A DNA stretch of 64,000 bases, taken from assembly GCF_947496515.1 (NCBI RefSeq), contig NZ_CANMDB010000006.1:62001-126000 (forward strand). Direction: 5' to 3'. This stretch comes from an uncultured Roseobacter sp. Lineage in GTDB: Bacteria; Pseudomonadota; Alphaproteobacteria; Rhodobacterales; Rhodobacteraceae. Within the stretch, counting starts at the first letter, position 1. Each line of letters opens with the position of its first letter. Shown here one piece after another: positions 1 through 64,000 of this stretch. A program made the translations under genes and the position numbers. The notes below the pieces were generated by a model. It did no database searches and was not told the DNA's origin. It saw only the letters and a list, made by a program, of their open reading frames with translations.

Positions 1-1
1 G

Positions 2-43
2 GGAACCCCTGATACGAGCGGGGCGGCGGGCAGCGGCAACTGA
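2..43 (+). CDS. C-terminal tail of an upstream gene (partial)
   Basis: Frame 2 reads 13 codons rich in Gly, Ser and Ala (ending AAGSGN) into a TGA at 41-43. The composition looks like a flexible protein tail, and bamB follows closely on the same strand. In related bacteria the gene before bamB is often a TPR-type YfgM-like protein, but too little sequence is visible to identify it. A small GCCGC/GCGGC hairpin at 64-77 lies between it and bamB. Confidence 0.35.
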   Translation, partial: GTPDTSGAAGSGN

Positions 44-106
44 CGCCGCTCACTGCACAAAAAGCCGCTCTTGCGGCGGACGATGAATAGCGAAGGCGAG
101 CAGGCG

Positions 107-1456
107 ATGATGCAGTTTCCGACAACCTCAAATCGGGGGCGATATGGCCTCGCCGTGCTGGCGGTGGCGAGCCTGCTGAGCGCCTGCAACGAGCCCGATA
201 CCATTTTGCCCGGCAAGCGCGAAGACATCCGCTCTGCGATTGCTGACGGGGATACGAGCACGCTTGCCGCCGTGACCCGGGACGCCCCGCGCGCGATCCG
301 ACTGCCCGCCGCGCAAAGCAATACGGAGTGGCCCCAAGGCATCGGCTCACCCGCCTTCCGGGTCAGCCATGCTGCCCTGTCCGGTGCACCACAGCGGATC
401 TGGAGTGCGGACATCGGTGCAGGCGACGGACGCCGCCAGCGGATCACAGCAGATCCGGTCGTGGCCGGGGGGCTGGTCTACACGCTGGACGCCCAGGCAC
501 AGGTCACGGCCACATCGCTGGCCGGTCAGACGGTTTGGCGGACCGACGTGGCACCCGCACGCGATGATGCGGCGGCGGCAACGGGTGGTGGGCTTTCCTA
601 CGACGGGGGCCGGGTCTACGCGGCTGTGGGGCATGGCGCGCTCGTGGCGCTGGATGCGGCCAGCGGGAATGTCATCTGGCGGCAGAACCTCGAGGGCACC
701 GGCTCCGGCAGGCCCACGATTTCGGGTGGTCTGGTCTATGTGACCGCCGGGGATGATACGGGCATTGCCCTCAATGCCGATACCGGGCGCATTGTGTGGC
801 AGCTGTCGGCATCGCCCGATATCAACAACGTCCTGGGCGCGCCGGCGCCTGCGGTCTCGGAGGATCTGGCGATCTTTGCCTTTGGCTCCGGCGAAGTGCA
901 GGCCGTGTTCCGTCGCGGCGGGTTGCGTCGCTGGGATGCCTCCGCTGTGGGTCAGCGGTTTGCGCGGGCTCTGGGGGCGGTCGAGGACGTCACCGGCGCT
1001 CCGGTGATCGCGGGCAACACGGTCTATGTGGGTAATCAGGCGGGGCGGATCGTGGCGCTGAACCTCGATTCCGGTGCAAGGCTGTGGACCGCGCGCGAAG
1101 GGGCCGTCGGGCCGGTCCTGCCCGTGGGCGACAGTGTTTTCGTGATTTCTGAACTCGGAGAGCTTTTGCGGCTGGATGCCTCCGATGGCACACGGATCTG
1201 GGGCACGCAGATGCCCAATTTCGTGAATGACAAGCCGCGCAGGCGGTCCGAAGTCTTTGCGCATCACGGTCCCGTTCTGGCGGGCGGGCGCATCTACGTG
1301 GCCTCCAACGACGGGCTGTTGCGCGCGTTCGACCCCGAAAGCGGCGCGCTCGTGCGTTCCACCCAGATCCCTGGCGGTGCGACGACCGCGCCGGTCGTGG
1401 CGGGCAACGTGCTGTACGTGGTATCCACCGACGGTGATTTGCACGCTTTTCGTTGA
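107..1456 (+). CDS. bamB: Outer membrane assembly lipoprotein BamB-like (PQQ/beta-propeller)
   Basis: Probable BamB subunit of the BAM complex, which helps insert beta-barrel proteins into the outer membrane. The N-terminus is a lipoprotein signal with lipobox LLSAC, followed by a beta-propeller of PQQ-like blades with repeating motifs such as ALDAASGNVIW, ALNADTGRIVW and ALNLDSGARLW. I place the start at the ATG at 107 because a GAAGGCGAG ribosome site lies about 7 bases upstream. In-frame starts at 71 (TTG, inside a hairpin) and 83 are less likely. It is followed 51 bases later by der, the usual bamB-der order. BamB is the best fit among PQQ-repeat proteins because of the lipobox and the neighbour. 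Confidence 0.88.
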   Translation: MMQFPTTSNRGRYGLAVLAVASLLSACNEPDTILPGKREDIRSAIADGDTSTLAAVTRDAPRAIRLPAAQSNTEWPQGIGSPAFRVSHAALSGAPQRIWSADIGAGDGRRQRITADPVVAGGLVYTLDAQAQVTATSLAGQTVWRTDVAPARDDAAAATGGGLSYDGGRVYAAVGHGALVALDAASGNVIWRQNLEGTGSGRPTISGGLVYVTAGDDTGIALNADTGRIVWQLSASPDINNVLGAPAPAVSEDLAIFAFGSGEVQAVFRRGGLRRWDASAVGQRFARALGAVEDVTGAPVIAGNTVYVGNQAGRIVALNLDSGARLWTAREGAVGPVLPVGDSVFVISELGELLRLDASDGTRIWGTQMPNFVNDKPRRRSEVFAHHGPVLAGGRIYVASNDGLLRAFDPESGALVRSTQIPGGATTAPVVAGNVLYVVSTDGDLHAFR

Positions 1457-1507
1457 CGCTCATCTGGGGTAAAGCGCGGGCTTGTTGCAGCGCTCGGAGC
1501 CTTTGAG

Positions 1508-3004
1508 ATGTCCTTTACCCTTGCTATTGTGGGCAGGCCCAATGTGGGGAAATCCACGCTCTTTAACCGACTTGTCGGCAAGCGTCTGGCCTTGGTTGAT
1601 GACCAGCCCGGGGTGACCCGCGATCTGCGCGAGGGGGCGGCACGGCTGGCGGATCTGCGTTTTACCGCCATCGACACCGCCGGGCTGGAGGATGTCACCG
1701 ACGACAGCCTGCAGGGCCGCATGCGGCGTCTGACCGAGCGTGCAGTGGACATGGCCGATGTGTGCCTTTTTATCGTGGATGCGCGGGTCGGCATCACCCC
1801 CTCCGATCTGGTCTTTGCCGACATCCTGCGCAAACGCGCGGGCCACGTGATCCTGGCGGCGAACAAGGCAGAGGGCGCAGCCGCGGATGCCGGTGTGCTG
1901 GAGGCCTATTCGCTGGGTCTGGGCGAGCCCATCCGGCTGTCAGCGGAACATGGTGAGGGGCTCAACGATCTTTATACCCATCTGATGCCGCTGGCGGACG
2001 GTTTCGCCGCGCGCGCCGCCGAGGACGCGCCCGAGGTGGATGTGACCCTCGACGAGGACGAGGGCGATATGGAGGCCGAGACGCCGATGCCCACGGCCGC
2101 CAAGCCGCTGCAGGTGGCCGTCGTCGGGCGGCCCAACGCGGGCAAATCGACGCTGATCAACCGGATCCTGGGCGAAGATCGTCTGCTCACCGGGCCAGAG
2201 GCGGGGATCACCCGGGATGCGATCTCGCTTCGGATTGACTGGGCGGGGCCGGAAAGCCGGGACAACCCTGAGGGTGATGTGATTCCCATGCGGATCTTTG
2301 ACACCGCGGGTATGCGCAAGAAAGCCAAGGTGCAGGAAAAGCTCGAAAAGCTGTCGGTTGGTGACGGTTTGCGGGCGGTGAAGTTTGCCGAAGTCGTCGT
2401 GGTGCTGCTGGATGCGGCGATCCCCTTCGAGCAGCAGGATCTGCGTATCGCCGATCTGGCCGAACGGGAGGGGCGTGCGGTCGTGGTCGCGGTGAATAAA
2501 TGGGACATAGAAGAGGACCGGCAGGGCAAGCTGCGCGACCTCAAGGAGAGCTTTGAGCGGCTTTTGCCGCAGTTGCGGGGGGCGCCGCTGGTGACGGTCT
2601 CGGCCCAGACGGGACGGGGTCTTGACCGGCTGCATGCGGCGATCCTGCGCGCCTATGAGGTCTGGAACAGGCGGGTGACCACCGCGCAGCTCAACCGGTG
2701 GCTGTCGGGCATGCTGGAGGCGCATCCGCCTCCCGCACCGCAAGGCAAGCGCATCAAGCTGCGCTACATGACCCAGGCCAAGACGCGGCCCCCTGGTTTC
2801 GTGGTGATGTGCAGCCATCCCGACAAGGTGCCGGAAAGCTACAATCGCTATCTGGTCAACGGGCTGCGGCTGGACTTTGACATGCCGGGCACGCCGATCC
2901 GGCTGTGGATGCGCGGCCAGAACGAGGCAAACCCGTACAAAGGGCGCAAGAAGGCGGCACCGTCAAAACTGCGCAAACACACTGACGGTCGGCGGCGGGA
3001 CTGA
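1508..3004 (+). CDS. der: Ribosome biogenesis GTPase Der (EngA)
   Basis: Tandem-GTPase Der, needed for assembly of the 50S ribosomal subunit. Two complete G domains are visible. The first has GRPNVGKST near residue 9, DTAGLE and NKAE. The second has GRPNAGKST near residue 208, DTAGM and NKWD. A C-terminal KH-like domain ends in a basic tail ([13 protein letters not shown]). An acidic linker of about 35 residues joins the G domains. At 498 aa it is slightly longer than the E. coli protein, as expected with this linker. It follows bamB and ends just before a dispersed repeat. Confidence 0.97.
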
Positions 3005-3025
3005 AGCCGGGCAAAGAGGTTTTAT

Positions 3026-3059
3026 GCCTCCGGCGGGAGTTTATCCGGCAAGATGAAAG
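3026..3059 (+). repeat. Dispersed GCCTCCGGCGGGAG repeat, copy 1
   Basis: The intergenic element begins GCCTCCGGCGGGAGTTTA and continues into a GGCAAGATGAAAG tail. An 18-base core is identical to a second copy at 8088-8118. It can form a short CTCC/GGAG hairpin followed by T residues. I recall this kind of sequence as a common intergenic repeat in Rhodobacteraceae genomes. Here it sits between the convergent der and TspO-like genes, where it could help terminate transcription. Confidence 0.7.
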
Positions 3060-3091
3060 AGCGGGCGTGCGGTGCGGGCAGCGGCGGCGTG

Positions 3092-3817
3092 TCAGGATGC
3101 GGTGCGTTGGCGGTCTGCCCGCCAGGCCTTGAACGCGGGGGGGATCAGGGCCGCGGCACCGCCTGCCGCGAGAGCCGCCACATAGACGTCACCTGTCATG
3201 TTGGGCAGGATGATGGCCACCAACGCCCATATGACGGCCAGTGCATAGGTCGGTATGCCGCCCAGGTTCGATTGTACCGCGGCTGCCAGTACCAGCGCCA
3301 GAAACACAAAGACAAGGGCGGCGGTCGGTGCGCTCACCCAGCCGTAGCCTGCCGTTAGCAGGCCGAGCAGGACACAGCTCGCCGCACTCAACCAACCGGC
3401 GTAGAGACCGACCGGGTAGGCGGCCCACAGACGGTCCTCGCGCGGCGCGCGGAAGAGGGCCACCAGGGCGCTCAGCAGCATTGCCCAGATAAGGATCCCT
3501 GCCCAGATGGGGCTGCGCATGGCGACGGGCAGCCAGAGGGTGCCAATGGCGAGCGACATACATAAGGGCGGCCGCATGGCCTGCCACGCGGGGCTGTCCG
3601 CGCGTCGCAGGAGGCCAAACCCCATGCCCAGCACCAGCCACAAATAGATCACGCCCCAGATGGCGAAGGCATAGCCCGCGGGCTGCACCGGCGGATCGTT
3701 TTGCGGCACCGGGAACTGATCGGGTCTGAACCCTCCGAAATCGCGGACCAGAAAGGCCGCCGCCGCAAAGCTCAGGCTCAGCACGAAGGTCAGCAGCGCC
3801 AGTATCTTCGGTGTCAT
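3092..3817 (-). CDS. TspO/MBR-like tryptophan-rich integral membrane protein
   Basis: A 241-aa polytopic membrane protein with about seven hydrophobic segments and many Trp residues. The motif PAGYAFAIWGVIYLWL resembles the TspO/MBR (tryptophan-rich sensory protein) superfamily, members of which bind tetrapyrroles and related ligands. It is longer than canonical five-helix TspO (about 160 aa), so it is at best a distant relative and function cannot be assigned. The start at 3817 is supported by AAAGGAAC upstream. The longer open frame to 4030 overlaps the neighbouring plus-strand gene and looks non-coding. Confidence 0.7.
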   Translation of the reverse strand: MTPKILALLTFVLSLSFAAAAFLVRDFGGFRPDQFPVPQNDPPVQPAGYAFAIWGVIYLWLVLGMGFGLLRRADSPAWQAMRPPLCMSLAIGTLWLPVAMRSPIWAGILIWAMLLSALVALFRAPREDRLWAAYPVGLYAGWLSAASCVLLGLLTAGYGWVSAPTAALVFVFLALVLAAAVQSNLGGIPTYALAVIWALVAIILPNMTGDVYVAALAAGGAAALIPPAFKAWRADRQRTAS

Positions 3818-3959
3818 CGCAGTGTTCCTTTCGTCTCGCAATCTCGTGCGATTTTGCTGTGCGGAGGTGTAGCACCGCAGGCCGTCAGGGCAAGCGCGCT
3901 GGCTGGACGCCGCGCGTGCCGCAGGGTAGGACGCGCCATCACAGGTGACGAGGCCCCCT

Positions 3960-4448
3960 ATGCGATCCCATGACGACACTGAGGTGCTGGCCACCGTCAA
4001 GGCCTCCGTCGGGCGGCGCGTGCTGGGCATCGGTATGCTGGCGGTGCTCGCGGTTCTCGTGATCTACGTGGCGATCGTGGCGCCCCCCAGCCTGGGCTGG
4101 CAGCTCTTTCTGATCGCTCTGGGGGCTGGCGCGCTGATGATCGCGGATGCGATGCGTCGCGCCACTGCGCATCATCTGGAACTGACGCGGACGGAGTTGC
4201 GCGACAGCGGAGGCACCGTGATCGTGCCGCTGTCGCAGATCACCAGCATCGACCGCGGGGCCTTTGCGTTCAAACCGTCCAACGGGTTTCTTCTGCGCCT
4301 CAGCGACAGCACCGCGCGCAGTTGGCGGCCGGGTCTTTGGTGGCGTCTGGGCCGCAGGGTCGGCGTTGGTGGGATGACGCCGGGGCGTCAGACCAAATAC
4401 ATGGCCGAGATCATCGCGGTCCTGCTGGCCGAACGCGACGCGGGCTGA
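3960..4448 (+). CDS. Small membrane protein of unknown function
   Basis: A 162-aa protein with a short polar N-terminus, two adjacent transmembrane segments (about residues 23-60) and a soluble C-terminal region that may be a small beta-rich domain (pattern LELTRTELRDSGG...VPLSQITSIDRG, like membrane-anchored PH-like domains). I chose the ATG at 3960, preceded by GACGAGG, over the GTG at 3945. It is divergent from the TspO-like gene and stands alone. I do not recognise a named family. Confidence 0.7.
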   Translation: MRSHDDTEVLATVKASVGRRVLGIGMLAVLAVLVIYVAIVAPPSLGWQLFLIALGAGALMIADAMRRATAHHLELTRTELRDSGGTVIVPLSQITSIDRGAFAFKPSNGFLLRLSDSTARSWRPGLWWRLGRRVGVGGMTPGRQTKYMAEIIAVLLAERDAG

Positions 4449-4637
4449 GGCGAGGCGTATCTCCGGGCACAAAGTGGCGGTCGCCAACGTGGCAAGCCGT
4501 GCGACTTTTGCCATCTCGCCACGTGGCCCATATCTGTTTTCCACAAGGTGCTCAAAAAACTGGCAAAAATCAGATGTGCGGCCTAGGGTTGAATCGTCCC
4601 GGATAGAAATCCCGCAGATCCAGCAAGGAGAGAGACA

Positions 4638-6071
4638 GTGAACACCCAGACAATGGAACCCGGCTTTCGCGACAGCGTGGACCAGATGTTCAACCGGGCC
4701 GTGGGCCTTATGGACCTCTCTCCGGGGCTGGAAGAAAAGATCCGCGTTTGTAACGCGACTTACACCGTGCGCTTTGGGGTGCGGCTGCGGGGTAAGATCC
4801 AGACGTTCACCGGCTACCGCTCGGTGCATTCCGAACATATGGAGCCTGTGAAGGGCGGCATCCGCTATTCCATGGGCGTTGATCAGCAGGAGGTCGAGGC
4901 GCTGGCCGCGCTCATGACCTACAAATGCGCGCTGGTGGAGGCGCCCTTTGGTGGCTCCAAGGGGGGGCTCTGTATCGATCCGCGGGAATGGGACGAGCAT
5001 GAGCTGGAACTGATCACCCGCCGCTTTGCCTATGAGCTGATCAAGCGCGACCTGATCAATCCCAGCCAGAACGTGCCGGCCCCGGATATGGGCACGGGCG
5101 AGCGGGAGATGGCGTGGATTGCCGATCAGTACAAGCGCATGCACACGACGGATATCAACGGTAACGCCTGTGTGACGGGCAAACCGCTGAATGCAGGCGG
5201 CATCGCGGGTCGGGTCGAGGCCACGGGCCGCGGCGTGCAATACGCTTTGCGGGCGTTCTTCCGGGATGAAGAAGGCGTCAAGAAATCGGGCATGAGCGGA
5301 GATCTCGACGGCAAGCGGATCATCGTGCAGGGGCTCGGCAATGTGGGCTACCACGCGGCCAAGTTCCTCAGCGAGGAGGATGGCTCGGTGATCACCGGGG
5401 TGATCGAACGGGACGGTGCGCTTTTCAATCCCGACGGTATCGATGTGGAGAAAGTGCGCGAGTGGATCGCCAAACATGGTGGGATCGCGGGGTATGCGGA
5501 CCGGCACTATCTTGAGAATGGCGCGAAGATTCTCGAAGAAGAGTGTGACATTCTGATCCCTGCGGCACTGGAGGGTGTGATCAATCTGCAGAACGCGGAT
5601 CGCATCAAGGCCGCGCTGATCATCGAGGCTGCAAACGGTCCTGTCACGGCCGGGGCGGATGAGATCCTGCGCGACAAGAACGTGGTCATCATCCCCGATA
5701 TGTATGCCAACGCGGGCGGTGTGACGGTGAGTTACTTTGAATGGGTCAAGAACCTCAGCCATATCCGCTTTGGCCGGATGGGTCGGCGGCAGGAGGAATC
5801 GCGTCACCAGTTGCTGATCACGGAGCTGGAGCGGTTGAGCAAGGACAAGGATCTGGGCTGGTCCTTGAGCCCCGACTTCAAGGATAAATACCTGCGCGGG
5901 GCAGGTGAGCTGGAGCTTGTGCGCTCCGGTCTCGATGACACGATGCGCATCGCCTACCAGTCCATGGCGGATGTCTGGCACGGACGCGATGATGTGACGG
6001 ATCTGCGAACGGCGGCCTATCTGGTGGCCATCGGCAAGGTCGCCGCAAGTTACCGCGCCAAGGGCTTGTGA
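4638..6071 (+). CDS. gdhA: Glutamate dehydrogenase (Glu/Leu/Phe/Val dehydrogenase family)
   Basis: A 477-aa amino-acid dehydrogenase, probably catalysing reversible oxidative deamination of glutamate to 2-oxoglutarate and ammonia. The N-terminal catalytic domain carries the glycine-rich substrate/lysine region VEAPFGGSKGG and PDMGTGEREM. The C-terminal Rossmann domain has VQGLGNVGYHAAKFL. The GTG start at 4638 follows a strong AAGGAGAGAGACA. Cofactor preference cannot be settled by eye. It is monocistronic, with about 190 bases of upstream non-coding DNA available for its promoter. Confidence 0.93.
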   Translation: MNTQTMEPGFRDSVDQMFNRAVGLMDLSPGLEEKIRVCNATYTVRFGVRLRGKIQTFTGYRSVHSEHMEPVKGGIRYSMGVDQQEVEALAALMTYKCALVEAPFGGSKGGLCIDPREWDEHELELITRRFAYELIKRDLINPSQNVPAPDMGTGEREMAWIADQYKRMHTTDINGNACVTGKPLNAGGIAGRVEATGRGVQYALRAFFRDEEGVKKSGMSGDLDGKRIIVQGLGNVGYHAAKFLSEEDGSVITGVIERDGALFNPDGIDVEKVREWIAKHGGIAGYADRHYLENGAKILEEECDILIPAALEGVINLQNADRIKAALIIEAANGPVTAGADEILRDKNVVIIPDMYANAGGVTVSYFEWVKNLSHIRFGRMGRRQEESRHQLLITELERLSKDKDLGWSLSPDFKDKYLRGAGELELVRSGLDDTMRIAYQSMADVWHGRDDVTDLRTAAYLVAIGKVAASYRAKGL

Positions 6072-6138
6072 GCCTGCTCGGCAGCCTCTAACCTTTGCCG
6101 TGGGTCGCAACAGCGGCCCACAGCAAGGAGCGGTGGGC

Positions 6139-6720
6139 ATGACGGATGTAGGCTTTTCCTGCGGGTGTGGCACACTGAAAGGCATCGTGCAGGATGCATC
6201 ACCGCGCAGCAGCTGTCATCTGGTTTGCTATTGTCGTGATTGCCGCGCCTTTGCGCGACATCTGGGTCAGGTGGACAAGCTGGAGCCGGGAGGCGGCAGC
6301 CCTTTGGTGCAGGTGCTGCCCGCGAAAATCGAGATCACCCAAGGTGCCGATCAGATTGCCTGTCTGCGCCTGTCGCCGAAGGGGCTGCATCGGTGGTACG
6401 CCGCGTGCTGCAACACACCGCTCGCCAATACGGTTGGCTCCCCCAAGGTGCCGCTCGCCGGAATGTGGCGGCCCCAGTTCGCGAGACACGATGCCTTTGG
6501 TCCGGTGGTCACGAACGGGTTTACCAAGGCGGCGCTGCCGGGGGGGCCACGCCGTGACAAGGGGTTGGTCAGGATGCTCGGTGGGCTGGTACGGCGGTCG
6601 CTTTCCGCCTACCTCAATGGCTCGGTGCGGCAGAACCCGTTCTTCGATGCGGCCGGTGCGCCGGTGGTCCAGCCAGTGCTGATCAGCGCCGAGGATCGCG
6701 CGGCTGCCTACCGTGACTGA
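6139..6720 (+). CDS. DUF6151 / GFA-like zinc-binding protein
   Basis: A 193-aa protein with an N-terminal CGCG motif and HLVCYCRDCRAF followed by AACCNTPLA, the cysteine spacing of the GFA (glutathione-dependent formaldehyde-activating, CENP-V) zinc fold. The overall pattern matches what I recall as DUF6151. No reaction is established. It lies directly upstream of sarcosine oxidase, which releases a formaldehyde-level carbon; a link to C1 handling is tempting but unproven. The start at 6139 is preceded by AAGGAGCGGTGGGC, favouring it over the start at 6100. Confidence 0.75.
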   Translation: MTDVGFSCGCGTLKGIVQDASPRSSCHLVCYCRDCRAFARHLGQVDKLEPGGGSPLVQVLPAKIEITQGADQIACLRLSPKGLHRWYAACCNTPLANTVGSPKVPLAGMWRPQFARHDAFGPVVTNGFTKAALPGGPRRDKGLVRMLGGLVRRSLSAYLNGSVRQNPFFDAAGAPVVQPVLISAEDRAAAYRD

Positions 6721-6815
6721 GCGGTGTTCTGGCGTGTTCTTCCCCTGCGGGGCCGGCCGGTCACGGTCGCCCGGGTGGAGACTGCCGGACACTGCCCTGT
6801 CAAAGGGAGGATGAC

Positions 6816-8069
6816 GTGAGGTTCTCGGGCTGGCGCGTGATCAGGGAGGGCTTGACCGGCAACAGGGGTTGGGGGCCCCACTGGCGTGATCCCGAGCCGA
6901 AGCCCGCCTATGATGCGCTGATCATCGGCGGCGGCGGGCATGGGCTGGCGACAGCCTACTATCTGGCGAAAAAGCACGGTCTGACCAACATCGCTGTGCT
7001 GGAAAAGGGCCACATCGGCAGCGGCAATATCGGGCGCAACACGACCATCGTGCGTGCCAACTATTTTCTGCCGGGCAACTCCGCGTTTTACAGCCATTCG
7101 CTCAAGCTGTGGGAAGGGCTCGAGGCGGAGCTGAACTACAACGTGATGCATTCGCAGCGCGGCATCATCAACCTGTTTCATTCCGACGGACAGCGTGATG
7201 CGGCAGTGCGGCGGGGCAATGCGATGATCAACCAGGGCGATGATGCGGTACTGCTGGACCGCGCGCAGCTACGCGCCATGCTGCCCTATCTCGATTATGA
7301 CAATGCGCGCTTTCCGATCTACGGTGGGCTCTATCACGCCCGTGGCGGCACGGCGCGCCATGACGCTGTGGCCTGGGGCTACGCGCGCGGCGCGGACAGG
7401 CTGGGTGTCGATCTGCTGCAGAACTGCGAGATCACCGGCATCACGATCAAGGACGGTGCCGTCAAAGGGGTGGAGACGACCCGCGGGCCTATTCGTGCGC
7501 CGAAGGTGGGCATGGTGGTTGCAGGCCGCTCGAGCCAGGTGGCGGCGCTCGCGGGGATTCGTCTGCCCATCGAGAGCCATGTGCTTCAGGCCTTCGTGAC
7601 CGAAGGGCTGAAGCCTTGCATCGATCATGTGATCACCTTCGGGATGGGACATTTCTACATCAGCCAGTCCGACAAGGGCGGTCTGGTGTTCGGGGGCGAT
7701 CTCGACTTCTATGCCTCCTACGCCAGCCGCGGCAATCTGCCCGCGGCGGAGCATGTGATGGAAGCGGGGATGGCGCTGATGCCGATGATCGGGCGGGCAA
7801 AGCTGTTGCGCAGCTGGGGCGGGATCATGGACATGAGCCCGGATGGCTCGCCCATCATTGACCGGACGGCGGTCGAGGGGCTCTTTCTCAACTGCGGCTG
7901 GTGTTACGGCGGGTTCAAGGCGGTGCCAGCCTCGGGGGATTGCTTTGCCCATCTGATGGCGACCGGAGAGCCGAAGGCCGAGGCTGCGGCTTTTCGGCTG
8001 GACCGGTTCCGCGATGGCGTGGGGATCCTGGATGAAGAGGGCAGCGGCTCTCAGCACAACCTGCACTGA
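6816..8069 (+). CDS. soxB: Sarcosine oxidase, beta subunit
   Basis: Flavin-containing catalytic subunit of heterotetrameric sarcosine oxidase, which oxidatively demethylates sarcosine to glycine and passes the methyl carbon toward tetrahydrofolate, producing hydrogen peroxide. The dinucleotide-binding motif IIGGGGHGLATAYYLA is near residue 32, and the C-terminal GWCYGGFKAVPASG is characteristic of the family. At 417 aa it has the usual length. The GTG start at 6816 follows AAAGGGAGGATGAC. It is the first gene of soxBDAG. The soxB-soxD gap of about 65 bases contains a dispersed repeat. Confidence 0.97.
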   Translation: MRFSGWRVIREGLTGNRGWGPHWRDPEPKPAYDALIIGGGGHGLATAYYLAKKHGLTNIAVLEKGHIGSGNIGRNTTIVRANYFLPGNSAFYSHSLKLWEGLEAELNYNVMHSQRGIINLFHSDGQRDAAVRRGNAMINQGDDAVLLDRAQLRAMLPYLDYDNARFPIYGGLYHARGGTARHDAVAWGYARGADRLGVDLLQNCEITGITIKDGAVKGVETTRGPIRAPKVGMVVAGRSSQVAALAGIRLPIESHVLQAFVTEGLKPCIDHVITFGMGHFYISQSDKGGLVFGGDLDFYASYASRGNLPAAEHVMEAGMALMPMIGRAKLLRSWGGIMDMSPDGSPIIDRTAVEGLFLNCGWCYGGFKAVPASGDCFAHLMATGEPKAEAAAFRLDRFRDGVGILDEEGSGSQHNLH

Positions 8070-8087
8070 GGGAGGCAGATGATGGGA

Positions 8088-8118
8088 GCCTCCGGCGGGA
8101 GTTTAGTTGGCAAAGTGA
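8088..8118 (+). repeat. Dispersed GCCTCCGGCGGGAG repeat, copy 2
   Basis: This copy shares GCCTCCGGCGGGAGTTTA exactly with the copy at 3026-3059 and then continues GTTGGCAAAGTGA. It lies inside the sox operon, in the short gap between soxB and soxD, so its small hairpin would be transcribed in the mRNA. Possible roles are attenuation, mRNA processing or none. Confidence 0.7.
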
Positions 8119-8134
8119 CAGGGAGGCGGGCAGG

Positions 8135-8410
8135 ATGCGGCTGAGCTGTCCGATATGCGGGGTGCGGGATCGGCGGGAGTTTTACTATCAGGGCGACGCG
8201 GTTGCTTTGGAGCGGCCCGCGCCCGAAGCCGGGCAGGCGGTCTGGGACGCTTATCTTCATGTGCGCGATAACCCGGCAGGCAGTAGGCGGGAGCTGTGGC
8301 AGCATGAGGCCGGCTGTGGCGCCTGGTTGGTGGTGGAGCGGCACAGCGGCAGCCATGCTGTGACCTCGGTGTCGCTGGTTCATGATCGGGCGGAGGAGAC
8401 GGGCGCGTGA
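8135..8410 (+). CDS. soxD: Sarcosine oxidase, delta subunit
   Basis: A 91-aa zinc-binding delta subunit. The N-terminal CPICG together with the later HEAGCGAW supplies the Cys/His ligands expected for the structural zinc site of heterotetrameric sarcosine oxidase. Its stop overlaps the GTG start of soxA (GTGA), indicating translational coupling. Length and position between soxB and soxA are standard. Confidence 0.96.
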   Translation: MRLSCPICGVRDRREFYYQGDAVALERPAPEAGQAVWDAYLHVRDNPAGSRRELWQHEAGCGAWLVVERHSGSHAVTSVSLVHDRAEETGA

Positions 8411-11325
8411 GGATCGACGGCAAGGGGCTGGTTGATCGGTCGCGACCCGTGCGCTTTCAGTTCGACGGTATCGGCCATACCGGTTTTGAGGGCGATACCG
8501 TGGCCTCGGCGCTTTTGGCCAAGGGTGTGCGGCTGATGGGCCGGTCTTTCAAGTATCACCGCCCGCGCGGCGTGCTGACGGCTGACAGTGCCGAGCCCAA
8601 TGCGCTGATCACCGTGGGTCGCGGCGGGCGACAGGAGCCGAACGTGCGCGCGACCCTCCAAGAGATCGCCCCCGGGCTGGAGGCACGCGCGCAGAATGCC
8701 TGGCCGTCGCTGCGGTTCGATGCCATGGCGCTCAACGATCTGATGTGGCCGTTTCTGCGGGCTGGGTTTTACTACAAGACGTTCATGTGGCCGCGCGGGT
8801 TCTGGGAGCGGCTCTACGAGCCGATAATCCGGCGGGCGGCGGGGCTGGGTGCGCTCAACGGTGATCCTGCAGACGGCAGGTTTGAGAAGGCCTATGCCTT
8901 TTGCGATCTGCTGGTGATCGGCGCTGGTCCGACCGGGCTGATGGCTGCGCTGACGGCGGCCCGTGCGGGCGCTGATGTGCTGCTGGTGGATGAGGACAGC
9001 CTGCCGGGTGGGCGGCTCAATGCGGAAACGCACCTTGTCAGCGGCGTGCCCGGGGCGGGGTGGGCCGCGGCGGCTGCGGCGGAACTGGCCGATCTGCCCA
9101 ATGCGCGCCTGATGACGCGGACCACCGTCGTGGGGGCCTATGATCACGGCACCTACGGTGCGCTGGAGCGTGGTGGCCCTGACCGACCCGCCGAGACGTT
9201 CTGGCGGATCGTCGCCGAACGGGTGATCCTTGCTGCCGGGGCACAGGAGCGGATGGTGGCCTTTGCCGACAACGACAGACCCGGCATTATGACAGCCTCC
9301 GCGGTGCGCGCCTATCTCAACCGCTGGGGGGTGGCATCGGGTCAGCGGATCGCGGTGTTCGGCAACAACGACGATGCCCACCGGACGGCACGCGATCTCT
9401 CGGAGGCGGGGGTCGAAGTGGCCGCGGTCATCGACAGCCGCGCCGATGCGACCTGCGATCTCGCGGATGTGCCGTTTCATGCAGGTGCCGTGGTGACGGG
9501 CACCCGCGGTCGCCTTGGGCTGCGGCAGATCACCGTCAAGACAGATCGCGGGATACGCGAGATCGACGCCGATTGCCTCGCGGTCTCGGGCGGCTGGAAC
9601 CCGACGGTACATCTGAGTTGTCACATGAATGCACGCCCGGGTTGGCGCGCGGATATTGCCGCTTTCGTGCCGACCGCGGGCAGCGTGCCGGGGATGGTCG
9701 CCGCAGGTGCCTGTGCCGGGGATTTCAGCACAGCCGCCTGCTTGCGCGCGGGGCAGGAGGCGGCACGGGAGGCGCTTGGCGATTTGGGCCAGCACGTGCC
9801 CCCTGCTGCCCCGCTGCCCAAGACGGAAGACACCCCCTACCGGATCAAACCGCTGTGGTCGGTGCCGGGAAAGGGGCGCGCCTGGCTGGATTTCCAAAAT
9901 GACGTAAGCGTCAAGGATGTGGCACAGGCAGCGGCAGAGAACTTTCGCTCCGTCGAGCATATGAAGCGCTACACCACGCAAGGCATGGCGACCGATCAGG
10001 GCAAGACCTCCAACGTGGCCGCCCTGGCGGTGCTGGCTGAGGTAACCGGACGGGAAATCCCCGAGACTGGCACCACCACGTTCCGACCGCCCTACACGAC
10101 CGTCAGTGTGGCGGCCTTTGGTGCAGGCGGGCAGGGCGCGGGCTTTGCGCCCGAAAGGCGGATCACCTCGCATGGTGCTGCCGTGGCGCGCGGTGCGCCG
10201 ATGATCGAGGCGGGGCTGTGGCGACGCCACAGCTATTTCCCGCAGACGCAGGAGAACCACTGGCGCCAGTCCTGCGACCGGGAGGTGGCATATGTGCGGC
10301 AGGCCGTGGGCGTGTGCGATGTCTCGACCTTGGGCAAGATTGACGTGCAGGGGCCCGATGCGGCGGCGTTTCTCGATGTCGTCTACAGCAACCGCATGTC
10401 GACGCTGGCGCCGGGGCGGGTGCGTTACGGTCTGATGCTGCGCGAAGACGGTTTCGTCATGGATGACGGCACCGCCGCGCGGCTTGGGCCGGAGCACTTC
10501 TTGCTGACCGCGACGACCGCTGCGGCGGGTCTGGTGATGCGGCATCTGGAGTTCGTGCATCAGGCTCATTGCCCCCGGCTTGATCTGCGACTGATGTCCG
10601 TCACCGAACATTGGGCCCAGTTCGCGGTGGCCGGGCCAGGCGCGCGCGCCTTGCTGAATGACCTTCTGGACGACCCGGTGGATGCTGAGGCCTGGGCCTT
10701 CATGGCCTGTGGCCCGGTGACCATCGGCGGTGTCGCGGCCCGGCTCTTTCGCATCTCGTTTTCGGGCGAGCATGCCTATGAGATAGCAGTGCCCGCCCGC
10801 TACGGCGAGAGCCTTTTCACCACGCTCGTCCGCCGCGCGGAGGCGATGGGCGGCGGGGCCTACGGTGTGGAGGCGCTCAACGTGCTGCGGATCGAAAAGG
10901 GACACATCACCCATGCGGAGATGGATGGGCGCACCACGGCATCTGATCTGGGGCTTGAGCGCATGATCAGCGGGCAGAAAGACTGCATCGGCAAGACAAT
11001 GGCGGCACGCCCGGGGCTGGTGGCGGAGGACAGGGGGCAGCTTGTGGGGATCAGACCTGCGGGGGGTGACGTGAGCCTGAGTGCCGGCGCGCATCTTTTC
11101 GACCGGGGCGCGGCGGTTGGGCGCGAGACGAGCCGCGGGCATGTCACCTCGGTTGCCTTCTCGCCGACGCTGGGTCATCACATCGCGCTTGGCCTTGTTG
11201 CCGGGGGCCGCGGGCGGATCGGCGATACCATGCGGCTGGTGGATCACATGCGCGGCGTCGATGTGATGGTAGAGATCTGCGCGCCGGTCTTTGTGGATCC
11301 GGACGGGAGCAGGCTGCGTGGTTGA
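8407..11325 (+). CDS. soxA: Sarcosine oxidase, alpha subunit
   Basis: The large 972-aa subunit. The N-terminal region resembles a ferredoxin-like fold (SFKYHRPRG) but has no cluster cysteines. It is followed by an NAD-binding Rossmann domain (VIGAGPTGLMAALTAARAG, near residue 174) and, from about residue 590, a GcvT-like aminomethyltransferase domain that binds tetrahydrofolate and produces 5,10-methylene-THF. The GTG start overlaps the soxD stop. The C-terminus overlaps the soxG start by 8 bases. Length is slightly below the roughly 1000 aa usual for the family, without a visible gap. Confidence 0.97.
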   Translation: MRIDGKGLVDRSRPVRFQFDGIGHTGFEGDTVASALLAKGVRLMGRSFKYHRPRGVLTADSAEPNALITVGRGGRQEPNVRATLQEIAPGLEARAQNAWPSLRFDAMALNDLMWPFLRAGFYYKTFMWPRGFWERLYEPIIRRAAGLGALNGDPADGRFEKAYAFCDLLVIGAGPTGLMAALTAARAGADVLLVDEDSLPGGRLNAETHLVSGVPGAGWAAAAAAELADLPNARLMTRTTVVGAYDHGTYGALERGGPDRPAETFWRIVAERVILAAGAQERMVAFADNDRPGIMTASAVRAYLNRWGVASGQRIAVFGNNDDAHRTARDLSEAGVEVAAVIDSRADATCDLADVPFHAGAVVTGTRGRLGLRQITVKTDRGIREIDADCLAVSGGWNPTVHLSCHMNARPGWRADIAAFVPTAGSVPGMVAAGACAGDFSTAACLRAGQEAAREALGDLGQHVPPAAPLPKTEDTPYRIKPLWSVPGKGRAWLDFQNDVSVKDVAQAAAENFRSVEHMKRYTTQGMATDQGKTSNVAALAVLAEVTGREIPETGTTTFRPPYTTVSVAAFGAGGQGAGFAPERRITSHGAAVARGAPMIEAGLWRRHSYFPQTQENHWRQSCDREVAYVRQAVGVCDVSTLGKIDVQGPDAAAFLDVVYSNRMSTLAPGRVRYGLMLREDGFVMDDGTAARLGPEHFLLTATTAAAGLVMRHLEFVHQAHCPRLDLRLMSVTEHWAQFAVAGPGARALLNDLLDDPVDAEAWAFMACGPVTIGGVAARLFRISFSGEHAYEIAVPARYGESLFTTLVRRAEAMGGGAYGVEALNVLRIEKGHITHAEMDGRTTASDLGLERMISGQKDCIGKTMAARPGLVAEDRGQLVGIRPAGGDVSLSAGAHLFDRGAAVGRETSRGHVTSVAFSPTLGHHIALGLVAGGRGRIGDTMRLVDHMRGVDVMVEICAPVFVDPDGSRLRG

Positions 11326-11863
11326 TCTGACCGACCGATCCCCCTGTGCCGGATCGCTGCCGCTGAGGATCGGCACATTGACCGTGACGGAAGTGGAGCT
11401 GGGTCGGCTCACTACCGTATCGCCGTTTTTGGGCCAGCGGCGGCTGTCGGCTCAGAGGATGGAGGCGGCCCATGGCATCCCCTGGCCTGAACCGAATCGC
11501 ACCACCGGAACGGATGCCGCGCGCGCGATCTGGTTCGGACACGACACCGTGCTGCTCGCGGGACCGGCGGCGGATCCCTCACTCGCGCAGAGCGCTGCCC
11601 TTACGGATCAATCGGATGCTTGGGCTACAATGCGCGTCAGCGGTGCGGGTGCGGAGGCGGTTCTGGCCCGGCTGGTGCCCGTCGATCTGCGACCGGCACG
11701 CTTTGAGGAAGGCCACACCGCGCGCACGTTGATCAAGCAGATGACCGGATCCGTCACCCGTACCGGCCCCGATGTCTTTTTGCTCATGGTTTTCCGGTCC
11801 ATGGCGCAGACGCTGGTTCATGACCTCACGGAGGCTATGGAAGCTGTCGCGGCGCGCGGGTAA
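11318..11863 (+). CDS. soxG: Sarcosine oxidase, gamma subunit
   Basis: A 181-aa gamma subunit that completes the soxBDAG operon. The sequence includes AVRVSGAGAEAVLARLVPVDL-like segments (positions 11628-11692) typical of the GcvT/YgfZ-related gamma fold. I prefer the GTG at 11318, overlapping the end of soxA and preceded by GGGAGCAGG, to the TTG at 11291, because gamma subunits begin close to this VDLTDRSP segment. With beta, delta and alpha it forms the complete heterotetramer. Confidence 0.92.
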   Translation: MVDLTDRSPCAGSLPLRIGTLTVTEVELGRLTTVSPFLGQRRLSAQRMEAAHGIPWPEPNRTTGTDAARAIWFGHDTVLLAGPAADPSLAQSAALTDQSDAWATMRVSGAGAEAVLARLVPVDLRPARFEEGHTARTLIKQMTGSVTRTGPDVFLLMVFRSMAQTLVHDLTEAMEAVAARG

Positions 11864-11893
11864 GGTAGGGACAAAAGGCAGAGGCGGAGAGAG

Positions 11894-12199
11894 ATGATGA
11901 TAAGAGTGGTTCTGGCGGGTGTTCTGGCCCTGGGGGCATTGCCCGCGGTGGCGCAGAGCGAAAAGGAAGTCAGCTGCGGCTATCAGGCCGATGTGGTGGC
12001 CGCGGTCCGACAGGCGCGGCTCGACCGGGTGCGTGAGCGCAAGGTGGAGGAAACGGTGCTGGCGGGCAATCCTGCCTGGCCCGAGCAGTTCAACAACGCG
12101 ATCCCGCTGGTCACCCCCTGGATCTACGAGATGCCCCGCAAGGAGGTCCGCGACAATGATCTGGCCGCCGTCTGGCGTGAGGCCTGTCTGGCACAGTAA
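11894..12199 (+). CDS. Small secreted protein of unknown function
   Basis: A 101-aa protein with a clear Sec signal peptide (hydrophobic core VVLAGVLALGALP, cleavage likely after AVAQ). The mature part of about 80 residues has two cysteines (SCGYQ and EACLAQ) that could form a disulfide in the periplasm. GGCGGAGAGAG precedes the ATG. It lies between soxG (30 bases) and dnaG (51 bases). No family is recognised; a periplasmic role is inferred from the signal only. Confidence 0.75.
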   Translation: MMIRVVLAGVLALGALPAVAQSEKEVSCGYQADVVAAVRQARLDRVRERKVEETVLAGNPAWPEQFNNAIPLVTPWIYEMPRKEVRDNDLAAVWREACLAQ

Positions 12200-12250
12200 G
12201 GCCGCGTTGCGCGCTTTCACGCCGGGGCGCGCTGTGGCATCATAACGACG

Positions 12251-14206
12251 ATGAGCCTGCCACCGGGATTCTTGGACGAACTGCGCACCCGCCTGAGCCT
12301 GACCTCCGTGGTCGGGCGAAAGGTCACGTGGGACATGCGCAAGTCCAACCAGGCTAAGGGCGACATGTGGGCGCCGTGCCCGTTTCATCAGGAAAAGTCC
12401 GCCAGCTTCCACGTGGATGACCGCAAGGGGTTTTACTACTGCTTCGGTTGTCATGCGAAGGGCGACGCAATTTCCTTCGTGCGCGAGACGGAGAACGTGG
12501 GCTTCATGGAGGCGGTCGAGATCCTCGCCCGCGAAACCGGCATGCCGATGCCCGCCCGCGACCCGCAGGCCCAGCAAAAGGCGGATGTGCGCAGCCAGCT
12601 CGCCGAGGTGATGGAGCAGGCCGTGCGCTATTTCCGCCTGCAGCTGAACACGGGCGCCGCGACAGAGGCGCGTCGTTATTTGGAGAGCCGGGGGCTGGAC
12701 GCCGAGGCGTTGGAGCGGTGGGAGATCGGCTTTGCGCCCGATGCCTGGCAAGGCCTGTGGGATCACCTCAAGGCCAAGAACGTCGACGATCAGCTGATCC
12801 TGGACGCGGGGCTCGCCAAACCGTCCAGCAAGGGCGGCAAACCCTATGACACCTTCCGCGGGCGGATCATCTTTCCCATTCGGGACGCGCGGGGCCGGGC
12901 CATTGCCTTTGGCGGGCGCGCGATGGATCCCAATGACAACGCCAAATATCTGAACTCGCCCGAGACGGCGCTGTTCGACAAGGGCCGCAGCCTTTACAAC
13001 CACGGGCCTGCGCGGACGGCGGCAGGCAAGGGACAGCCGCTGCTGGTCGCCGAAGGATATATGGATGTGATCGCGCTTTCCTCCTACGGGTTCGAGGCGG
13101 CGGTGGCTCCTTTGGGCACGGCGGTCACGGAAAACCAGCTGCAGATGCTCTGGCGGATCGCCCCGGAACCGATTGTCGCATTGGATGGCGATACTGCGGG
13201 TCAGCGCGCCGCCATGCGGCTGATCGATCTGGCGCTGCCGCTGCTGGAGGCCGGGCGCTCATTGCGCTTTGCCATGATGCCGCCCGGAAAGGATCCGGAT
13301 GATCTGCTGCGCGAGGGGGGCGCTGCGGCGCTACAAACGCTGCTCGATGCCGCCCAGCCCATGGTGCGGCTGATGTGGGATCGGGCGGTCAAGGGCAGGG
13401 AAGACAGCTTTGACAGCCCCGAACGCAAAGCGGCGCTGGACAAGGAGTTGCGCGAACAGATCTTCAAGATCAAGGATCCGTCAATCCGCAGCCACTACGG
13501 GCAGCAGATCAAGGACTGGCGCTGGCAGCTCTTCAAGCCCGCACGTCCGCAGCGGCAAGGCGCGGCGCTTCCAAGGTGGCAGACGGCGCGGCAACCGGCC
13601 CGGCTCACCACCAAGACCTCGGAGTACGCGACCAATACGCGGGTCGAGATCGAGCTGCGCGAGCGGATCATCTTGGCAGCACTGGTCCAGTGCCCGGAGG
13701 TGATCGGCGATTTCGAGGCGGCCATCGAGGCGATGCCATGCGCCCAGCCGGAAACCCGCAGGTTGCAGCAACTGCTGTTGTCGAGCGTGGATCAAAGCAG
13801 CGAGATGCTCAGACAGCAGATTTCTGAAAGCTTTGGCGATGACTTCCTTGAAAAACTCACAGGCAAGGGCCACCTCACAACGAATCCGTTCATGCGGTTG
13901 ACGCGCAATTCCGAAACCGCGCGCAAGACAGTGACCGAGGAGCTGGCCAAGCTCCAGAGCACGCTGGGTCTGGACGCCGAGATCTCGGAAGCGGCCGAGG
14001 ACAACATGAGCGACACGGTGGACGAGCGCCTGACATGGCGGCTGTCCGAGGCGGCGAATGCGGCGGAAAGAGCCCGCAAGAGCGGTCAGGAGAACGACGC
14101 GGAATACGATATGGGCACCAACGGCGCCCTGATCGACAAGGGAGAGCGCGCGGCGCTCGACAAGATACTGGGCGCCATTTCCTTTGTGCCGAAACGAAAG
14201 CAATAG
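12251..14206 (+). CDS. dnaG: DNA primase DnaG
   Basis: Replication primase, 651 aa, which makes RNA primers for DnaB-directed lagging-strand synthesis. The N-terminal CHC2 zinc site is visible at C43, H46, C64 and C67. The TOPRIM domain follows, with VAEGYMDVIAL and DGDTAGQRAA. The C-terminal helicase-binding region is divergent, as is usual. It forms the dnaG-rpoD half of the classic macromolecular synthesis operon; rpsU is not adjacent. Confidence 0.97.
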   Translation: MSLPPGFLDELRTRLSLTSVVGRKVTWDMRKSNQAKGDMWAPCPFHQEKSASFHVDDRKGFYYCFGCHAKGDAISFVRETENVGFMEAVEILARETGMPMPARDPQAQQKADVRSQLAEVMEQAVRYFRLQLNTGAATEARRYLESRGLDAEALERWEIGFAPDAWQGLWDHLKAKNVDDQLILDAGLAKPSSKGGKPYDTFRGRIIFPIRDARGRAIAFGGRAMDPNDNAKYLNSPETALFDKGRSLYNHGPARTAAGKGQPLLVAEGYMDVIALSSYGFEAAVAPLGTAVTENQLQMLWRIAPEPIVALDGDTAGQRAAMRLIDLALPLLEAGRSLRFAMMPPGKDPDDLLREGGAAALQTLLDAAQPMVRLMWDRAVKGREDSFDSPERKAALDKELREQIFKIKDPSIRSHYGQQIKDWRWQLFKPARPQRQGAALPRWQTARQPARLTTKTSEYATNTRVEIELRERIILAALVQCPEVIGDFEAAIEAMPCAQPETRRLQQLLLSSVDQSSEMLRQQISESFGDDFLEKLTGKGHLTTNPFMRLTRNSETARKTVTEELAKLQSTLGLDAEISEAAEDNMSDTVDERLTWRLSEAANAAERARKSGQENDAEYDMGTNGALIDKGERAALDKILGAISFVPKRKQ

Positions 14207-14345
14207 GGGCGCCCGGAACAGCGCGAATCAGGTGGTCAAAGAGACTCAACACGATGTGTTGCGTGGAGTAGTTCGGCGCCACGAACCGGTCGATTAACCA
14301 TATCTGAACCGCAAAGGCGCAGAAAAAGAAGGCAAACGGGTGGCC

Positions 14346-14402
14346 GAATCACCCAAAACCGTTAGATGATTCCTCAACGATTCGCGTCCCCGATTCGTTG
14401 AG
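14346..14402 (+). promoter_or_regulatory. Tandem stem-loops in the rpoD leader
   Basis: Two adjacent inverted repeats lie just upstream of the rpoD ribosome site. One is GAATCA (14346-14351) with TGATTC (14367-14372). The other is CTCAACGA (14373-14380) with TCGTTGAG (14395-14402), whose loop adds further TCG/CGA pairing. The TTAGGAG ribosome site follows within 10 bases. They could be a 5'-UTR control structure or an operator. No regulator is identified. Confidence 0.5.
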
Positions 14403-14420
14403 ACCCGTTAGGAGCACCGT

Positions 14421-16403
14421 ATGGCCGCCAAAGACAGCAACACCGAAGCAAAGCCCGACGATCAGGACGCCGGTCACTCGCTCGACATGAGCCAGGCCGC
14501 CGTCAAGAAGATGATCGGCGAGGCGCGCGAGAAGGGCTACATCACCTACGACCAGCTCAACACGGTGCTGCCGCCCGATCAGGTCAGCTCCGAGCAGATC
14601 GAAGATGTGATGTCGATGCTGTCCGAGATGGGTATTAACATCATCGAGGATGAGGACGCCGAGGAAGAAGAAAACAAGGGCTCCACCGAGCTGACGACGA
14701 CCGAAGGCACGCGTGAGGTCACGCTGGGCTCCGGCACGTCCGAGAAGCTCGATCGCACGGATGATCCGGTGCGGATGTATCTGCGCGAGATGGGCTCTGT
14801 CGAACTGCTGAGCCGCGAGGGCGAGATCGCCATCGCCAAGCGGATCGAGGCGGGCCGCAACACGATGATCGCGGGGCTGTGTGAGAGCCCGCTGACCTTT
14901 CAGGCGATCACCATCTGGCGTGACGAACTTTTGTCCGAGGACATCCTGCTGCGCGACGTGATCGATCTGGAGGCCACATTCGGCAACCAGATGGACGAAG
15001 ACGGTGCGGTTGACGAACCCGTGGTCGCTGCCGATGGCACCGCGGCAGAGAAGAAAGAGGACAGCCCGGAGCTGGACGCCGATGGCAACCCAATCGCGCA
15101 GGACGATGATGACGATGACGACGATCAGGCCAACATGTCGCTGGCCGCGATGGAAGCGGCGCTCAAGCCGCAGGTGCTCGAAGCGCTGGACATCATTGCC
15201 GATGACTACGTCAAACTCAGCGAGATGCAGGACAGCCGGATCTCCGCCACGCTGAACGAAGACGGTACCTTCAGCACGGCGGATGAGGAGCTCTACCAAA
15301 AGCTCCGTGCGGAAATCGTTTTGCTGGTCAATGAGTTGCACCTCCATAACAACCGGATCGAGGCGCTGATCGACCAGCTTTACGGGATCAACCGGCGCAT
15401 AATGCAGATCGACAGCTCCATGGTAAAGCTGGCGGATCAGGCGCGCATCAACCGGCGCGAGTTCATCGAGGCCTACCGTGGCTACGAACTCGATCCCAAC
15501 TGGATGGAGCGGATGGCCGGAAAGCCGGGCCGCGGCTGGCAGATGTTCATCGAGCGGTCCTCTGACAAGGTTGAGGCGCTGCGGACGGATATGGCGCAGG
15601 TCGGGCAGTACGTGGGTCTGGACATCTCCGAATTCCGCCGCATCGTACAGCAGGTCCAGAAGGGTGAGAAAGAGGCACGTCAGGCCAAGAAGGAAATGGT
15701 CGAGGCGAACCTGCGGCTGGTGATCTCGATTGCCAAGAAATACACCAATCGCGGGCTGCAATTCCTTGATCTCATTCAGGAAGGTAACATCGGCCTGATG
15801 AAGGCCGTGGATAAATTCGAGTACCGCCGCGGGTATAAGTTCTCCACCTATGCGACCTGGTGGATCCGGCAGGCGATCACGCGCAGCATCGCGGATCAGG
15901 CGCGCACCATCCGCATCCCCGTGCATATGATCGAGACGATCAACAAGCTGGTGCGTACCGGTCGCCAGATGCTGCACGAGATCGGCCGCGAACCGACGCC
16001 CGAGGAACTGGCCGAAAAGCTGCAGATGCCGCTGGAGAAGGTCCGCAAGGTGATGAAGATCGCCAAGGAGCCGATTTCTCTGGAAACGCCCATCGGCGAC
16101 GAGGAAGACAGCCAGCTTGGTGATTTCATCGAGGACAAGAACGCGGTGCTGCCTTTGGACAGCGCCATTCAGGAAAACCTCAAGGAAACCACGACCCGCG
16201 TGCTCGCCTCGCTCACGCCGCGCGAAGAGCGCGTGCTGCGCATGCGCTTTGGCATCGGCATGAACACCGACCACACGCTCGAAGAGGTCGGCCAGCAATT
16301 CAGCGTGACACGCGAACGCATCCGCCAGATCGAGGCGAAAGCGCTGCGGAAGCTCAAACATCCAAGCCGGTCACGCAAGCTGCGGAGCTTCCTGGATCAG
16401 TGA
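14421..16403 (+). CDS. rpoD: RNA polymerase primary sigma factor RpoD (sigma-70)
   Basis: Housekeeping sigma factor, 660 aa. Region 1.1 ([18 protein letters not shown]) is followed by region 1.2 ([20 protein letters not shown]), a long acidic non-conserved region with a run of aspartates near residue 230, the core-binding and -10 recognition region 2 ([20 protein letters not shown]), region 3, and the -35 recognition helix in region 4 ([20 protein letters not shown]). TTAGGAG precedes the ATG. The 214-base gap after dnaG holds its own leader structures, suggesting separate expression. Confidence 0.98.
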
Positions 16404-16423
16404 AAGGCCGAAAAGGGCTGAAT

Positions 16424-16842
16424 TTGAAGGTATCAGGCCGCCGGTTGCGGCAGCCTGACCACGGATCGTCGCGACTTCCTGAAGTGTCGGGAGGGTTGGC
16501 TGCCTTGCTGCTCTCCCCTTTTGTTGCCTATGGCTTTGCGCTGCAGTATTTCGCGGCGGCTTTCGAGGTTGGGGATGGCCGCGTTGAAGCTGACTTTTTT
16601 TTCGCTTGTCTGGCGTTGTGCTTGGTTTCGGTATCGGTGCCATCCTGTTGGTATGCGGTGCCGTCATCGCCCATGATACTCAAACCAATAAAAGTGTGCG
16701 AAAAAGCCGATTTGATCGCATCTTCGGACGTGTCCTGGCGGTGATATTGTTTGGGCTCGGCGCGATGTTCTGCGCGATCTCTTTTGAAGGTCTGGGGGTC
16801 GCGAACACGCTTATACGGGACGCTTTGACGGCGTCTCGATAA
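16424..16842 (+). pseudogene. Membrane-protein gene interrupted by a frameshift at an 8-T run
   Basis: Frame 2 encodes a hydrophobic N-terminal half (GGLAALLLSPFVAYGFALQYF...EADFFF). Frame 1 encodes the C-terminal half (SGVVLGFGIGAILLVCGAVIAH...FGRVLAVILFGLGAMFCAI). The frames meet exactly at eight T residues, 16595-16602. A -1 shift there gives one continuous protein of about 140 aa with around four membrane segments ending at 16842. The start is uncertain: TTG 16424 (AAAAGGG upstream) or GTG 16484. It may be a sequencing indel, a decayed gene, slippage or phase variation. No family is recognised. Confidence 0.45.
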
Positions 16843-16966
16843 TCCGGAATTTTCGAGTGCTGTCGACCGTCATCGTGTACCTGACGCCCGATTGTCTTGC
16901 CTGTCTTGACAGATAATTTGCCAGACCGTTTGCTGAACCGGATCTTTTCCATTTAAAGGACGACCG

Positions 16967-17254
16967 ATGTCATTTCTCAAAAAACTTTTTGGCGGAGGCG
17001 GCAGCGGGGGTGGAACCAGCGAGCCAACGGCTGAAGCCGAGGACTACAAGGGCTGCCGGATCACCCCCACCCCAATCGCCGAAGGCAGCACCTACCGTGT
17101 CTGCGCCATGATCGAAAAGGACGTGGACGGCGAGACGAAGCAGCACAAGCTCGTGCGGGCCGATACGCTGCAGGACCGTGACGAGGCGGAGGCCGCCTGC
17201 ATCCGCAAGGCCAAGCAAGTGATCGACGAGCAGGGCGACAGGCTTTTTGAGTGA
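16967..17254 (+). CDS. HlyU-family protein
   Basis: A 95-aa protein whose C-terminal 70 residues (YKGCRITPTPIAEGSTYRV, then KDVDGETKQHKLVRAD) match the HlyU-like family, named for a putative transcriptional activator but poorly characterised in alphaproteobacteria. A glycine-rich linker follows the MSFLKKLFG N-terminus, which could associate with membrane. AAAGGACGACCG precedes the ATG. Its stop overlaps the next gene's GTG start, so the two are coupled. Confidence 0.8.
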   Translation: MSFLKKLFGGGGSGGGTSEPTAEAEDYKGCRITPTPIAEGSTYRVCAMIEKDVDGETKQHKLVRADTLQDRDEAEAACIRKAKQVIDEQGDRLFE

Positions 17255-17676
17255 GCTCCGTCGGTATGGTGGAGATCACGGTTCAGACCAATGGTCCCGG
17301 CCTCTATGAGATCACGCATCAGGTCGCGCGGCATGTGACCGGTGCAGGCCTTCTGACGCTTTTTATCCGCCATACCTCAGCCAGTCTGCTGATCCAGGAA
17401 AACGCGGACCCGGAGGTGCAGACCGACCTTGCCAATTTCTTTACCCGGCTGGTGCCGCCGTCAACCGATCCGTCGATGGCCTATCTGACGCATATCTACG
17501 AGGGGCCCGACGACATGCCCGCCCATATCAAGGCGGCCCTCCTGCCCACACATCTGTCGATCCCGGTGATCGATGGCCGTATGGCTCTGGGCACCTGGCA
17601 GGGTATCTACCTCTTTGAGCACCGCAACCAACCGCATCAACGGCATGTCATACTGTCGCTTATGACGACCGATTAG
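17251..17676 (+). CDS. YjbQ/UPF0047 family protein (secondary thiamine-phosphate synthase type)
   Basis: A 141-aa member of the YjbQ family. Conserved features are FIRHTSASLLIQENADPEV and the C-terminal LGTWQGIYLFEHR with a nearby histidine. Some members have weak thiamine-phosphate synthase activity in vitro; the physiological role is unresolved. It is coupled to the HlyU-like gene by a 4-base overlap (GTG at 17251; an alternative ATG lies at 17266). Confidence 0.9.
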   Translation: MSSVGMVEITVQTNGPGLYEITHQVARHVTGAGLLTLFIRHTSASLLIQENADPEVQTDLANFFTRLVPPSTDPSMAYLTHIYEGPDDMPAHIKAALLPTHLSIPVIDGRMALGTWQGIYLFEHRNQPHQRHVILSLMTTD

Positions 17677-17805
17677 GTCTGCAAAAGGTACCATATCAGG
17701 CGGTGTCATTTCTCCCCTACCCAAAACCTTGATGCTCCCATATACCTGTGGGTAAGTGGGGCGCGGACCCTACAATCAGAGGCGACAATAGAAGGGGAAT
17801 GGCCG

Positions 17806-18273
17806 ATGCGCTGCCCGTTTTGCGGAAATATTGACACGCAGGTGAAAGACAGCCGACCCGCAGAGGATCACGTCTCGATCCGGCGGCGGCGCTTCTGTCC
17901 GGCCTGCGGCGGGCGCTTTACCACTTACGAACGGGTGCAGCTGCGCGATCTGGTGGTGATCAAATCGAACGGCAAGCGCGAGGATTTCGACCGGGACAAG
18001 CTGGAACGCTCCATCCGGATTTCCATGCAGAAACGCCCTATTGATCCCGACCGGATCGACCAGATGATCAGCGGCATCGTCCGGCGGCTGGAAAGCATGG
18101 GCGAGACCGACATCAACTCCAAGCAGATCGGTGAGATCGTGATGGAGGCGCTGGCCCGGATCGACACTGTGGCTTACGTGCGGTTTGCCAGCGTCTACAA
18201 AAACTTTCAGGCAGCGGATGATTTCGACAAGTTTGTCAGCGAGCTGCGGCCCGAAACGCCCTCAGAGGGGTGA
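17806..18273 (+). CDS. nrdR: Transcriptional repressor NrdR
   Basis: Global repressor of ribonucleotide reductase genes, 155 aa. The N-terminal zinc ribbon has CPFCGN and CPACGGRF; an ATP-cone domain follows (residues about 49-139). It is the usual first member of the nrdR-ribD-rib cluster in proteobacteria. The ATG is preceded by GAAGGGGAATGGCC, and the stop overlaps the ribD GTG start. Confidence 0.97.
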
Positions 18274-19376
18274 GCACGCCGGACCGGTTTATGGTGCTTG
18301 CGCTGTCGCTGGGACGGCGCGGGCAGGGGCGGACCTGGCCGAACCCCGCTGTCGGGTGTGTCATCGTCAAGGACGGCCGTATCGTCGGGCGCGGTTGGAC
18401 GCAGCCGGGCGGCAGGCCTCACGCCGAGGCCGTGGCTCTGGCGCAGGCCGGAACCCATGCGCGGGGCGCGGATGTATATGTCTCACTGGAACCCTGCGCC
18501 CATCATGGCGAGACACCGCCCTGCGCACAGGCGCTGATTGACGCGGGTGTCGCGCGCGTCTGGGTGGCGACGGGCGATCCCGATCCGCGGGTCGCGGGTC
18601 AAGGTTTGGAGATGTTGCGCGCCGCCGGGATCACCGTGGAGACGGGGCTCTTGGCAACCGAGGCCGCGCAGGACAACGCAGGCTTTCTGGGCCGGGTCGC
18701 TTCAGACCGGCCTTTCGTCACGCTGAAACTGGCCAGCAGTTTCGACGGGCGCATCGCCACCGCCACCTCCGAGAGTAAATGGATCACGGGCCCTCTGGCG
18801 CGGCGGTATGTGCATGGGCTGCGCGCCCGGCATGATGCCGTGATGGTCGGCGGCGGCACGGCGCGCAAGGATGATCCGGGGTTGACCATGCGCGATCTTG
18901 GTACGGGCTGGCAGCCCGTTCGGGTCGTGATCAGCCGACGGCTTGATCTGCCGCTGATGAGCACGCTGGCCCGCACCGCCCGCGAGGTGCCGGTGATCCT
19001 GTGCTACGGTCAGGACGCCGATCCAACGCTGCGACAGACCTGGGTGGATCTGGGGGCGACGCTGCTGCCCTGTGCGGCCTCCGGCGGTCAGCTGGACCCA
19101 CAGGACATCCTGCGGCAACTGGCTGGCCACGGGTTGACCCGGATCTTTTGTGAAGGCGGCAGTGCGTTGGCCGCCAGCCTGATTGAGGGTGATCTGGTGG
19201 ATCAGCTGGTCGGGTTTACCGCCGGTCTTGCCATCGGAGCAGAGGGGCTGCCGTCCGTCGGTGCGCTCGGGTTGGGGCGGTTGGCCGCCGCTCGGCGTTT
19301 CGATCTGATCGAGACGCGGGGCATCGGACCGGATGTGATGCATGTCTGGCGACGCCGAAACGAAGCAGCTGTGTAA
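18270..19376 (+). CDS. ribD: Bifunctional riboflavin biosynthesis deaminase/reductase RibD
   Basis: Catalyses deamination of the pyrimidine intermediate formed from GTP and then reduction of its ribose side chain. The N-terminal deaminase domain shows the zinc motif HAEAVAL and [12 protein letters not shown]. The C-terminal reductase domain follows from about residue 145 ([26 protein letters not shown]). It is 368 aa, the standard length. It starts with GTG overlapping nrdR. The rest of the pathway (ribE, ribB, ribH) lies beyond an inverted capsule cluster. Confidence 0.96.
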
Positions 19377-19412
19377 GCCTGCGCCAATCGCGGGCTCCGA
19401 GGCAATCCACAG

Positions 19413-21497
19413 CTACCGCCGCCAGAGCCATGCCTGCCCGGCAAATCGCCTCTGCAACACCGACAGCATCAGGAGCGTGAGCCCCCGCTGCGGCGCATGG
19501 CCTTCCGCAAGCCGCGCCACGACGACCTCTACGGGGCAGGGCAGGCCACTCACGGGATCCACATAGCGGGGGTAGTCGATCAACGTTGCATGGACAAGAC
19601 CGGGCAGATCGGGCCGCGCCGTGCGCCTTGCGGGCGGTGTGCCGCGGTCGTCGGTCAGACCCCAGCCTGCATAGAAAGGTGCCCCCGTGGTGGTTACCGG
19701 GACGCCGCGCAGCAGTGCTTCGAACCCCAAAAGCGACGTCATTGTCCAAACGCGGTCCACCGCCGCCAGCAACGCCGGTACCGACGCCTCGCGCGCCACA
19801 TAGTCAGCCAGACCGGTGGTGTCACAAGCGCCCGGACGCAGGCCCGCTTCCACATCCGGATGGGGTTTGTAGATGATCCGGGCGTCAGGATGCGCCGCGC
19901 GCGCGGCGCGCAGCAGATCTACGTTGCGCCGCAGCTCTCCGGCACCCGTCAGGACGGAGGCGTCGTCTTCCACCTGACCCGCAACCAGAATGCGCGGGCC
20001 GTCGGGCAAGGGGGCGGTGGTGCCGCCGAGTGTGTATTTCGTCACGCCTGTGTCGGTCAGCTGCGTGATCAGCGCCTGGGCACGCTGTCGCTGGTCCTGG
20101 CGCAGTTCTGCCCGCGCCGCGATCCACTGCTCCAATCGGCTGGGCTGCGCGGGATCGTAGTATATGCCCATATCATCCGCGACGAGCGACAGGGGCGGTA
20201 CCAGATCGGCGCCGAGCCCGCGGGAGCGCAGGAACCCTTCCTCGATTTTCACAGCGGTGCTGTCCTGCGCGGTCGCTTGCGCGGCCCAGACCATGGGGCG
20301 GCGGGTTCCGGGCTGCTCTGCCTTGCCGAAACGGACGGGTTTGTGCAGCCCAAAAATGCGCTGTAGCGGTTTGCGTTTCCAACGGCGCATGCCCGAGGCG
20401 ACCCAGCCGTGGCGATCTTCGCGCCAGCACCGGGCGCTGGCGGCCAGCGCTTCGATCACCGTCTCAAGATCGCACAACCGGTCGCGGAAAGGGTCGTACC
20501 AGACCGGGTAGAGGATCAGGGCCGCAGCGCAGAGCTGTTGCGCGCTCAGGCGCCGTTGCCGCCGTGCGACGGGGGCCGCATCGTCGCTCAGCCCCCATCC
20601 GGCGTAGAAGGGCTGGCCGAAGACACAGGGCCGGTGCCCCGCGAGGATGGCCTCGAACCCCAGCTGAGAGGATACCGTGTAGACAGCCGCGGCTCCCTCC
20701 AGCAGGTCCCAGGGGCTGAGCGGGTCGTCGGCCAGTGTCACCTTTGCGCCCGCGTCCCCTGCGCCAAAGTGGCCGGTGCGAAATCCTGCGGCGGTTTCGG
20801 GATGGGTCTTGATCACGATGGGCCGGTCGGGGTGTGCGGACCGTGCCGCTGCCAACATTTCCGCAAAGGTGGTCGCATCCGCCCCGCTGGCGGTAACAGA
20901 GGCATCGCCGCGGGTCTGATCGACCACCAGCACATAGCCGGGGGTAGGGCAGGGCATCCCGGGATCCGTGGCGCTGTATTTGCTCACATGGGCTTCGCGC
21001 ATCCTCAGACGTGCGGTGTCGGCGGCCTCGAGCAGATCTGCATCATCCAGCGGATGCGTAGCCAGCAGATGCTCCAGTTCGCTGGGCCGGGCGGGATCAT
21101 AGTGCACGCCGCGGCGGTCGATCAGCAGCCCCACGGGTGGCTCGCCCGCCCGGCCCGGGTGCAGCGAGCGCAACCACGCGTCCTCGATCCACAGCACGCC
21201 CGCCCCGCGCCGCGCGGCCATGCGCATGCCCCGCTGCGCCGTGGGGCGCATGCCCCAGACGCCGACCATGTCCTGCGGTGACGGCAGGCCGAGGCGCAGG
21301 TCATACCCGCTCAGATCTAGGATGCGCCGGATGCGCCGCTGGGTGAGAAACCCGCCGCTGTAGGTGTAGAGCCTTTGCCGCCCCGTTCCGGGGCCAGCTG
21401 GCTGCTCCCCCGCCTGGCTCAGTTCGCGGCCAGTTGGTCGATGGACGCCACGGGCTGGATCAGCGACCCGAAGACAGCCGCGACGGCCTTGTTCCAT
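19413..21497 (-). CDS. kpsC: Capsule Kdo-linker glycosyltransferase KpsC-like
   Basis: A 694-aa, two-domain protein of the KpsC/LipA family, which adds alternating Kdo residues to the lipid anchor of group 2-type capsules. Duplication is visible: FGQPFYAGWGL near residue 293 and GAPFYAGWGL near residue 605, each preceded by YTVSSQLGFEA- or WTMTSLLGFEA-type motifs. The only good in-frame ATG (21497) overlaps the upstream exporter gene by 79 bases. Family similarity begins near RLYTYSGGF, so the true start may be a rarer codon closer to 21425. It is in operon with the Wza/KpsD-type gene. Confidence 0.9.
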   Translation of the reverse strand: MEQGRRGCLRVADPARGVHRPTGRELSQAGEQPAGPGTGRQRLYTYSGGFLTQRRIRRILDLSGYDLRLGLPSPQDMVGVWGMRPTAQRGMRMAARRGAGVLWIEDAWLRSLHPGRAGEPPVGLLIDRRGVHYDPARPSELEHLLATHPLDDADLLEAADTARLRMREAHVSKYSATDPGMPCPTPGYVLVVDQTRGDASVTASGADATTFAEMLAAARSAHPDRPIVIKTHPETAAGFRTGHFGAGDAGAKVTLADDPLSPWDLLEGAAAVYTVSSQLGFEAILAGHRPCVFGQPFYAGWGLSDDAAPVARRQRRLSAQQLCAAALILYPVWYDPFRDRLCDLETVIEALAASARCWREDRHGWVASGMRRWKRKPLQRIFGLHKPVRFGKAEQPGTRRPMVWAAQATAQDSTAVKIEEGFLRSRGLGADLVPPLSLVADDMGIYYDPAQPSRLEQWIAARAELRQDQRQRAQALITQLTDTGVTKYTLGGTTAPLPDGPRILVAGQVEDDASVLTGAGELRRNVDLLRAARAAHPDARIIYKPHPDVEAGLRPGACDTTGLADYVAREASVPALLAAVDRVWTMTSLLGFEALLRGVPVTTTGAPFYAGWGLTDDRGTPPARRTARPDLPGLVHATLIDYPRYVDPVSGLPCPVEVVVARLAEGHAPQRGLTLLMLSVLQRRFAGQAWLWRR

Positions 21498-22555
21498 TGG
21501 GCGAGCGGCGCTTCGGTGACGTAGATCGTGTCGCCGTCGCGGATCACGAAGTCGCGGGCGACGAACATGCCGTTGGGCTCTGTCAGGTCCAAAAGGTAAA
21601 TCATCCGCTGCGCGCCGATCAGATCATTGCGCCCCAGCACTTGCGCGGCAATCTCGGGCGGCTCGTTGCGAAAGACAAAGACACCGGTGGGGTCCGAGGT
21701 GGCCGAGACCAGCCCGCCCACCTGGGCAATGGCCTCCAGCGCAGAGAGGTTCTGGGACTGGAACGGCACGCGCGCCTGCGCACCGGTCGCACCCAGAGCC
21801 GTGAAGGAGCGGGTGTCTTCCTCTACGAGGATCCTGTCGCCACCGCGCAGCGCGATGTCGAGATCCGGGTGACTGTAGAGATCCTGAAACCAGACCTGGC
21901 TGCGCTGTGCGCCGCGGATCACGGTCACCTGAGCGATCTCAGGCTCGATCGTGACGCCGCCCGCGCGCGCCAGCATGGTGGAGAGTGTGCGCGTCGGGCG
22001 TTCGATGGCGTAGACACCCTGGCCCGTGACTGCGCCGGTCAGGGACACGGTGGAGCCATCACCTGCCTGACGGCGGACCTCAACCTGCGGATCGGGCGTT
22101 TGATCCTCCAGCCTGCGGGTGATGATGCGCCGGATCGCCTCTGGCGAGTTGCCCGCGGCCCGGATGCGCCCGGCGTAGGGCACAAAGATAAAGCCGTCGC
22201 CGTCCACCTGCACGCTTTCCAGCAGGGTGGCGTTGCTGACCTCATTGGCCAGTAGCCCGTCGTCCACATTCTCCCAGATGGTCAGGCCGAGGATGTCGCC
22301 GGGGCGGATGGTGTCTGATCCGATCCGGGGCGCATTCTTGAAGCTGTCGGAGAAGCCCAGTGCGGGGGTGACCGCGATGGCGCGTGTCACGCGGTCGTCG
22401 GCTGCAACAACGAAGGCGTCGCCTTGTTTCTGAACGGAGCCTTTGAAAATCTGGCGCTTGTTCGGACCCACATGGGGCAAACCGCAGGCGGCAAGCACCG
22501 AAAGCGCTGTGATCAGCGCCACGGGACGGGCCCACCGAAAACCGTAAGTTATCAC
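21419..22555 (-). CDS. Capsular polysaccharide export lipoprotein (Wza/KpsD-type)
   Basis: A 378-aa periplasmic/outer-membrane polysaccharide export protein. A lipoprotein signal with lipobox LAAC is near residue 24. A Poly_export domain (SDTIRPGDILGLTIWENVDDG) is followed by SLBB-type repeats (VSLTGAVTGQGVYAIERPTRTL). It would form the outer-membrane channel for capsule. It overlaps kpsC, and kpsS lies upstream on the same strand. The inner-membrane ABC transporter genes (kpsM, kpsT, kpsE) are not in this window. Confidence 0.9.
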   Translation of the reverse strand: MITYGFRWARPVALITALSVLAACGLPHVGPNKRQIFKGSVQKQGDAFVVAADDRVTRAIAVTPALGFSDSFKNAPRIGSDTIRPGDILGLTIWENVDDGLLANEVSNATLLESVQVDGDGFIFVPYAGRIRAAGNSPEAIRRIITRRLEDQTPDPQVEVRRQAGDGSTVSLTGAVTGQGVYAIERPTRTLSTMLARAGGVTIEPEIAQVTVIRGAQRSQVWFQDLYSHPDLDIALRGGDRILVEEDTRSFTALGATGAQARVPFQSQNLSALEAIAQVGGLVSATSDPTGVFVFRNEPPEIAAQVLGRNDLIGAQRMIYLLDLTEPNGMFVARDFVIRDGDTIYVTEAPLAQWNKAVAAVFGSLIQPVASIDQLAAN

Positions 22556-22669
22556 TGCTGGGTCTCCTCGACCACTTCGAATTCTGCCTCGGGTGCCGTT
22601 ATTTTCCGGCTATTATCATGAAGAATAGCGTCTTATGCCCTGAAAATCCACTGTTTCGCGCGGGCGTCA

Positions 22670-23986
22670 TCACTCGACAACACGCAACTGTTGCCGCTGC
22701 GCCGCGCTTGCGGCCGTATGGGCCAGGTAACGATCTTGGTCGGATACCATCAGATCGACCATCTGGCGCAGCAGTTTGGCGCGCCCGCGCCCGGAATAAT
22801 AGCTGCCGGGAACCTGGCTGGTTTGCAGCAGAAAACGGCTGAAGGTGCGGTAGGTGGCGGGATCAGGGGGCACTGGATCGGCAAAGAATTCTGGCAGCGG
22901 CTGGTCTGAGACAAGCCCCGGCTGGTTGTAGACCGCGCGGCCGAGGGCCTTGAGCGGGATACCGCGCCACAGCGCCTGTTGACCGGCGGTCGAGTTCACG
23001 GTGACAGCACTGCGCGCATCCTGCAGCACGCCCGCAAGCTTGCCGCCGCGCAGGTAGCGGACACGCGCACCCACACCCTGCGCGCGCGCCAGCCGCCGGA
23101 TGTCGCGACGCAGCGGGACACGCCCATCCTCCAGCGGATGAGCCTTGAAGACGAGGTGATGATGCGCGGGCGCGCCCGCCGCAAATCCTGCGATGATCTG
23201 CGTCAGCACCTGCTCTTGTGTCTCAAAGGAACTATGCGCCCTGAAGGAGGCATCATGCTCAAGCTGCAAAAGGGCGATATGATAGGGAAAACCGCCGTGC
23301 TTGATCCGAAAGGTGGCCAGTCGCCGTTCCAGACCTTGCAGCGGCATCAGCAGCAAGCGTCGCAGGTAGAGCCAGAATTCCTGCCGGGCGTTCAGGCTGC
23401 GGTGGGGGCGAAATGCCGGGTAGCCGCGGTTCAAGCCGATTACACAGGCATGGTAGAGTGCGCCGTAAAACACATGGCTGCGCATATTGCCCCAGTGTCC
23501 GGGGGGCACGGTCGGCGTCCCTTTCGGGTGGGCCGCGCGCATCTCTTCCAACGACATCCGCATCAGAGGCGAATGCCCGTTGGAGCCGCCGCGTTCATAG
23601 GTGACCCAGTAAGGTCGCAAGTACCCTTCTTCGAACACATGCACCGTCAGCCCGCGTGCGCGGGCCGTGGTGATTGCCTGTGCGTGCATCCACCGGGTAT
23701 CACCATAGACTACCAGATCGGTCACGCTGTGCTTGCTCAGAGCCTCTTCGAGAAAATCCGGCCACTGCGCCCGTGTCGCCCGAAAGGCCATATAGTGCGA
23801 TCCATCCGGCCAGAACGCCCTGTCTCCGGCGTTGAAGCCGATGCGCCAGGCGGTGGCTCCGGCGTGGCGAAGCCTTTTGGCCAGCTGCGCAAAGAACGGC
23901 CCGTGTGGTCCTTGCAGAAACAGAAAGACGCGGCCCTTGCCGGTCTCGGTAGGCAAGCGGGTGGGGAGGTGCGTCACTTCTGTCAT
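22670..23986 (-). CDS. kpsS: Capsule biosynthesis/export protein KpsS-like
   Basis: A 438-aa KpsS/LipB-family protein, which in group 2 capsules transfers the first Kdo to lyso-phosphatidylglycerol. Motifs include VFLFLQGPHGPFFAQLA at the start, VHVFEEGYLRPYWVTYERGG in the centre, and TVNSTAGQQALWRGIPLKALG. It is the first of three minus-strand capsule genes and is separated from the exporter gene by about 114 bases. It is divergent from ribE, and a shared 121-base intergenic region serves both. Confidence 0.9.
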   Translation of the reverse strand: MTEVTHLPTRLPTETGKGRVFLFLQGPHGPFFAQLAKRLRHAGATAWRIGFNAGDRAFWPDGSHYMAFRATRAQWPDFLEEALSKHSVTDLVVYGDTRWMHAQAITTARARGLTVHVFEEGYLRPYWVTYERGGSNGHSPLMRMSLEEMRAAHPKGTPTVPPGHWGNMRSHVFYGALYHACVIGLNRGYPAFRPHRSLNARQEFWLYLRRLLLMPLQGLERRLATFRIKHGGFPYHIALLQLEHDASFRAHSSFETQEQVLTQIIAGFAAGAPAHHHLVFKAHPLEDGRVPLRRDIRRLARAQGVGARVRYLRGGKLAGVLQDARSAVTVNSTAGQQALWRGIPLKALGRAVYNQPGLVSDQPLPEFFADPVPPDPATYRTFSRFLLQTSQVPGSYYSGRGRAKLLRQMVDLMVSDQDRYLAHTAASAAQRQQLRVVE

Positions 23987-24107
23987 GTCGCTTTTTCCTG
24001 TCAGCCACCTGCGTTATGTCATCGGCGCAGGGATGCAGCAAGGGCGGGGCTTGTCAGCGGCAGGACCCGGGGTTACCTCAGCTTCCAAGACAGCAAGGAG
24101 CGCGCGC

Positions 24108-24701
24108 ATGTTCACCGGCATCATCACAGACATCGGCACCATAACCGAGCTGACGCCCGAGGGTGATCTGCGGGCGCGCATCCGGACAGGCTATGACACC
24201 GGCGGCATCGACCTCGGTGCCTCGATTGCGTCGGATGGTGTCTGCCTGACGGTCGTTGATCTTGGTCCTGACTGGTACGAGGTTCAGATCAGCGCCGAGA
24301 CCGTGAGCAAGACCAATATCGCGGGTTGGCAGACCGGCGCCCGCATCAATCTGGAACGCGCGCTGCGGGTGGGGGACGAGCTTGGCGGCCACATCGTTTC
24401 GGGTCATGTGGACGGTGTGGCGGAGGTCGTTTCGGTGACCGAGGAGGGCGATAGTACCCGCGTCGTGCTGCGGGCGCCGCAAGATCTCGCGCGGTTCATC
24501 GCGCCCAAGGGGTCCGTGGCGCTCAACGGCACCTCGCTCACGGTCAATGAGGTCGATGGCACTGATTTCGGCATCAACTTCATCCCCCACACCAAGGTCG
24601 CAACCACCTGGGGCGATGTGGCGGTGGGTGACCGGGTGAACCTGGAGATCGACACGCTGGCCCGTTACGTGGCGCGACTGGCCGAAATGCCGCGGGAGTA
24701 G
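24108..24701 (+). CDS. ribE: Riboflavin synthase alpha chain
   Basis: Dismutates two molecules of 6,7-dimethyl-8-ribityllumazine to riboflavin. The 197-aa protein begins MFTGIITDIG and shows the internal duplication of the family: SDGVCLTV in the first lumazine-binding barrel and LNGTSLTV in the second, with GHIVSGHVDGV between. AAGGAGCGCGCGC precedes the ATG. No FMN riboswitch is seen upstream. The start at 24108 fits the family N-terminus exactly; the longer frame from 23832 is not coding. Confidence 0.97.
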   Translation: MFTGIITDIGTITELTPEGDLRARIRTGYDTGGIDLGASIASDGVCLTVVDLGPDWYEVQISAETVSKTNIAGWQTGARINLERALRVGDELGGHIVSGHVDGVAEVVSVTEEGDSTRVVLRAPQDLARFIAPKGSVALNGTSLTVNEVDGTDFGINFIPHTKVATTWGDVAVGDRVNLEIDTLARYVARLAEMPRE

Positions 24702-24776
24702 GCTGCCCCGCCGCTGGCCAAGGCCCTGCCGCTGCGGTATGAGCCAGCCCAGATGCAAGGAAAAGGCACGCGCGCC

Positions 24777-25901
24777 ATGAGCTTTGAGACCCCCGGACCG
24801 ATTGAGACTGATCTGCGTGCCCGTATTGCGCCCATCGAAGAGATCATCGAGGCCGCGCGTGCGGGCAAGATGTTCATCCTGGTCGATCACGAGGACCGCG
24901 AGAACGAGGGCGATCTGGTGATCCCGGCTGAGTTTGCCACCGCGGAGGTGATCAACTTCATGGCGATGCACGGGCGGGGGTTGATCTGCATGCCGCTGAC
25001 GGCTGCCCGCATCGATGAACTGGGTCTGCCGATGATGGCGGTGAACAACTCCTCGCGCCATGAGACGGCCTTTACCGTCTCGATCGAGGCGCGGGAGGGG
25101 GTGAGCACCGGGATCTCTGCGGCGGATCGCGCGCTGACCATCGGTGTCGCGATTTCGAGCCAGAGCGGGCCTGCGGATATCGCCACGCCGGGTCACGTCT
25201 TTCCGCTGCGCGCCCGTGACGGCGGCGTGCTAGTGCGTGCGGGTCATACGGAGGCGGCGGTGGACATCAGCCGTCTGGCCGGGCTGCACCCGTCGGGTGT
25301 GATCTGCGAGATCATGAAACCCGATGGCGAGATGGCGCGGTTGCCTGATCTGGTGGAATTTGCGGCGGAACACGATCTGAAGATCGGCACGATCAGCGAT
25401 CTGATCGCGTACCGGCTCAAGCACGACAACCTGCTGCGGCAACGCACCGAACGCACCGTCACCTCTGCCTACGGTGGCGAGTGGCTGATGCGGGTCTTCG
25501 CAGATGAGATCACCGGCACCGATCACGTGGTGCTCAGCAAGGGCGACATCACCGACGGCACACCGGTACTGGTCAGGACCCATGCGCTCAATGCGCTGGA
25601 GGATGTGCTGGGCCTGGGTCCCAGCCCGTCCGATGAGCTGCCGCGCGCCATGGAAATCATCGCCCGGGAAGGCCGCGGTGCGGTGCTTTTGTTCCGGGAG
25701 CCGCACCCGCGTCTGCGACTGGAAGAGGACGACGACGATGGCCCGCGCACGATCAAGCGCACCGGCGTCGGTGCACAGATCATGTCCAGCATGGGGCTGC
25801 GCGATCTGATCCTGCTGACCGACAGCCCCCAGACGAAGTATCTGGGGCTGGAGGCTTACAACCTGTCCATCGTGGGCACCCGCCCCATCACGGAAGGATA
25901 A
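24777..25901 (+). CDS. ribB: 3,4-dihydroxy-2-butanone-4-phosphate synthase with degenerate GTP cyclohydrolase II domain
   Basis: The N-terminal RibB domain (about residues 20-215) is intact: [28 protein letters not shown] and [22 protein letters not shown]. The C-terminal domain keeps the GTP cyclohydrolase II outline ([22 protein letters not shown]) but lacks the zinc-binding Cys residues and the RQEGRG catalytic motif. It reads THALNALED and FREPHPR where these should be. It should supply the four-carbon precursor only. The ATG at 24777 is preceded by AAGGAAAAGG; an ATG at 24753 is the alternative. Confidence 0.93.
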
Positions 25902-25904
25902 ACC

Positions 25905-26456
25905 ATGGCCGCTAATGAGCAGCATTACAGTCTGCCCCGTCCAGAATTCGACAAACCGGTCAAGATCCTGGTCGTGGTGGCGCCCTATTACAAGGACATC
26001 GCCGACAATCTGGTGACCGGCGCCAAGGCCGAGATCGAGGCGGCGGGTGCGACCTGGGATCTGGTGGAGATGCCCGGAGCGCTGGAAGTGCCGACAGCCA
26101 TCGGCATCTCGGACCGGCGCAGTAACTTCGACGGATATGTGGCTCTCGGCTGCGTGATCCGCGGCGAGACCACCCATTATGAAACGGTCTGCAATGACAG
26201 CAGCCGCGCGCTGCAGCTTCTGGGTCTGCAGGGGCTGTGCATCGGCAACGGTATCCTGACGGTGGAGACCCGGCAGCAGGCCGAGGTGCGCGCGGATCCG
26301 GACGGTCAGAACAAGGGCGGCGGGGCAGCGGCAGCGGCCTTGCATCTGGTCGCACTCGCCCGTAAGTGGGCGACCCAATCCAAGGGCATCGGTTTCAAGC
26401 CAAAGGGCCCGGAGATTCAAATCGCCAGCACAGAAGACGGATCCACCACTGCATGA
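25905..26456 (+). CDS. ribH: 6,7-dimethyl-8-ribityllumazine synthase
   Basis: Condenses the pyrimidine product of RibD with the RibB product to give the lumazine precursor of riboflavin. It is 183 aa. Conserved features are VVVAPYYKDIADNLV, the PGALEVPTAI substrate loop, GCVIRGETTHYE and GNGILTVETRQQAEVRA. It starts 3 bases after ribB, and its stop overlaps the nusB ATG (ATGA), so ribB-ribH-nusB is translationally linked. Confidence 0.97.
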   Translation: MAANEQHYSLPRPEFDKPVKILVVVAPYYKDIADNLVTGAKAEIEAAGATWDLVEMPGALEVPTAIGISDRRSNFDGYVALGCVIRGETTHYETVCNDSSRALQLLGLQGLCIGNGILTVETRQQAEVRADPDGQNKGGGAAAAALHLVALARKWATQSKGIGFKPKGPEIQIASTEDGSTTA

Positions 26457-26935
26457 GCACCCATCACGGCAATCTTTCCGGCAACCAGCGCCGCAAAATG
26501 AAGTCGGCGGCCCGGCTGTATGCAGTGCAGGCACTCTTTCAGATGGAGCATTCCTCGCAGACGGTCGAAGTCGTGCGGGCCGAGTTCCTCGATCACCGGT
26601 TCGGGGCGGTCTATGAGGGCACGGAAATGCTGGAGGGAGACATCGACCTCTTCGAGAGCGTTCTGGAACAGGCTGTTAACCATCAGGCAACAATCGATCA
26701 GATGACCGACCGTGCGCTTGTTGCGAAATGGCCCATCGGGCGGATTGATCCGACCCTGCGGGCGCTCTTTCGCGCGGCGGGGGCGGAGCTGACGCAAGGG
26801 CAGACGCCGCCGCGGGTGGTGATCACCGAATATGTGGATGTGGCGCGCGCGTTCTTCGAGGACGGCAAGGAGCCGCGATTTGTCAACGCGGTCCTCGATC
26901 ATATGGCACGTGAGGCACAACCCGGCGCATTTTGA
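26453..26935 (+). CDS. nusB: Transcription antitermination factor NusB
   Basis: A 160-aa NusB that binds boxA RNA with NusE/S10 in rRNA antitermination. Recognisable segments are RRKMKSAARLYAVQALFQME at the N-terminus, the central KWPIGRIDPTLRALFRAAGAEL and the C-terminal PRVVITEYVDVARAF...FVNAVLDHMA. I place the start at 26453, overlapping the ribH stop. ribH-nusB adjacency is widespread in proteobacteria. Confidence 0.97.
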   Translation: MSTHHGNLSGNQRRKMKSAARLYAVQALFQMEHSSQTVEVVRAEFLDHRFGAVYEGTEMLEGDIDLFESVLEQAVNHQATIDQMTDRALVAKWPIGRIDPTLRALFRAAGAELTQGQTPPRVVITEYVDVARAFFEDGKEPRFVNAVLDHMAREAQPGAF

Positions 26936-26978
26936 ATTCTGCGCAGGTCGCGTTAGGTTGACCTGAAAGGAGATCGTC

Positions 26979-27314
26979 ATGTCCAAGAAAACAACACCCC
27001 GCGTCGTTAAACTATATGTGCGCAGTGCGATCACGGGGTTCGTCGCCGCAGGCGGCTTCGTGGCCCTTGTCCTATGGCTGAACATCGCCAATCTCGGCCA
27101 TCTCGTTGCGGGATCCGATATTGCGGTCATGGCGGTCGGGGTCTTCTGGGTTCTGAACGGCATCGTGTTCTCCGGCGTGCAGTTCGCCTGGGCCATTACA
27201 GCCATGGCCGAACCGACCGGCGATGGCGGCAGCGGCGGACACGCGCCGGGCATCGCGGTGCCGGTGCCTGCACTCGCACAGGGTGCGAAAGAACGTCGCT
27301 CCTCACTTTTGTGA
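26979..27314 (+). CDS. Small two-helix membrane protein
   Basis: A 111-aa protein with a basic N-terminus (KKTTPRVVKLYVR), two hydrophobic helices (about residues 14-34 and 45-75) and a polar C-terminal tail with glycine-rich and alanine-rich segments. AAAGGAGATCGTC precedes the ATG. It follows nusB by 43 bases. No named family is recognised. The strong ribosome site and coherent membrane topology argue that it is real. Confidence 0.75.
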   Translation: MSKKTTPRVVKLYVRSAITGFVAAGGFVALVLWLNIANLGHLVAGSDIAVMAVGVFWVLNGIVFSGVQFAWAITAMAEPTGDGGSGGHAPGIAVPVPALAQGAKERRSSLL

Positions 27315-27373
27315 TGGCCTGCCTCTGGACATTCTCGGACGAGATGCCATTTTTATCTCAAAGGAGATCAAAG

Positions 27374-27487
27374 ATGATCGAACAATTCTTGGACCGTATC
27401 CGCAGTTTTTTTGCGCAGCCACAGCAGGATGAGCTGTTGATCCGGGTTCGCGTCGACGAAAAACGCTCCCTTTACAAACGCCGCTGA
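27374..27487 (+). CDS. 37-aa small protein
   Basis: A short open frame starting MIEQFLDRIRSFFAQPQQ and ending in a basic KRSLYKRR. It has a near-perfect AAGGAG ribosome site 8 bases before the ATG, directly after the two-helix membrane gene (59-base gap). The N-terminal half would be an amphipathic helix. It is short and lacks a known family, so it rests on the ribosome site and composition only. Confidence 0.5.
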   Translation: MIEQFLDRIRSFFAQPQQDELLIRVRVDEKRSLYKRR

Positions 27488-27512
27488 GCGGTCTCAAAGA
27501 TCCAAATTTCTG

Positions 27513-27553
27513 GCGGGCTGGTGTGACGGGCCCGCAGCAACCGTTTGGTTTTT
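27513..27553 (+). terminator. Terminator-like hairpins after the 37-aa gene
   Basis: GCGGGC (27513-27518) pairs with GCCCGC (27530-27535). A smaller AACC/GGTT hairpin follows, then a run of five T residues at 27549-27553. This could stop transcription from the nusB-side genes before mmcB. Confidence 0.4.
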
Positions 27554-27563
27554 ATTCCCGAGG

Positions 27564-27579
27564 ACCTGTATATACAGGT
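27564..27579. repeat. 16-base perfect palindrome ACCTGTATATACAGGT
   Basis: A perfectly symmetric 16-mer in the non-coding stretch before mmcB, AT-rich at its centre. The symmetry suits a dimeric regulator, but it does not match the alphaproteobacterial LexA box, and the CTGT to ACAG spacing is 4 rather than the 8 of the E. coli LexA box. A second inverted repeat (ACTGG...CCAGT) lies nearby around 27643-27660. Confidence 0.6.
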
Positions 27580-27757
27580 GGGCGCCAGATAACCTGACCA
27601 GGGCCAGAACAGAGCCAGCTCCCTCGGATTTGCTTAAGGCCACTGGAATGTAACCAGTCACGCGAAGAGCAGCACCCGTCACCTGACAGCACCTAATCCT
27701 CACCCCCCGCACCGGCAAGGGCTTGACCGCCTTCGCAGTTGAATATTCTTGCAGAGT

Positions 27758-27772
27758 GTTCTCTGTCTGTTC
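27758..27772 (+). promoter_or_regulatory. LexA (SOS) box upstream of mmcB
   Basis: GTTC at 27758-27761 and GTTC at 27769-27772 are separated by exactly seven bases, the alphaproteobacterial LexA operator GTTC-N7-GTTC. It ends 11 bases before the mmcB ATG. A weak promoter (TTGACC at 27723, TATTCT at 27744) lies just upstream, so bound LexA would block the start of transcription. mmcB is then a predicted SOS-inducible gene. Confidence 0.8.
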
Positions 27773-27783
27773 ATACTTGCCCC

Positions 27784-28242
27784 ATGTCCTACGATGATCT
27801 GCAGAGTTTTCAGCCCGGCCAGCTTTTGGCGCGCGGCGTGGCGCGTGTTCTGTCGAGCCACGGGTTCGCCTCTGTCGAAGAGCTGGTGCCCGCACGCGGG
27901 CTGCGGGTCGATGTGATGGGGCTTGGTCCGAAAGGCGAGATCTGGGTGATCGAATGCAAGTCAGGCCGCGCTGACTACCGCTCGGATCATAAATGGCACG
28001 GCTATCTGGACTGGTGTGACCGGTTTTTCTGGGCCGTGGATGTGGATTTCCCAACTGAGCTTCTGCCCGATGACACGGGGCTGATCATCGCGGATGCCTA
28101 CGGGGGCGAGGTGGTTCGGATGGCGCCGGAAGATCGCCTGCCTGCAGCACGGCGCAAGGTCATGGTGCAAAAGTTCGCCACGACCGCCGCGCGCCGTCTG
28201 CAACTGACCCGTGATCCTGAGATGCTGGTCGACGCGGGGTGA
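27784..28242 (+). CDS. mmcB: DNA repair putative endonuclease MmcB
   Basis: A 152-aa MmcB-type protein with a PD-(D/E)XK-like nuclease signature: RVDVMGL, then the WVIECKSGRADYRSDHKW core holding the E-x-K pair. Family members protect against mitomycin C damage in Caulobacter-type bacteria. I start it at the ATG at 27784, just after the LexA box, rather than at the frame opening at 27739, which would include the box. The operator and family agree on an SOS repair role. Confidence 0.88.
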   Translation: MSYDDLQSFQPGQLLARGVARVLSSHGFASVEELVPARGLRVDVMGLGPKGEIWVIECKSGRADYRSDHKWHGYLDWCDRFFWAVDVDFPTELLPDDTGLIIADAYGGEVVRMAPEDRLPAARRKVMVQKFATTAARRLQLTRDPEMLVDAG

Positions 28243-28289
28243 TTTGGTGGCGGCATGGGGCCAATCCCCGCGGGCCATGAAAAAGGATG

Positions 28290-28487
28290 CTATCGGCGCT
28301 TTGGGGCCATGCCGCGGGCACGGTTCGCGGCAGCGGTGATCTCTTCGGCGATCTCGGTTGCATCGTCGGGGGTGAAGTCCATCGGGATCTCTACGCCATC
28401 CGCCTCGACGTAGATGCGCACCATGCCCGTGTCGGTGGGTCCGATCTGGAGGTTTGCTTCGATGTCGCGTTCGGTGTCGATGCCCAT
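28290..28487 (-). CDS. DUF6324-like small acidic protein
   Basis: A 65-aa protein (MGIDTERDIEANLQIG start, GMVRIYVEADGVEIPMDF core, EEITAAANRARG end). GAAGGAGATCACC lies just before the ATG. The pattern matches what I recall as DUF6324, a short Rhodobacterales family of unknown function. It is convergent with mmcB and divergent from the GNAT gene. Confidence 0.75.
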   Translation of the reverse strand: MGIDTERDIEANLQIGPTDTGMVRIYVEADGVEIPMDFTPDDATEIAEEITAAANRARGMAPKRR

Positions 28488-28568
28488 GGTGATCTCCTTC
28501 GCTCAACTGACCGCTTCGCTAGCCCGCAGCGGGTTGAAACGCAAGCCGGGTTGCGGTTTGCTCCCCCC

Positions 28569-29096
28569 ATGACTGAGATCACGATCAGAGAATTTACACC
28601 ACAAGACCGTGACTGGGTCGTGGCACAGCATGCTGAGCACTATGCCGCGGCAGAGGGGTTTGACGCGACGTTCGGCGCGCTGGTGGGCCAGATTGTGGAC
28701 GGGTTTGTATCAGGTCACGATCCCGTGGCTGAGCGGGGCTGGATCGCGCAGCGCGGCGAGATGCGGCTGGGGTCCATCTTTTGCGTGCGGCTGGATCGAG
28801 ACACCGCCAAGCTGCGGCTGTTTTTGCTGGTGCCGCAGGCGCGCGAGCAGGGGCTGGGCGGGCGCCTTTTGACCACCTGCATGGGGTTTGCACGGGATGC
28901 GGGATATGGCGGTATGCAGCTTTGGACCCACGAGAGCCACGCGGCCGCTTGCGCGCTCTACCAGGCCAGGGGATGGCAGCGGATCAGCAGCAAACCGGTC
29001 CACTCCTTCGGGCAGGATCTGGTCGAGCAAAGCTGGGTCTATCGCTTCTTGGGCGGGCAGGGGTGCAGGCCGGTGGAAGGACCCGGAGAATTGTGA
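28569..29096 (+). CDS. GNAT-family N-acetyltransferase
   Basis: A 175-aa GCN5-related acetyltransferase with the acetyl-CoA binding motif A (LFLLVPQAREQGLGGRLL; Q/R-x-x-G-x-G/A type) and the later ALYQARGWQRI. The substrate cannot be inferred. In some relatives this domain is fused to a MarR regulator; here it stands alone. It starts at the ATG at 28569 directly after a C-run and has no strong ribosome site. tRNA-His follows 68 bases later. Confidence 0.88.
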   Translation: MTEITIREFTPQDRDWVVAQHAEHYAAAEGFDATFGALVGQIVDGFVSGHDPVAERGWIAQRGEMRLGSIFCVRLDRDTAKLRLFLLVPQAREQGLGGRLLTTCMGFARDAGYGGMQLWTHESHAAACALYQARGWQRISSKPVHSFGQDLVEQSWVYRFLGGQGCRPVEGPGEL

Positions 29097-29164
29097 TCCA
29101 CAAGCCGGCCAAACCGCCCCAGCCTCTTGCAATCCTCAAATCGGGCGGATAAATCCAAGGGCGT

Positions 29165-29241
29165 GCCGCCTTAGCTCAGTTGGTTAGAGCGCCTGATTGT
29201 GGATCAGGAGGCCCCTGGTTCGAGCCCAGGAGGTGGTACCA
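29165..29241 (+). tRNA. tRNA-His (anticodon GTG)
   Basis: A complete 77-base cloverleaf. Acceptor GCCGCCT pairs with AGGTGGT (two G-U pairs), D-arm GCTC/GAGC, anticodon stem CCTGA/TCAGG around TTGTGGA giving GTG, T-arm CCTGG/CCAGG with TTCGAGC, and an encoded CCA. The discriminator base is A, and the base before position 1 is T, so no G-1 is encoded. Confidence 0.97.
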
Positions 29242-29256
29242 TTCCTTTGCCCGTTG

Positions 29257-29565
29257 CTAGTCAATCGTCACCGTCTGCTTGAGCTGGCCGGTCACCCGGT
29301 CGAAAATCAGGATCTCGTCAGCGTCCGTGACCACGGCGTACCAGTCGGGCCCTTGGGTAAAGCTGACGGCGCTGGCACCGCCCGGCAGGGTCAGCTGGTC
29401 CGGCAAATCCGGCGCGGGCGCGTTAAACCGCATGACAATCAGGGCGATGATCAGTATGACGCCGCCAATCATCACGGCGGTCAGCACCGTCACCAGCCGC
29501 CTGAGGAACCGCAGGTTCGCAGGCTCCGTCCAACCGTTCTCTTCGCCGCCATCAGGGTGATCCAT
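29257..29565 (-). CDS. DUF6476-like single-pass membrane protein
   Basis: A 102-aa protein: acidic N-terminus, one transmembrane helix (about residues 24-46, VTVLTAVMIGGVILIIALIV), then a periplasmic domain that resembles a single beta-propeller-like strand set (WYAVVTDADEILIFDRVTGQLKQ). It matches my recollection of DUF6476 in Rhodobacterales. GGCGGAG precedes the ATG at 29565. Its start codon overlaps that of the opposite-strand pseudouridine synthase. Confidence 0.75.
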   Translation of the reverse strand: MDHPDGGEENGWTEPANLRFLRRLVTVLTAVMIGGVILIIALIVMRFNAPAPDLPDQLTLPGGASAVSFTQGPDWYAVVTDADEILIFDRVTGQLKQTVTID

Positions 29566-30595
29566 GCCACTCCGCCAGATTTGCTTTTCCATCGGCGACG
29601 CACCGCCCTCCCGCCTTGATAAGGCGCTGGCGCGGGATGTGCCAGAGGCCGAGGCGCTGTCGCGCACCCGTCTCGCCAGGTTGATCGCTGACGGATTGGT
29701 GAGTGTCGGCGGCTCCATCGTCGCCGATCCCAAGGCGAAGGTTGCGGCGGGGGCAGAGGTGGTGATCACGGTCGAGGAAGCGCAGGAAAGCCATATCCTG
29801 CCAGAGGCGATCCCGCTCGATGTGGTCTACGAGGACGCCTCGCTGATCGTTGTCAACAAACCTGCGGGCATGGTGGTGCATCCGGCCCCCGGCACGCCGT
29901 CGGGGACGCTGGTCAATGCTTTGCTCGCGCATTGCGGGGATGATCTGTCGGGGGTGGGCGGGTTGAAGCGCCCCGGGATCGTGCACCGGATCGACAAGGA
30001 TACCTCTGGTTTGCTGGTGGTGGCAAAATCCGATGCGGCACACCACGGGCTTGCCGCGCAGTTCGAGGCACATACCGCCCAACGTGCCTACCGGGCCCTG
30101 GTGCACGGGGTGCCCGATGGTGCAGACCCGCGGCTGCGCGGGATCCGGGGTGTGAGCTTTGAGCCGGGCAATATCCTCAAGCTGACCACGCAACTGGCGC
30201 GTCACCGGACCGACCGGCAGCGTCAGGCGGTGCTGTTTCAGGGCGGACGCCACGCGATCACCCGCGCCCGACGGATGGAGACCTTTGGTCAGCCGCCCGT
30301 CCTGTCACTGCTGGAATGCTGGCTGGAGACCGGGCGCACCCATCAGATCCGGGTGCATATGGCGCACGCCGGGCACGGGCTGGTGGGGGATCCCGTCTAC
30401 GGTGGCAAGCGCAAGCTCGCCGCGCGGGCGCTGCCGGAGGCTGCGGCCATGGCCGTTGCCGCTTTCCCGCGTCAGGCCCTGCATGCCGCACGGCTCGGCT
30501 TTGTGCATCCGGTGACCGGTGAGACGCTCGATTTCGAGGCGCCATTGCCGGGTGATCTCGCCGATCTGCTGGCGATTTTGCGCAGGCAAACGTGA
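29564..30595 (+). CDS. RluA-family pseudouridine synthase (RluC/RluD-like)
   Basis: A 343-aa enzyme that isomerises uridines in rRNA. An N-terminal S4 domain (SRLDKALARDVPEA...SRTRLARLIADGLV) precedes the catalytic domain with HRIDKDTSGL; the active-site Asp is residue 144. ETGRTHQIRVHMAHAGHGLVGDPVYGG confirms the family (positions 30330-30405). S4 plus catalytic layout suits RluD or RluC; the target uridines cannot be decided. The start is set by the S4 domain and AGGGTGA upstream. Confidence 0.93.
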   Translation: MPLRQICFSIGDAPPSRLDKALARDVPEAEALSRTRLARLIADGLVSVGGSIVADPKAKVAAGAEVVITVEEAQESHILPEAIPLDVVYEDASLIVVNKPAGMVVHPAPGTPSGTLVNALLAHCGDDLSGVGGLKRPGIVHRIDKDTSGLLVVAKSDAAHHGLAAQFEAHTAQRAYRALVHGVPDGADPRLRGIRGVSFEPGNILKLTTQLARHRTDRQRQAVLFQGGRHAITRARRMETFGQPPVLSLLECWLETGRTHQIRVHMAHAGHGLVGDPVYGGKRKLAARALPEAAAMAVAAFPRQALHAARLGFVHPVTGETLDFEAPLPGDLADLLAILRRQT

Positions 30596-30710
30596 TGTCG
30601 CTCAGGCTCTGGTGCGCACCGATTTGTGAAGTGTTAACACTGGCCCTCGCTGTCAGCTTTTCGTTAATCTCTGCGCTCTAGGATTTCGGTTAACGTTTTT
30701 CGGGCGCGGA

Positions 30711-30738
30711 CTTGAACCGGTCCGTTCAGCTACCATAT
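30711..30738 (+). promoter_or_regulatory. Candidate heat-shock (RpoH-type) promoter of rpoH
   Basis: CTTGAA at 30711-30716 and CCATAT at 30733-30738, spaced 16 bases, resemble the alphaproteobacterial RpoH promoter (CTTGAA and CCATNT). The -10 element lies about 34 bases before the rpoH ATG. It could also be read by the primary sigma factor. Confidence 0.5.
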
Positions 30739-30771
30739 CTATGTTAAGCCCTTATACATTGGGAGGCGCTT

Positions 30772-31668
30772 ATGGCTAATTACGCAAATCTACCCGCTCC
30801 GACACCGGAAGGCGGTCTCAACCGCTACATGCAGGAAATCCGCAAGTTTCCGCTTCTGGAGCCGGAGGAAGAATACATGCTCGCCAAACGGTGGGTCGAA
30901 GAGCAAGACACCGAAGCCGCGCACAAGATGGTCACCAGCCACCTGCGGCTCGCGGCCAAGATCGCCATGGGGTACCGTGGCTACGGGCTGCCGCAGGCCG
31001 AGGTGATCTCGGAGGCGAACGTGGGCCTGATGCAGGCGGTCAAACGGTTTGATCCGGAAAAAGGGTTTCGCCTTGCGACCTACGCCATGTGGTGGATCCG
31101 TGCCTCCATTCAAGAGTACATCCTGCGCAGCTGGTCGCTGGTCAAGCTGGGCACGACCTCCGGTCAAAAGAAGCTGTTTTTCAACCTGCGCAAGGCCAAG
31201 AACCGCATCGGCGCGCTCGAAGACGGGGATCTCCGGCCCGAAAATGTCGCGCGCATCGCGACCGACCTTGGGGTGACCGAGGACGAGGTGATCTCCATGA
31301 ACCGGCGGATGTCAGGGGGCGATGCGTCGCTCAATGCCACCGTTGGCTCCGAAGGTGAGGGCACGATGCAATGGCAGGACTGGCTGGAGGATGAGGGTGC
31401 CGATCAGGCGGGCGACTACGAGGCCCGCAACGAGCTGGAAACCCGCCGCGAATTGCTGGTGGAGGCGATGGATGTGCTCAACGAGCGCGAACGTGACATC
31501 CTCACCCAACGCCGCCTGTCCGACAAGACAGTGACGCTGGAGGATCTGAGCGGCGAATACAACGTCAGCCGCGAACGGATCCGCCAGATCGAGGTGAGGG
31601 CCTTCGAAAAGCTGCAAAAGAAGATGCGCGATCTGGCCAAGGAAAAAGGCATGATGGCGAGCGCCTGA
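30772..31668 (+). CDS. rpoH: RNA polymerase sigma factor RpoH (sigma-32)
   Basis: Heat-shock sigma factor, 298 aa. Region 2 (FRLATYAMWWIRASIQEYILRSW) is followed by the RpoH box QKKLFFNLR, which separates it from RpoD, and by region 4 ([22 protein letters not shown]). Roseobacters usually have two RpoH paralogues; the length and box fit the RpoH-I type, though I cannot verify this. GGGAGGCGC precedes the ATG and a likely heat-shock promoter precedes it. A terminator follows. Confidence 0.96.
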   Translation: MANYANLPAPTPEGGLNRYMQEIRKFPLLEPEEEYMLAKRWVEEQDTEAAHKMVTSHLRLAAKIAMGYRGYGLPQAEVISEANVGLMQAVKRFDPEKGFRLATYAMWWIRASIQEYILRSWSLVKLGTTSGQKKLFFNLRKAKNRIGALEDGDLRPENVARIATDLGVTEDEVISMNRRMSGGDASLNATVGSEGEGTMQWQDWLEDEGADQAGDYEARNELETRRELLVEAMDVLNERERDILTQRRLSDKTVTLEDLSGEYNVSRERIRQIEVRAFEKLQKKMRDLAKEKGMMASA

Positions 31669-31680
31669 GCGCGCGACACC

Positions 31681-31929
31681 TCAGCGGATCCTGAACGCTG
31701 TCAGGATTGCAGGTCTTCCCCGGCGACCGGGGAGGGCCTTTTTGCTGCGGCTCTGGCGTTTTGGCCACAGTCGGAAGATCCCCCCGATCAACGTGACACA
31801 CCACAGCAACGTGCGAGGTCCCGCGCCGCCGTGCCGTGTGTAAAAGGCGTCGGCTTCGCGGGCCTGCGCTGACGGGCGCGCTGCGGGAAAGGGGCGGTGG
31901 CGGTGCAACTGCGGGTGAGGGCTGGGCAT
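31681..31929 (-). CDS. Small basic protein with one hydrophobic segment
   Basis: An 82-aa open frame with a well-placed AGGAG ribosome site six bases before the ATG at 31929. The N-terminal half is rich in His, Pro and Arg; a hydrophobic stretch (TLLWCVTLIGGIFRLW) follows, then a very basic tail. Its 3' end runs across the rpoH terminator hairpin. It may be a real small membrane-associated protein, but conservation would be needed to be sure. Confidence 0.4.
   Translation of the reverse strand: MPSPHPQLHRHRPFPAARPSAQAREADAFYTRHGGAGPRTLLWCVTLIGGIFRLWPKRQSRSKKALPGRRGRPAILTAFRIR
31717..31743 (+). terminator. Rho-independent terminator of rpoH
   Basis: TCCCCGG (31717-31723) and CCGGGGA (31727-31733) form a seven-pair GC stem with a three-base loop, followed by GGGCC and five T residues (31739-31743). 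It lies about 50 bases after the rpoH stop. Confidence 0.75.
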
Positions 31930-32036
31930 GATGGGCTCCTGCGGTGACGACGGCGGACCTGCGGCGGCCCTTGACCGCTCCTGTTTTACCTGCGCTTGAT
32001 GTCTTGCAGAATGCACTGGTTTGCACAGGTCATTTC

Positions 32037-32882
32037 ATGAGTGAAAAGAAGATTGATGCTCAGCCGGATGACTGGGACGACTTGCGGCTCTTCGTGCTGG
32101 TGGCGCGAGAAGGCGGGTTGTCTCCCGCCGCACGGTTGAGCGGGCGCAGTGCGGCGACACTGGGGCGCCGGATGCTCGCGCTGGAACAGCGCATGGGTCA
32201 GACGCTTTTTGTCCGGCACGACCGGGGCTATGCGCTCACGGATGCGGGTGCGCGGCTGCTGGAAGGCGCGGGCGAGGTCGAGGCGCGTGTACGGCGGCTC
32301 ACCACGGATCTGTCTCAGGATGCGCGCCCGCTGATCAAAGTGTCAGCGGGTACCTGGACGACGCTGGCGCTGTTGCATCAGCTGGATCATCTGGTGGGGA
32401 CGCCGCCGGATCTGCGGCTGCAGTTTATCTCCACCGAAGCGGTATTGGATCTGGCCCATCGCACCGCGGCCATCGGCTTCCGCAACCAGCGACCCGAAAG
32501 CCCCTCGCTGGCCGGGCGGCGGCTGTCCCGGGTGACCTTTGCGGCCTACGCCACGCGTGACGCGCCGGGCCGTTGGATACGGGTCATCGCGGAGACAGCC
32601 TCCGCCCGCTGGCTGGGCAGGCTCGCCGGGGTGGAGGATGCGGTCTGCGAGGTCACCGCCCCCCGCAACGCGCTGGATCTGGCGCTGGCGGGCAAGGGGA
32701 TCGCAGTGCTGCCGACCTTCCTTGCCGCCCTCTACCCGTCGCTTCAACGGCGCAGCGACATCATCGAGAATCTGTCGCGGCATCAATGGCTTGTCACCCA
32801 CCAGGACGACCGTCACCGCCCCGAAGTCCGCCGCGCCATTGACCGGATGTGCGATGCTGTGGCGCCGCGCGGGACCGGTTAA
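32037..32882 (+). CDS. LysR-family transcriptional regulator
   Basis: A 281-aa regulator. The N-terminal winged helix-turn-helix (DDLRLFVLVAREGGLSPAARLSGRSAATLGRRMLALE, positions 32076-32184) continues to LFVRHDRGYALTDAG. A substrate-binding domain follows from about residue 90 and is short, like regulators of the TrpI/GcvA end of the family. Start at the ATG at 32037, the last before the HTH. It is convergent with pepF. Its targets are not evident; divergent flanking genes are not obvious partners. Confidence 0.9.
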   Translation: MSEKKIDAQPDDWDDLRLFVLVAREGGLSPAARLSGRSAATLGRRMLALEQRMGQTLFVRHDRGYALTDAGARLLEGAGEVEARVRRLTTDLSQDARPLIKVSAGTWTTLALLHQLDHLVGTPPDLRLQFISTEAVLDLAHRTAAIGFRNQRPESPSLAGRRLSRVTFAAYATRDAPGRWIRVIAETASARWLGRLAGVEDAVCEVTAPRNALDLALAGKGIAVLPTFLAALYPSLQRRSDIIENLSRHQWLVTHQDDRHRPEVRRAIDRMCDAVAPRGTG

Positions 32883-33011
32883 AAGGGGGGCTGACACCAT
32901 TCGCACGGTGAACGTCGATCTGAGCCATGATCTGTCAGATGTCTCGCGCTGTCGACAGGCCCGTCATGGCCGGACTCCCCCCAAGGGCGGATGCCCTCCG
33001 GACCCGGAAGC

Positions 33012-34832
33012 CTATCCCTCCATCGCTTCCAGCTCGTCGATGAAGCCCGAGATCATGCTGAGGCCCTTGTCCCAGAACGCCGGATCCGACGCATCCAGCC
33101 CGAAGGGGGCCAAAAGTTCCTTGTGGTGTTTCGACCCACCAGCCTTGAGCATGTCGAAATACTTGTCCTCGAACCCCGCGCCGCCCTCTGCGTAGACCGC
33201 GTAAAGCGCGTTCACCAGCCCGTCGCCGAACGCATAGGCGTAGACGTAGAACGGCGAATGCACGAAATGCGGAATATAGGCCCAAAAGGTCTCATAGCCG
33301 TCCATGAATTCGAACGCCGGGCCGAGGCTCTCGCCCTGAACGCTCATCCACAGCGCGTTGATGTCATCAGGTGTCAGCTCTCCGCCGCGCCGGGCGGCGT
33401 GCAGCTTGCATTCGAAATCGTAGAACGCGATCTGGCGGACCACCGTGTTGATCATATCCTCGACCTTGCCCGCCAGCAGCACCTTGCGCTGCGCTGGCGT
33501 TTCGGCACCGTCGAGCATCTTGCGAAAGGTCAGCATCTCGCCGAATACACTTGCCGTCTCGGCCAGCGTTAACGGGGTGGAGGACAACATTTCCCCCTGT
33601 TCGGCTGCCAGGACCTGATGGACTCCGTGCCCAAGCTCATGCGCCAGCGTCATGACATCGCGCGGTTTGCCGAGGTAGTTCAGCATCACATAAGGATGCA
33701 CGTTCGTCACCGTCGGATGCGCAAAGGCACCGGGCGCCTTGCCGGGTTTTACACCCGCATCGATCCAGCCCTTGTTAAAAAACGGCTCGGCCAGCTGCCC
33801 CATGCGCGGATCGAACGCCTCATAGGCTTCCATCACCGTGCGTTCTGCCTCCGCCCAATCCACAATCCGGTTGTCTTCCATGGGCAGGGGCGCGTTGCGG
33901 TCCCAGACCTGCATCTTGTTCAGCCCCATCCACTTGCGCTTGAGCTCGTAGTAGCGGTGGCTGAGCTTTGGGTAGGCCTCGACCACTGCATTGCGCAGCG
34001 CGTCAACCACTTCGGGCTCTACCTGATTGCTTAGGTGACGGCCCAGCTGCGCGCTCTCCATACCGCGCCAGCGGTCGAGGATTTCCTTTTCCTTGGCCTG
34101 CGTATTGTGCACCCGGGCGAAAGTCTTGATGTTGGCCTGAAAGACCCGCGACAGCTCTCGCGCACCTGCCTCGCGTCTGCTCCGGTCTGGATCGGTCAAC
34201 AGGTTGAGCGTGCCTTCGATGCCCAGCGTCTCGCCGTCCACCTCAAACTCCAGCCCCGCAATGGTCTCGTCAAAGAGCCGTTCCCAGGCGTCGCCAACAA
34301 CCCCCAGATCGTGCAGGAACTTCTCCAGCTCGTCGCTGAGCTGGTAGGGCTTCATCGCGCGGATCCGGTCGAAGATGGGCTTGTAGCGCGCCAGATCCGC
34401 GTTCTGGGCGTAGAGCCCCTCCAGATGATCGTCGGGAAGGCGGTTGATCTCCAGCGTGAAAAACACCAGCGGGGTGGTGAAATTCGTGATCTTCTCCTGC
34501 AGATCGGACATGAACTTCGCCCGCTCCGCATCCGTGGTCTGCTGGTAGTAGCGTAGCCCCGCAAAGGACATCAGACGGCCCGCGACCTGGTTGATCTTTT
34601 CGTTGCGCAGCACGCAGTCGAGAAAGCCGGCGGCATCCAGACCCGCCAGGTTGCCTTCGTAGTCGGTGGCGAAACTGGCGCAGGCCTGCTCCAGCCAGTC
34701 GAGATCGCGTTTCAGCTCTGCCGCGTCCTGCCCGGTGTAGAGATCATCAAGGTTCCATTCGGGCAGATCACCCAGAGAGGAGCCGCCAGCGCTGGCATCT
34801 GCATCGCGAACGGGGAAGGGAAGCTCGAACAT
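33012..34832 (-). CDS. pepF: Oligoendopeptidase F (M3 metallopeptidase)
   Basis: A 606-aa cytoplasmic oligopeptidase. The zinc motif HELGHGVHQ lies near residue 398, followed at the expected distance by the third ligand region (ETASVFGEM). The N-terminal PepF region begins LPEWNLDDLYTG. It degrades short peptides. The start at 34832 is preceded by GAGG at six bases. The ATG at 34847 is an alternative. It is not obviously part of an operon; a separate operon ends just upstream. Confidence 0.95.
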   Translation of the reverse strand: MFELPFPVRDADASAGGSSLGDLPEWNLDDLYTGQDAAELKRDLDWLEQACASFATDYEGNLAGLDAAGFLDCVLRNEKINQVAGRLMSFAGLRYYQQTTDAERAKFMSDLQEKITNFTTPLVFFTLEINRLPDDHLEGLYAQNADLARYKPIFDRIRAMKPYQLSDELEKFLHDLGVVGDAWERLFDETIAGLEFEVDGETLGIEGTLNLLTDPDRSRREAGARELSRVFQANIKTFARVHNTQAKEKEILDRWRGMESAQLGRHLSNQVEPEVVDALRNAVVEAYPKLSHRYYELKRKWMGLNKMQVWDRNAPLPMEDNRIVDWAEAERTVMEAYEAFDPRMGQLAEPFFNKGWIDAGVKPGKAPGAFAHPTVTNVHPYVMLNYLGKPRDVMTLAHELGHGVHQVLAAEQGEMLSSTPLTLAETASVFGEMLTFRKMLDGAETPAQRKVLLAGKVEDMINTVVRQIAFYDFECKLHAARRGGELTPDDINALWMSVQGESLGPAFEFMDGYETFWAYIPHFVHSPFYVYAYAFGDGLVNALYAVYAEGGAGFEDKYFDMLKAGGSKHHKELLAPFGLDASDPAFWDKGLSMISGFIDELEAMEG

Positions 34833-34891
34833 CAAAGACCTCATCATGTGTTTGGCTACACTTAGGCCGCGTCAGGCCGCGGAACAAGCGT

Positions 34892-35770
34892 TCACTCAAA
34901 GCCGAAGAGGGCGGCGGGGTTCTGCACAAGGATCCGGTGCCGCGCGGTATCGTCAGGGATCACACGGTCCAGCGCGTCGAGCAGATCGGCGGCCTGCGGT
35001 ATCTGCGCACCCGCCAGCATCAGGTGCGGCCAGTCCGAGCCCCACAGGCAACGCTCGGGGTTTGCCGCAATCAGGGCGGCGACCAGCGGATCGGCCTCCC
35101 TGTAGGGTGCGGCGCACATGCGGTATAGGGCGGAGAGTTTGACCCAGGCCTTGCCGTCGCTCAGCAGTGCGCACAGCGCCTGAAACCCGTCGCTTTTCGG
35201 GCTCAGCCCACCGCTTGGCCAGCCGATATGGTCGAACACCACGTCGATGGGCAAGCGGCGCACGTCCTCGGCCAGATCGATCATGTGCTGGTCCGCGTGG
35301 CAAAGCATCTGGATGTGCAGCCCTCGCTCCGCCAGGGCAGGTGCCATCGCCTTTGCGCCGTCCCAGCCCAGCACGCCACCGTGCACGTAGTTCAGCCGTA
35401 CCGCCGCCATGTTCCAGTCCACGAACTGGTCCATCCGTGCTTCACTCGCGCCGTCCGGCAACAGGCCCACGCCGCGAAACCCTGCTCCCATGCGCCGCAC
35501 GGCCTCGACCGTGACGGTATTGTCGGTGCCATAGAGAATCGAATGGACGATGACGCCGCGCGAGACGCCCAAGGTTTCGCATTGCGCGCGAAAGAGATCG
35601 AGCCAGCCGTCCAGATCAGGGCCCGGCGCGGGGTTCTCGACCCGGCCGTCCCAAAGCGCGAACTCCCCGCGGCCCGCCACCAGATGCACATGCGTATCAC
35701 AGGCGCCCTCGGGCGCGCGGCGGACAGGGGCGCGGGGCGCAGGGGGCATCTGTGCATCCGGCTTATCCAT
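34892..35770 (-). CDS. Amidohydrolase family protein (PDC hydrolase-like)
   Basis: A 292-aa TIM-barrel metal hydrolase of the amidohydrolase-2 group, like 2-pyrone-4,6-dicarboxylate lactonase. It shows CDTHVHL near residue 24, FDHIGWPSGG and the C-terminal LWGSDWPHLML with the catalytic Asp. The substrate is uncertain and no lignin-pathway genes are nearby. Its start overlaps the DNA ligase stop by 8 bases, so it is co-translated with the repair genes. Confidence 0.88.
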   Translation of the reverse strand: MDKPDAQMPPAPRAPVRRAPEGACDTHVHLVAGRGEFALWDGRVENPAPGPDLDGWLDLFRAQCETLGVSRGVIVHSILYGTDNTVTVEAVRRMGAGFRGVGLLPDGASEARMDQFVDWNMAAVRLNYVHGGVLGWDGAKAMAPALAERGLHIQMLCHADQHMIDLAEDVRRLPIDVVFDHIGWPSGGLSPKSDGFQALCALLSDGKAWVKLSALYRMCAAPYREADPLVAALIAANPERCLWGSDWPHLMLAGAQIPQAADLLDALDRVIPDDTARHRILVQNPAALFGFE

Positions 35771-37361
35771 AAATCCTCAGCATGTCGTTCAGATCCTCCA
35801 GCGTATTGGCCTCGTCCAGCGGCTTATCCTGCCGCCAGCGGGACATACGCGGAAACCGCAGGGCGACGCCAGACTTGTGCCGGGGGCTTGCCTGGATCCC
35901 TTCGAAGGCAATTTCGAATACGTGGTGCGGGGTGACCTGCCGCACCGGTCCGAACCGCTGAAGCGTGTTCTTGCGGACCCATTTCGTGATCTCGCGAAAC
36001 TCCGCATCTGTCAGCCCGGAATAGGCCTTGGTAAAGGGCACCAGATCGTTGCCATGGCGCACCGCAAAGGTGAAATCGGTGAAGAGATTGGCGCGCCGCC
36101 CGTGACCTGCCTGGGCGTAGATCATCACGGCGTCGATGGTCAGTGGGTCCAGCTTCCATTTCCACCAGTCGCCCTTTTTGCGCCCGATGCGATAGGGGCT
36201 GTCGGCGCGCTTGAGCATGACCCCTTCGGCGTTTTCATCCCGGGCGATGCTGCGCAGCTCGCCCAGATCGTCCCACCCCTCGAACTCAAGCTGCGGCGAA
36301 AGGCGTACGGGAGCATCGCCAGGCAGATCGGCGCAAGCCGCCTCCAGCAGCGCGCGGCGTTCGGCAAAGGAGGTTTCGCGGATGTCTGACCCTTGCCATT
36401 CGAGCAAGTCGTAGGCGTGCAGCACGACGGGCGCGTCGGTCAGCAGCTTTTTCGGCACGGTCTTGCGCCCGATCCTTTTTTGGAGCGCGTTGAAACTGTC
36501 GGGGCGGTCCGCTTGCGGCTGCCAGACCAGCAACTCCCCGTCCATGACAGTGCCGGGAGGCAGGAAATCCGCCGCTCGGGCAAGCTCCGGAAACCGGTCC
36601 GTCATCAACTCTTCGCCGCGTGACCAGACGAAATGCTGCCCGTCCCGCAGGATGACCTGACCGCGGATGCCGTCCCATTTCCACTCCGCGCGCCACGCAC
36701 TCGGGGCACCGAGCGCCTCAGGCCCATCCTCCAGCGCGTAGGCGAGGTAGAACGGGTAGGGGCGTGAGGCATCGGCGGAGGCATCCTCCGCCTCGATCAA
36801 CCCTTCCCAGGTGGTATCATCCGGGTGCCAGTTGCCCATAAGCCTGTGCGCCAGTTCCGCCTCGGGCTTCTCGGTGGCCTGCGCCAGCGCGCGGGTCATC
36901 AGCTTTTGGCTGACCCCCATGCGAAACCCGCCGGTGATCAGCTTGTTGAACACGAAACGTTCCGTGTCCTCAAGGCTGTGCCAGGCGGCCAGCACGGCGG
37001 CTTTGCGGGCGTCCTCCTCGACCGTGGCCAGGGCGCGCAGGGTGGCGATCCACGCCGACAGGCTCTTGTCGGAGGATCCGTCGGCAGGCGGCAGCACGAG
37101 CGCAATGGTCTCCGCCAGATCGCCCACGATGGGGTAGCTCTCCTCGAACAGCCACAGCGGGATGCCCGCTTCATCTGCGGCCCATTCGCGCAGGCGGGTG
37201 GTTGTGACCACGCGCTTGGGTCTGCGGCCCGAAAAGAGCGCAATGGTCCACATCCGGTCCTCCGGGGGAGCCGCGCGGAAATACGCTGCCAGTGCGGCGA
37301 CCTTCACGGTTGTCTTGGTGCTCTGGTCAATGGCGTTGAAAAGGGCGGCGAAGCGGTTCAT
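35763..37361 (-). CDS. ATP-dependent DNA ligase (exonuclease-associated)
   Basis: A 532-aa ATP-dependent ligase. The adenylated Lys is K228 in the KWDG motif (EWKWDGIRGQ). Motif III-V regions follow (DGELLVW, EGVMLKRADSPYRIGRKKGDWWKWK), then the OB fold. The roughly 200-residue N-terminal DNA-binding domain is present. It belongs to the ligase-associated DNA damage response set. Its ATG overlaps the exonuclease stop by 4 bases. The partner Lhr-type helicase and PdeM nuclease are not adjacent. Confidence 0.95.
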   Translation of the reverse strand: MNRFAALFNAIDQSTKTTVKVAALAAYFRAAPPEDRMWTIALFSGRRPKRVVTTTRLREWAADEAGIPLWLFEESYPIVGDLAETIALVLPPADGSSDKSLSAWIATLRALATVEEDARKAAVLAAWHSLEDTERFVFNKLITGGFRMGVSQKLMTRALAQATEKPEAELAHRLMGNWHPDDTTWEGLIEAEDASADASRPYPFYLAYALEDGPEALGAPSAWRAEWKWDGIRGQVILRDGQHFVWSRGEELMTDRFPELARAADFLPPGTVMDGELLVWQPQADRPDSFNALQKRIGRKTVPKKLLTDAPVVLHAYDLLEWQGSDIRETSFAERRALLEAACADLPGDAPVRLSPQLEFEGWDDLGELRSIARDENAEGVMLKRADSPYRIGRKKGDWWKWKLDPLTIDAVMIYAQAGHGRRANLFTDFTFAVRHGNDLVPFTKAYSGLTDAEFREITKWVRKNTLQRFGPVRQVTPHHVFEIAFEGIQASPRHKSGVALRFPRMSRWRQDKPLDEANTLEDLNDMLRIYG

Positions 37362-38371
37362 GAGGCCGCATCCATATCCAGCGTCTCGCCCTCGAATTCG
37401 GTTGGCACGACCTGCGCCTGCCAGCCATTCTCATTCAGGTAACGCGCGAAGATATCCGTATAACCATGCGTCACATATATGTTTTCAGCCCCTGTTTGAC
37501 CAATGGCGTCCAGCAATCCACGCCAGTCCGCGTGATCGGAAACGACAAAGCCGCGATCGCCCGCACGCCGCCGCCGGACACCTCTCAGCTGCATCCAGCC
37601 GCTGGCAAAGGCGCTCTCGCGCGGGCCGAACTTTCGGGCCCAGGTGCTGCCGAGCGCCGAGGGCGGAGCCAGCACCAGCGCGCGTTTGATGGATTTGACA
37701 TCCATCTCGCCAGTCACCTGTTGCGTCTCCGGCAGGTCGATGCCCTGCGCGCGCAGCACCGCATTGGTGCCCTCCACCGCGCCGTGAGTGAGGATCGGCC
37801 CGATCTCCGGGTCCAGCATCCGCATCAACCGCTGCGCCTTGCCAAGCGCGTAGGCCCCCAGAAAGGCGGTCTTGCCCGCGTCGGCGCATCGCGCCCACCA
37901 CGCGTTGAGCTCGGTTGTGATCCGCGCCTGCGGCTGCCACCGGAAAACCGGCAGGCCAAAGGTGGATTCGGTGATGAAATGGTGACACCGCTGCGGCTCG
38001 AACGGTTCTGACAGCCCGTCGTTCTCTACCTTGTAGTCACCGGAGGCGACCCAGATCTCGCCCGCAACCTCCACCCGGATCTGAGCGGAGCCGGGCACAT
38101 GGCCCGCGGGGTGAAAGGACACGTTCGCGCCGCCGATTTGCACAGTTTCACCGTAGCCGATGCCTTGCGCGTCGATCTCGCCCAGACGGTGGCGCATCAC
38201 CGGGAGAGCCGCGTGGGTCGCCAGATAGTGCCCGTGCCCCCACCGCGCATGATCTGCGTGACCATGTGTGATCAACGCCCGGTCCACGGGCCGCCAGGGG
38301 TCGATGTAAAAATCGCCCGCAGGACAGTAGATGCCGCGGTCGGTAAAGGTCAGGGCGGAGATCTTGCTCAT
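37358..38371 (-). CDS. Ligase-associated DNA damage response exonuclease
   Basis: A 337-aa metallo-beta-lactamase/beta-CASP-type nuclease with HGHADHA near residue 36 and PAGHVPGSAQI, ASGDYK and SDHADW further on, as in the SNM1/Artemis-like exonucleases partnered with ATP-dependent ligases. It is coupled to the ligase by a 4-base overlap. A role in trimming DNA ends before ligation is inferred from family and context. Confidence 0.93.
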   Translation of the reverse strand: MSKISALTFTDRGIYCPAGDFYIDPWRPVDRALITHGHADHARWGHGHYLATHAALPVMRHRLGEIDAQGIGYGETVQIGGANVSFHPAGHVPGSAQIRVEVAGEIWVASGDYKVENDGLSEPFEPQRCHHFITESTFGLPVFRWQPQARITTELNAWWARCADAGKTAFLGAYALGKAQRLMRMLDPEIGPILTHGAVEGTNAVLRAQGIDLPETQQVTGEMDVKSIKRALVLAPPSALGSTWARKFGPRESAFASGWMQLRGVRRRRAGDRGFVVSDHADWRGLLDAIGQTGAENIYVTHGYTDIFARYLNENGWQAQVVPTEFEGETLDMDAAS

Positions 38372-38410
38372 GCCTTCTAACCTAGCGAGCGGGAAGGCTT
38401 TGCCCAGCCG

Positions 38411-39358
38411 TCAGCCGTGCCCGCCGCGCAGAAACAGCGCGGCCATCTGATCAAAGAGCGGGCCTGCGACCGCATCGCTCTCCATCAGCACCTCATGTTC
38501 GCCGTCCTCGACCAGTTCCAGAGTGCCGCGGGGCCAGCGGGCCATGCGCTGCTGGACCGCAGTCGCCTCGACGATCCGCTCTCCGGTGCCGAGAAAGGCA
38601 ACGCAGGGCAAATCCGGCGAGGGACGGCCCATGAGATGCCGGGTTTCGCGCAGCGCCTCGCGCAGCCAGACAAAGCTGGGACCGCCGAGCGCCAGATCAG
38701 GGTGCGCCTCCAACTGCTTGCGCATCATCTCAAACTGCTCGGGATCACGGGTCAGCAGGTTGCCCTCAAACCCGTCGGTCAGGACATGGTGTTCGATCCG
38801 GGTGCCGGGCGGCAGTCGATGGCCTTGCCCGATCCGTGGCATGATGTGGCTGAGCGTCCAGGCAAGCGGGCGTATGTGGGACGCAAGCTTGATCCCCCAC
38901 ATGGGTGCGGAGAACGCGGCGGCCTGCACGGGCAAGCCCTCCATCGTGGCCCGGAGCCCGATGGCCCCGCCCATGGAATGGGCCAGCAAAAAGAACGGCC
39001 GCGGCATTTCCAGCCGCCGCGCCAGGCGCAGCATTGCGTCGATGTCTTTCTGGTAGTCTGGGAAATGATCCACATGCCCCATCAGCGGATTGTCGAGCAG
39101 CCTGTCCGACAATCCCTGGCCGCGCCAGTCGATGGCCATGGCGGCAAAACCACGGCGCGCAAGGGCCGTTGCACAGAGGTCATATTTCTCGATGAATTCC
39201 GTGCGACCGGGAAAGATCAGGACCGTGCCGCGTGCGTTCTCGTGCGGCCAGTGACCGATGCGGATCCGGTGACCGTCGGAACTTTGAACCCAATGCGCCG
39301 CCCCTGTCGCCTCGCCAAAGGCAATATCGCTCAAAAACGGGGCGGCGTCATAATCCAT
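38411..39358 (-). CDS. Alpha/beta hydrolase, lysophospholipase-like
   Basis: A 315-aa alpha/beta hydrolase of the serine aminopeptidase S33/lysophospholipase L2 type. The nucleophile elbow is AHSMGGAIG near residue 128, with late Asp (FLGTGERIVEA) and His (DGEHEVL) regions. It probably acts on monoacyl lipids. Its ATG overlaps the stop of the upstream SCP2 gene by one base (TGATG). The exonuclease gene follows 39 bases downstream. Confidence 0.9.
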   Translation of the reverse strand: MDYDAAPFLSDIAFGEATGAAHWVQSSDGHRIRIGHWPHENARGTVLIFPGRTEFIEKYDLCATALARRGFAAMAIDWRGQGLSDRLLDNPLMGHVDHFPDYQKDIDAMLRLARRLEMPRPFFLLAHSMGGAIGLRATMEGLPVQAAAFSAPMWGIKLASHIRPLAWTLSHIMPRIGQGHRLPPGTRIEHHVLTDGFEGNLLTRDPEQFEMMRKQLEAHPDLALGGPSFVWLREALRETRHLMGRPSPDLPCVAFLGTGERIVEATAVQQRMARWPRGTLELVEDGEHEVLMESDAVAGPLFDQMAALFLRGGHG

Positions 39359-39648
39359 CAGGCGAGAACGGAGGCCAGTTGCATTGCCATGCCCATATCG
39401 CCATCAACGCTCAGCTTGCCGGTCATAAAGGCGCTGGTCGGGTTGGTCTCACCTTCCAGGATCGAGCGGAAGGTATCGGCGTCTGCCGATAGTGTCACAT
39501 CCGCAGGCTCATCGCCCGCCCGCGCGCCGGTGTTGTCCATCATCACGCAGCCTTCGTCCGCGATGTCGAATTTCGCCGTCCCGCCAAAATCGGCGCCTGC
39601 CAGTTTTTCGTTCAGCGCGACGACGGCCTGGTTCACAATATCGCTCAT
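39358..39648 (-). CDS. SCP2 sterol-binding domain protein
   Basis: A 96-aa single-domain SCP2-like lipid-binding protein (MSDIVNQAVVALNEKL start, ADVTLSADADTFRSILEGETNPTSAFMTGKLSVDGDMG core, positions 39388-39507). It may carry acyl or sterol-like lipids for neighbouring enzymes. AAAGGATCCAAA precedes the ATG at 39648. It is the first gene of the reverse operon SCP2, lysophospholipase, exonuclease, ligase, amidohydrolase. Confidence 0.92.
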   Translation of the reverse strand: MSDIVNQAVVALNEKLAGADFGGTAKFDIADEGCVMMDNTGARAGDEPADVTLSADADTFRSILEGETNPTSAFMTGKLSVDGDMGMAMQLASVLA

Positions 39649-39721
39649 TTTGGATCCTTTGAGGTCTGCGGTCTGCGGCGCACTGGAATTGCCCTGCAGT
39701 CCTGTTACATTGATTTGTGTT

Positions 39722-40279
39722 ATGAAGATGAAAACGCAAATCCTCAAACATGTCGTTGCGGCATTTTTTACAACCTGTGTGCTCAGCCTGCCGCTGCAGG
39801 CCCAGCAGGACGCCGCAACACTGCTGGATCAGCTGGCGGCGGCGTCCGAGGTTGACGCCGCCCGGCTCGACCGGGAGCTGTCGCTGATCTGGGACAACTC
39901 CGGCTCTGCCGCGATGAACCTTCTGCTCAAACGGGGCCGTGATGCGCTGGAGGCCGAAGAGACTGGGCAGGCGATCGAGCATCTGACGGCGCTGACGGAC
40001 CATGCCCCCGGGTTCGCCGAAGGCTGGCACATGCGGGCGACCGCCTTTTATCGGGCCGGGCTTTATGGTCCTGCGCTGGATGACCTGCAGCGCGCGCTCG
40101 CGCTGAACCCGCAGAATTACAATGCTATTTTTGGCCTCGGCGTGATGCTGCGTGAGTTCGGCGATCTGCCGCGCGCAGCCGAGGCGTTTGAGCAGGTCCT
40201 GGCCTTGCATCCCCACCACGAGAACGCGAAAACCGCGCGGGAACAGCTTCAGCAACGCGGCATTGGCCGCACGCTCTGA
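39722..40279 (+). CDS. Periplasmic TPR-repeat protein
   Basis: A 185-aa protein with an N-terminal signal peptide (HVVAAFFTTCVLSLPLQAQQ) and two to three TPR units in the second half (AGLYGPALDDLQRALALNPQNY, EFGDLPRAAEAFEQVLALHPHH). It would act in the periplasm as a protein-interaction scaffold. The ATG at 39722 starts it; the ATG at 39728 is equally possible. It is divergent from the SCP2 operon and 24 bases before the helicase. Confidence 0.88.
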   Translation: MKMKTQILKHVVAAFFTTCVLSLPLQAQQDAATLLDQLAAASEVDAARLDRELSLIWDNSGSAAMNLLLKRGRDALEAEETGQAIEHLTALTDHAPGFAEGWHMRATAFYRAGLYGPALDDLQRALALNPQNYNAIFGLGVMLREFGDLPRAAEAFEQVLALHPHHENAKTAREQLQQRGIGRTL

Positions 40280-40303
40280 GCCGCTGAGATAGAGGAATGC
40301 GCC

Positions 40304-43159
40304 GTGTCAGGTGATGCGCGGGTCGTGGCCGTTCTGGGCCCGACCAACACAGGCAAGACGACCTATGCAATCGAGCGGATGCTGGGGCATCGGACGGGTG
40401 TTATCGGCCTGCCGCTGCGCTTGCTGGCGCGCGAGGTTTACGACCGCATCGTCGCCGTGCGCGGCCCGTCGGTCGTGGCGCTGGTCACCGGTGAGGAACG
40501 CATCGTGCCGCCGCGGACGCAGTATTGGGTCTGCACGGTGGAGGCGATGCCCGAGGGGATGGGCTGTGATTTCCTCGCCGTGGATGAAATCCAGCTGTGC
40601 GCGGACCCGGAGCGCGGGCATGTGTTCACCGACCGGCTGCTGCGTGCCCGCGGGTTGCACGAGACGGTGTTTCTGGGCGCTGACACCATGCGCGGACCGA
40701 TCCGGGCATTGGCGCCACAGGCCCAGTTCATCCAGCGCGAACGCATGTCACAGCTTACCTATCTGGGCCCTAAAAAGATCAGCCGCATGAAACCGCGCAG
40801 CGCGATTGTCGGGTTCTCGGTGGAAAACGTCTACGCCATTGCAGAGCTCATTCGCCGCCAGAAGGGCGGTGCGGCGGTGGTCATGGGCGCGCTCAGCCCG
40901 CGCACCCGCAACGCGCAGGTGGACATGTATCAGAACGGCGAGGTCGATTATCTGGTGGCAACGGACGCCATCGGCATGGGGCTGAACCTTGATGTGGACC
41001 ATGTTGCCTTTTCCGCCACCACCAAGTTCGACGGGCGCCGCATGCGCCCACTGGCCCCCAATGAGCTGGCCCAGATCGCCGGGCGCGCCGGGCGGGGCAT
41101 GCGAAACGGCACCTTCGGTGTGACGGGCGACGCCTCGCCGCTGGATGACGGGGTGGTGGAGGCGATCACCGGCCACCGGTTTGCCCCGCTGAAAAAGCTC
41201 AACTGGCGCAATCACGCGCTGCAGTTCGGGTCTATCGACCGGCTGGTGGCCACGCTGGAGGCGCCGCCCGACGACGACATTCTCGTGCGCGCCCGCGAAG
41301 CTGACGATCTGCGCGCGCTGAAAACCATCGGCGAGGATGCGGAGGTGGCCGCACGCTGCACGGACGGTCCTTCGGTGCGTCTGCTCTGGGACGTGTGCCG
41401 GATCCCCGATTTCCGCGGCATCAGCCACGCTGAACACGCAGGCCTGCTGGAGGCGATTTTCACCCACCTGCACGAGCGTGGCAGCATCCCCGATCATTGG
41501 CTTGCAACACATATCAAGCGGGTCGACCGAACCGATGGCGACATTGATGCGTTGTCCAAGAGATTGGCGTTTGTCCGCACATGGACCTATGTCGCTCAGC
41601 GAAAGGGGTGGGTTTCGGACGAAAGCCATTGGCGCGGCGAGACCCGTTCTGTAGAAGACCGATTGTCGGACGCGCTGCACGAGCGTCTGACCCAGAGATT
41701 TGTAGACCGGCGCACATCCGTGCTCTTGCGCCGGCTCGGCCAGAAGGAAGCCATGGTGGCAGACGTATCGAATACCGGCGAAGTGACTGTCGAAGGCGAA
41801 TTTGTAGGACGGCTGGAGGGGTTCCGCTTTAGCCAGGACAAAAGCGCCAGCAGCGCGGAGGCCAAGACACTCAAGACCGCGGCGCTGCAAGCGCTGGCGC
41901 CGCAGTTTCATCTGCGCGCGGATCGTTTCTACAACGCGCCCGACACGGAGATTGATTTCACCGAACAGGGCGGGCTGATCTGGGGCAAGGATGCGGTCGG
42001 CAAGCTGACGCCGGGTGCGGATCCGATGAAACCGCAGGTGGAGGTTTTCGTCGATGATGTGGCGGGACCGGAGGTTGCGCAGAAAGTGCAGCGCCGTCTG
42101 CAACATTTCATCGACCGCAAGATTGCCAATCTGTTTGAACCGCTCATGAACCTCAGCCGCGACGAAACGCTCAGCGGTCTGGCGCGCGGCTTTGCGTTTC
42201 GCATGGTCGAAGCGCTCGGCATCCTGCCCCGTGCGTCGGTGGTGGATGAGGTCAAAGCGCTCGATCAGGACGCCCGGGGTGCGCTGCGCAAGCATGGGGT
42301 GCGGTTTGGTCAGTTCACGATCTTCATGCCGCTCCTGCTCAAACCCGCGCCGACCCGGTTGCGGCTGGTGCTGTGGTCGCTGTCACAAGGGCTCAACGAT
42401 TTTCCCGAGGCGCCGCCGCCCGGGCTGGTCACGATCCCCACGGACGCTAGTGCGCCTGCGGGTGCCGACACGATGTCGGGCTACAGGATTGCCGGGGAGC
42501 GTGCCATCCGCATCGACATGCTGGAGCGGTTGGCCGATATGCTGCGCGCAGAGAACACCCGCGCGGGTTTCGAGGCCAGTGCCGATATGCTGTCCATCAC
42601 CGGCATGACGCTGGAGCAATTCGCGGATCTGATGCAGGGCCTCGGTTACAAGGCCGAAAAGGGCGAACGGGCCAAGGTCAAACCCGCCGACATGGTTGTT
42701 ACCACCGATCCCGTGCCGGAACCGCCGCAGGCGGACACGCCCGTCATGGATCAGGCCGATGCCGGGGCCGCATCCGCGGAGGCGCAGGCTGACGCGCCGC
42801 TGACGGAGCAGCCCGTCGCGGAGGAAGCCGTTGCGGACGCGCCGGTGCCGGAAACACCAGCGGAGGAAACGCCCATCGGCACTGCCCCGGATGAAGCGGA
42901 GGCTGGCGCGGAGATGGAGGTGTTCTACACCTTCACCTGGGGTCGTCCCGCCCGTCAGGGGAATAGACCGGGCAAAGGCAGATCCGGCGATCGGCCAAAA
43001 GGCAGGGGCAAGCCCGGCGCCAAAGGCAAGGGCCGCGGTCCGAAAGGCGGCGACAACATTGCGCAGAAGTTCTCTGCTCGGCCGCCAAAACAGGAAAAGA
43101 AGATTGATCCCGACAATCCTTTTGCCGCCGCTCTTATGGGGCTCAAGGACACCAAATAG
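40304..43159 (+). CDS. SUV3-like ATP-dependent RNA helicase with disordered C-terminus
   Basis: A 951-aa superfamily 2 helicase. The Walker A motif LGPTNTGKTT is at residues 11-20; AVDEIQLC (Walker B), IGMGLNLD and AQIAGRAGRGM complete the core, closest to mitochondrial SUV3. From about residue 800 the protein turns into an acidic, Ala/Pro/Glu-rich linker and then a Gly/Lys/Arg-rich basic tail, as expected for RNA binding. It is adjacent to an S4 RNA-binding gene, supporting a role in RNA turnover. GTG start at 40304. Confidence 0.88.
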   Translation: MSGDARVVAVLGPTNTGKTTYAIERMLGHRTGVIGLPLRLLAREVYDRIVAVRGPSVVALVTGEERIVPPRTQYWVCTVEAMPEGMGCDFLAVDEIQLCADPERGHVFTDRLLRARGLHETVFLGADTMRGPIRALAPQAQFIQRERMSQLTYLGPKKISRMKPRSAIVGFSVENVYAIAELIRRQKGGAAVVMGALSPRTRNAQVDMYQNGEVDYLVATDAIGMGLNLDVDHVAFSATTKFDGRRMRPLAPNELAQIAGRAGRGMRNGTFGVTGDASPLDDGVVEAITGHRFAPLKKLNWRNHALQFGSIDRLVATLEAPPDDDILVRAREADDLRALKTIGEDAEVAARCTDGPSVRLLWDVCRIPDFRGISHAEHAGLLEAIFTHLHERGSIPDHWLATHIKRVDRTDGDIDALSKRLAFVRTWTYVAQRKGWVSDESHWRGETRSVEDRLSDALHERLTQRFVDRRTSVLLRRLGQKEAMVADVSNTGEVTVEGEFVGRLEGFRFSQDKSASSAEAKTLKTAALQALAPQFHLRADRFYNAPDTEIDFTEQGGLIWGKDAVGKLTPGADPMKPQVEVFVDDVAGPEVAQKVQRRLQHFIDRKIANLFEPLMNLSRDETLSGLARGFAFRMVEALGILPRASVVDEVKALDQDARGALRKHGVRFGQFTIFMPLLLKPAPTRLRLVLWSLSQGLNDFPEAPPPGLVTIPTDASAPAGADTMSGYRIAGERAIRIDMLERLADMLRAENTRAGFEASADMLSITGMTLEQFADLMQGLGYKAEKGERAKVKPADMVVTTDPVPEPPQADTPVMDQADAGAASAEAQADAPLTEQPVAEEAVADAPVPETPAEETPIGTAPDEAEAGAEMEVFYTFTWGRPARQGNRPGKGRSGDRPKGRGKPGAKGKGRGPKGGDNIAQKFSARPPKQEKKIDPDNPFAAALMGLKDTK

Positions 43160-43537
43160 GTGGCCGATAAGCTGCGTCTCGACAAATGGCTCTGGCATGC
43201 GCGGTTCTTCAAGACGCGCTCGCTGGCCGCCAGCCGGGTCGCGGCGGGCGATGTCCGGGTGAACGGCATCCGTACCGAAAAGCGCAGCCAGATGGTCGGC
43301 GCGGATGACGTGCTCACCTTTGCCCAGGGCGATCACATTCGGGTGATCCGCGTGGATGCCATCGGCACCAGACGTGGCCCTGCGACAGAGGCACAGACCC
43401 TTTACGAGGATCTGTCCCCACCGCAGTCCAAGAAACAGGACACGACGGACCGAAATCCGGCTTTTGAGGGAAAAGGTCGCCCTACCAAACGCGACCGCCG
43501 GATCCTTGATCTTTCTCGCGACCGTTCTCTTGAATGA
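43160..43537 (+). CDS. RNA-binding S4 domain protein (Hsp15-like)
   Basis: A 125-aa protein with an N-terminal S4 domain (LRLDKWLWHARFFKTRSLAASRVAAGDVRVNG, positions 43169-43264), like Hsp15/HslR, which rescues stalled 50S subunits. The charged tail after residue 85 is basic. It starts with GTG immediately after the helicase stop, so the two are probably co-expressed. Confidence 0.92.
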   Translation: MADKLRLDKWLWHARFFKTRSLAASRVAAGDVRVNGIRTEKRSQMVGADDVLTFAQGDHIRVIRVDAIGTRRGPATEAQTLYEDLSPPQSKKQDTTDRNPAFEGKGRPTKRDRRILDLSRDRSLE

Positions 43538-43588
43538 TCCCTGTGTGTCATTTAGCTACCACATGAACATAAGGGGAATGACGGTCCG

Positions 43589-43927
43589 ATGACCTATATC
43601 GTGAATGACAGCTGTATCGGGTGCAAATACACCGACTGCGTGGAGGTATGTCCCGTGGACTGCTTCTATGAAGGCGAGAACATGCTGGTCATTCATCCCG
43701 ACGAATGCATCGACTGTGGCGTCTGTGAGCCCGAGTGCCCGGCGGATGCCATCCGGCCCGATACAGAACCCGACATGGAAAAATGGGTGGAGTTCAACCG
43801 CAAATACTCCGAGATGTGGCCTGTCATCATCACCAAGAAAGACCCGCTGCCAGATGCTGAAGAACGCGATGGTGAGACTGGGAAGCTCGAAAAATACTTC
43901 TCTGAAGCACCGGGCGAGGGTGGTTAG
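43589..43927 (+). CDS. fdxA: Seven-iron ferredoxin FdxA
   Basis: A 112-aa ferredoxin with two cluster motifs. The first, C9-x2-C12-x4-C17-x3-C21-P, and the second, [12 protein letters not shown], together fit one [3Fe-4S] and one [4Fe-4S] cluster. It acts as a soluble electron carrier. The C-terminal extension of about 50 residues is typical of the alphaproteobacterial FdxA. The order helicase, S4, fdxA, carD recurs in this group. Confidence 0.95.
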
Positions 43928-44222
43928 GCCCCTAAATCCGCGATTCGAGGCGGTTTTTGGGCGATTTGGCAGCGGTAAGCGCTTCATAAAAATGGATTTT
44001 TAACGACGTGACGCAGCGTGCACTTTTTTGCGGCGCGTTTTTGTGTTATTATACGTGGGCAAAGTAACACGGAATTGCTCATCACGGCCCGGGAGCGTAT
44101 CGCTGTCAGGCATCGGCCAATCTGGATAGTCACACTCGCATGCGCGGCTGAAAAGTCTCCGCTCGGTGTGGTTTTGAGTGTCGAAAATCTGCGATGTGCA
44201 GCCGTTGACCAAGGAATGCTGA

Positions 44223-44735
44223 ATGACCAAATCGAAGAAACTTGATTTCCGCCCGAATGAATTCGTCGTCTACCCTGCGCATGGCGTCGGGCAGATCCTC
44301 TCCATCGAGGAGCAGGAAGTGGCCGGTATCTCGCTGGAGCTTTTCGTGATCTCCTTTGAGAAGGACAAGATGACGCTGCGGGTGCCGACGCATAAGGCGA
44401 CGGAAATCGGGATGCGGGCGCTCAGCTCGCCGGATGTGATCGGGCACGCGATGAAGACGCTGAAAGGCAAGGCCAAGGTCAAGCGGGCCATGTGGTCACG
44501 CCGGGCGCAGGAATACGAGCAAAAGATCAACTCGGGTGATCTGATCGCGATCGCAGAAGTTGTACGCGACCTGCACCGCACCGATGATCAGCGCGAGCAG
44601 AGCTATTCCGAACGCCAGCTCTATGAGGCGGCGCTGGAACGGCTGACGCGCGAAGTTGCCGCCGTGAGCGGTGGCGACGATCTGGCAGCGGCCAAGCAAG
44701 TCAGCGACGTTCTCGACAGCCGCGTCGCGGCCTGA
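44223..44735 (+). CDS. CarD-family transcriptional regulator
   Basis: A 170-aa CarD/CdnL-type regulator. The N-terminal RNA polymerase interaction domain (EFVVYPAHGVGQILSIEEQEVAG) is followed by a helical C-terminal domain with WSRRAQEYEQKINSGD and the basic residues that contact promoter DNA. It stabilises open complexes, especially at rRNA promoters. AAGGAATGCTGA precedes the ATG. Upstream, 295 bases are non-coding. Confidence 0.95.
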   Translation: MTKSKKLDFRPNEFVVYPAHGVGQILSIEEQEVAGISLELFVISFEKDKMTLRVPTHKATEIGMRALSSPDVIGHAMKTLKGKAKVKRAMWSRRAQEYEQKINSGDLIAIAEVVRDLHRTDDQREQSYSERQLYEAALERLTREVAAVSGGDDLAAAKQVSDVLDSRVAA

Positions 44736-44755
44736 AATCTCTGACAGGATGACAG

Positions 44756-44785
44756 AAAATGCGCTCCCTCGAGGGGCGCATTTTT
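44756..44785. terminator. Bidirectional terminator between carD and cobS
   Basis: AAAATGCGC pairs with GCGCATTTT across a short loop, with A residues on one side and a T run (44781-44785) on the other, so it can terminate both the plus-strand carD and the minus-strand cobS. The cobS stop lies at its right edge. Confidence 0.85.
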
Positions 44786-45558
44786 CATGTGAGGATCAGG
44801 ACAAAGCTGGTCAGCACGGCAAGCTCGCTCACTTGCTGGACCGCGCCCAGCACATCGCCCGTCTGTCCCGCGATCTTACGGTGGGCTATCAGCCCTACTC
44901 CGAGGGTTGCAGTGAGCGCTGACAGCAGACCGCCAACCGCAGCGGGCCCGACGGACGCCAGCCCGATTACCACTGCCAGTACCAGCGCAGTTACCGCGGC
45001 GCGCCCGTCCGGCTGACCGACGCTTAGGGACAGCCCGGTGTCCCGTGCGTGCGGCAGGCCTGCCATGACGCAGGGCATTGCGGCGCGGGACAAGGCTGCC
45101 GCTGCGACCACCGGCCAGATGCCAAGCGGGATCAACGCGGCATAGGCGCTCCACCGCAGGCCGGTCGTGACACCCAAGGCCAGCAGCCCGTAGGTGCCGA
45201 TGTGGCTGTCTTTCATGATCTCCAGCCGCCGCGCGGCGGTCTGCCCGCCCCAGAACCCGTCTGCGGTATCGCCCAGGCCATCCTCATGCATGGCCCCCGA
45301 TAGCAGCATCAACACGGCCAGGACCCCGCCCGCGGCAAAGACCGCAGGCAGGCCCAGAGCCAGCAGGGTCTGACCCACAGCGCCCGCCACCAGTCCCAGC
45401 AACGTGCCCGCAACGGGATAGGCCCAGACCGCCCGCGCGCCACGGGCAAAGGCATCCGGTGGTAACTGTGGCAGCGGCAGGCGCGTCAGCAGCACACCCG
45501 CCAGCAGCAGGTCCGTCAGCCAGTTTCGCGGGAGGGCGTTTTTCATGGTGAGCGTCAT
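44785..45558 (-). CDS. cobS: Adenosylcobinamide-GDP ribazoletransferase CobS
   Basis: A 257-aa integral membrane enzyme that joins adenosylcobinamide-GDP and alpha-ribazole to make adenosylcobalamin (phosphate). It has about six membrane helices and the early conserved LLLAGVLLTRLPLP, AVWAYPVAG and the acidic MHEDGLGDTADGFWGG motif near residue 92. It is divergent from cobT, which makes its alpha-ribazole phosphate substrate. Confidence 0.95.
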   Translation of the reverse strand: MTLTMKNALPRNWLTDLLLAGVLLTRLPLPQLPPDAFARGARAVWAYPVAGTLLGLVAGAVGQTLLALGLPAVFAAGGVLAVLMLLSGAMHEDGLGDTADGFWGGQTAARRLEIMKDSHIGTYGLLALGVTTGLRWSAYAALIPLGIWPVVAAAALSRAAMPCVMAGLPHARDTGLSLSVGQPDGRAAVTALVLAVVIGLASVGPAAVGGLLSALTATLGVGLIAHRKIAGQTGDVLGAVQQVSELAVLTSFVLILT

Positions 45559-45626
45559 TCACGACTTGTGGGAGGGCTTTCAATGCGTAATCAGGGACGC
45601 CAGAGGTTTCAACCGAAGGACGCCCC

Positions 45627-46640
45627 ATGACTGCCAGTTTTGAGGATCTCGCCGCCTTTCGCGCGACGCTTGCGCGCCAGCCAAGCCCCCACGCAGAGGC
45701 CGTCAGAGCCGCTGAGGCGCGCAATGTTCAGTTGACGAAACCCCCCGGTGCTCTGGGGCGGCTGGAGGATCTTGGCATCTGGTACGCAGGCTGGCGCGGC
45801 ACGGACCGGCCCCGGATTTCCGCGCCACAGGTGATCGTCTTTGCTGGTAACCACGGTGTGGCGGCGCGCGGCGTCTCGGCCTTTCCGCCAGAGGTCACCG
45901 AACAGATGGTGTTGAACTTTCAACACGGCGGCGCGGCCATCAACCAGCTGGCGGAGGCTTTCGGGGCGCGGCTCGACGTGCATGCGCTGGCGCTGGACAG
46001 GCCGACGGTGGATTTCACAACAGGTCCCGCCATGAGTGAAGCAGAGGTCGTGGACGCGCTGCACACAGGCTGGCAGGCGGTTGATCCGGAGGCGGATGTG
46101 CTCGTTACCGGCGAGATGGGCATCGGCAACACCACGTCGGCGGCGGCTCTGGGTGCCGCGCTCTTTGGTGGCACGGCAGAGGAGTGGACGGGCCGCGGGA
46201 CCGGTGTCGAAGGCACTGCATTTGCCGCCAAGACGCAAGCCGTGGCCGATGGCCTAGCACGGCACGGCGGGCAGGGTGACGGTTTGGAGATGTTGCGCAG
46301 GCTGGGCGGGCGGGAACTCGCGGCCATGGCCGGTGCCATTGCCCGGGCGCGGGCGCTGCGTATCCCGGTCCTGCTGGACGGCTTCATCTGTACTGCCGCG
46401 GCCGCCTGTCTGGAAAAGGCAGTCCCGGGCGCGCTTGATCACTGCGTCGCAGGACATCTCAGCGCCGAGGGCGCGCATCAGCGAATGCTGGAACGCCTGA
46501 AAAAGGAGCCGCTGCTGGCTCTGGGGTTGCGCCTTGGCGAAGGGTCGGGGGCTGCGCTGTCGCTTGGTGTGCTCAAAGGTGCGGTCGCCTGTCTCAGCGG
46601 GATGGCGACATTCTCGGAAACGGGCGTGGCCGACGGGTGA
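45627..46640 (+). CDS. cobT: Nicotinate-nucleotide-dimethylbenzimidazole phosphoribosyltransferase CobT
   Basis: Makes alpha-ribazole-5'-phosphate for the lower ligand of cobalamin. It is 337 aa. Conserved segments are [32 protein letters not shown] and the C-terminal [15 protein letters not shown]; the catalytic Glu is in this last region. It is separated from cobS by 68 bases of shared divergent promoter, too short for a cobalamin riboswitch. Confidence 0.96.
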
Positions 46641-46766
46641 CGCCCCCACATGCCGCATTTTTCGGTTGCCAGATTTTGTAGATGACACGGTCTCTGCGAC
46701 GGAACACGGTTTCTATTTTGAAGCTAACCTGACGCGGCTCAAGCGGAAGACCTGGTAGAGCATCCC

Positions 46767-46916
46767 ACCTTGAACGTGAGACACCCCGCTTCGCCAGAGC
46801 ACTCGCGTAACAGGCACAGTTGCACAGCACCCTTCCGCCCCCGTCAAACCGGAGGTTTGCCTTCGGCAAAACGGGCGGCGCTTGTGCACAAACGTTGGGC
46901 GTCTCAGGTTCAAGGT
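46767..46916. repeat. 150-base element bounded by inverted repeats
   Basis: The left arm ACCTTGAACGTGAGAC (46767-46782) and right arm GTCTCAGGTTCAAGGT (46901-46916) are inverted repeats with one mismatch. Inner segments also pair imperfectly (TGCACAGC... with ...GCTTGTGCA), and the centre holds a perfect TTTGCC-TTC-GGCAAA hairpin (46856-46870). The layout suggests a MITE-like or long palindromic intergenic element. It is in the 284-base gap between convergent cobT and the antiporter. No target-site duplication is seen. Confidence 0.55.
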
Positions 46917-46924
46917 TGACTGCT

Positions 46925-48805
46925 TCAGGCCCTCTTTTCCGCACCATCCGCATCGCGGGTGAGAAACGCTGTTTCCAACTCCTTTTGCAGCTCTTTGGCG
47001 CGTGCAAGATAGGCGTCGTTCTTGCTGGGCGGGATGTCCGGATCCCACAACTCCGCCAGTTCCTGCACCGAGTGCCGGTCGTGGTGGTAAAAGATCCGCT
47101 CGGCCTCGGCGGCTTCATATTCGCTCAGCCCCATGTTCTCCAGAACGTAGCGGCCCGCACGCAGTGAGCTGTCGAAAAGCTCCCGTACGATGTCATCGGC
47201 CCCCGCCTGATACAGCCGGTAGACATGGCTGCGATCTCGCGCGCGGGCGACGATGTGCAGCTCTGGCCGCAGTTTGCGGGCGTAACGAACCAGGGTGATT
47301 GCAGCCTCCGGATCGTCCAGCGCCACCACCAGCACACGTGCTGTCTGCAGCCCGGCGGCACGCAGGATGTCGGGGCGCGTTGGATCCCCCAGAAACCCCT
47401 TGAAGCCAAACCGCCGCATGACTGCGATGGTTTCCATGTCATGGTCCAGCACCACCGTGTTGAACCCGTTGGCCTGCACCAGACGGTTGACGATCTGGCC
47501 GAAGCGTCCGATGCCCGCGATGATCACGGGGCCTTCTTCATCAATCTCGTCGGGTTGCTGCGTCTCGGGACGTTCCGGCGCGCGTTTGGACAGCTGGTCA
47601 TAAAGGATGAACAGCAGCGGCGTGATCAGCATGGAGATAGAGATCACCAGCAGCAGGGTTTCGGCCACATCGCGCGGGATCACGCCCTGAACCACCGAAA
47701 AGGATACCAGCACGAACCCGAACTCACCCGCCTGCGCCAGCGCGAGGGTAAAGAGCCAGTGATCCTTGCCCTTGAGCTTGAAAGCGCGGCCCAGCACATA
47801 GAGGATCGCGCCTTTGACAATGATCACCAGCAGCGCCATGCCGACGATGTTGAGCGTATTGTCAAAGAGCAGGGTAAAGTTGATGCCCGCGCCGACGGTG
47901 ATAAAGAAAAGTCCCAGCAGCAGACCCTTGAAGGGCTCCAGATCGGTCTCCAGCTCGTGGCGGAATTCGGAACTGGCCAGCACGACCCCGGCGAGAAACG
48001 CCCCGAGGGCAGGGGACAGCCCCACCAGCGTCATCAGAAAGGAGATGCCCACGACGATCAGCAGGGCGAGGGCGGTATACATCTCGCGCAGGCGGGCCGC
48101 GTGGATGTAGCGGAAGAGAGGTCGGGTCAGGAACACGCCCGCAAGGATCACGGCGGCGATGGCCGCGATGGTGACCAGTGTCACCCCCCATCCGGGCAGC
48201 CCCTCGACCAGTGACATGCTGTGATGTCCGTCCTTATGCGCCTCTTCGCCCGCCCGCAGGATCGCACCGTTCTCCGACAGCTTTGCCGGAACAGTCGCCG
48301 CCAGCAGCGGCAGAAACGCCAGGATCGGGATCACCGCGATATCCTGTGTCAGCAGCACGGAAAACACCGACCGGCCGCCGCCCGTTTGCATCAGCCCCTT
48401 TTCCGACAGGGTCTGCAGCACGATGGCGGTTGAGCTGAGCGACAGGGCTAGCCCGATCGCCAGCGCCACGCCCCAGGGTTGGTCATAGGCCATGGCGATG
48501 CCCATCAGCGCCAGCGTGCTGAGCGTGATCTGCAACCCGCCCAGCCCGATCAGCCTGTGGCGCATGTCCCAGAGCGCGCGGGGTTCAAGCTCCAACCCGA
48601 TGAGAAAGAGCATCATGACCACGCCGAATTCCGCAAAATGCTGCAGGTCCTCGGTCTCGGAGCCGACGAGGCCCAGAACCGGGCCGATGAGGATGCCGGC
48701 GGCCAGATACCCCAGCACCGACCCCAGCCCCAGCCGCGCGGCAATCGGCACCGCAATCACCGCTGCCGCGAGGTAGATGGATGCCTGGAACAGGAAACTA
48801 TCCAT
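46925..48805 (-). CDS. CPA2-family cation:proton antiporter (KefB/KefC-like)
   Basis: A 626-aa protein with an N-terminal Na+/H+-exchanger domain of about 12 membrane segments and a C-terminal RCK/TrkA-N domain (GIGRFGQIVNRLV near residue 425, then a conserved acidic residue in VVLDHDMET). The architecture matches potassium-efflux KefB/KefC and YbaL. Partner KefF/KefG is not adjacent. Ion specificity is inferred from family only. Confidence 0.93.
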   Translation of the reverse strand: MDSFLFQASIYLAAAVIAVPIAARLGLGSVLGYLAAGILIGPVLGLVGSETEDLQHFAEFGVVMMLFLIGLELEPRALWDMRHRLIGLGGLQITLSTLALMGIAMAYDQPWGVALAIGLALSLSSTAIVLQTLSEKGLMQTGGGRSVFSVLLTQDIAVIPILAFLPLLAATVPAKLSENGAILRAGEEAHKDGHHSMSLVEGLPGWGVTLVTIAAIAAVILAGVFLTRPLFRYIHAARLREMYTALALLIVVGISFLMTLVGLSPALGAFLAGVVLASSEFRHELETDLEPFKGLLLGLFFITVGAGINFTLLFDNTLNIVGMALLVIIVKGAILYVLGRAFKLKGKDHWLFTLALAQAGEFGFVLVSFSVVQGVIPRDVAETLLLVISISMLITPLLFILYDQLSKRAPERPETQQPDEIDEEGPVIIAGIGRFGQIVNRLVQANGFNTVVLDHDMETIAVMRRFGFKGFLGDPTRPDILRAAGLQTARVLVVALDDPEAAITLVRYARKLRPELHIVARARDRSHVYRLYQAGADDIVRELFDSSLRAGRYVLENMGLSEYEAAEAERIFYHHDRHSVQELAELWDPDIPPSKNDAYLARAKELQKELETAFLTRDADGAEKRA

Positions 48806-48829
48806 GTCGGTGATCTCTCCTCGTGGCGA

Positions 48830-49288
48830 TCAAGTGGGCAGAGGCCCGTCAGATTTCAGTTGATCCATGACGATTTGGCTGTGGACACGGGCCACGGCCG
48901 GATGGGCAAGAAGAACTTCGTGGATCAACCGGTTGAGCGCGGGCAGATCAGCGCAGTAGACCCGCAAAAGATAGTCCGCATCGCCGGTCATTGTCCATGC
49001 GCTCGTAATCTCCGTCCGGGTTCGGACGAGCCGCGCGAAGCTTTGTGCGTGATCGGCGCCGTGGGTGCCAAGGTGGACCTGAATAAACCCCTGGACCTGC
49101 AGCCCCAACCGCGCGGGGTCCAGCTGCGCGGTGTAGCCCTGGATGTAGCCTTCCTGCTCCAGCCGCTGCCGCCGCCGCCCTGCCTGGCTTGGCGACAGGT
49201 TCAGCAGGGTGCTCAGCTCCTGCGCGGTCAGATGCGCGTCGCGTTGCAGGGCCTGCAGCAGGCGGGTATCGGTCTCATCCAATCTCAT
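48830..49288 (-). CDS. Lrp/AsnC-family transcriptional regulator
   Basis: A 152-aa regulator with an N-terminal winged HTH (DETDTRLLQALQRDAHLTAQEL...LSPSQAGRRRQRLEQEGYI, positions 49163-49279) and a C-terminal RAM domain for amino-acid binding. Start at 49288, the ATG giving the standard MRLDETD N-terminus. It is divergent from hppD across 150 bases, suggesting it controls tyrosine catabolism. Confidence 0.92.
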   Translation of the reverse strand: MRLDETDTRLLQALQRDAHLTAQELSTLLNLSPSQAGRRRQRLEQEGYIQGYTAQLDPARLGLQVQGFIQVHLGTHGADHAQSFARLVRTRTEITSAWTMTGDADYLLRVYCADLPALNRLIHEVLLAHPAVARVHSQIVMDQLKSDGPLPT

Positions 49289-49438
49289 GCGAGATCTTAA
49301 CGCCAATTGTGTAAAGCGTGCGTGAATTACGCAAATAATATCCTGATCCGCAAGTAGTTTGCGCAAATTTTCCGGTGTTTTCGGGTATCTTTGTGCAAAT
49401 GTCACGCAGTTGCCATGTCTTCCCGAAAGGAGAATCCT

Positions 49439-50533
49439 ATGGGTCCCTTCCCGCACACCGCCCCGAAGTCCGAAATCACCCAGGCCAACCCCGCTGGAAC
49501 CGATGGCTTCGAATTTGTCGAGTTCGCCCATCCCGACCCGCAAGAGCTGCGGGATCTCTTTGCCCGGATGGGCTATGCGCATGTGGCCAACCACCGGACG
49601 AAATCCATCGAGTTGTGGCAGCAGGGCGACATCACCTACGTGCTCAACGCGCAAGCCGATAGCTTCGGCGCGCGGTTTGTGGATCTGCATGGGCCCTGCG
49701 CGCCGTCAATGGGCTGGCGTGTGGCCGATGCGCAGAGGGCATTTGATCATGCGGTCGCCAAGGGTGCCGAGGCTTACGAGGGCACGGATAAGGTTCTGGA
49801 CGTGCCTGCGATCGTCGGGATCGGCGGCTCACTCATCTATTTCGTCGATCAGTATCACGACACCAGCCCCTACAACACGGAATACGATTGGATCGCGCAG
49901 TCCAAACCCAAAGGCGTGGGATTTTACTACCTCGATCACCTGACCCACAATGTCCACAAGGGCAACATGGACAAGTGGTTCGCCTTTTACGGCGATCTGT
50001 TCAACTTCCGCGAAATCCGGTTCTTTGACATCGAGGGCAAGTTCAGCGGCCTGCTGAGCCGGGCGCTGACCTCCCCCTGCGGACGCATCCGGATCCCCAT
50101 CAACGAGGATCGGGGCGAGACGGGGCAGATCGTCTCCTATCTGAAGAAGTACAAGGGCGAAGGCATTCAGCACATCGCGGTGGGCTCTTCTGATATCTAC
50201 GACAGCACCGATGAGATCGCCGCGCGCGGGCTCAAGTTCATGCCGGGTCCACCCGACACGTACTATGACCTGAGCCGCGACCGTGTCGCGGGCCACGCGG
50301 AACCGCTGGACCGGATGAAGAAACACGGGATCCTGATCGACGGTGAAGGGGTCGTGGATGGGTGCGAGACCAAGATCCTACTGCAGATCTTCTCCAAGAC
50401 CGTGATCGGTCCGATCTTTTTCGAGTTCATCCAGCGCAAGGGGGATGACGGGTTCGGCGAGGGGAACTTCAAGGCACTTTTTGAGAGCATCGAGCAGGAG
50501 CAGATCGCCAACGGAGAGCTGGCGGCGGAGTAA
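49439..50533 (+). CDS. hppD: 4-hydroxyphenylpyruvate dioxygenase
   Basis: Converts 4-hydroxyphenylpyruvate to homogentisate in tyrosine degradation. It is 364 aa. Iron ligands are visible as His in DHLTHNV, His in GIQHIAVGS and Glu in FFEFIQRKGDDGFGEGNF, the last being a family signature. AAAGGAG precedes the ATG at 49439. Homogentisate dioxygenase and the following enzymes are not in the window. Divergent Lrp regulator upstream. Confidence 0.96.
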   Translation: MGPFPHTAPKSEITQANPAGTDGFEFVEFAHPDPQELRDLFARMGYAHVANHRTKSIELWQQGDITYVLNAQADSFGARFVDLHGPCAPSMGWRVADAQRAFDHAVAKGAEAYEGTDKVLDVPAIVGIGGSLIYFVDQYHDTSPYNTEYDWIAQSKPKGVGFYYLDHLTHNVHKGNMDKWFAFYGDLFNFREIRFFDIEGKFSGLLSRALTSPCGRIRIPINEDRGETGQIVSYLKKYKGEGIQHIAVGSSDIYDSTDEIAARGLKFMPGPPDTYYDLSRDRVAGHAEPLDRMKKHGILIDGEGVVDGCETKILLQIFSKTVIGPIFFEFIQRKGDDGFGEGNFKALFESIEQEQIANGELAAE

Positions 50534-50931
50534 GGGGCAGGATCGCTCCTGTCGCAGGGATTTTGGGCCTGCGCTCATCTGTGTGAGGTGAGGCGACAGC
50601 ACGGTCATCGTGCGTGAGATGCCATACGCGACTTGGCGGGGCCCTTCGCGGCAGCTGCGGTCGCTTAAACGACCGCTACGCTGTCCGCGATGTAGAGAGC
50701 GCCGGGTCTTCCGGCGTTCTTTCCTGTGTCGTGAGAGAGCTTGAGAAATCTTCCGCGGGTGTGCCGTATCAGCGGCCCGGTCGGAATGTATTTCAGCGCG
50801 GATTGCGCAAAGGGAACCTACGCTGCGTCGATGATGCCGGAAAAGCCCCTCGGCGCGACCGATCGATCAAGTTACCGTCACACCCGTCGGTTTGGGTGAA
50901 AGTCGGGTGTTCCTGCGCCGAGCAAGTCGTA
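50534..50931. other. 398-base non-coding gap after hppD
   Basis: No convincing gene is seen. It holds three separate hairpins: CGCAGG/CCTGCG (50553-50573), GCGGTCG/CGACCGC (50657-50676) and CGCCGG/CCGGCG followed by TTCTTT (50700-50722). The last looks like a terminator for hppD; the others may serve the convergent gene ending at 50932 or a small RNA. Confidence 0.55.
50700..50722 (+). terminator. Probable terminator downstream of hppD
   Basis: CGCCGG (50700-50705) and CCGGCG (50711-50716) form a GC-rich stem with a five-base loop, followed by TTCTTT. It is about 170 bases beyond the hppD stop, farther than usual. Confidence 0.5.
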
Positions 50932-53079
50932 TCAGCTCTGAGGCATTTTCAGCACGAGATTGCGGTTGCCTTTCTTGTAGCGAAGCTCCCCTTCGCCAAT
51001 GGCCGACACCCGGCCACCGTCGATCCGGTCCCCGACCTGTACCTTCTTATAGCGGCCATTGGACAGGCGCACCAACGCGCGGCGTGCCGAGGGCGTGCCA
51101 TAGACGCCGATCAGGTTGACCCGGCGCAGATTGATCGCATTGCGCAAGGTGGCTTCGCGCGCGACGGAGGCGCTGGTGGGGATCTTGGGTGCCACAGCGG
51201 GTGCTACCGAGGCTGCGACCGGTGCGACGGCGACTGCTGTGTTGCGCTGTGCGCGGGCGACAATCTGGCCGAAGTTACCCGGTCTCAAGCCGGGGCGTTG
51301 AGAAGCGGTGCGTGCCAACAAATCGTTACTGGCGCGAAGGTTGACGGAAGCCGCGTTGTCCAACGGCACGAGGCTCGCGGCAGCGGCACTGGCGACACGG
51401 ACGGCAAGATCGGGCCGCGCTGGCGGTCGTAGCTTCGCCAGCTCTGATTGGCTCGACCCGTCGGGCGGGGCGCGCTCGGTCGTCTCCACAGGGTCTGCAG
51501 GTCGCGTCTGGGGCCGAAAGGCGGCGAGTTGCGCATCGGTTTCTGTCGTCTCCGCACTGCGGGTGGGAAAGGCCGCAGGGCGCACGGGCGGGCCGCCCGC
51601 AAATATCGGTACGCCATCGGGGTTGAGCGTGCCATCGGACGAGGCAATCACGAGGCCGCGTGCATCCAGCGTAAACGTGGTACCTGCCGCCGCGGGTGAG
51701 ATGGGAGGCTCAAAGGCCTCATCTCCCGAGAAGAGTGCCACACTTGGCAGGGCGATCGTATCAACGGTAGGTTCGATAGGGTCGATGCTGACAATGTAGA
51801 GATCTTCGAGATCCACCAGCGGCGGCGGCGACGGGACATCGGGCGCCTGCGGCCAGATGCCTGTCGCGGCATAGCTGGTGCGCAGCGCATCGGGTGCGGG
51901 AGCGCGCAAGGCATCCAGCACGGCGGCGTCCTCATCCGACAATCGCGCCTCGCGCTCCGGCGTGACGGGACCTTCCGCGTTCTGATCAACGGGCGGGGCC
52001 ACGTCAATGACGGTTGTCTGAAGCGTTTCCGCCTGGTCCCCGGCAAGCCAACCTGCCACCGTCGTCTTCAACCCGCCAAAACTCCACGTGCCGACCCCCA
52101 CCAGGCCAATCACAACGATCGCGCCGAGCGTCAACGGCAGCAGCCGACGTCCCGGAGCATCCGTTGCCGGTGCGCGGGCACCAAAGACGGTCATGCGCGC
52201 CGCTTCGCTGGGTGGCTTTGCGTCGGGCCGGGGATGTGTATCGCGGGCGCGGGGTTTCGGGACGAAGGGTTCGGGTTCTTCCGCAAAGCCTGCAGCATGG
52301 GCGGAGCCTGTCGCGCGCTGTGCATAAACGGCAGGTCCCTTGCGATGACCGGGGCTGCGGCGGCTGGCAAATGTCGTGCGCTGTGAGGCAGTCTCGCGTG
52401 GTGGCAGCGAGGGGTTGGTGACGCTGGGTACCTGCGCCTCGGTGTCATCCTCCGCGTCTGCCGCGCGGACCTTGGGCGATGATTGCCGTGCGGAGCGGAA
52501 GGTGGGTGGGGGCGGGCCCTCGACCGGGACGCTGCCCGGTGGCGCCAGCACCGAGATCCCGTCAGGCTCGACCGTCTGTCCCGGACCCAGCAGCTCACGG
52601 GCCGCACGTGTCGGTCCGAAATAGGGCTCCCACGGGGTGACGGCATCCTCCGGTGCCGCGACAAAGCTGATCGGGTTGAAGCCATGTTGAGTGGCGAAAT
52701 CCTCCGCCTCCAGCAGCGTTTCCAGCGCGACAGCCGCCACATGAGTATGATTGCCGTTGGCGCTGACATCGTAGACCAGATCGTTGATGGCATAGGGTGT
52801 CGCCCCGTCGAGCGCCGTCCGCGCCATATCGCGCCGCTCCGGCATGTGGAGGCCGGGCGTGTCGAGCCACAGGTAGCGGATCTGTTCGTCCGGTATGACC
52901 AGCTTGCTGCGAATGCCGCCGGGTGCCAGTGCGGTGGCCGTCTTCAGCAGCACACCGAGCTCTGCCGCCAGGTCCGAGGCTTGGGGCGATACGGCACCCA
53001 CCTGCCGCCAGCCGCCCGTCGCCCGGTGCAACAGGCCAATGCGATCAAACGAGAGGGTCAGAGCGAAGTTAGGTTTCAT
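50932..53079 (-). CDS. Single-pass scaffold protein with PilM/GspL-like head and GspC/PilP-like tail
   Basis: A 715-aa protein of unusual layout. Residues 1-165 look like the actin-like cytoplasmic fold of PilM/GspL (LTLSFDRIGLLHR, then SKLVIPDEQIRYLWLDTPG and FNPISFVAAPEDA). A long disordered Pro/Ala/Arg-rich stretch leads to one transmembrane helix (about 312-334). A Pro-rich periplasmic region ends in a small domain (LIGVYGTPSARRALVRLSNG...VQVGDRI) like the HR domain of GspC/PilP. No type II secretion or pilus genes are adjacent. Function unknown. Confidence 0.8.
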   Translation of the reverse strand: MKPNFALTLSFDRIGLLHRATGGWRQVGAVSPQASDLAAELGVLLKTATALAPGGIRSKLVIPDEQIRYLWLDTPGLHMPERRDMARTALDGATPYAINDLVYDVSANGNHTHVAAVALETLLEAEDFATQHGFNPISFVAAPEDAVTPWEPYFGPTRAARELLGPGQTVEPDGISVLAPPGSVPVEGPPPPTFRSARQSSPKVRAADAEDDTEAQVPSVTNPSLPPRETASQRTTFASRRSPGHRKGPAVYAQRATGSAHAAGFAEEPEPFVPKPRARDTHPRPDAKPPSEAARMTVFGARAPATDAPGRRLLPLTLGAIVVIGLVGVGTWSFGGLKTTVAGWLAGDQAETLQTTVIDVAPPVDQNAEGPVTPEREARLSDEDAAVLDALRAPAPDALRTSYAATGIWPQAPDVPSPPPLVDLEDLYIVSIDPIEPTVDTIALPSVALFSGDEAFEPPISPAAAGTTFTLDARGLVIASSDGTLNPDGVPIFAGGPPVRPAAFPTRSAETTETDAQLAAFRPQTRPADPVETTERAPPDGSSQSELAKLRPPARPDLAVRVASAAAASLVPLDNAASVNLRASNDLLARTASQRPGLRPGNFGQIVARAQRNTAVAVAPVAASVAPAVAPKIPTSASVAREATLRNAINLRRVNLIGVYGTPSARRALVRLSNGRYKKVQVGDRIDGGRVSAIGEGELRYKKGNRNLVLKMPQS

Positions 53080-53234
53080 GTCTCATGTTTACCAGTCATG
53101 ATGGGCCTTGCACAGATGTTCCTTTGCCGTCCGGGTACAAAGACCTTCTGTGGCGGTGAATGGTAAAGCCGCGGTTAACCGGTATGAAAATACGCGCTTG
53201 ACGCCGTTCGAGCGCCTTAATGAGGAGAGAGACT

Positions 53235-53939
53235 GTGACAAATGTGATGAAAGCCGCGCTGATGGTGATCCTGACTGCGGGCGCGGTCGCGGTGGCCGGC
53301 GCAGGGATGGCAACGGCGCAGGAGGCGCGGATTATCACCACCATGGGCACGGGCACGGTGGAGGCGCCACCCGATATGGCGACGATCCGCCTGGGCGTCA
53401 CAAACCAGGCCAGCGAAGCCAGCGCGGCCATGGCCGCGACCTCTGAGGCGGCGAGCGCCGTGCTCGACCGCTTGGAAGCTGCGGGGGTCGCGCCGCGTGA
53501 TGTCCAGACCGATCAGCTGTCGGTGCAGCCGCTGTGGTCCGACTACAGCGCCGAGACGCGCCGCATCACCGGCTTTGTGGCCAGCAACGTGCTGACGGTG
53601 CGGGTGCGTGATCTGGACCAGCTTGGCACGCTGCTGGATCTGGTGATGCAGGACGGCGCCAATACGTTCAACGGGCTGTCCTTTGGTCTGCAAGAGCACA
53701 AGCCCGCGCAAGATGCCGCCCGGGCTGCGGCGGTGCGTGACGCATTGGACCGGGCAGCGCAACTGGCGGACGCCGCCGGCGTCACACTGGGGCCGGTACA
53801 GACCATCAGCGAACAGGCGGGCGTTGCCCGGCCCATGATGATGGAGATGGCTGCCGCCCGCTCCGCGGATGTGCCGGTCGCTCCGGGCGAGCTGACGGTG
53901 ACGGCGCAGGTCAGTGTGGTTTTCGCCATCGCTGACTAG
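53235..53939 (+). CDS. SIMPL (DUF541) domain periplasmic protein
   Basis: A 234-aa protein with a signal peptide (ALMVILTAGAVAVAGAGMATAQ) followed by a SIMPL/DUF541 domain (TTMGTGTVEAPPDMATIRLGV at the start; the C-terminal LTVTAQVSVVFAI). Family members are oxidative-stress-related periplasmic or outer-membrane proteins of unclear function. The GTG at 53235 follows GAGGAGAG; an ATG at 53247 is possible. Divergent from the scaffold gene. Confidence 0.88.
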   Translation: MTNVMKAALMVILTAGAVAVAGAGMATAQEARIITTMGTGTVEAPPDMATIRLGVTNQASEASAAMAATSEAASAVLDRLEAAGVAPRDVQTDQLSVQPLWSDYSAETRRITGFVASNVLTVRVRDLDQLGTLLDLVMQDGANTFNGLSFGLQEHKPAQDAARAAAVRDALDRAAQLADAAGVTLGPVQTISEQAGVARPMMMEMAAARSADVPVAPGELTVTAQVSVVFAIAD

Positions 53940-53989
53940 GTCTTGGCCTGCGGTGCCGGTGCCGGACCCGCGCTGTCCGTGACACCGGG

Positions 53990-54013
53990 CGAAGGGCCTT
54001 CGAAGGCCCTTCG
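53990..54013. terminator. 24-base perfect palindrome between SIMPL gene and metY
   Basis: CGAAGGGCCTTC is followed directly by its reverse complement GAAGGCCCTTCG. It folds into a strong hairpin capped by a TTCG-type loop and lies between two convergent genes. It lacks a T run on either side, so it may be a Rho-assisted terminator or mRNA-stabilising structure. Confidence 0.6.
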
Positions 54014-54113
54014 TGGGTGGCTACCGGAGCGCGCGACATGCCTGAGCAAAGACCGAACCCAACGGATGGCCGGATCCTGCTCCCCGCGAGCGGCGCTTTT
54101 CGCGCTCTTCCGG

Positions 54114-55406
54114 TCAGCTGACCGCCTTGCTCAGCGCCTGATCGAGATCGGCAATCAGATCGTCCGCATTCTCCGTCCCGATGGAGATGCGCACGACCCC
54201 CGGGCCCGCACCGGCCGCCTCCTGCTGTTCGGCTGTCAGCTGCCGGTGCGTGGTAGAGGCGGAATGGATCACGAGGCTGCGGGTGTCGCCCAGGTTCGCC
54301 ACATGGGAAAAGATCTCCAGCGCGTTCACGAATTTCACACAGGCCTCATACCCGCCCTTGATCGCGAAGGTGAAAAGACCGCCCGCGCCCTTGGGACAGA
54401 TTTTGGCCACCCGTTCGTGGTAGGGGGAGGATTTCAGGCCCGCGTAGGTGACGTAGTCGACGCGGTCGTCCTTCTCCAGCCAGCTGGCGACCGTCTCGGC
54501 GTTCTCCACGTGGCGTTCCATCCGCAGGCTCAGCGTCTCTGTGCCCATCAGCGTGTAATGCGCCGCCTGCGGGTTCATGGTCATACCCAGATCGCGCAGC
54601 CCGATGGCGATGGAATGAAAGGTGAAGGCCAGCGGCCCGAAGGTCTCATGGAACTTCAGCCCATGATAGGCAGGCTCCGGCTGGCTGAGCGAGGGGAATT
54701 TGTCATTCGCGGACCAGTCGAACTTGCCCGAATCCACCACGCAGCCGCCCGTTACCGTGCCGTTGCCGGTGAGGTATTTCGTGGTGGAGTGCACCACCAG
54801 CGTGGCGCCGTGTTCGATGGGGCGGCAGAGGTAGGGCGTGGCGGAGGTGTTATCGACGATCATCGGGATACCCGCCGCATCGGAAATGGCCGAGATCGCA
54901 TCCAGATCGGTGATATAGCCGCCCGGGTTCGCAATGGCCTCGCAGAAGACCGCGCGCGTGTCTTCATTGATTGCCGCTTTCACCGCGTCCAGATCGTCAA
55001 AATCGACGAAGGTCGCCTCCCAGCCAAAGCGTTTGATGGTGTGGCTGAACTGCGTGACCGTGCCGCCGTAAAGCCGGGTGGAGACGACGATGTTCTTGCC
55101 CGGCATCATCAGTGGGAACAGCGCCATGATCTGGGCCGCGTGACCCGAAGAGCAGCAGGCAGCGCCCACGCCCCCTTCCAGCGTGGCGATGCGTTCCTGC
55201 AGCACAGCAACCGTCGGGTTGGTCAGGCGTGAGTAGATATACCCCACCTCTTGCAGGTTAAAGAGGGCGGCGGCGTGATCGGCATCGCGAAAGACGTAAG
55301 CCGTCGTCTGGTAGATCGGCGTCTGCCGGGCGCCGGTGGCGGGATCGGGCCGGGCGCCTGCGTGAATCTGCAGCGTATCAAAGCCATAGTCTGGGCCGTC
55401 TGTCAT
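54114..55406 (-). CDS. metY: O-acetylhomoserine sulfhydrylase-type PLP enzyme
   Basis: A 430-aa Cys/Met metabolism PLP enzyme making homocysteine from O-acetylhomoserine and sulfide. QTPIYQTTAYVFRDADHAAALF at the N-terminus and the PLP lysine in VVHSTTKYLTGNG near residue 213 identify the family. Length of about 430 aa fits MetY rather than the shorter MetB/MetZ. AGGAGGACATCCC precedes the ATG. No SAM riboswitch is recognised in the 72-base leader. Confidence 0.93.
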   Translation of the reverse strand: MTDGPDYGFDTLQIHAGARPDPATGARQTPIYQTTAYVFRDADHAAALFNLQEVGYIYSRLTNPTVAVLQERIATLEGGVGAACCSSGHAAQIMALFPLMMPGKNIVVSTRLYGGTVTQFSHTIKRFGWEATFVDFDDLDAVKAAINEDTRAVFCEAIANPGGYITDLDAISAISDAAGIPMIVDNTSATPYLCRPIEHGATLVVHSTTKYLTGNGTVTGGCVVDSGKFDWSANDKFPSLSQPEPAYHGLKFHETFGPLAFTFHSIAIGLRDLGMTMNPQAAHYTLMGTETLSLRMERHVENAETVASWLEKDDRVDYVTYAGLKSSPYHERVAKICPKGAGGLFTFAIKGGYEACVKFVNALEIFSHVANLGDTRSLVIHSASTTHRQLTAEQQEAAGAGPGVVRISIGTENADDLIADLDQALSKAVS

Positions 55407-55478
55407 GGGATGTCCTCCTGGTGGATCTTGTTGGCGCTATCGATAGGCGATGGGGTGCCGGGGGACAAGGCCGGGGCC

Positions 55479-56486
55479 TCAGCGCATCCAGAAGCCATTG
55501 GACTTGATCCGGTTGCGGATTGCCTGTTCGCGCCGGGGCAGGGCGTTTTGATCAAAGAGCGCGCGCACCTTGGCGCCGCGGCGCTGGTAGACCATGCGCT
55601 TGATGGGCTCGTGCTGTTTGAGCAGTTTCTTGAGCCGGTTGGGGGCGGCAACGTCTTCCAATACGCGGATCGTGTGATCGCTCTCGCGGGCGTAGAGCAG
55701 CGGAAAGAGCCGGTAGTGACAGCTAACCGTTCCATCCAGCAACCCCGGCGGCAGCGCATCGCGCGCGCCTCCCAGAGCATGGATCACCAGCGGCAGCGCG
55801 ATCTGGTCGAGCCACGGAAACAGCGTCTGTGCGCTGAGCGCGTCAGGCGGGTCGTCGCGGATCGCCAGCGCGTAGTCTTCAAAGAGCGCGCCGAACCGCC
55901 GCGGGCAGGCACCGTAAAAGAACCCAGCATTGAAATAGAGGTATCTGCGCCAGTGCTCCTCCGGTTGCCCGGGGTCCAGAGAGCTGGGGAAATCCAGTCC
56001 GAACTTGTCATAGAGCGACTGCCAGATGCCCGCGTAGCCGGGCCCGTAAAGCGCAGGCTTGGGCCAGGTCCCCTCGCGCCGCAGGGAGGCAGAGGGGCGG
56101 TTGAAGTCAAAAGGCACCGCGCCGAGCTCTCCGGTGATCAGCGTATCGGTGTCGAAAAAGAGAAACGGCACGCCTTCGGGCATCTCGCGCAGCAGCTCGA
56201 TCTTGTTGCCCTGCGGATAGTCTTTGCCGAAATGACGGCTCTCAAAGGGCAGTATCCTCGCGCCAAGGCTCTCCAGCATCTCGCGCGCCTCTGCATCTCG
56301 GATGCGCGGATCGCGCGGCCAGTGGGGACCGGGTTGCGGCTCTGCCACGTAAAGCTGACCGGTAAAGCCCGGGCTGCAATGGCGCAACGACGCCGCAAAG
56401 AGCAGCGCCTCGTAGGTCAGGCGACCGTGCTGGGCGACGACCACGACATTGAAGCCGGTTTGTGAGGGCGATCCCGCGTCGGCCAT
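55479..56486 (-). CDS. GT-A-type glycosyltransferase-like protein
   Basis: A 335-aa cytoplasmic protein with a Rossmann-like N-terminus (FNVVVVAQHGRLTYEALLFAASL) and a DxD motif in LFFDTDTLITGEL, as in GT-A nucleotide-sugar transferases such as family 8. LYFNAGFFYGACPRRFG also fits. The start at 56486 is the last ATG before the domain; the frame stays open to 56798 but without coding character. Acceptor and sugar unknown. metY follows 72 bases downstream. Confidence 0.75.
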   Translation of the reverse strand: MADAGSPSQTGFNVVVVAQHGRLTYEALLFAASLRHCSPGFTGQLYVAEPQPGPHWPRDPRIRDAEAREMLESLGARILPFESRHFGKDYPQGNKIELLREMPEGVPFLFFDTDTLITGELGAVPFDFNRPSASLRREGTWPKPALYGPGYAGIWQSLYDKFGLDFPSSLDPGQPEEHWRRYLYFNAGFFYGACPRRFGALFEDYALAIRDDPPDALSAQTLFPWLDQIALPLVIHALGGARDALPPGLLDGTVSCHYRLFPLLYARESDHTIRVLEDVAAPNRLKKLLKQHEPIKRMVYQRRGAKVRALFDQNALPRREQAIRNRIKSNGFWMR

Positions 56487-56950
56487 CTTTGCCCGTTGGT
56501 TGCGTGCAGTTGCGCTCAGCATTGCAGAGGCCTGGCTACTCCACAAGAAGGCTGTGCCCGGGTGGCGAAAACGGCTGGTTTTCGATTGCTGCGTTGAGCC
56601 GTGGCTTGTGTTGAGGGACGCGCTCGGTGGTACCGAGACGTTTCCGTCAACACGGGCCGAGGGCGCTCGATTTTTGCAAGAACCTCGACATCTGGTGCGG
56701 CGGTGACTGTTCGTCACAGGGATGGCGCATAGCCATTGCTTGCAGACATTTTGCAGCTGCCGGGAGCGCGAAAGTCGCGTCTGTCCCCGAGGATGCAAGG
56801 CTCCCCAACGCGCAGCGATACAAAGGCGCCGACGACCGCGAGCAGCTTTCCGACGACGCTCTCAGTATCCCACCAAGCAGAACGATGCCGCGCCAGAAAT
56901 GTGACGCACCTTCCGCGATGTCATTGAAAGGGAGCAAAGATGAAGCGGCA
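56487..56950. other. 464-base stretch without a supported gene
   Basis: Short open frames exist on both strands but none has a ribosome site plus a recognisable family. Two small hairpins are visible: CTCGGT/ACCGAG near 56617-56635 and GTGAC/GTCAC near 56703-56717. It must contain the promoter for the glycosyltransferase-like gene. A small RNA or a remnant gene cannot be excluded. Confidence 0.5.
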
Positions 56951-57027
56951 TGGTAGGCCCGGCAGGACTTGAACCCGCAACCAAAGCGTTATGAGCGCTC
57001 TGCTCTAACCAATTGAGCTACAGGCCC
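56951..57027 (-). tRNA. tRNA with CAT anticodon, probably tRNA-Ile2
   Basis: The reverse strand folds into a 77-base cloverleaf: acceptor GGGCCTG with CGGGCCT, D-arm GCTC/GAGC, anticodon stem GAGCG/CGCTT around CTCATAA, T-arm GCGGG/CCTGC with TTCAAGT, discriminator A and encoded CCA. CAT may be read as Met or, after lysidine modification by TilS, as Ile (AUA). The body resembles tRNA-Ile2 more than elongator Met, and it lacks initiator features. Confidence 0.9.
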
Positions 57028-57157
57028 GCCATGGGCTTGTGGGTAAGCGTGCCCGTGCGCCGCGTCAAGAGCCGCCGTTGCCGGTTGCGGACGTTGCATG
57101 CGGCAAGTGAATGCTCTAACCCCCAAAGCAATCTCGCCGCCGCGCAAGGACGCCAGA

Positions 57158-58204
57158 ATGACATCGCAGAAAAACGGGATCACCTACGCGGATGCGGGTG
57201 TTGATATCGACGCCGGAAACGCGCTGGTGGACCGCATCAGACCGGCTGCGAAGGCCACGGACAGACCCGGTGTCATGGCAGGTCTCGGTGGGTTCGGCGC
57301 GCTCTTTGATCTCAGGGCCGCAGGCTATACCGACCCTGTTCTGGTGGCGGCGACCGACGGTGTGGGCACCAAGCTGCGCATCGCGATCGACACCGGTCAT
57401 GTGGATCACGTGGGCGTCGATCTGGTGGCCATGTGCGTCAACGATCTGGTGTGTCAGGGCGCGGAGCCCTTGTTTTTCCTCGATTACTTTGCAACGGGCG
57501 CGCTGGAGACCGATACGGCCGCGCGCATTATCGAAGGCATTGCGCGCGGGTGCTCGTCGGCGGGCACCGCGCTGATCGGTGGTGAGACCGCGGAGATGCC
57601 CGGCATGTACCCGCCGGGGGATTTCGATCTGGCGGGTTTTGCCGTTGGCGCGATGGAGCGCGGAGCTGCCTTGCCTGCTGGCGTGGCACAAGGCGATGTG
57701 CTGCTGGGACTCGCGTCCGATGGCGTGCACTCCAACGGCTACAGCCTGGTGCGTAAATTAGTGGAGATCGCAGGCCTCGACTGGGATGCAGCTTGCCCGT
57801 GGTCTGACACCACGCTCGGGGCCGAGCTGCTGACACCCACGCGGCTCTACGTGAAACCCGCGCTGCAGGCGATCCGGGCAGGCGGTGTGCATGCGCTGGC
57901 CCATATCACCGGCGGTGGTCTGACGGAAAATCTGCCGCGGGTTTTGCCGGAGGAGCTGGGCGCGCAGATCAACCTGTCGAGCTGGACGCTGCCGCCTGTC
58001 TTTGACTGGATGGCCGAGACGGGCGATATGGCAGAGGCGGAGCTGCTCAAGACCTTCAATTGCGGCATCGGTATGATCCTCGTGGTGGCCCCTGCGCGCG
58101 CCGATGCGCTTTGCCAGCTGCTGCGTGCCGCAGGCGAAAAGGTGATGACCATCGGGACCGTCACCAGTCAGCCGGGCGTTGCCTATCAGGGCAGCCTGCG
58201 TTGA
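57158..58204 (+). CDS. purM: Phosphoribosylformylglycinamidine cyclo-ligase PurM
   Basis: The AIR synthetase of purine biosynthesis, 348 aa. Conserved segments are [36 protein letters not shown] (positions 57358-57443), [11 protein letters not shown] and the late [13 protein letters not shown]. The start at 57158 follows AAGGACGCCAGA. Its stop overlaps the TTG start of purN, coupling the two. Purine control sites are not recognised upstream. Confidence 0.97.
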
Positions 58205-58797
58205 CCAAACGGGTGGCGATCTTCATCTCGGGCGGCGGGTCGAACATGCTCCGGCTGATCGACAGCATGACAGGCGATCACCCGGCCCGTGCCTGCGTGG
58301 TGCTGTCGAACACGCCCACGGCGGGCGGGCTGGAGAAGGCCGAGGCACGCGGCATCCCCACCGAGGTGGTCCGTCATCAGCCCTTTGACGGCGACCGCAC
58401 TGCCTTTGAGCACGCGATCGAGGCCGCCATCAGCCCTTACGCACCCGATATCATCTGCCTTGCCGGTTTCATGCGCAAGCTGACGGCGGGTTTCGTCGAC
58501 CCGTGGCGCGGCAGGATGCTGAACATTCACCCGTCGCTTCTGCCCAAATACCGCGGCTTGCGCACCCACGCGCGGGCGCTGGAGGCCGGTGACCGGTTGC
58601 ACGGCTGCACGGTGCACGAGGTCACACCCGCGCTCGATGACGGCCCTGTGCTGGGTCAGGCGGAGGTCAGGGTGCAGGACGATGATACCGCCGATACATT
58701 GGCCACCCGCGTGCTGGCGCGTGAGCACCAGTTGTACCCCGCGGTGCTGGCTCGATTTGCGGCGGGTAACATGGACTTGCTCTATCTCCCTGCCTGA
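58201..58797 (+). CDS. purN: Phosphoribosylglycinamide formyltransferase PurN
   Basis: The formyl-THF-dependent GAR transformylase, 198 aa. [14 protein letters not shown] near the N-terminus and the folate-site [11 protein letters not shown] followed by [18 protein letters not shown] (positions 58603-58656) are diagnostic. It starts with TTG overlapping the purM stop (TTGA); the only in-frame alternative nearby is GTG 58213, which would cut into the first strand. Confidence 0.95.
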
Positions 58798-58883
58798 GGG
58801 CGGTTCTGGTCAAAGTGTCGCGGCTCGTGTAACAACGGCGGATAGGGTGAAACCGAATAAACGCCAAGATAACGAAAGCCCGC

Positions 58884-60044
58884 ATGAAAACACTCACGAC
58901 GACCGAAGAACTGGCGGCATTCTGCGAGGCAGCCGCGCGTCATGAGTATGTGACCGTCGATACCGAGTTCCTGCGCGAGCGCACATATTATTCCAAGCTC
59001 TGCCTCATTCAACTGGCGATGCCGGGTGAGGATGACAGCACCGCGGTGTTGGTCGACCCATTGGCGGACGGGCTGTCGCTGGAGCCGCTCTACGCTCTGT
59101 TTCGCGACACGTCGGTGGTCAAGGTATTTCACGCCGCGCGCCAGGACCTTGAGATATTCTACATCGACGCACAGGTCTTTCCCGAGCCGCTGTTTGACAC
59201 GCAAGTTGCCGCCATGGTTTGCGGATTCGGCGAACAGGTTGGCTATGAGACGCTGGTGCGGCGGATCGCCAAGACCACGCTCGACAAGACCTCGCGTTTC
59301 ACTGACTGGTCCCGCCGCCCGCTGACAGATGCGCAAAAGACCTATGCGCTCGCCGATGTCACGCATCTGCGCCGGATCTACGAGTTTCTCGCGGCCAAGC
59401 TGGAAGAGACCGGCCGCAGCCGCTGGGTGCGCGAAGAGCTGTCCGTGCTGACCACGCCCGAGACCTATGTGACCAAGCCCGAAGACGCCTGGCGCCGCAT
59501 CAAGACCCGGAGCAATTCGCCCCGTTTTCTGGCCGTGGTGCGCACGCTGGCCGCATTTCGCGAAGAGTTTGCCCAGGTGCGCAATATCCCCCGGAACCGG
59601 GTCTTCAAGGACGACGCGCTGGTGGAACTGGCCTCCAACAAGCCCAAGAGCCACGAAGAGCTGGGCCGCTCCCGGCTTCTGCTGCGCGAGGCGCGGCGCG
59701 GGGATATCGCCGACGGGATCCTCAAAGCGGTGGCTGAGGGGGTCGCGTGTCCCAACGACGATCTGCCGCGTCCGGACAAGGGGCGCGACAAACTGCAGGT
59801 CAACCCGGCACTGGCGGATCTGCTGCGGGTGCTGCTCAAGGCCAAGACCGAGAGCGCCGGGGTCGCCGCCAAGCTGATCGCCCCTGCAGCGGATCTCGAC
59901 GCGATCGCTGCCGGTTTGCGGGATGTCGCGGCGCTGCGTGGCTGGCGGCTGGAGGTGTTTGGCAGTGACGCGCTGAGGCTGTGCGACGGCAAGATTGCAC
60001 TTGCAGCGGACGGTTCGGATGTGCGGGTCGTGGCGCTCGACTGA
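58884..60044 (+). CDS. rnd: Ribonuclease D
   Basis: A 386-aa 3'-to-5' exonuclease for tRNA maturation. DEDD-type catalytic motifs are visible: VTVDTEFLRERTYYSKL near residue 22, FHAARQDLEIF and the Y-x3-D region TYALADVTHL. An HRDC domain follows (FLAVVRTLAAFREEFAQ). Separated from purN by about 86 bases and not obviously coupled. Size is standard for proteobacteria. Confidence 0.95.
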   Translation: MKTLTTTEELAAFCEAAARHEYVTVDTEFLRERTYYSKLCLIQLAMPGEDDSTAVLVDPLADGLSLEPLYALFRDTSVVKVFHAARQDLEIFYIDAQVFPEPLFDTQVAAMVCGFGEQVGYETLVRRIAKTTLDKTSRFTDWSRRPLTDAQKTYALADVTHLRRIYEFLAAKLEETGRSRWVREELSVLTTPETYVTKPEDAWRRIKTRSNSPRFLAVVRTLAAFREEFAQVRNIPRNRVFKDDALVELASNKPKSHEELGRSRLLLREARRGDIADGILKAVAEGVACPNDDLPRPDKGRDKLQVNPALADLLRVLLKAKTESAGVAAKLIAPAADLDAIAAGLRDVAALRGWRLEVFGSDALRLCDGKIALAADGSDVRVVALD

Positions 60045-60228
60045 GCGTTGGACGGGCATCTGGCGGAAAAAGCCGTGTGGCAGGCCTTGCCAGAGGTGGT
60101 ATGCCGGGTTGCGACAACCGGATCGCACCTAGAGCTGCTGTGGCGTTCCAGACGGCCAACCGTGCCAGCGGCAGCCATATCTACAGCAATGTACCCGCGA
60201 TGACGCGCCCTTGGGAGGGTGCGGTCGG

Positions 60229-60747
60229 TTAGCGCCGCGCCTGCAGCGCGTTGCGCTCCGCTTCGACCCGGATCGTGCGGGCACCGGCGAGGGTCTGATC
60301 CGTGACCTTGCGGGCCACGACAACCTGCCGTGTCGGCTCCGGTCCTTGTGTACGCGTTTGGCTGCGCCGCGCTTCGAGCCGGTAGCTCAACACACCGTCG
60401 ACGGCGGTTTCGTCATCGTTCACGGGCGTCAGGCGCACATCATAGACCCCCTGCCGATCGGCAATGCCGGTTGCGCGGATGATGGCGCCGCCGGGCACCC
60501 TGTCGATCACCAGATTGCTGATGCTGCCCACGGGGCTGCCCGTGTAGGTGTCCACCGTTCGTCTGGCACTGAAGATACCCGTGCGGGCCGGGATCAGCGG
60601 GTTGGTCTGCTCGACCGTCGTCACAGGCACTGGCGCAGGTTCGCTGCGGCCGAACCAGTTGAAGGGATTTACGCGGCTGTCGCGCACGCTGCTGCATGCC
60701 GAGATGACCGTGGTCGCAACCAGAAGGGCGGAAACTGTCCTGCGCAT
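60229..60747 (-). CDS. Putative lipoprotein of unknown function
   Basis: A 172-aa protein with a lipoprotein signal (TVSALLVATTVISAC, lipobox ISAC near residue 21). The mature part begins SSVRDSRVNPFNWFGRSE and contains a domain starting VGSISNLVIDRVPGGAIIRATG and ending in a basic tail. Probably anchored to a membrane on the periplasmic side. No named family is recognised. The ATG at 60747 is preferred to that at 60759. Confidence 0.75.
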   Translation of the reverse strand: MRRTVSALLVATTVISACSSVRDSRVNPFNWFGRSEPAPVPVTTVEQTNPLIPARTGIFSARRTVDTYTGSPVGSISNLVIDRVPGGAIIRATGIADRQGVYDVRLTPVNDDETAVDGVLSYRLEARRSQTRTQGPEPTRQVVVARKVTDQTLAGARTIRVEAERNALQARR

Positions 60748-60870
60748 GGGGCCTGCCATTTGTTCTTGTTGCTTTGGGTTAGCGCATCTGGCCGGGCTTG
60801 AAAAGCGTCAAGGCGGTCTGGACCTTTGGCGGTGTGCGCCTTACCTCTGCGGCAACAGGCGGAGGACGCG

Positions 60871-61275
60871 ATGGCGCAGGCAGCATTCGAAGAACTGGTG
60901 GAGGATTTCGAGTTTCTCGATGACTGGGAAGACCGCTACCGGATGGTCATCGAAGAGGGCAAGGCGATGGACCCGCTTGATCCCGCGCTCAAGGTGCCTG
61001 CAACCAAGGTCGACGGCTGTGCCAGCCAGGTCTGGTTGCATGCGGTTACAGAGGACGGGCAGCTGACCTTCGACGGGGAGAGCGATGCGATGATAGTCAA
61101 CGGTCTGATCGCCGTGCTGCGCAAGCTCTATAACGGTTTGCCCCTTGCAGAAGTCCGCGCGGTGGATGCCGCGGCGGAGATGGGGCGTCTGGGCCTCAAC
61201 GATCATTTGTCGGCACAACGCTCCAACGGGCTTCGGGCGATGATCGACCGGATCCGGTCTGTTTCCCAAGGGTGA
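60871..61275 (+). CDS. sufE: SufE family cysteine desulfuration protein
   Basis: A 134-aa SufE that accepts sulfur from SufS and passes it to the SUF iron-sulfur scaffold. The active cysteine is in KVDGCASQVWL near residue 50, and the C-terminal GLNDHLSAQRSNGL is typical. GGAGGACGCG precedes the ATG. No other suf genes are adjacent; in this group sufE is often unlinked. Confidence 0.95.
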   Translation: MAQAAFEELVEDFEFLDDWEDRYRMVIEEGKAMDPLDPALKVPATKVDGCASQVWLHAVTEDGQLTFDGESDAMIVNGLIAVLRKLYNGLPLAEVRAVDAAAEMGRLGLNDHLSAQRSNGLRAMIDRIRSVSQG

Positions 61276-61318
61276 GCTGGGCGCGCGAATGGCTTTGCAA
61301 AGCCATTCTCCCCAGCGG

Positions 61319-61951
61319 TCAGAGCGCGCTCAGATGGCGGGCAAGATCGCCGTAGCCGGTCAGGCGGCGCTCGAATGTCAGGCCCAGCCGCTCGGCGCAG
61401 TCGCGTGCCTTTTCCGTCAGGGCCGGATCATCGGTCTGAGCCTGATAGATCAGCTTGTCGTAGTTGCCGAAGTACATGTCCCGCAGTTCCGGATGCCGGT
61501 CGAGCCCCATGGGACGGGTCACGAAAGCATCGAACTGGCGCACCAGAAAATCCGTGAGGTAAAATGCGGTCATTTCCTCTTCGGCCAGTTCGGCAAAGCG
61601 ATCGTTGCCTTCGAAAAAGGCATAGCAATGCGGGCCGGGGATCATATCGACCCCCAGCTCCTCGCAGGCGGCGGCCAGCAGACCGCCGGTGCCGCAATCG
61701 GCATAGACCACAAAGATGTCGTCATAGGCGGTCCGGTGCTTTGCCACGGCCTCTCGGACCCCTACGGTGATCTTGTCGGGTGTCAGATGGTACTTGGCGG
61801 GCAGGCAGGTCAGATCCAGATGATCCCAGCCATTGAGTCTCTTGAGATCCAGGATCTCGCGGGCCAATGCACCGCAGGCCACCAGCAGAATCCTGCCCGT
61901 CGCGCGCGGTGCAAGGCCCTCATCGGTCAGCCGGGCGTCACTGGGCAGCAT
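61319..61951 (-). CDS. DUF1638 domain protein
   Basis: A 210-aa protein of the DUF1638 family. It has RILLVACGALAREI near the start, ADCGTGG, and repeated Cys, His and Glu residues (GPHCYAFFEGNDRF) that could bind a metal or cofactor. The family often sits with corrinoid methyltransferase genes, as here. Its role is not established. The start at 61951 overlaps the YbjQ stop by 14 bases. Confidence 0.88.
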   Translation of the reverse strand: MLPSDARLTDEGLAPRATGRILLVACGALAREILDLKRLNGWDHLDLTCLPAKYHLTPDKITVGVREAVAKHRTAYDDIFVVYADCGTGGLLAAACEELGVDMIPGPHCYAFFEGNDRFAELAEEEMTAFYLTDFLVRQFDAFVTRPMGLDRHPELRDMYFGNYDKLIYQAQTDDPALTEKARDCAERLGLTFERRLTGYGDLARHLSAL

Positions 61952-62261
61952 CGAGCCGCACCGCCGTGCCATAGGCCACGATCTCCGACGCGCCGCCCAT
62001 GATCTGCGACGTCTCGAAGCGCACCGCCACCACCGCATCTGCGCCGAGCGCCTCGGCCTGCGCGATCATCCGGTCGAGCGCCTGCTCGCGCGCGCCTGCC
62101 ATCAGGGAGGAATAGCCCCTTACCTCACCGCCCACGAGGTTCTTGAGACCAGCAACGATATCGGTGCCGATATGTTTGGCCCGAACGGTGGAGCCGCGTA
62201 CCAGACCGAGGGTTTCGGTGATCTCCGCGCCGGCGATCCGGGAGGTGGTGGCCACGCGCAT
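61938..62261 (-). CDS. ybjQ: YbjQ/UPF0145 family protein
   Basis: A 107-aa protein matching the YbjQ family: MRVATTSRIAG start, the glycine-rich DIVAGLKNLVGGEVRGYSSL core and the late ALGADAVVAVRFE. Named a heavy-metal-binding-like domain, but no function is proven. The ATG at 62261 matches the E. coli N-terminus; a TTG at 62267 overlaps the upstream stop. Confidence 0.9.
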   Translation of the reverse strand: MRVATTSRIAGAEITETLGLVRGSTVRAKHIGTDIVAGLKNLVGGEVRGYSSLMAGAREQALDRMIAQAEALGADAVVAVRFETSQIMGGASEIVAYGTAVRLDAAQ

Positions 62262-62263
62262 GT

Positions 62264-62479
62264 TCAATGTTCTATCCGGTCGTAGTGGTCATCCTCGGCG
62301 CTGCGCAGCCTTTCTGCGATGACCCGGTAGGCGATGTAGCCAACCAATCCCGCGGGTATGAACGCGAGCCCTGCAAAAGGCACCTGCAGCGTTGCCAGCA
62401 GGATTGCCGCGAGCCAGAGGGTGACGCCCGCCGCTACCAGCACGCAGACCAGAATGAGAACGAGTTTTTCAAGTGGCAT
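62264..62479 (-). CDS. Small two-helix membrane protein
   Basis: A 71-aa protein with two membrane helices (LEKLVLILVCVLVAAGVTLWLAAILL and GLAFIPAGLVGYIAYRVI regions, positions 62322-62473) and a charged C-terminus. AAAGGAAAGCCG precedes the ATG at 62479. It sits between the corrinoid protein and YbjQ and overlaps or abuts the latter. Function unknown. Confidence 0.75.
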   Translation of the reverse strand: MPLEKLVLILVCVLVAAGVTLWLAAILLATLQVPFAGLAFIPAGLVGYIAYRVIAERLRSAEDDHYDRIEH

Positions 62480-62551
62480 CGGCTTTCCTTTCACAAAGAA
62501 CATAAGGACGCCCGGTGCGGCGTGCCAGAGGTTCGTGCCGGACTTGCCCGC

Positions 62552-63250
62552 TCAGGCGCTCATCTGGTTGTGCTTGCGCGCGATGAATTCCTTGGCCGTC
62601 TCCACTGCAACGGCGGCATCGCGGCAATAGGCATCGGCACCGATGGCGCGACCGAACTCCTCGTTCAGCGGTGCGCCGCCCACCAGCACGATGTAGTCGT
62701 CGCGCACGCCCTGCTCGACCATCGTGTCGATCACCACCTTCATGTAAGGCATCGTGGTCGTCAGCAGCGCTGACATGCCGAGGATGTCGGGCGCTTCCGT
62801 TTCCAGTGCGGCCATGTATTTCTCGACCGCGTTGTTGATGCCAAGATCGATCACCTCGAAACCCGCACCTTCCATCATCATGCCGACGAGGTTCTTGCCG
62901 ATGTCATGGATGTCGCCCTTGACGGTGCCGATCACCATCTTGCCCATGCGCGGTGCACCGGTTTCGATCAGCAACGGCTTTAGGATCGCCATGCCGCCCT
63001 TCATCGCGTTGGCTGCCAGCAGCACCTCGGGGACAAAAAGGATTCCGTCGCGGAAATCATGGCCCACGATGGTCATACCGCCGACCAGCGCCTTGGTCAG
63101 AATGTCATAGGGCTGCCAGCCGCGCTCCAGCAGGATGTTGACGGCCTCCTCGATCTCTTCCTTGAGGCCATCGTAAAGATCGTCGAACATCTGCTGGACG
63201 AGTTCCTCATCGTCCAGTTCCGCCAGGATGAGTTCTTCTTCGTCCGACAT
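62552..63250 (-). CDS. Free-standing corrinoid (B12-binding) methyltransferase protein
   Basis: A 232-aa corrinoid protein: a helical cap domain (residues 1-95) followed by a Rossmann-like B12 domain with the cobalt-ligating D113-x-H115-x-x-G118 in GTVKGDIHDIGKNL. It carries methyl groups between methyltransferases, like MtbC or the B12 modules of MetH. No methyltransferase partner is adjacent. In roseobacters the B12 module of a split methionine synthase is one candidate role. First gene of a reverse operon with the membrane peptide, YbjQ and DUF1638. Confidence 0.92.
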   Translation of the reverse strand: MSDEEELILAELDDEELVQQMFDDLYDGLKEEIEEAVNILLERGWQPYDILTKALVGGMTIVGHDFRDGILFVPEVLLAANAMKGGMAILKPLLIETGAPRMGKMVIGTVKGDIHDIGKNLVGMMMEGAGFEVIDLGINNAVEKYMAALETEAPDILGMSALLTTTMPYMKVVIDTMVEQGVRDDYIVLVGGAPLNEEFGRAIGADAYCRDAAVAVETAKEFIARKHNQMSA

Positions 63251-63467
63251 GGGCTTTCCTTTGCGGCGCGGCGCACGCTTGGCGCCGGGGTCTTCGTTCT
63301 TTTCTTGTGACAGAACGCAACGAGCCGACTGTCCGGATTGCGACATCAAGACAACGCTGTGCGACCCGCTAGGGTAAAAAATAGGGTCGGGGAGGGGCCG
63401 CACACAAGGGCGCGAATGCGATCAAATCGCGAAAACTTCTCATAAAGATCATTCGGTCAGGCGGTGG

Positions 63468-64000
63468 TTATTCTGCCGCCTGTACCAGGTTGAGCGTCCG
63501 TTCGGGTTGCTTCGGCGCCGCTTTGCGCTTGCTTTTCCCAGCGTAGAGCAGCGCGAACATCGGCGGGGTGAAATAGAAGGAGACGACCGTCGACAGCAGG
63601 ACGCCCCCCGCGACGGACATGGCAAAAGGCGGCCAGAACCCGCCGCCCGCAAGGATGAGCGGCAGGAAGCCACCAAAGGTCGTGACGGTCGTGCTGAGGA
63701 TATGGCGGCTGGAACCCATGAGCACGCCGACCATCGCATCTGCATCGCCCTGACGGGCGCCCGGATCGTCGCGCAGCCCGGTCATGATGATGATGGCTGC
63801 ATTGATCGACACACCGATGGAGCCGATGACGCCAATGATGGCATTGATCCCGAAGGGGTATTGGAAGACGGCCAGCGCAAGGATGCTGAGGCCCGCCGAC
63901 AGCACGCAGACCACAAGAGCGATGGCAGACAGCCGGAAGGAATTGAAGGTCATGACGATGGCGGCGATCGACAGGGTCACGATCAGCCCAAGCGACGCCA
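63468..64000 (-). CDS. RND-family efflux transporter, C-terminal part (cut by window edge)
   Basis: The last 177 or so residues of an AcrB/RND-type inner-membrane transporter. Several membrane helices are visible, with FQYPFGINAIIGVIGSIGVSINAAIIIMTGL and SSRHILSTTVTTFGGFLPLILAGGGFWPPFAM (positions 63627-63868) as family hallmarks. The frame stays open to the right edge. Substrate cannot be told from this part. Confidence 0.92.
   Translation of the reverse strand, partial: ASLGLIVTLSIAAIVMTFNSFRLSAIALVVCVLSAGLSILALAVFQYPFGINAIIGVIGSIGVSINAAIIIMTGLRDDPGARQGDADAMVGVLMGSSRHILSTTVTTFGGFLPLILAGGGFWPPFAMSVAGGVLLSTVVSFYFTPPMFALLYAGKSKRKAAPKQPERTLNLVQAAE

Follow-up and report, generated by a model that had tools for sequence, protein, structure and literature searches.

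A 715-residue protein, read as a single open reading frame in the window (the whole 64,000-nucleotide stretch of DNA analysed here), has the head of GspL, one helix and a GspC-type linker and HR domain, whereas the PilN part of GspL and the whole of GspM are missing. The best explanation, to which we give a probability of roughly 0.6, is that it derives from the L-M-C inner-membrane platform of a machine like that of type II secretion (T2SS), condensed into a single chain and used as a trans-inner-membrane tether with no secretin needed. The tether or scaffold role is suggested by analogy with T2SS, in which, according to PMC11981180, GspE is docked by the GspL head, the secretin N0 domain is bound by the GspC HR domain, and the CLM complex assembles in the absence of the secretin. 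The features are collected in Table 1; ORF starts taken from the gene caller are approximate, and some are too long (e.g., in G083).

Table 1. Positions of the fused gene, the parts of its product and other loci named in the text
Feature	Sequence	Positions	Strand	Basis
CDS, fused platform protein, 715 aa, stop codon included	window	50932..53079	-	full-protein match in 187/198 family genomes
Head, residues 1-165, truncated GspL/PilM-type actin-like cytoplasmic domain	window	52585..53079	-	
Cytoplasmic linker, residues 166-310, fast-evolving	window	52150..52584	-	alignment, dN
Transmembrane helix, about residues 312-334	window	52078..52146	-	
Conserved periplasmic stretch, residues 395-560	window	51400..51897	-	alignment
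RPxxRP motif, residues 522-527	window	51499..51516	-	
RPxxRP motif, residues 551-556	window	51412..51429	-	
RPxxRP motif, residues 595-600	window	51280..51297	-	
Tail, residues 632-715, HR domain of GspC/PilP type	window	50935..51186	-	sequence profiles
Glycosyltransferase-like gene	window	55479-56798	-	by eye
T2SS cluster of the same genome	L135 (contig 10)	18000-37900		
MshEN glycosyltransferase-like gene of the same genome	L178 (contig 18)	106-1995	-	
gspE-like gene of G017, 959 aa	L172	1017-3896	-	
Stand-alone HR-domain protein	L137	7465-7758	-	
Stand-alone HR-domain protein	L138	7719-8015	-	
Stand-alone HR-domain protein	L139	7577-7837	+	
Stand-alone HR-domain protein	L140	8021-8365	+	
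Stand-alone HR-domain protein	L141	7707-8252	+	

Head and tail of the fused protein

An earlier note had proposed a PilM/GspL-like head, a single transmembrane helix and a GspC/PilP-like tail on one chain, and this architecture is established, for the tail by sequence only. For the head, the proposed structural comparison with PilM and GspL gave GspL of type II secretion as the best matches of a 178-residue model, in a list that covers only the PDB chains ranked high by Foldseek. Profile-profile comparison points the same way, as the head profile matches T2SS GspL proteins at 96.6%; against the three T2SS GspL proteins of the window's own family alone it reaches just 16.4%, although all T2SS GspL sets had been expected to match. 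For the split L proteins from G194 and G008 (described below) the match is 98.6%, a value that is not independent because the head profile itself found them. Pfam T2SSL matches one of 54 heads, at 0.045, and against PDB sequences the head profile gives chance-level matches only, such as Centromere protein S. The full 715-residue protein matches no PDB sequence in a phmmer search and nothing in Pfam at E ≤ 1, so no PilN domain was found.

Compared with GspL (EpsL/PulL/XpsL), the fused protein likewise has an actin-like cytoplasmic head of GspL/PilM type followed by one transmembrane helix, but there are also clear differences. Its head is shorter (the model has 178 residues, the matching chains 226-238); no periplasmic PilN (ferredoxin-like) domain is detected after the helix (Pfam, E ≤ 1), where the chain leads instead to a linker and HR domain like those of GspC; and its gene lies outside a T2SS operon and so lacks the position adjoining gspM that a gspL gene has there. 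In the PilM/PilN/PilO/PilP set of type IVa pili, PilM is a separate, complete, two-lobed actin-like protein (about 336-355 residues for the PilM chains among the structural matches, against 178 in the head model), and the fused chain has no counterpart of PilN or PilO.

The tail is, as judged from sequence profiles, an HR domain of GspC/PilP type. Pfam PilP matches all 43 members at E ≤ 1 (best 1.3e-5, window copy 0.061), as does NCBIfam pilP_fam (best 1.3e-8, window copy 1.5e-5); the window copy stays below the curated cut-offs of both, scoring 26 bits against the 34.65 required by pilP_fam, and a single-protein NCBIfam search returns pilP_fam at 3.3e-4, again below cut-off. The tail matches seven GspC-like proteins of T2SS clusters, picked by gene order, at 94.3% (hhalign), and the tail profile finds GspC 7oio among PDB sequences at E 0.045. 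Pfam T2SSC matches 3 of the 43 members, and this model (PF11356) has no match anywhere in the genome from which the window comes. As in GspC (XpsC/OutC) and PilP, the C-terminal HR domain follows a Pro-rich periplasmic linker; unlike those proteins, the fused protein carries it on a GspL-type head and is kept in genomes without a detected secretin. Overall, the fused protein very probably derives from GspL and GspC, but it is not a full member of either, because defining features of each fail.

An alignment of 102 sequences shows a conserved head (residues 1-175), a variable cytoplasmic linker, a conserved stretch at 395-560 and a very conserved tail at 632-715, with invariant columns in both the head and the HR domain. 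When the window protein is compared with ten relatives, dN ranges from 0.07 to 0.19 for the HR domain, from 0.24 to 0.40 for the head, from 0.25 to 0.50 for the periplasmic stretch and from 0.54 to 0.95 for the cytoplasmic linker; only dN is used, because dS is saturated or undefined. The periplasmic linker is marked by RPxxRP motifs, on average 2.36 per protein versus 0.022 in shuffles, with at least two motifs in 100 of the 102 linkers, counts that are not independent events because the sequences are related. The cytoplasmic linker contains the motif in 1 of 102 sequences. Three fused proteins, those of G101, G004 and G083, lack the motif, as does the split C protein of G017.

Gene neighborhood and distribution

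In the window, a SIMPL/DUF541 gene lies upstream of the fused gene and divergent from it, and an HPPD gene lies downstream and convergent. Of 69 relative loci, each 12 kb or longer, 54 contain SIMPL, 62 metZ, 51 HPPD and 63 KefB, and SIMPL is upstream and divergent in 47 of the 54 loci that have it. These conserved neighbors are of unrelated function, and therefore the fused gene stands alone, outside any secretion operon, as had been claimed before. A neighboring glycosyltransferase-like gene of the window (by eye; no Pfam match at E ≤ 1) is present in 46 of the 69 loci.

Conservation of the protein is near-universal in the 198 genomes of the window's own family (the family genomes): a search with the full protein matches 187, and among the other 11, six match the head profile and G101 the tail profile, leaving G033, G122, G162 and G195 with no match by full protein, head or tail profile. 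The tail profile matches 190 of 198 family genomes and 170 of 174 of good quality; it is unmatched in G030, G033, G122, G147, G155, G162, G195 and G196, all drafts of 50 to 520 contigs. This distribution bears on whether the protein could be a decaying, functionless relic of a lost secretion system, as might be thought from the loss of the PilN and GspM parts and of the rest of the machine in many genomes. However, an HR domain retained so widely, low dN and invariant columns in the HR domain and head, and the lack of any internal stop codon among the full-protein matches listed make such a relic highly improbable.

One carrier contig, L053, is titled Nocardioides marinus; the record is probably mislabelled or contaminated, because the other carrier titles are Rhodobacteraceae-type or unplaced alphaproteobacteria. 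In addition, in one tail-profile search of 28 genomes, 5 gave a second HR match near purF, a small HR-domain protein standing alone (called lengths of 86-181 aa, no transmembrane helix by eye), with SDR-, surE- and pcm-like genes on the other side of the HR gene in L137, L138, L140 and L141 (by eye).

Split relatives and the possible origin of the fusion

Three genomes, G194, G008 and G017, are established to carry separate gspL-, gspM- and gspC-like genes near metZ, the same neighbor as that of the fused gene. In G194, three overlapping genes lie beside SIMPL and metZ, followed by XdhC/MoeA-like genes (by eye), and encode a 380-aa GspL-like protein with head, transmembrane helix and PilN domain (6e-5, over cut-off), a GspM-like protein placed between L and C, and a 294-aa GspC-like protein with an N-terminal transmembrane helix, an RPxxRP-bearing linker and an HR domain. 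G101 has a fused gene between metZ and XdhC/MoeA-like genes of the G194 kind, and G008 and G017 have L, M and C pieces, with L lying near metZ and broken by contig ends. Pfam T2SSM_b scores over cut-off in all three split M proteins, and a gspM-like neighbor exists only in the split relatives. Profiles of the split L, M and C proteins match their T2SS counterparts at 99.4, 98.5 and 96.5%, respectively, with three off-target pairs under 1%, and the L-M-C order is also found in three T2SS clusters from other families of the class. In G017, a gspE-like gene directly precedes the gspL-like gene, and its product has MshEN (6.9e-16), a long linker, an interrupted T2SSE match (3.1e-32) and a Walker A motif by eye; the one T2SSE match of G194 lies elsewhere in its genome.

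By profile, the split forms thus resemble the XpsCLM platform, as it is described in PMC11981180, in having L-, M- and C-like proteins; the window and the other relatives inspected differ from that platform in having L and C joined on a single chain and no M. Judged in this way, the fused protein looks like such an L-M-C module minus its PilN and GspM parts. We infer that the split form came first. The simplest account would be that an E-L-M-C module became detached and that a deletion then joined the head of L to the tail of C. The tryptophan in the 'xGW' of the HR domain fits this direction, being present in 5 of 7 T2SS C proteins, in 3 of 3 split C proteins and in the three fused proteins of G101, G004 and G083, with glycine at that position in the 8 other fused proteins aligned. 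In a midpoint-rooted metZ tree using 31 of 79 rows, in which the rows closest to the window bear the name Roseobacter, the split group has support of 94/73, and the fused G101 groups with the split genomes, apart from the rest, at 100/100; fusion may therefore have occurred twice, or split genes may have been regained.

Secretin, ATPase and the role of the fused protein

The earlier note had tentatively linked the fused protein to an unlinked secretin or ATPase and had proposed a genome-wide search for them; as a general rule this part of its interpretation is not supported, unlike its account of head, helix, tail, single chain and location. Here, absence of a secretin or ATPase means no Pfam match at E ≤ 0.001 in genomes some of which are drafts. 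A secretin was found in 176 of the 198 family genomes and none in 22, with G176 and G181 placed among the latter by elimination. When 20 of these 22 were searched for T2SSE, 15 had no match at the same threshold, 2 had a weak match below cut-off and 3 a clear one. The HR domain is kept in 14 of the 15, and the fifteenth, G030, matches the head profile. Six of the 15 were inspected in detail (G148, G045, G117, G094, G167 and G176), and in each the head (by eye), one hydrophobic helix and the HR tail lie in one ORF. Persistence of the protein without a detectable secretin or T2SSE ATPase is thus established, and the co-occurrence with both that would be expected of a T2SS component was not found. 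Because the HR domain is present in 14 of these 15 genomes, secretin N0 binding is argued against as a general role, and a secretin and a GspE-type ATPase are both excluded as general requirements, within the reach of Pfam searches; a link to a secretin is possible in the 176 genomes that do have one.

The last point leads one to consider an auxiliary platform protein serving the cell's own Tad or T2SS machine in trans, with the head on CpaF or GspE and the HR domain on RcpA or GspD. Such a helper would suit the roles of the GspL head and the GspC HR domain given in PMC11981180 and the frequency of secretins in the family, and the genome of the window has both machines, its T2SS genes clustered on contig 10 and its Tad genes on contig 19, with the Tad secretin and ATPase confirmed by Pfam. 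However, the fused gene adjoins neither machine, and the T2SS cluster has its own GspL, GspM, GspD and GspE, confirmed by Pfam (GspL by its PilN domain, 6.6e-6, over cut-off), and a GspC-like protein named by eye, gene order and profile. With its own GspL, GspM and GspC-like protein, that T2SS does not need the fused protein to be complete. These points, together with the genomes that keep the HR domain with neither a secretin nor a T2SSE match, make a helper in trans unlikely. The GspL of this cluster is itself short (312 aa), with a truncated head and a PilN domain.

A partner other than a secretion ATPase could be the MshEN (GspE N1-like) domain of a GT2-like membrane glycosyltransferase, in which case the fused protein would tether a surface-glycan machine. 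A search of 40 genomes detected MshEN in 28; in L177, L178, L185 and L192 it forms the N-terminus of a glycosyltransferase-like membrane protein (by eye), and GspE is a known binding partner of the GspL head. Yet only 6 of the 15 genomes without a secretin or T2SSE match have an MshEN match, one of them below cut-off, and linkage of the two genes was not seen, so we regard this partner as considerably less probable still than a helper in trans. A carA-like gene adjoins the MshEN glycosyltransferase-like gene in L178, L185 and L192 (by eye).

In the single-chain tether that we prefer, the head would dock a cytoplasmic partner, as GspL does GspE, and the long periplasmic linker and HR domain would hold a periplasmic partner, as GspC does the secretin N0 domain, the one helix and long flexible linkers connecting the two in a process that runs without a secretin. 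Since the gene lies outside secretion clusters and is kept where such machines are undetected, the protein may have a different cell-envelope job than type II secretion. An unknown envelope machine, as the earlier note had suggested, is possible and is the leading reading. In a more specific form, which we hold at even odds, the protein would be a family-wide single-protein platform, derived from a detached T2SS-like module, for an envelope process that uses neither a secretin nor a GspE-type ATPase; if true, such proteins would form a platform family separate from the known type IV filament machines, and a few relatives would still have the multi-gene form of the platform. We call the fusion undescribed solely because, among the papers listed in searches of the open-licence PMC literature, no title described a GspL-GspC-type fusion.

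If the tether explanation is right, a secretion-machine platform has been reduced to one chain and reused across a large, well-studied bacterial family, with the multi-gene form persisting in a few genomes. It would then offer a single-gene handle on how a GspL head and a GspC HR domain work without the ATPase and the secretin, and it would flag a near-universal envelope protein for genetics in easily grown roseobacters.
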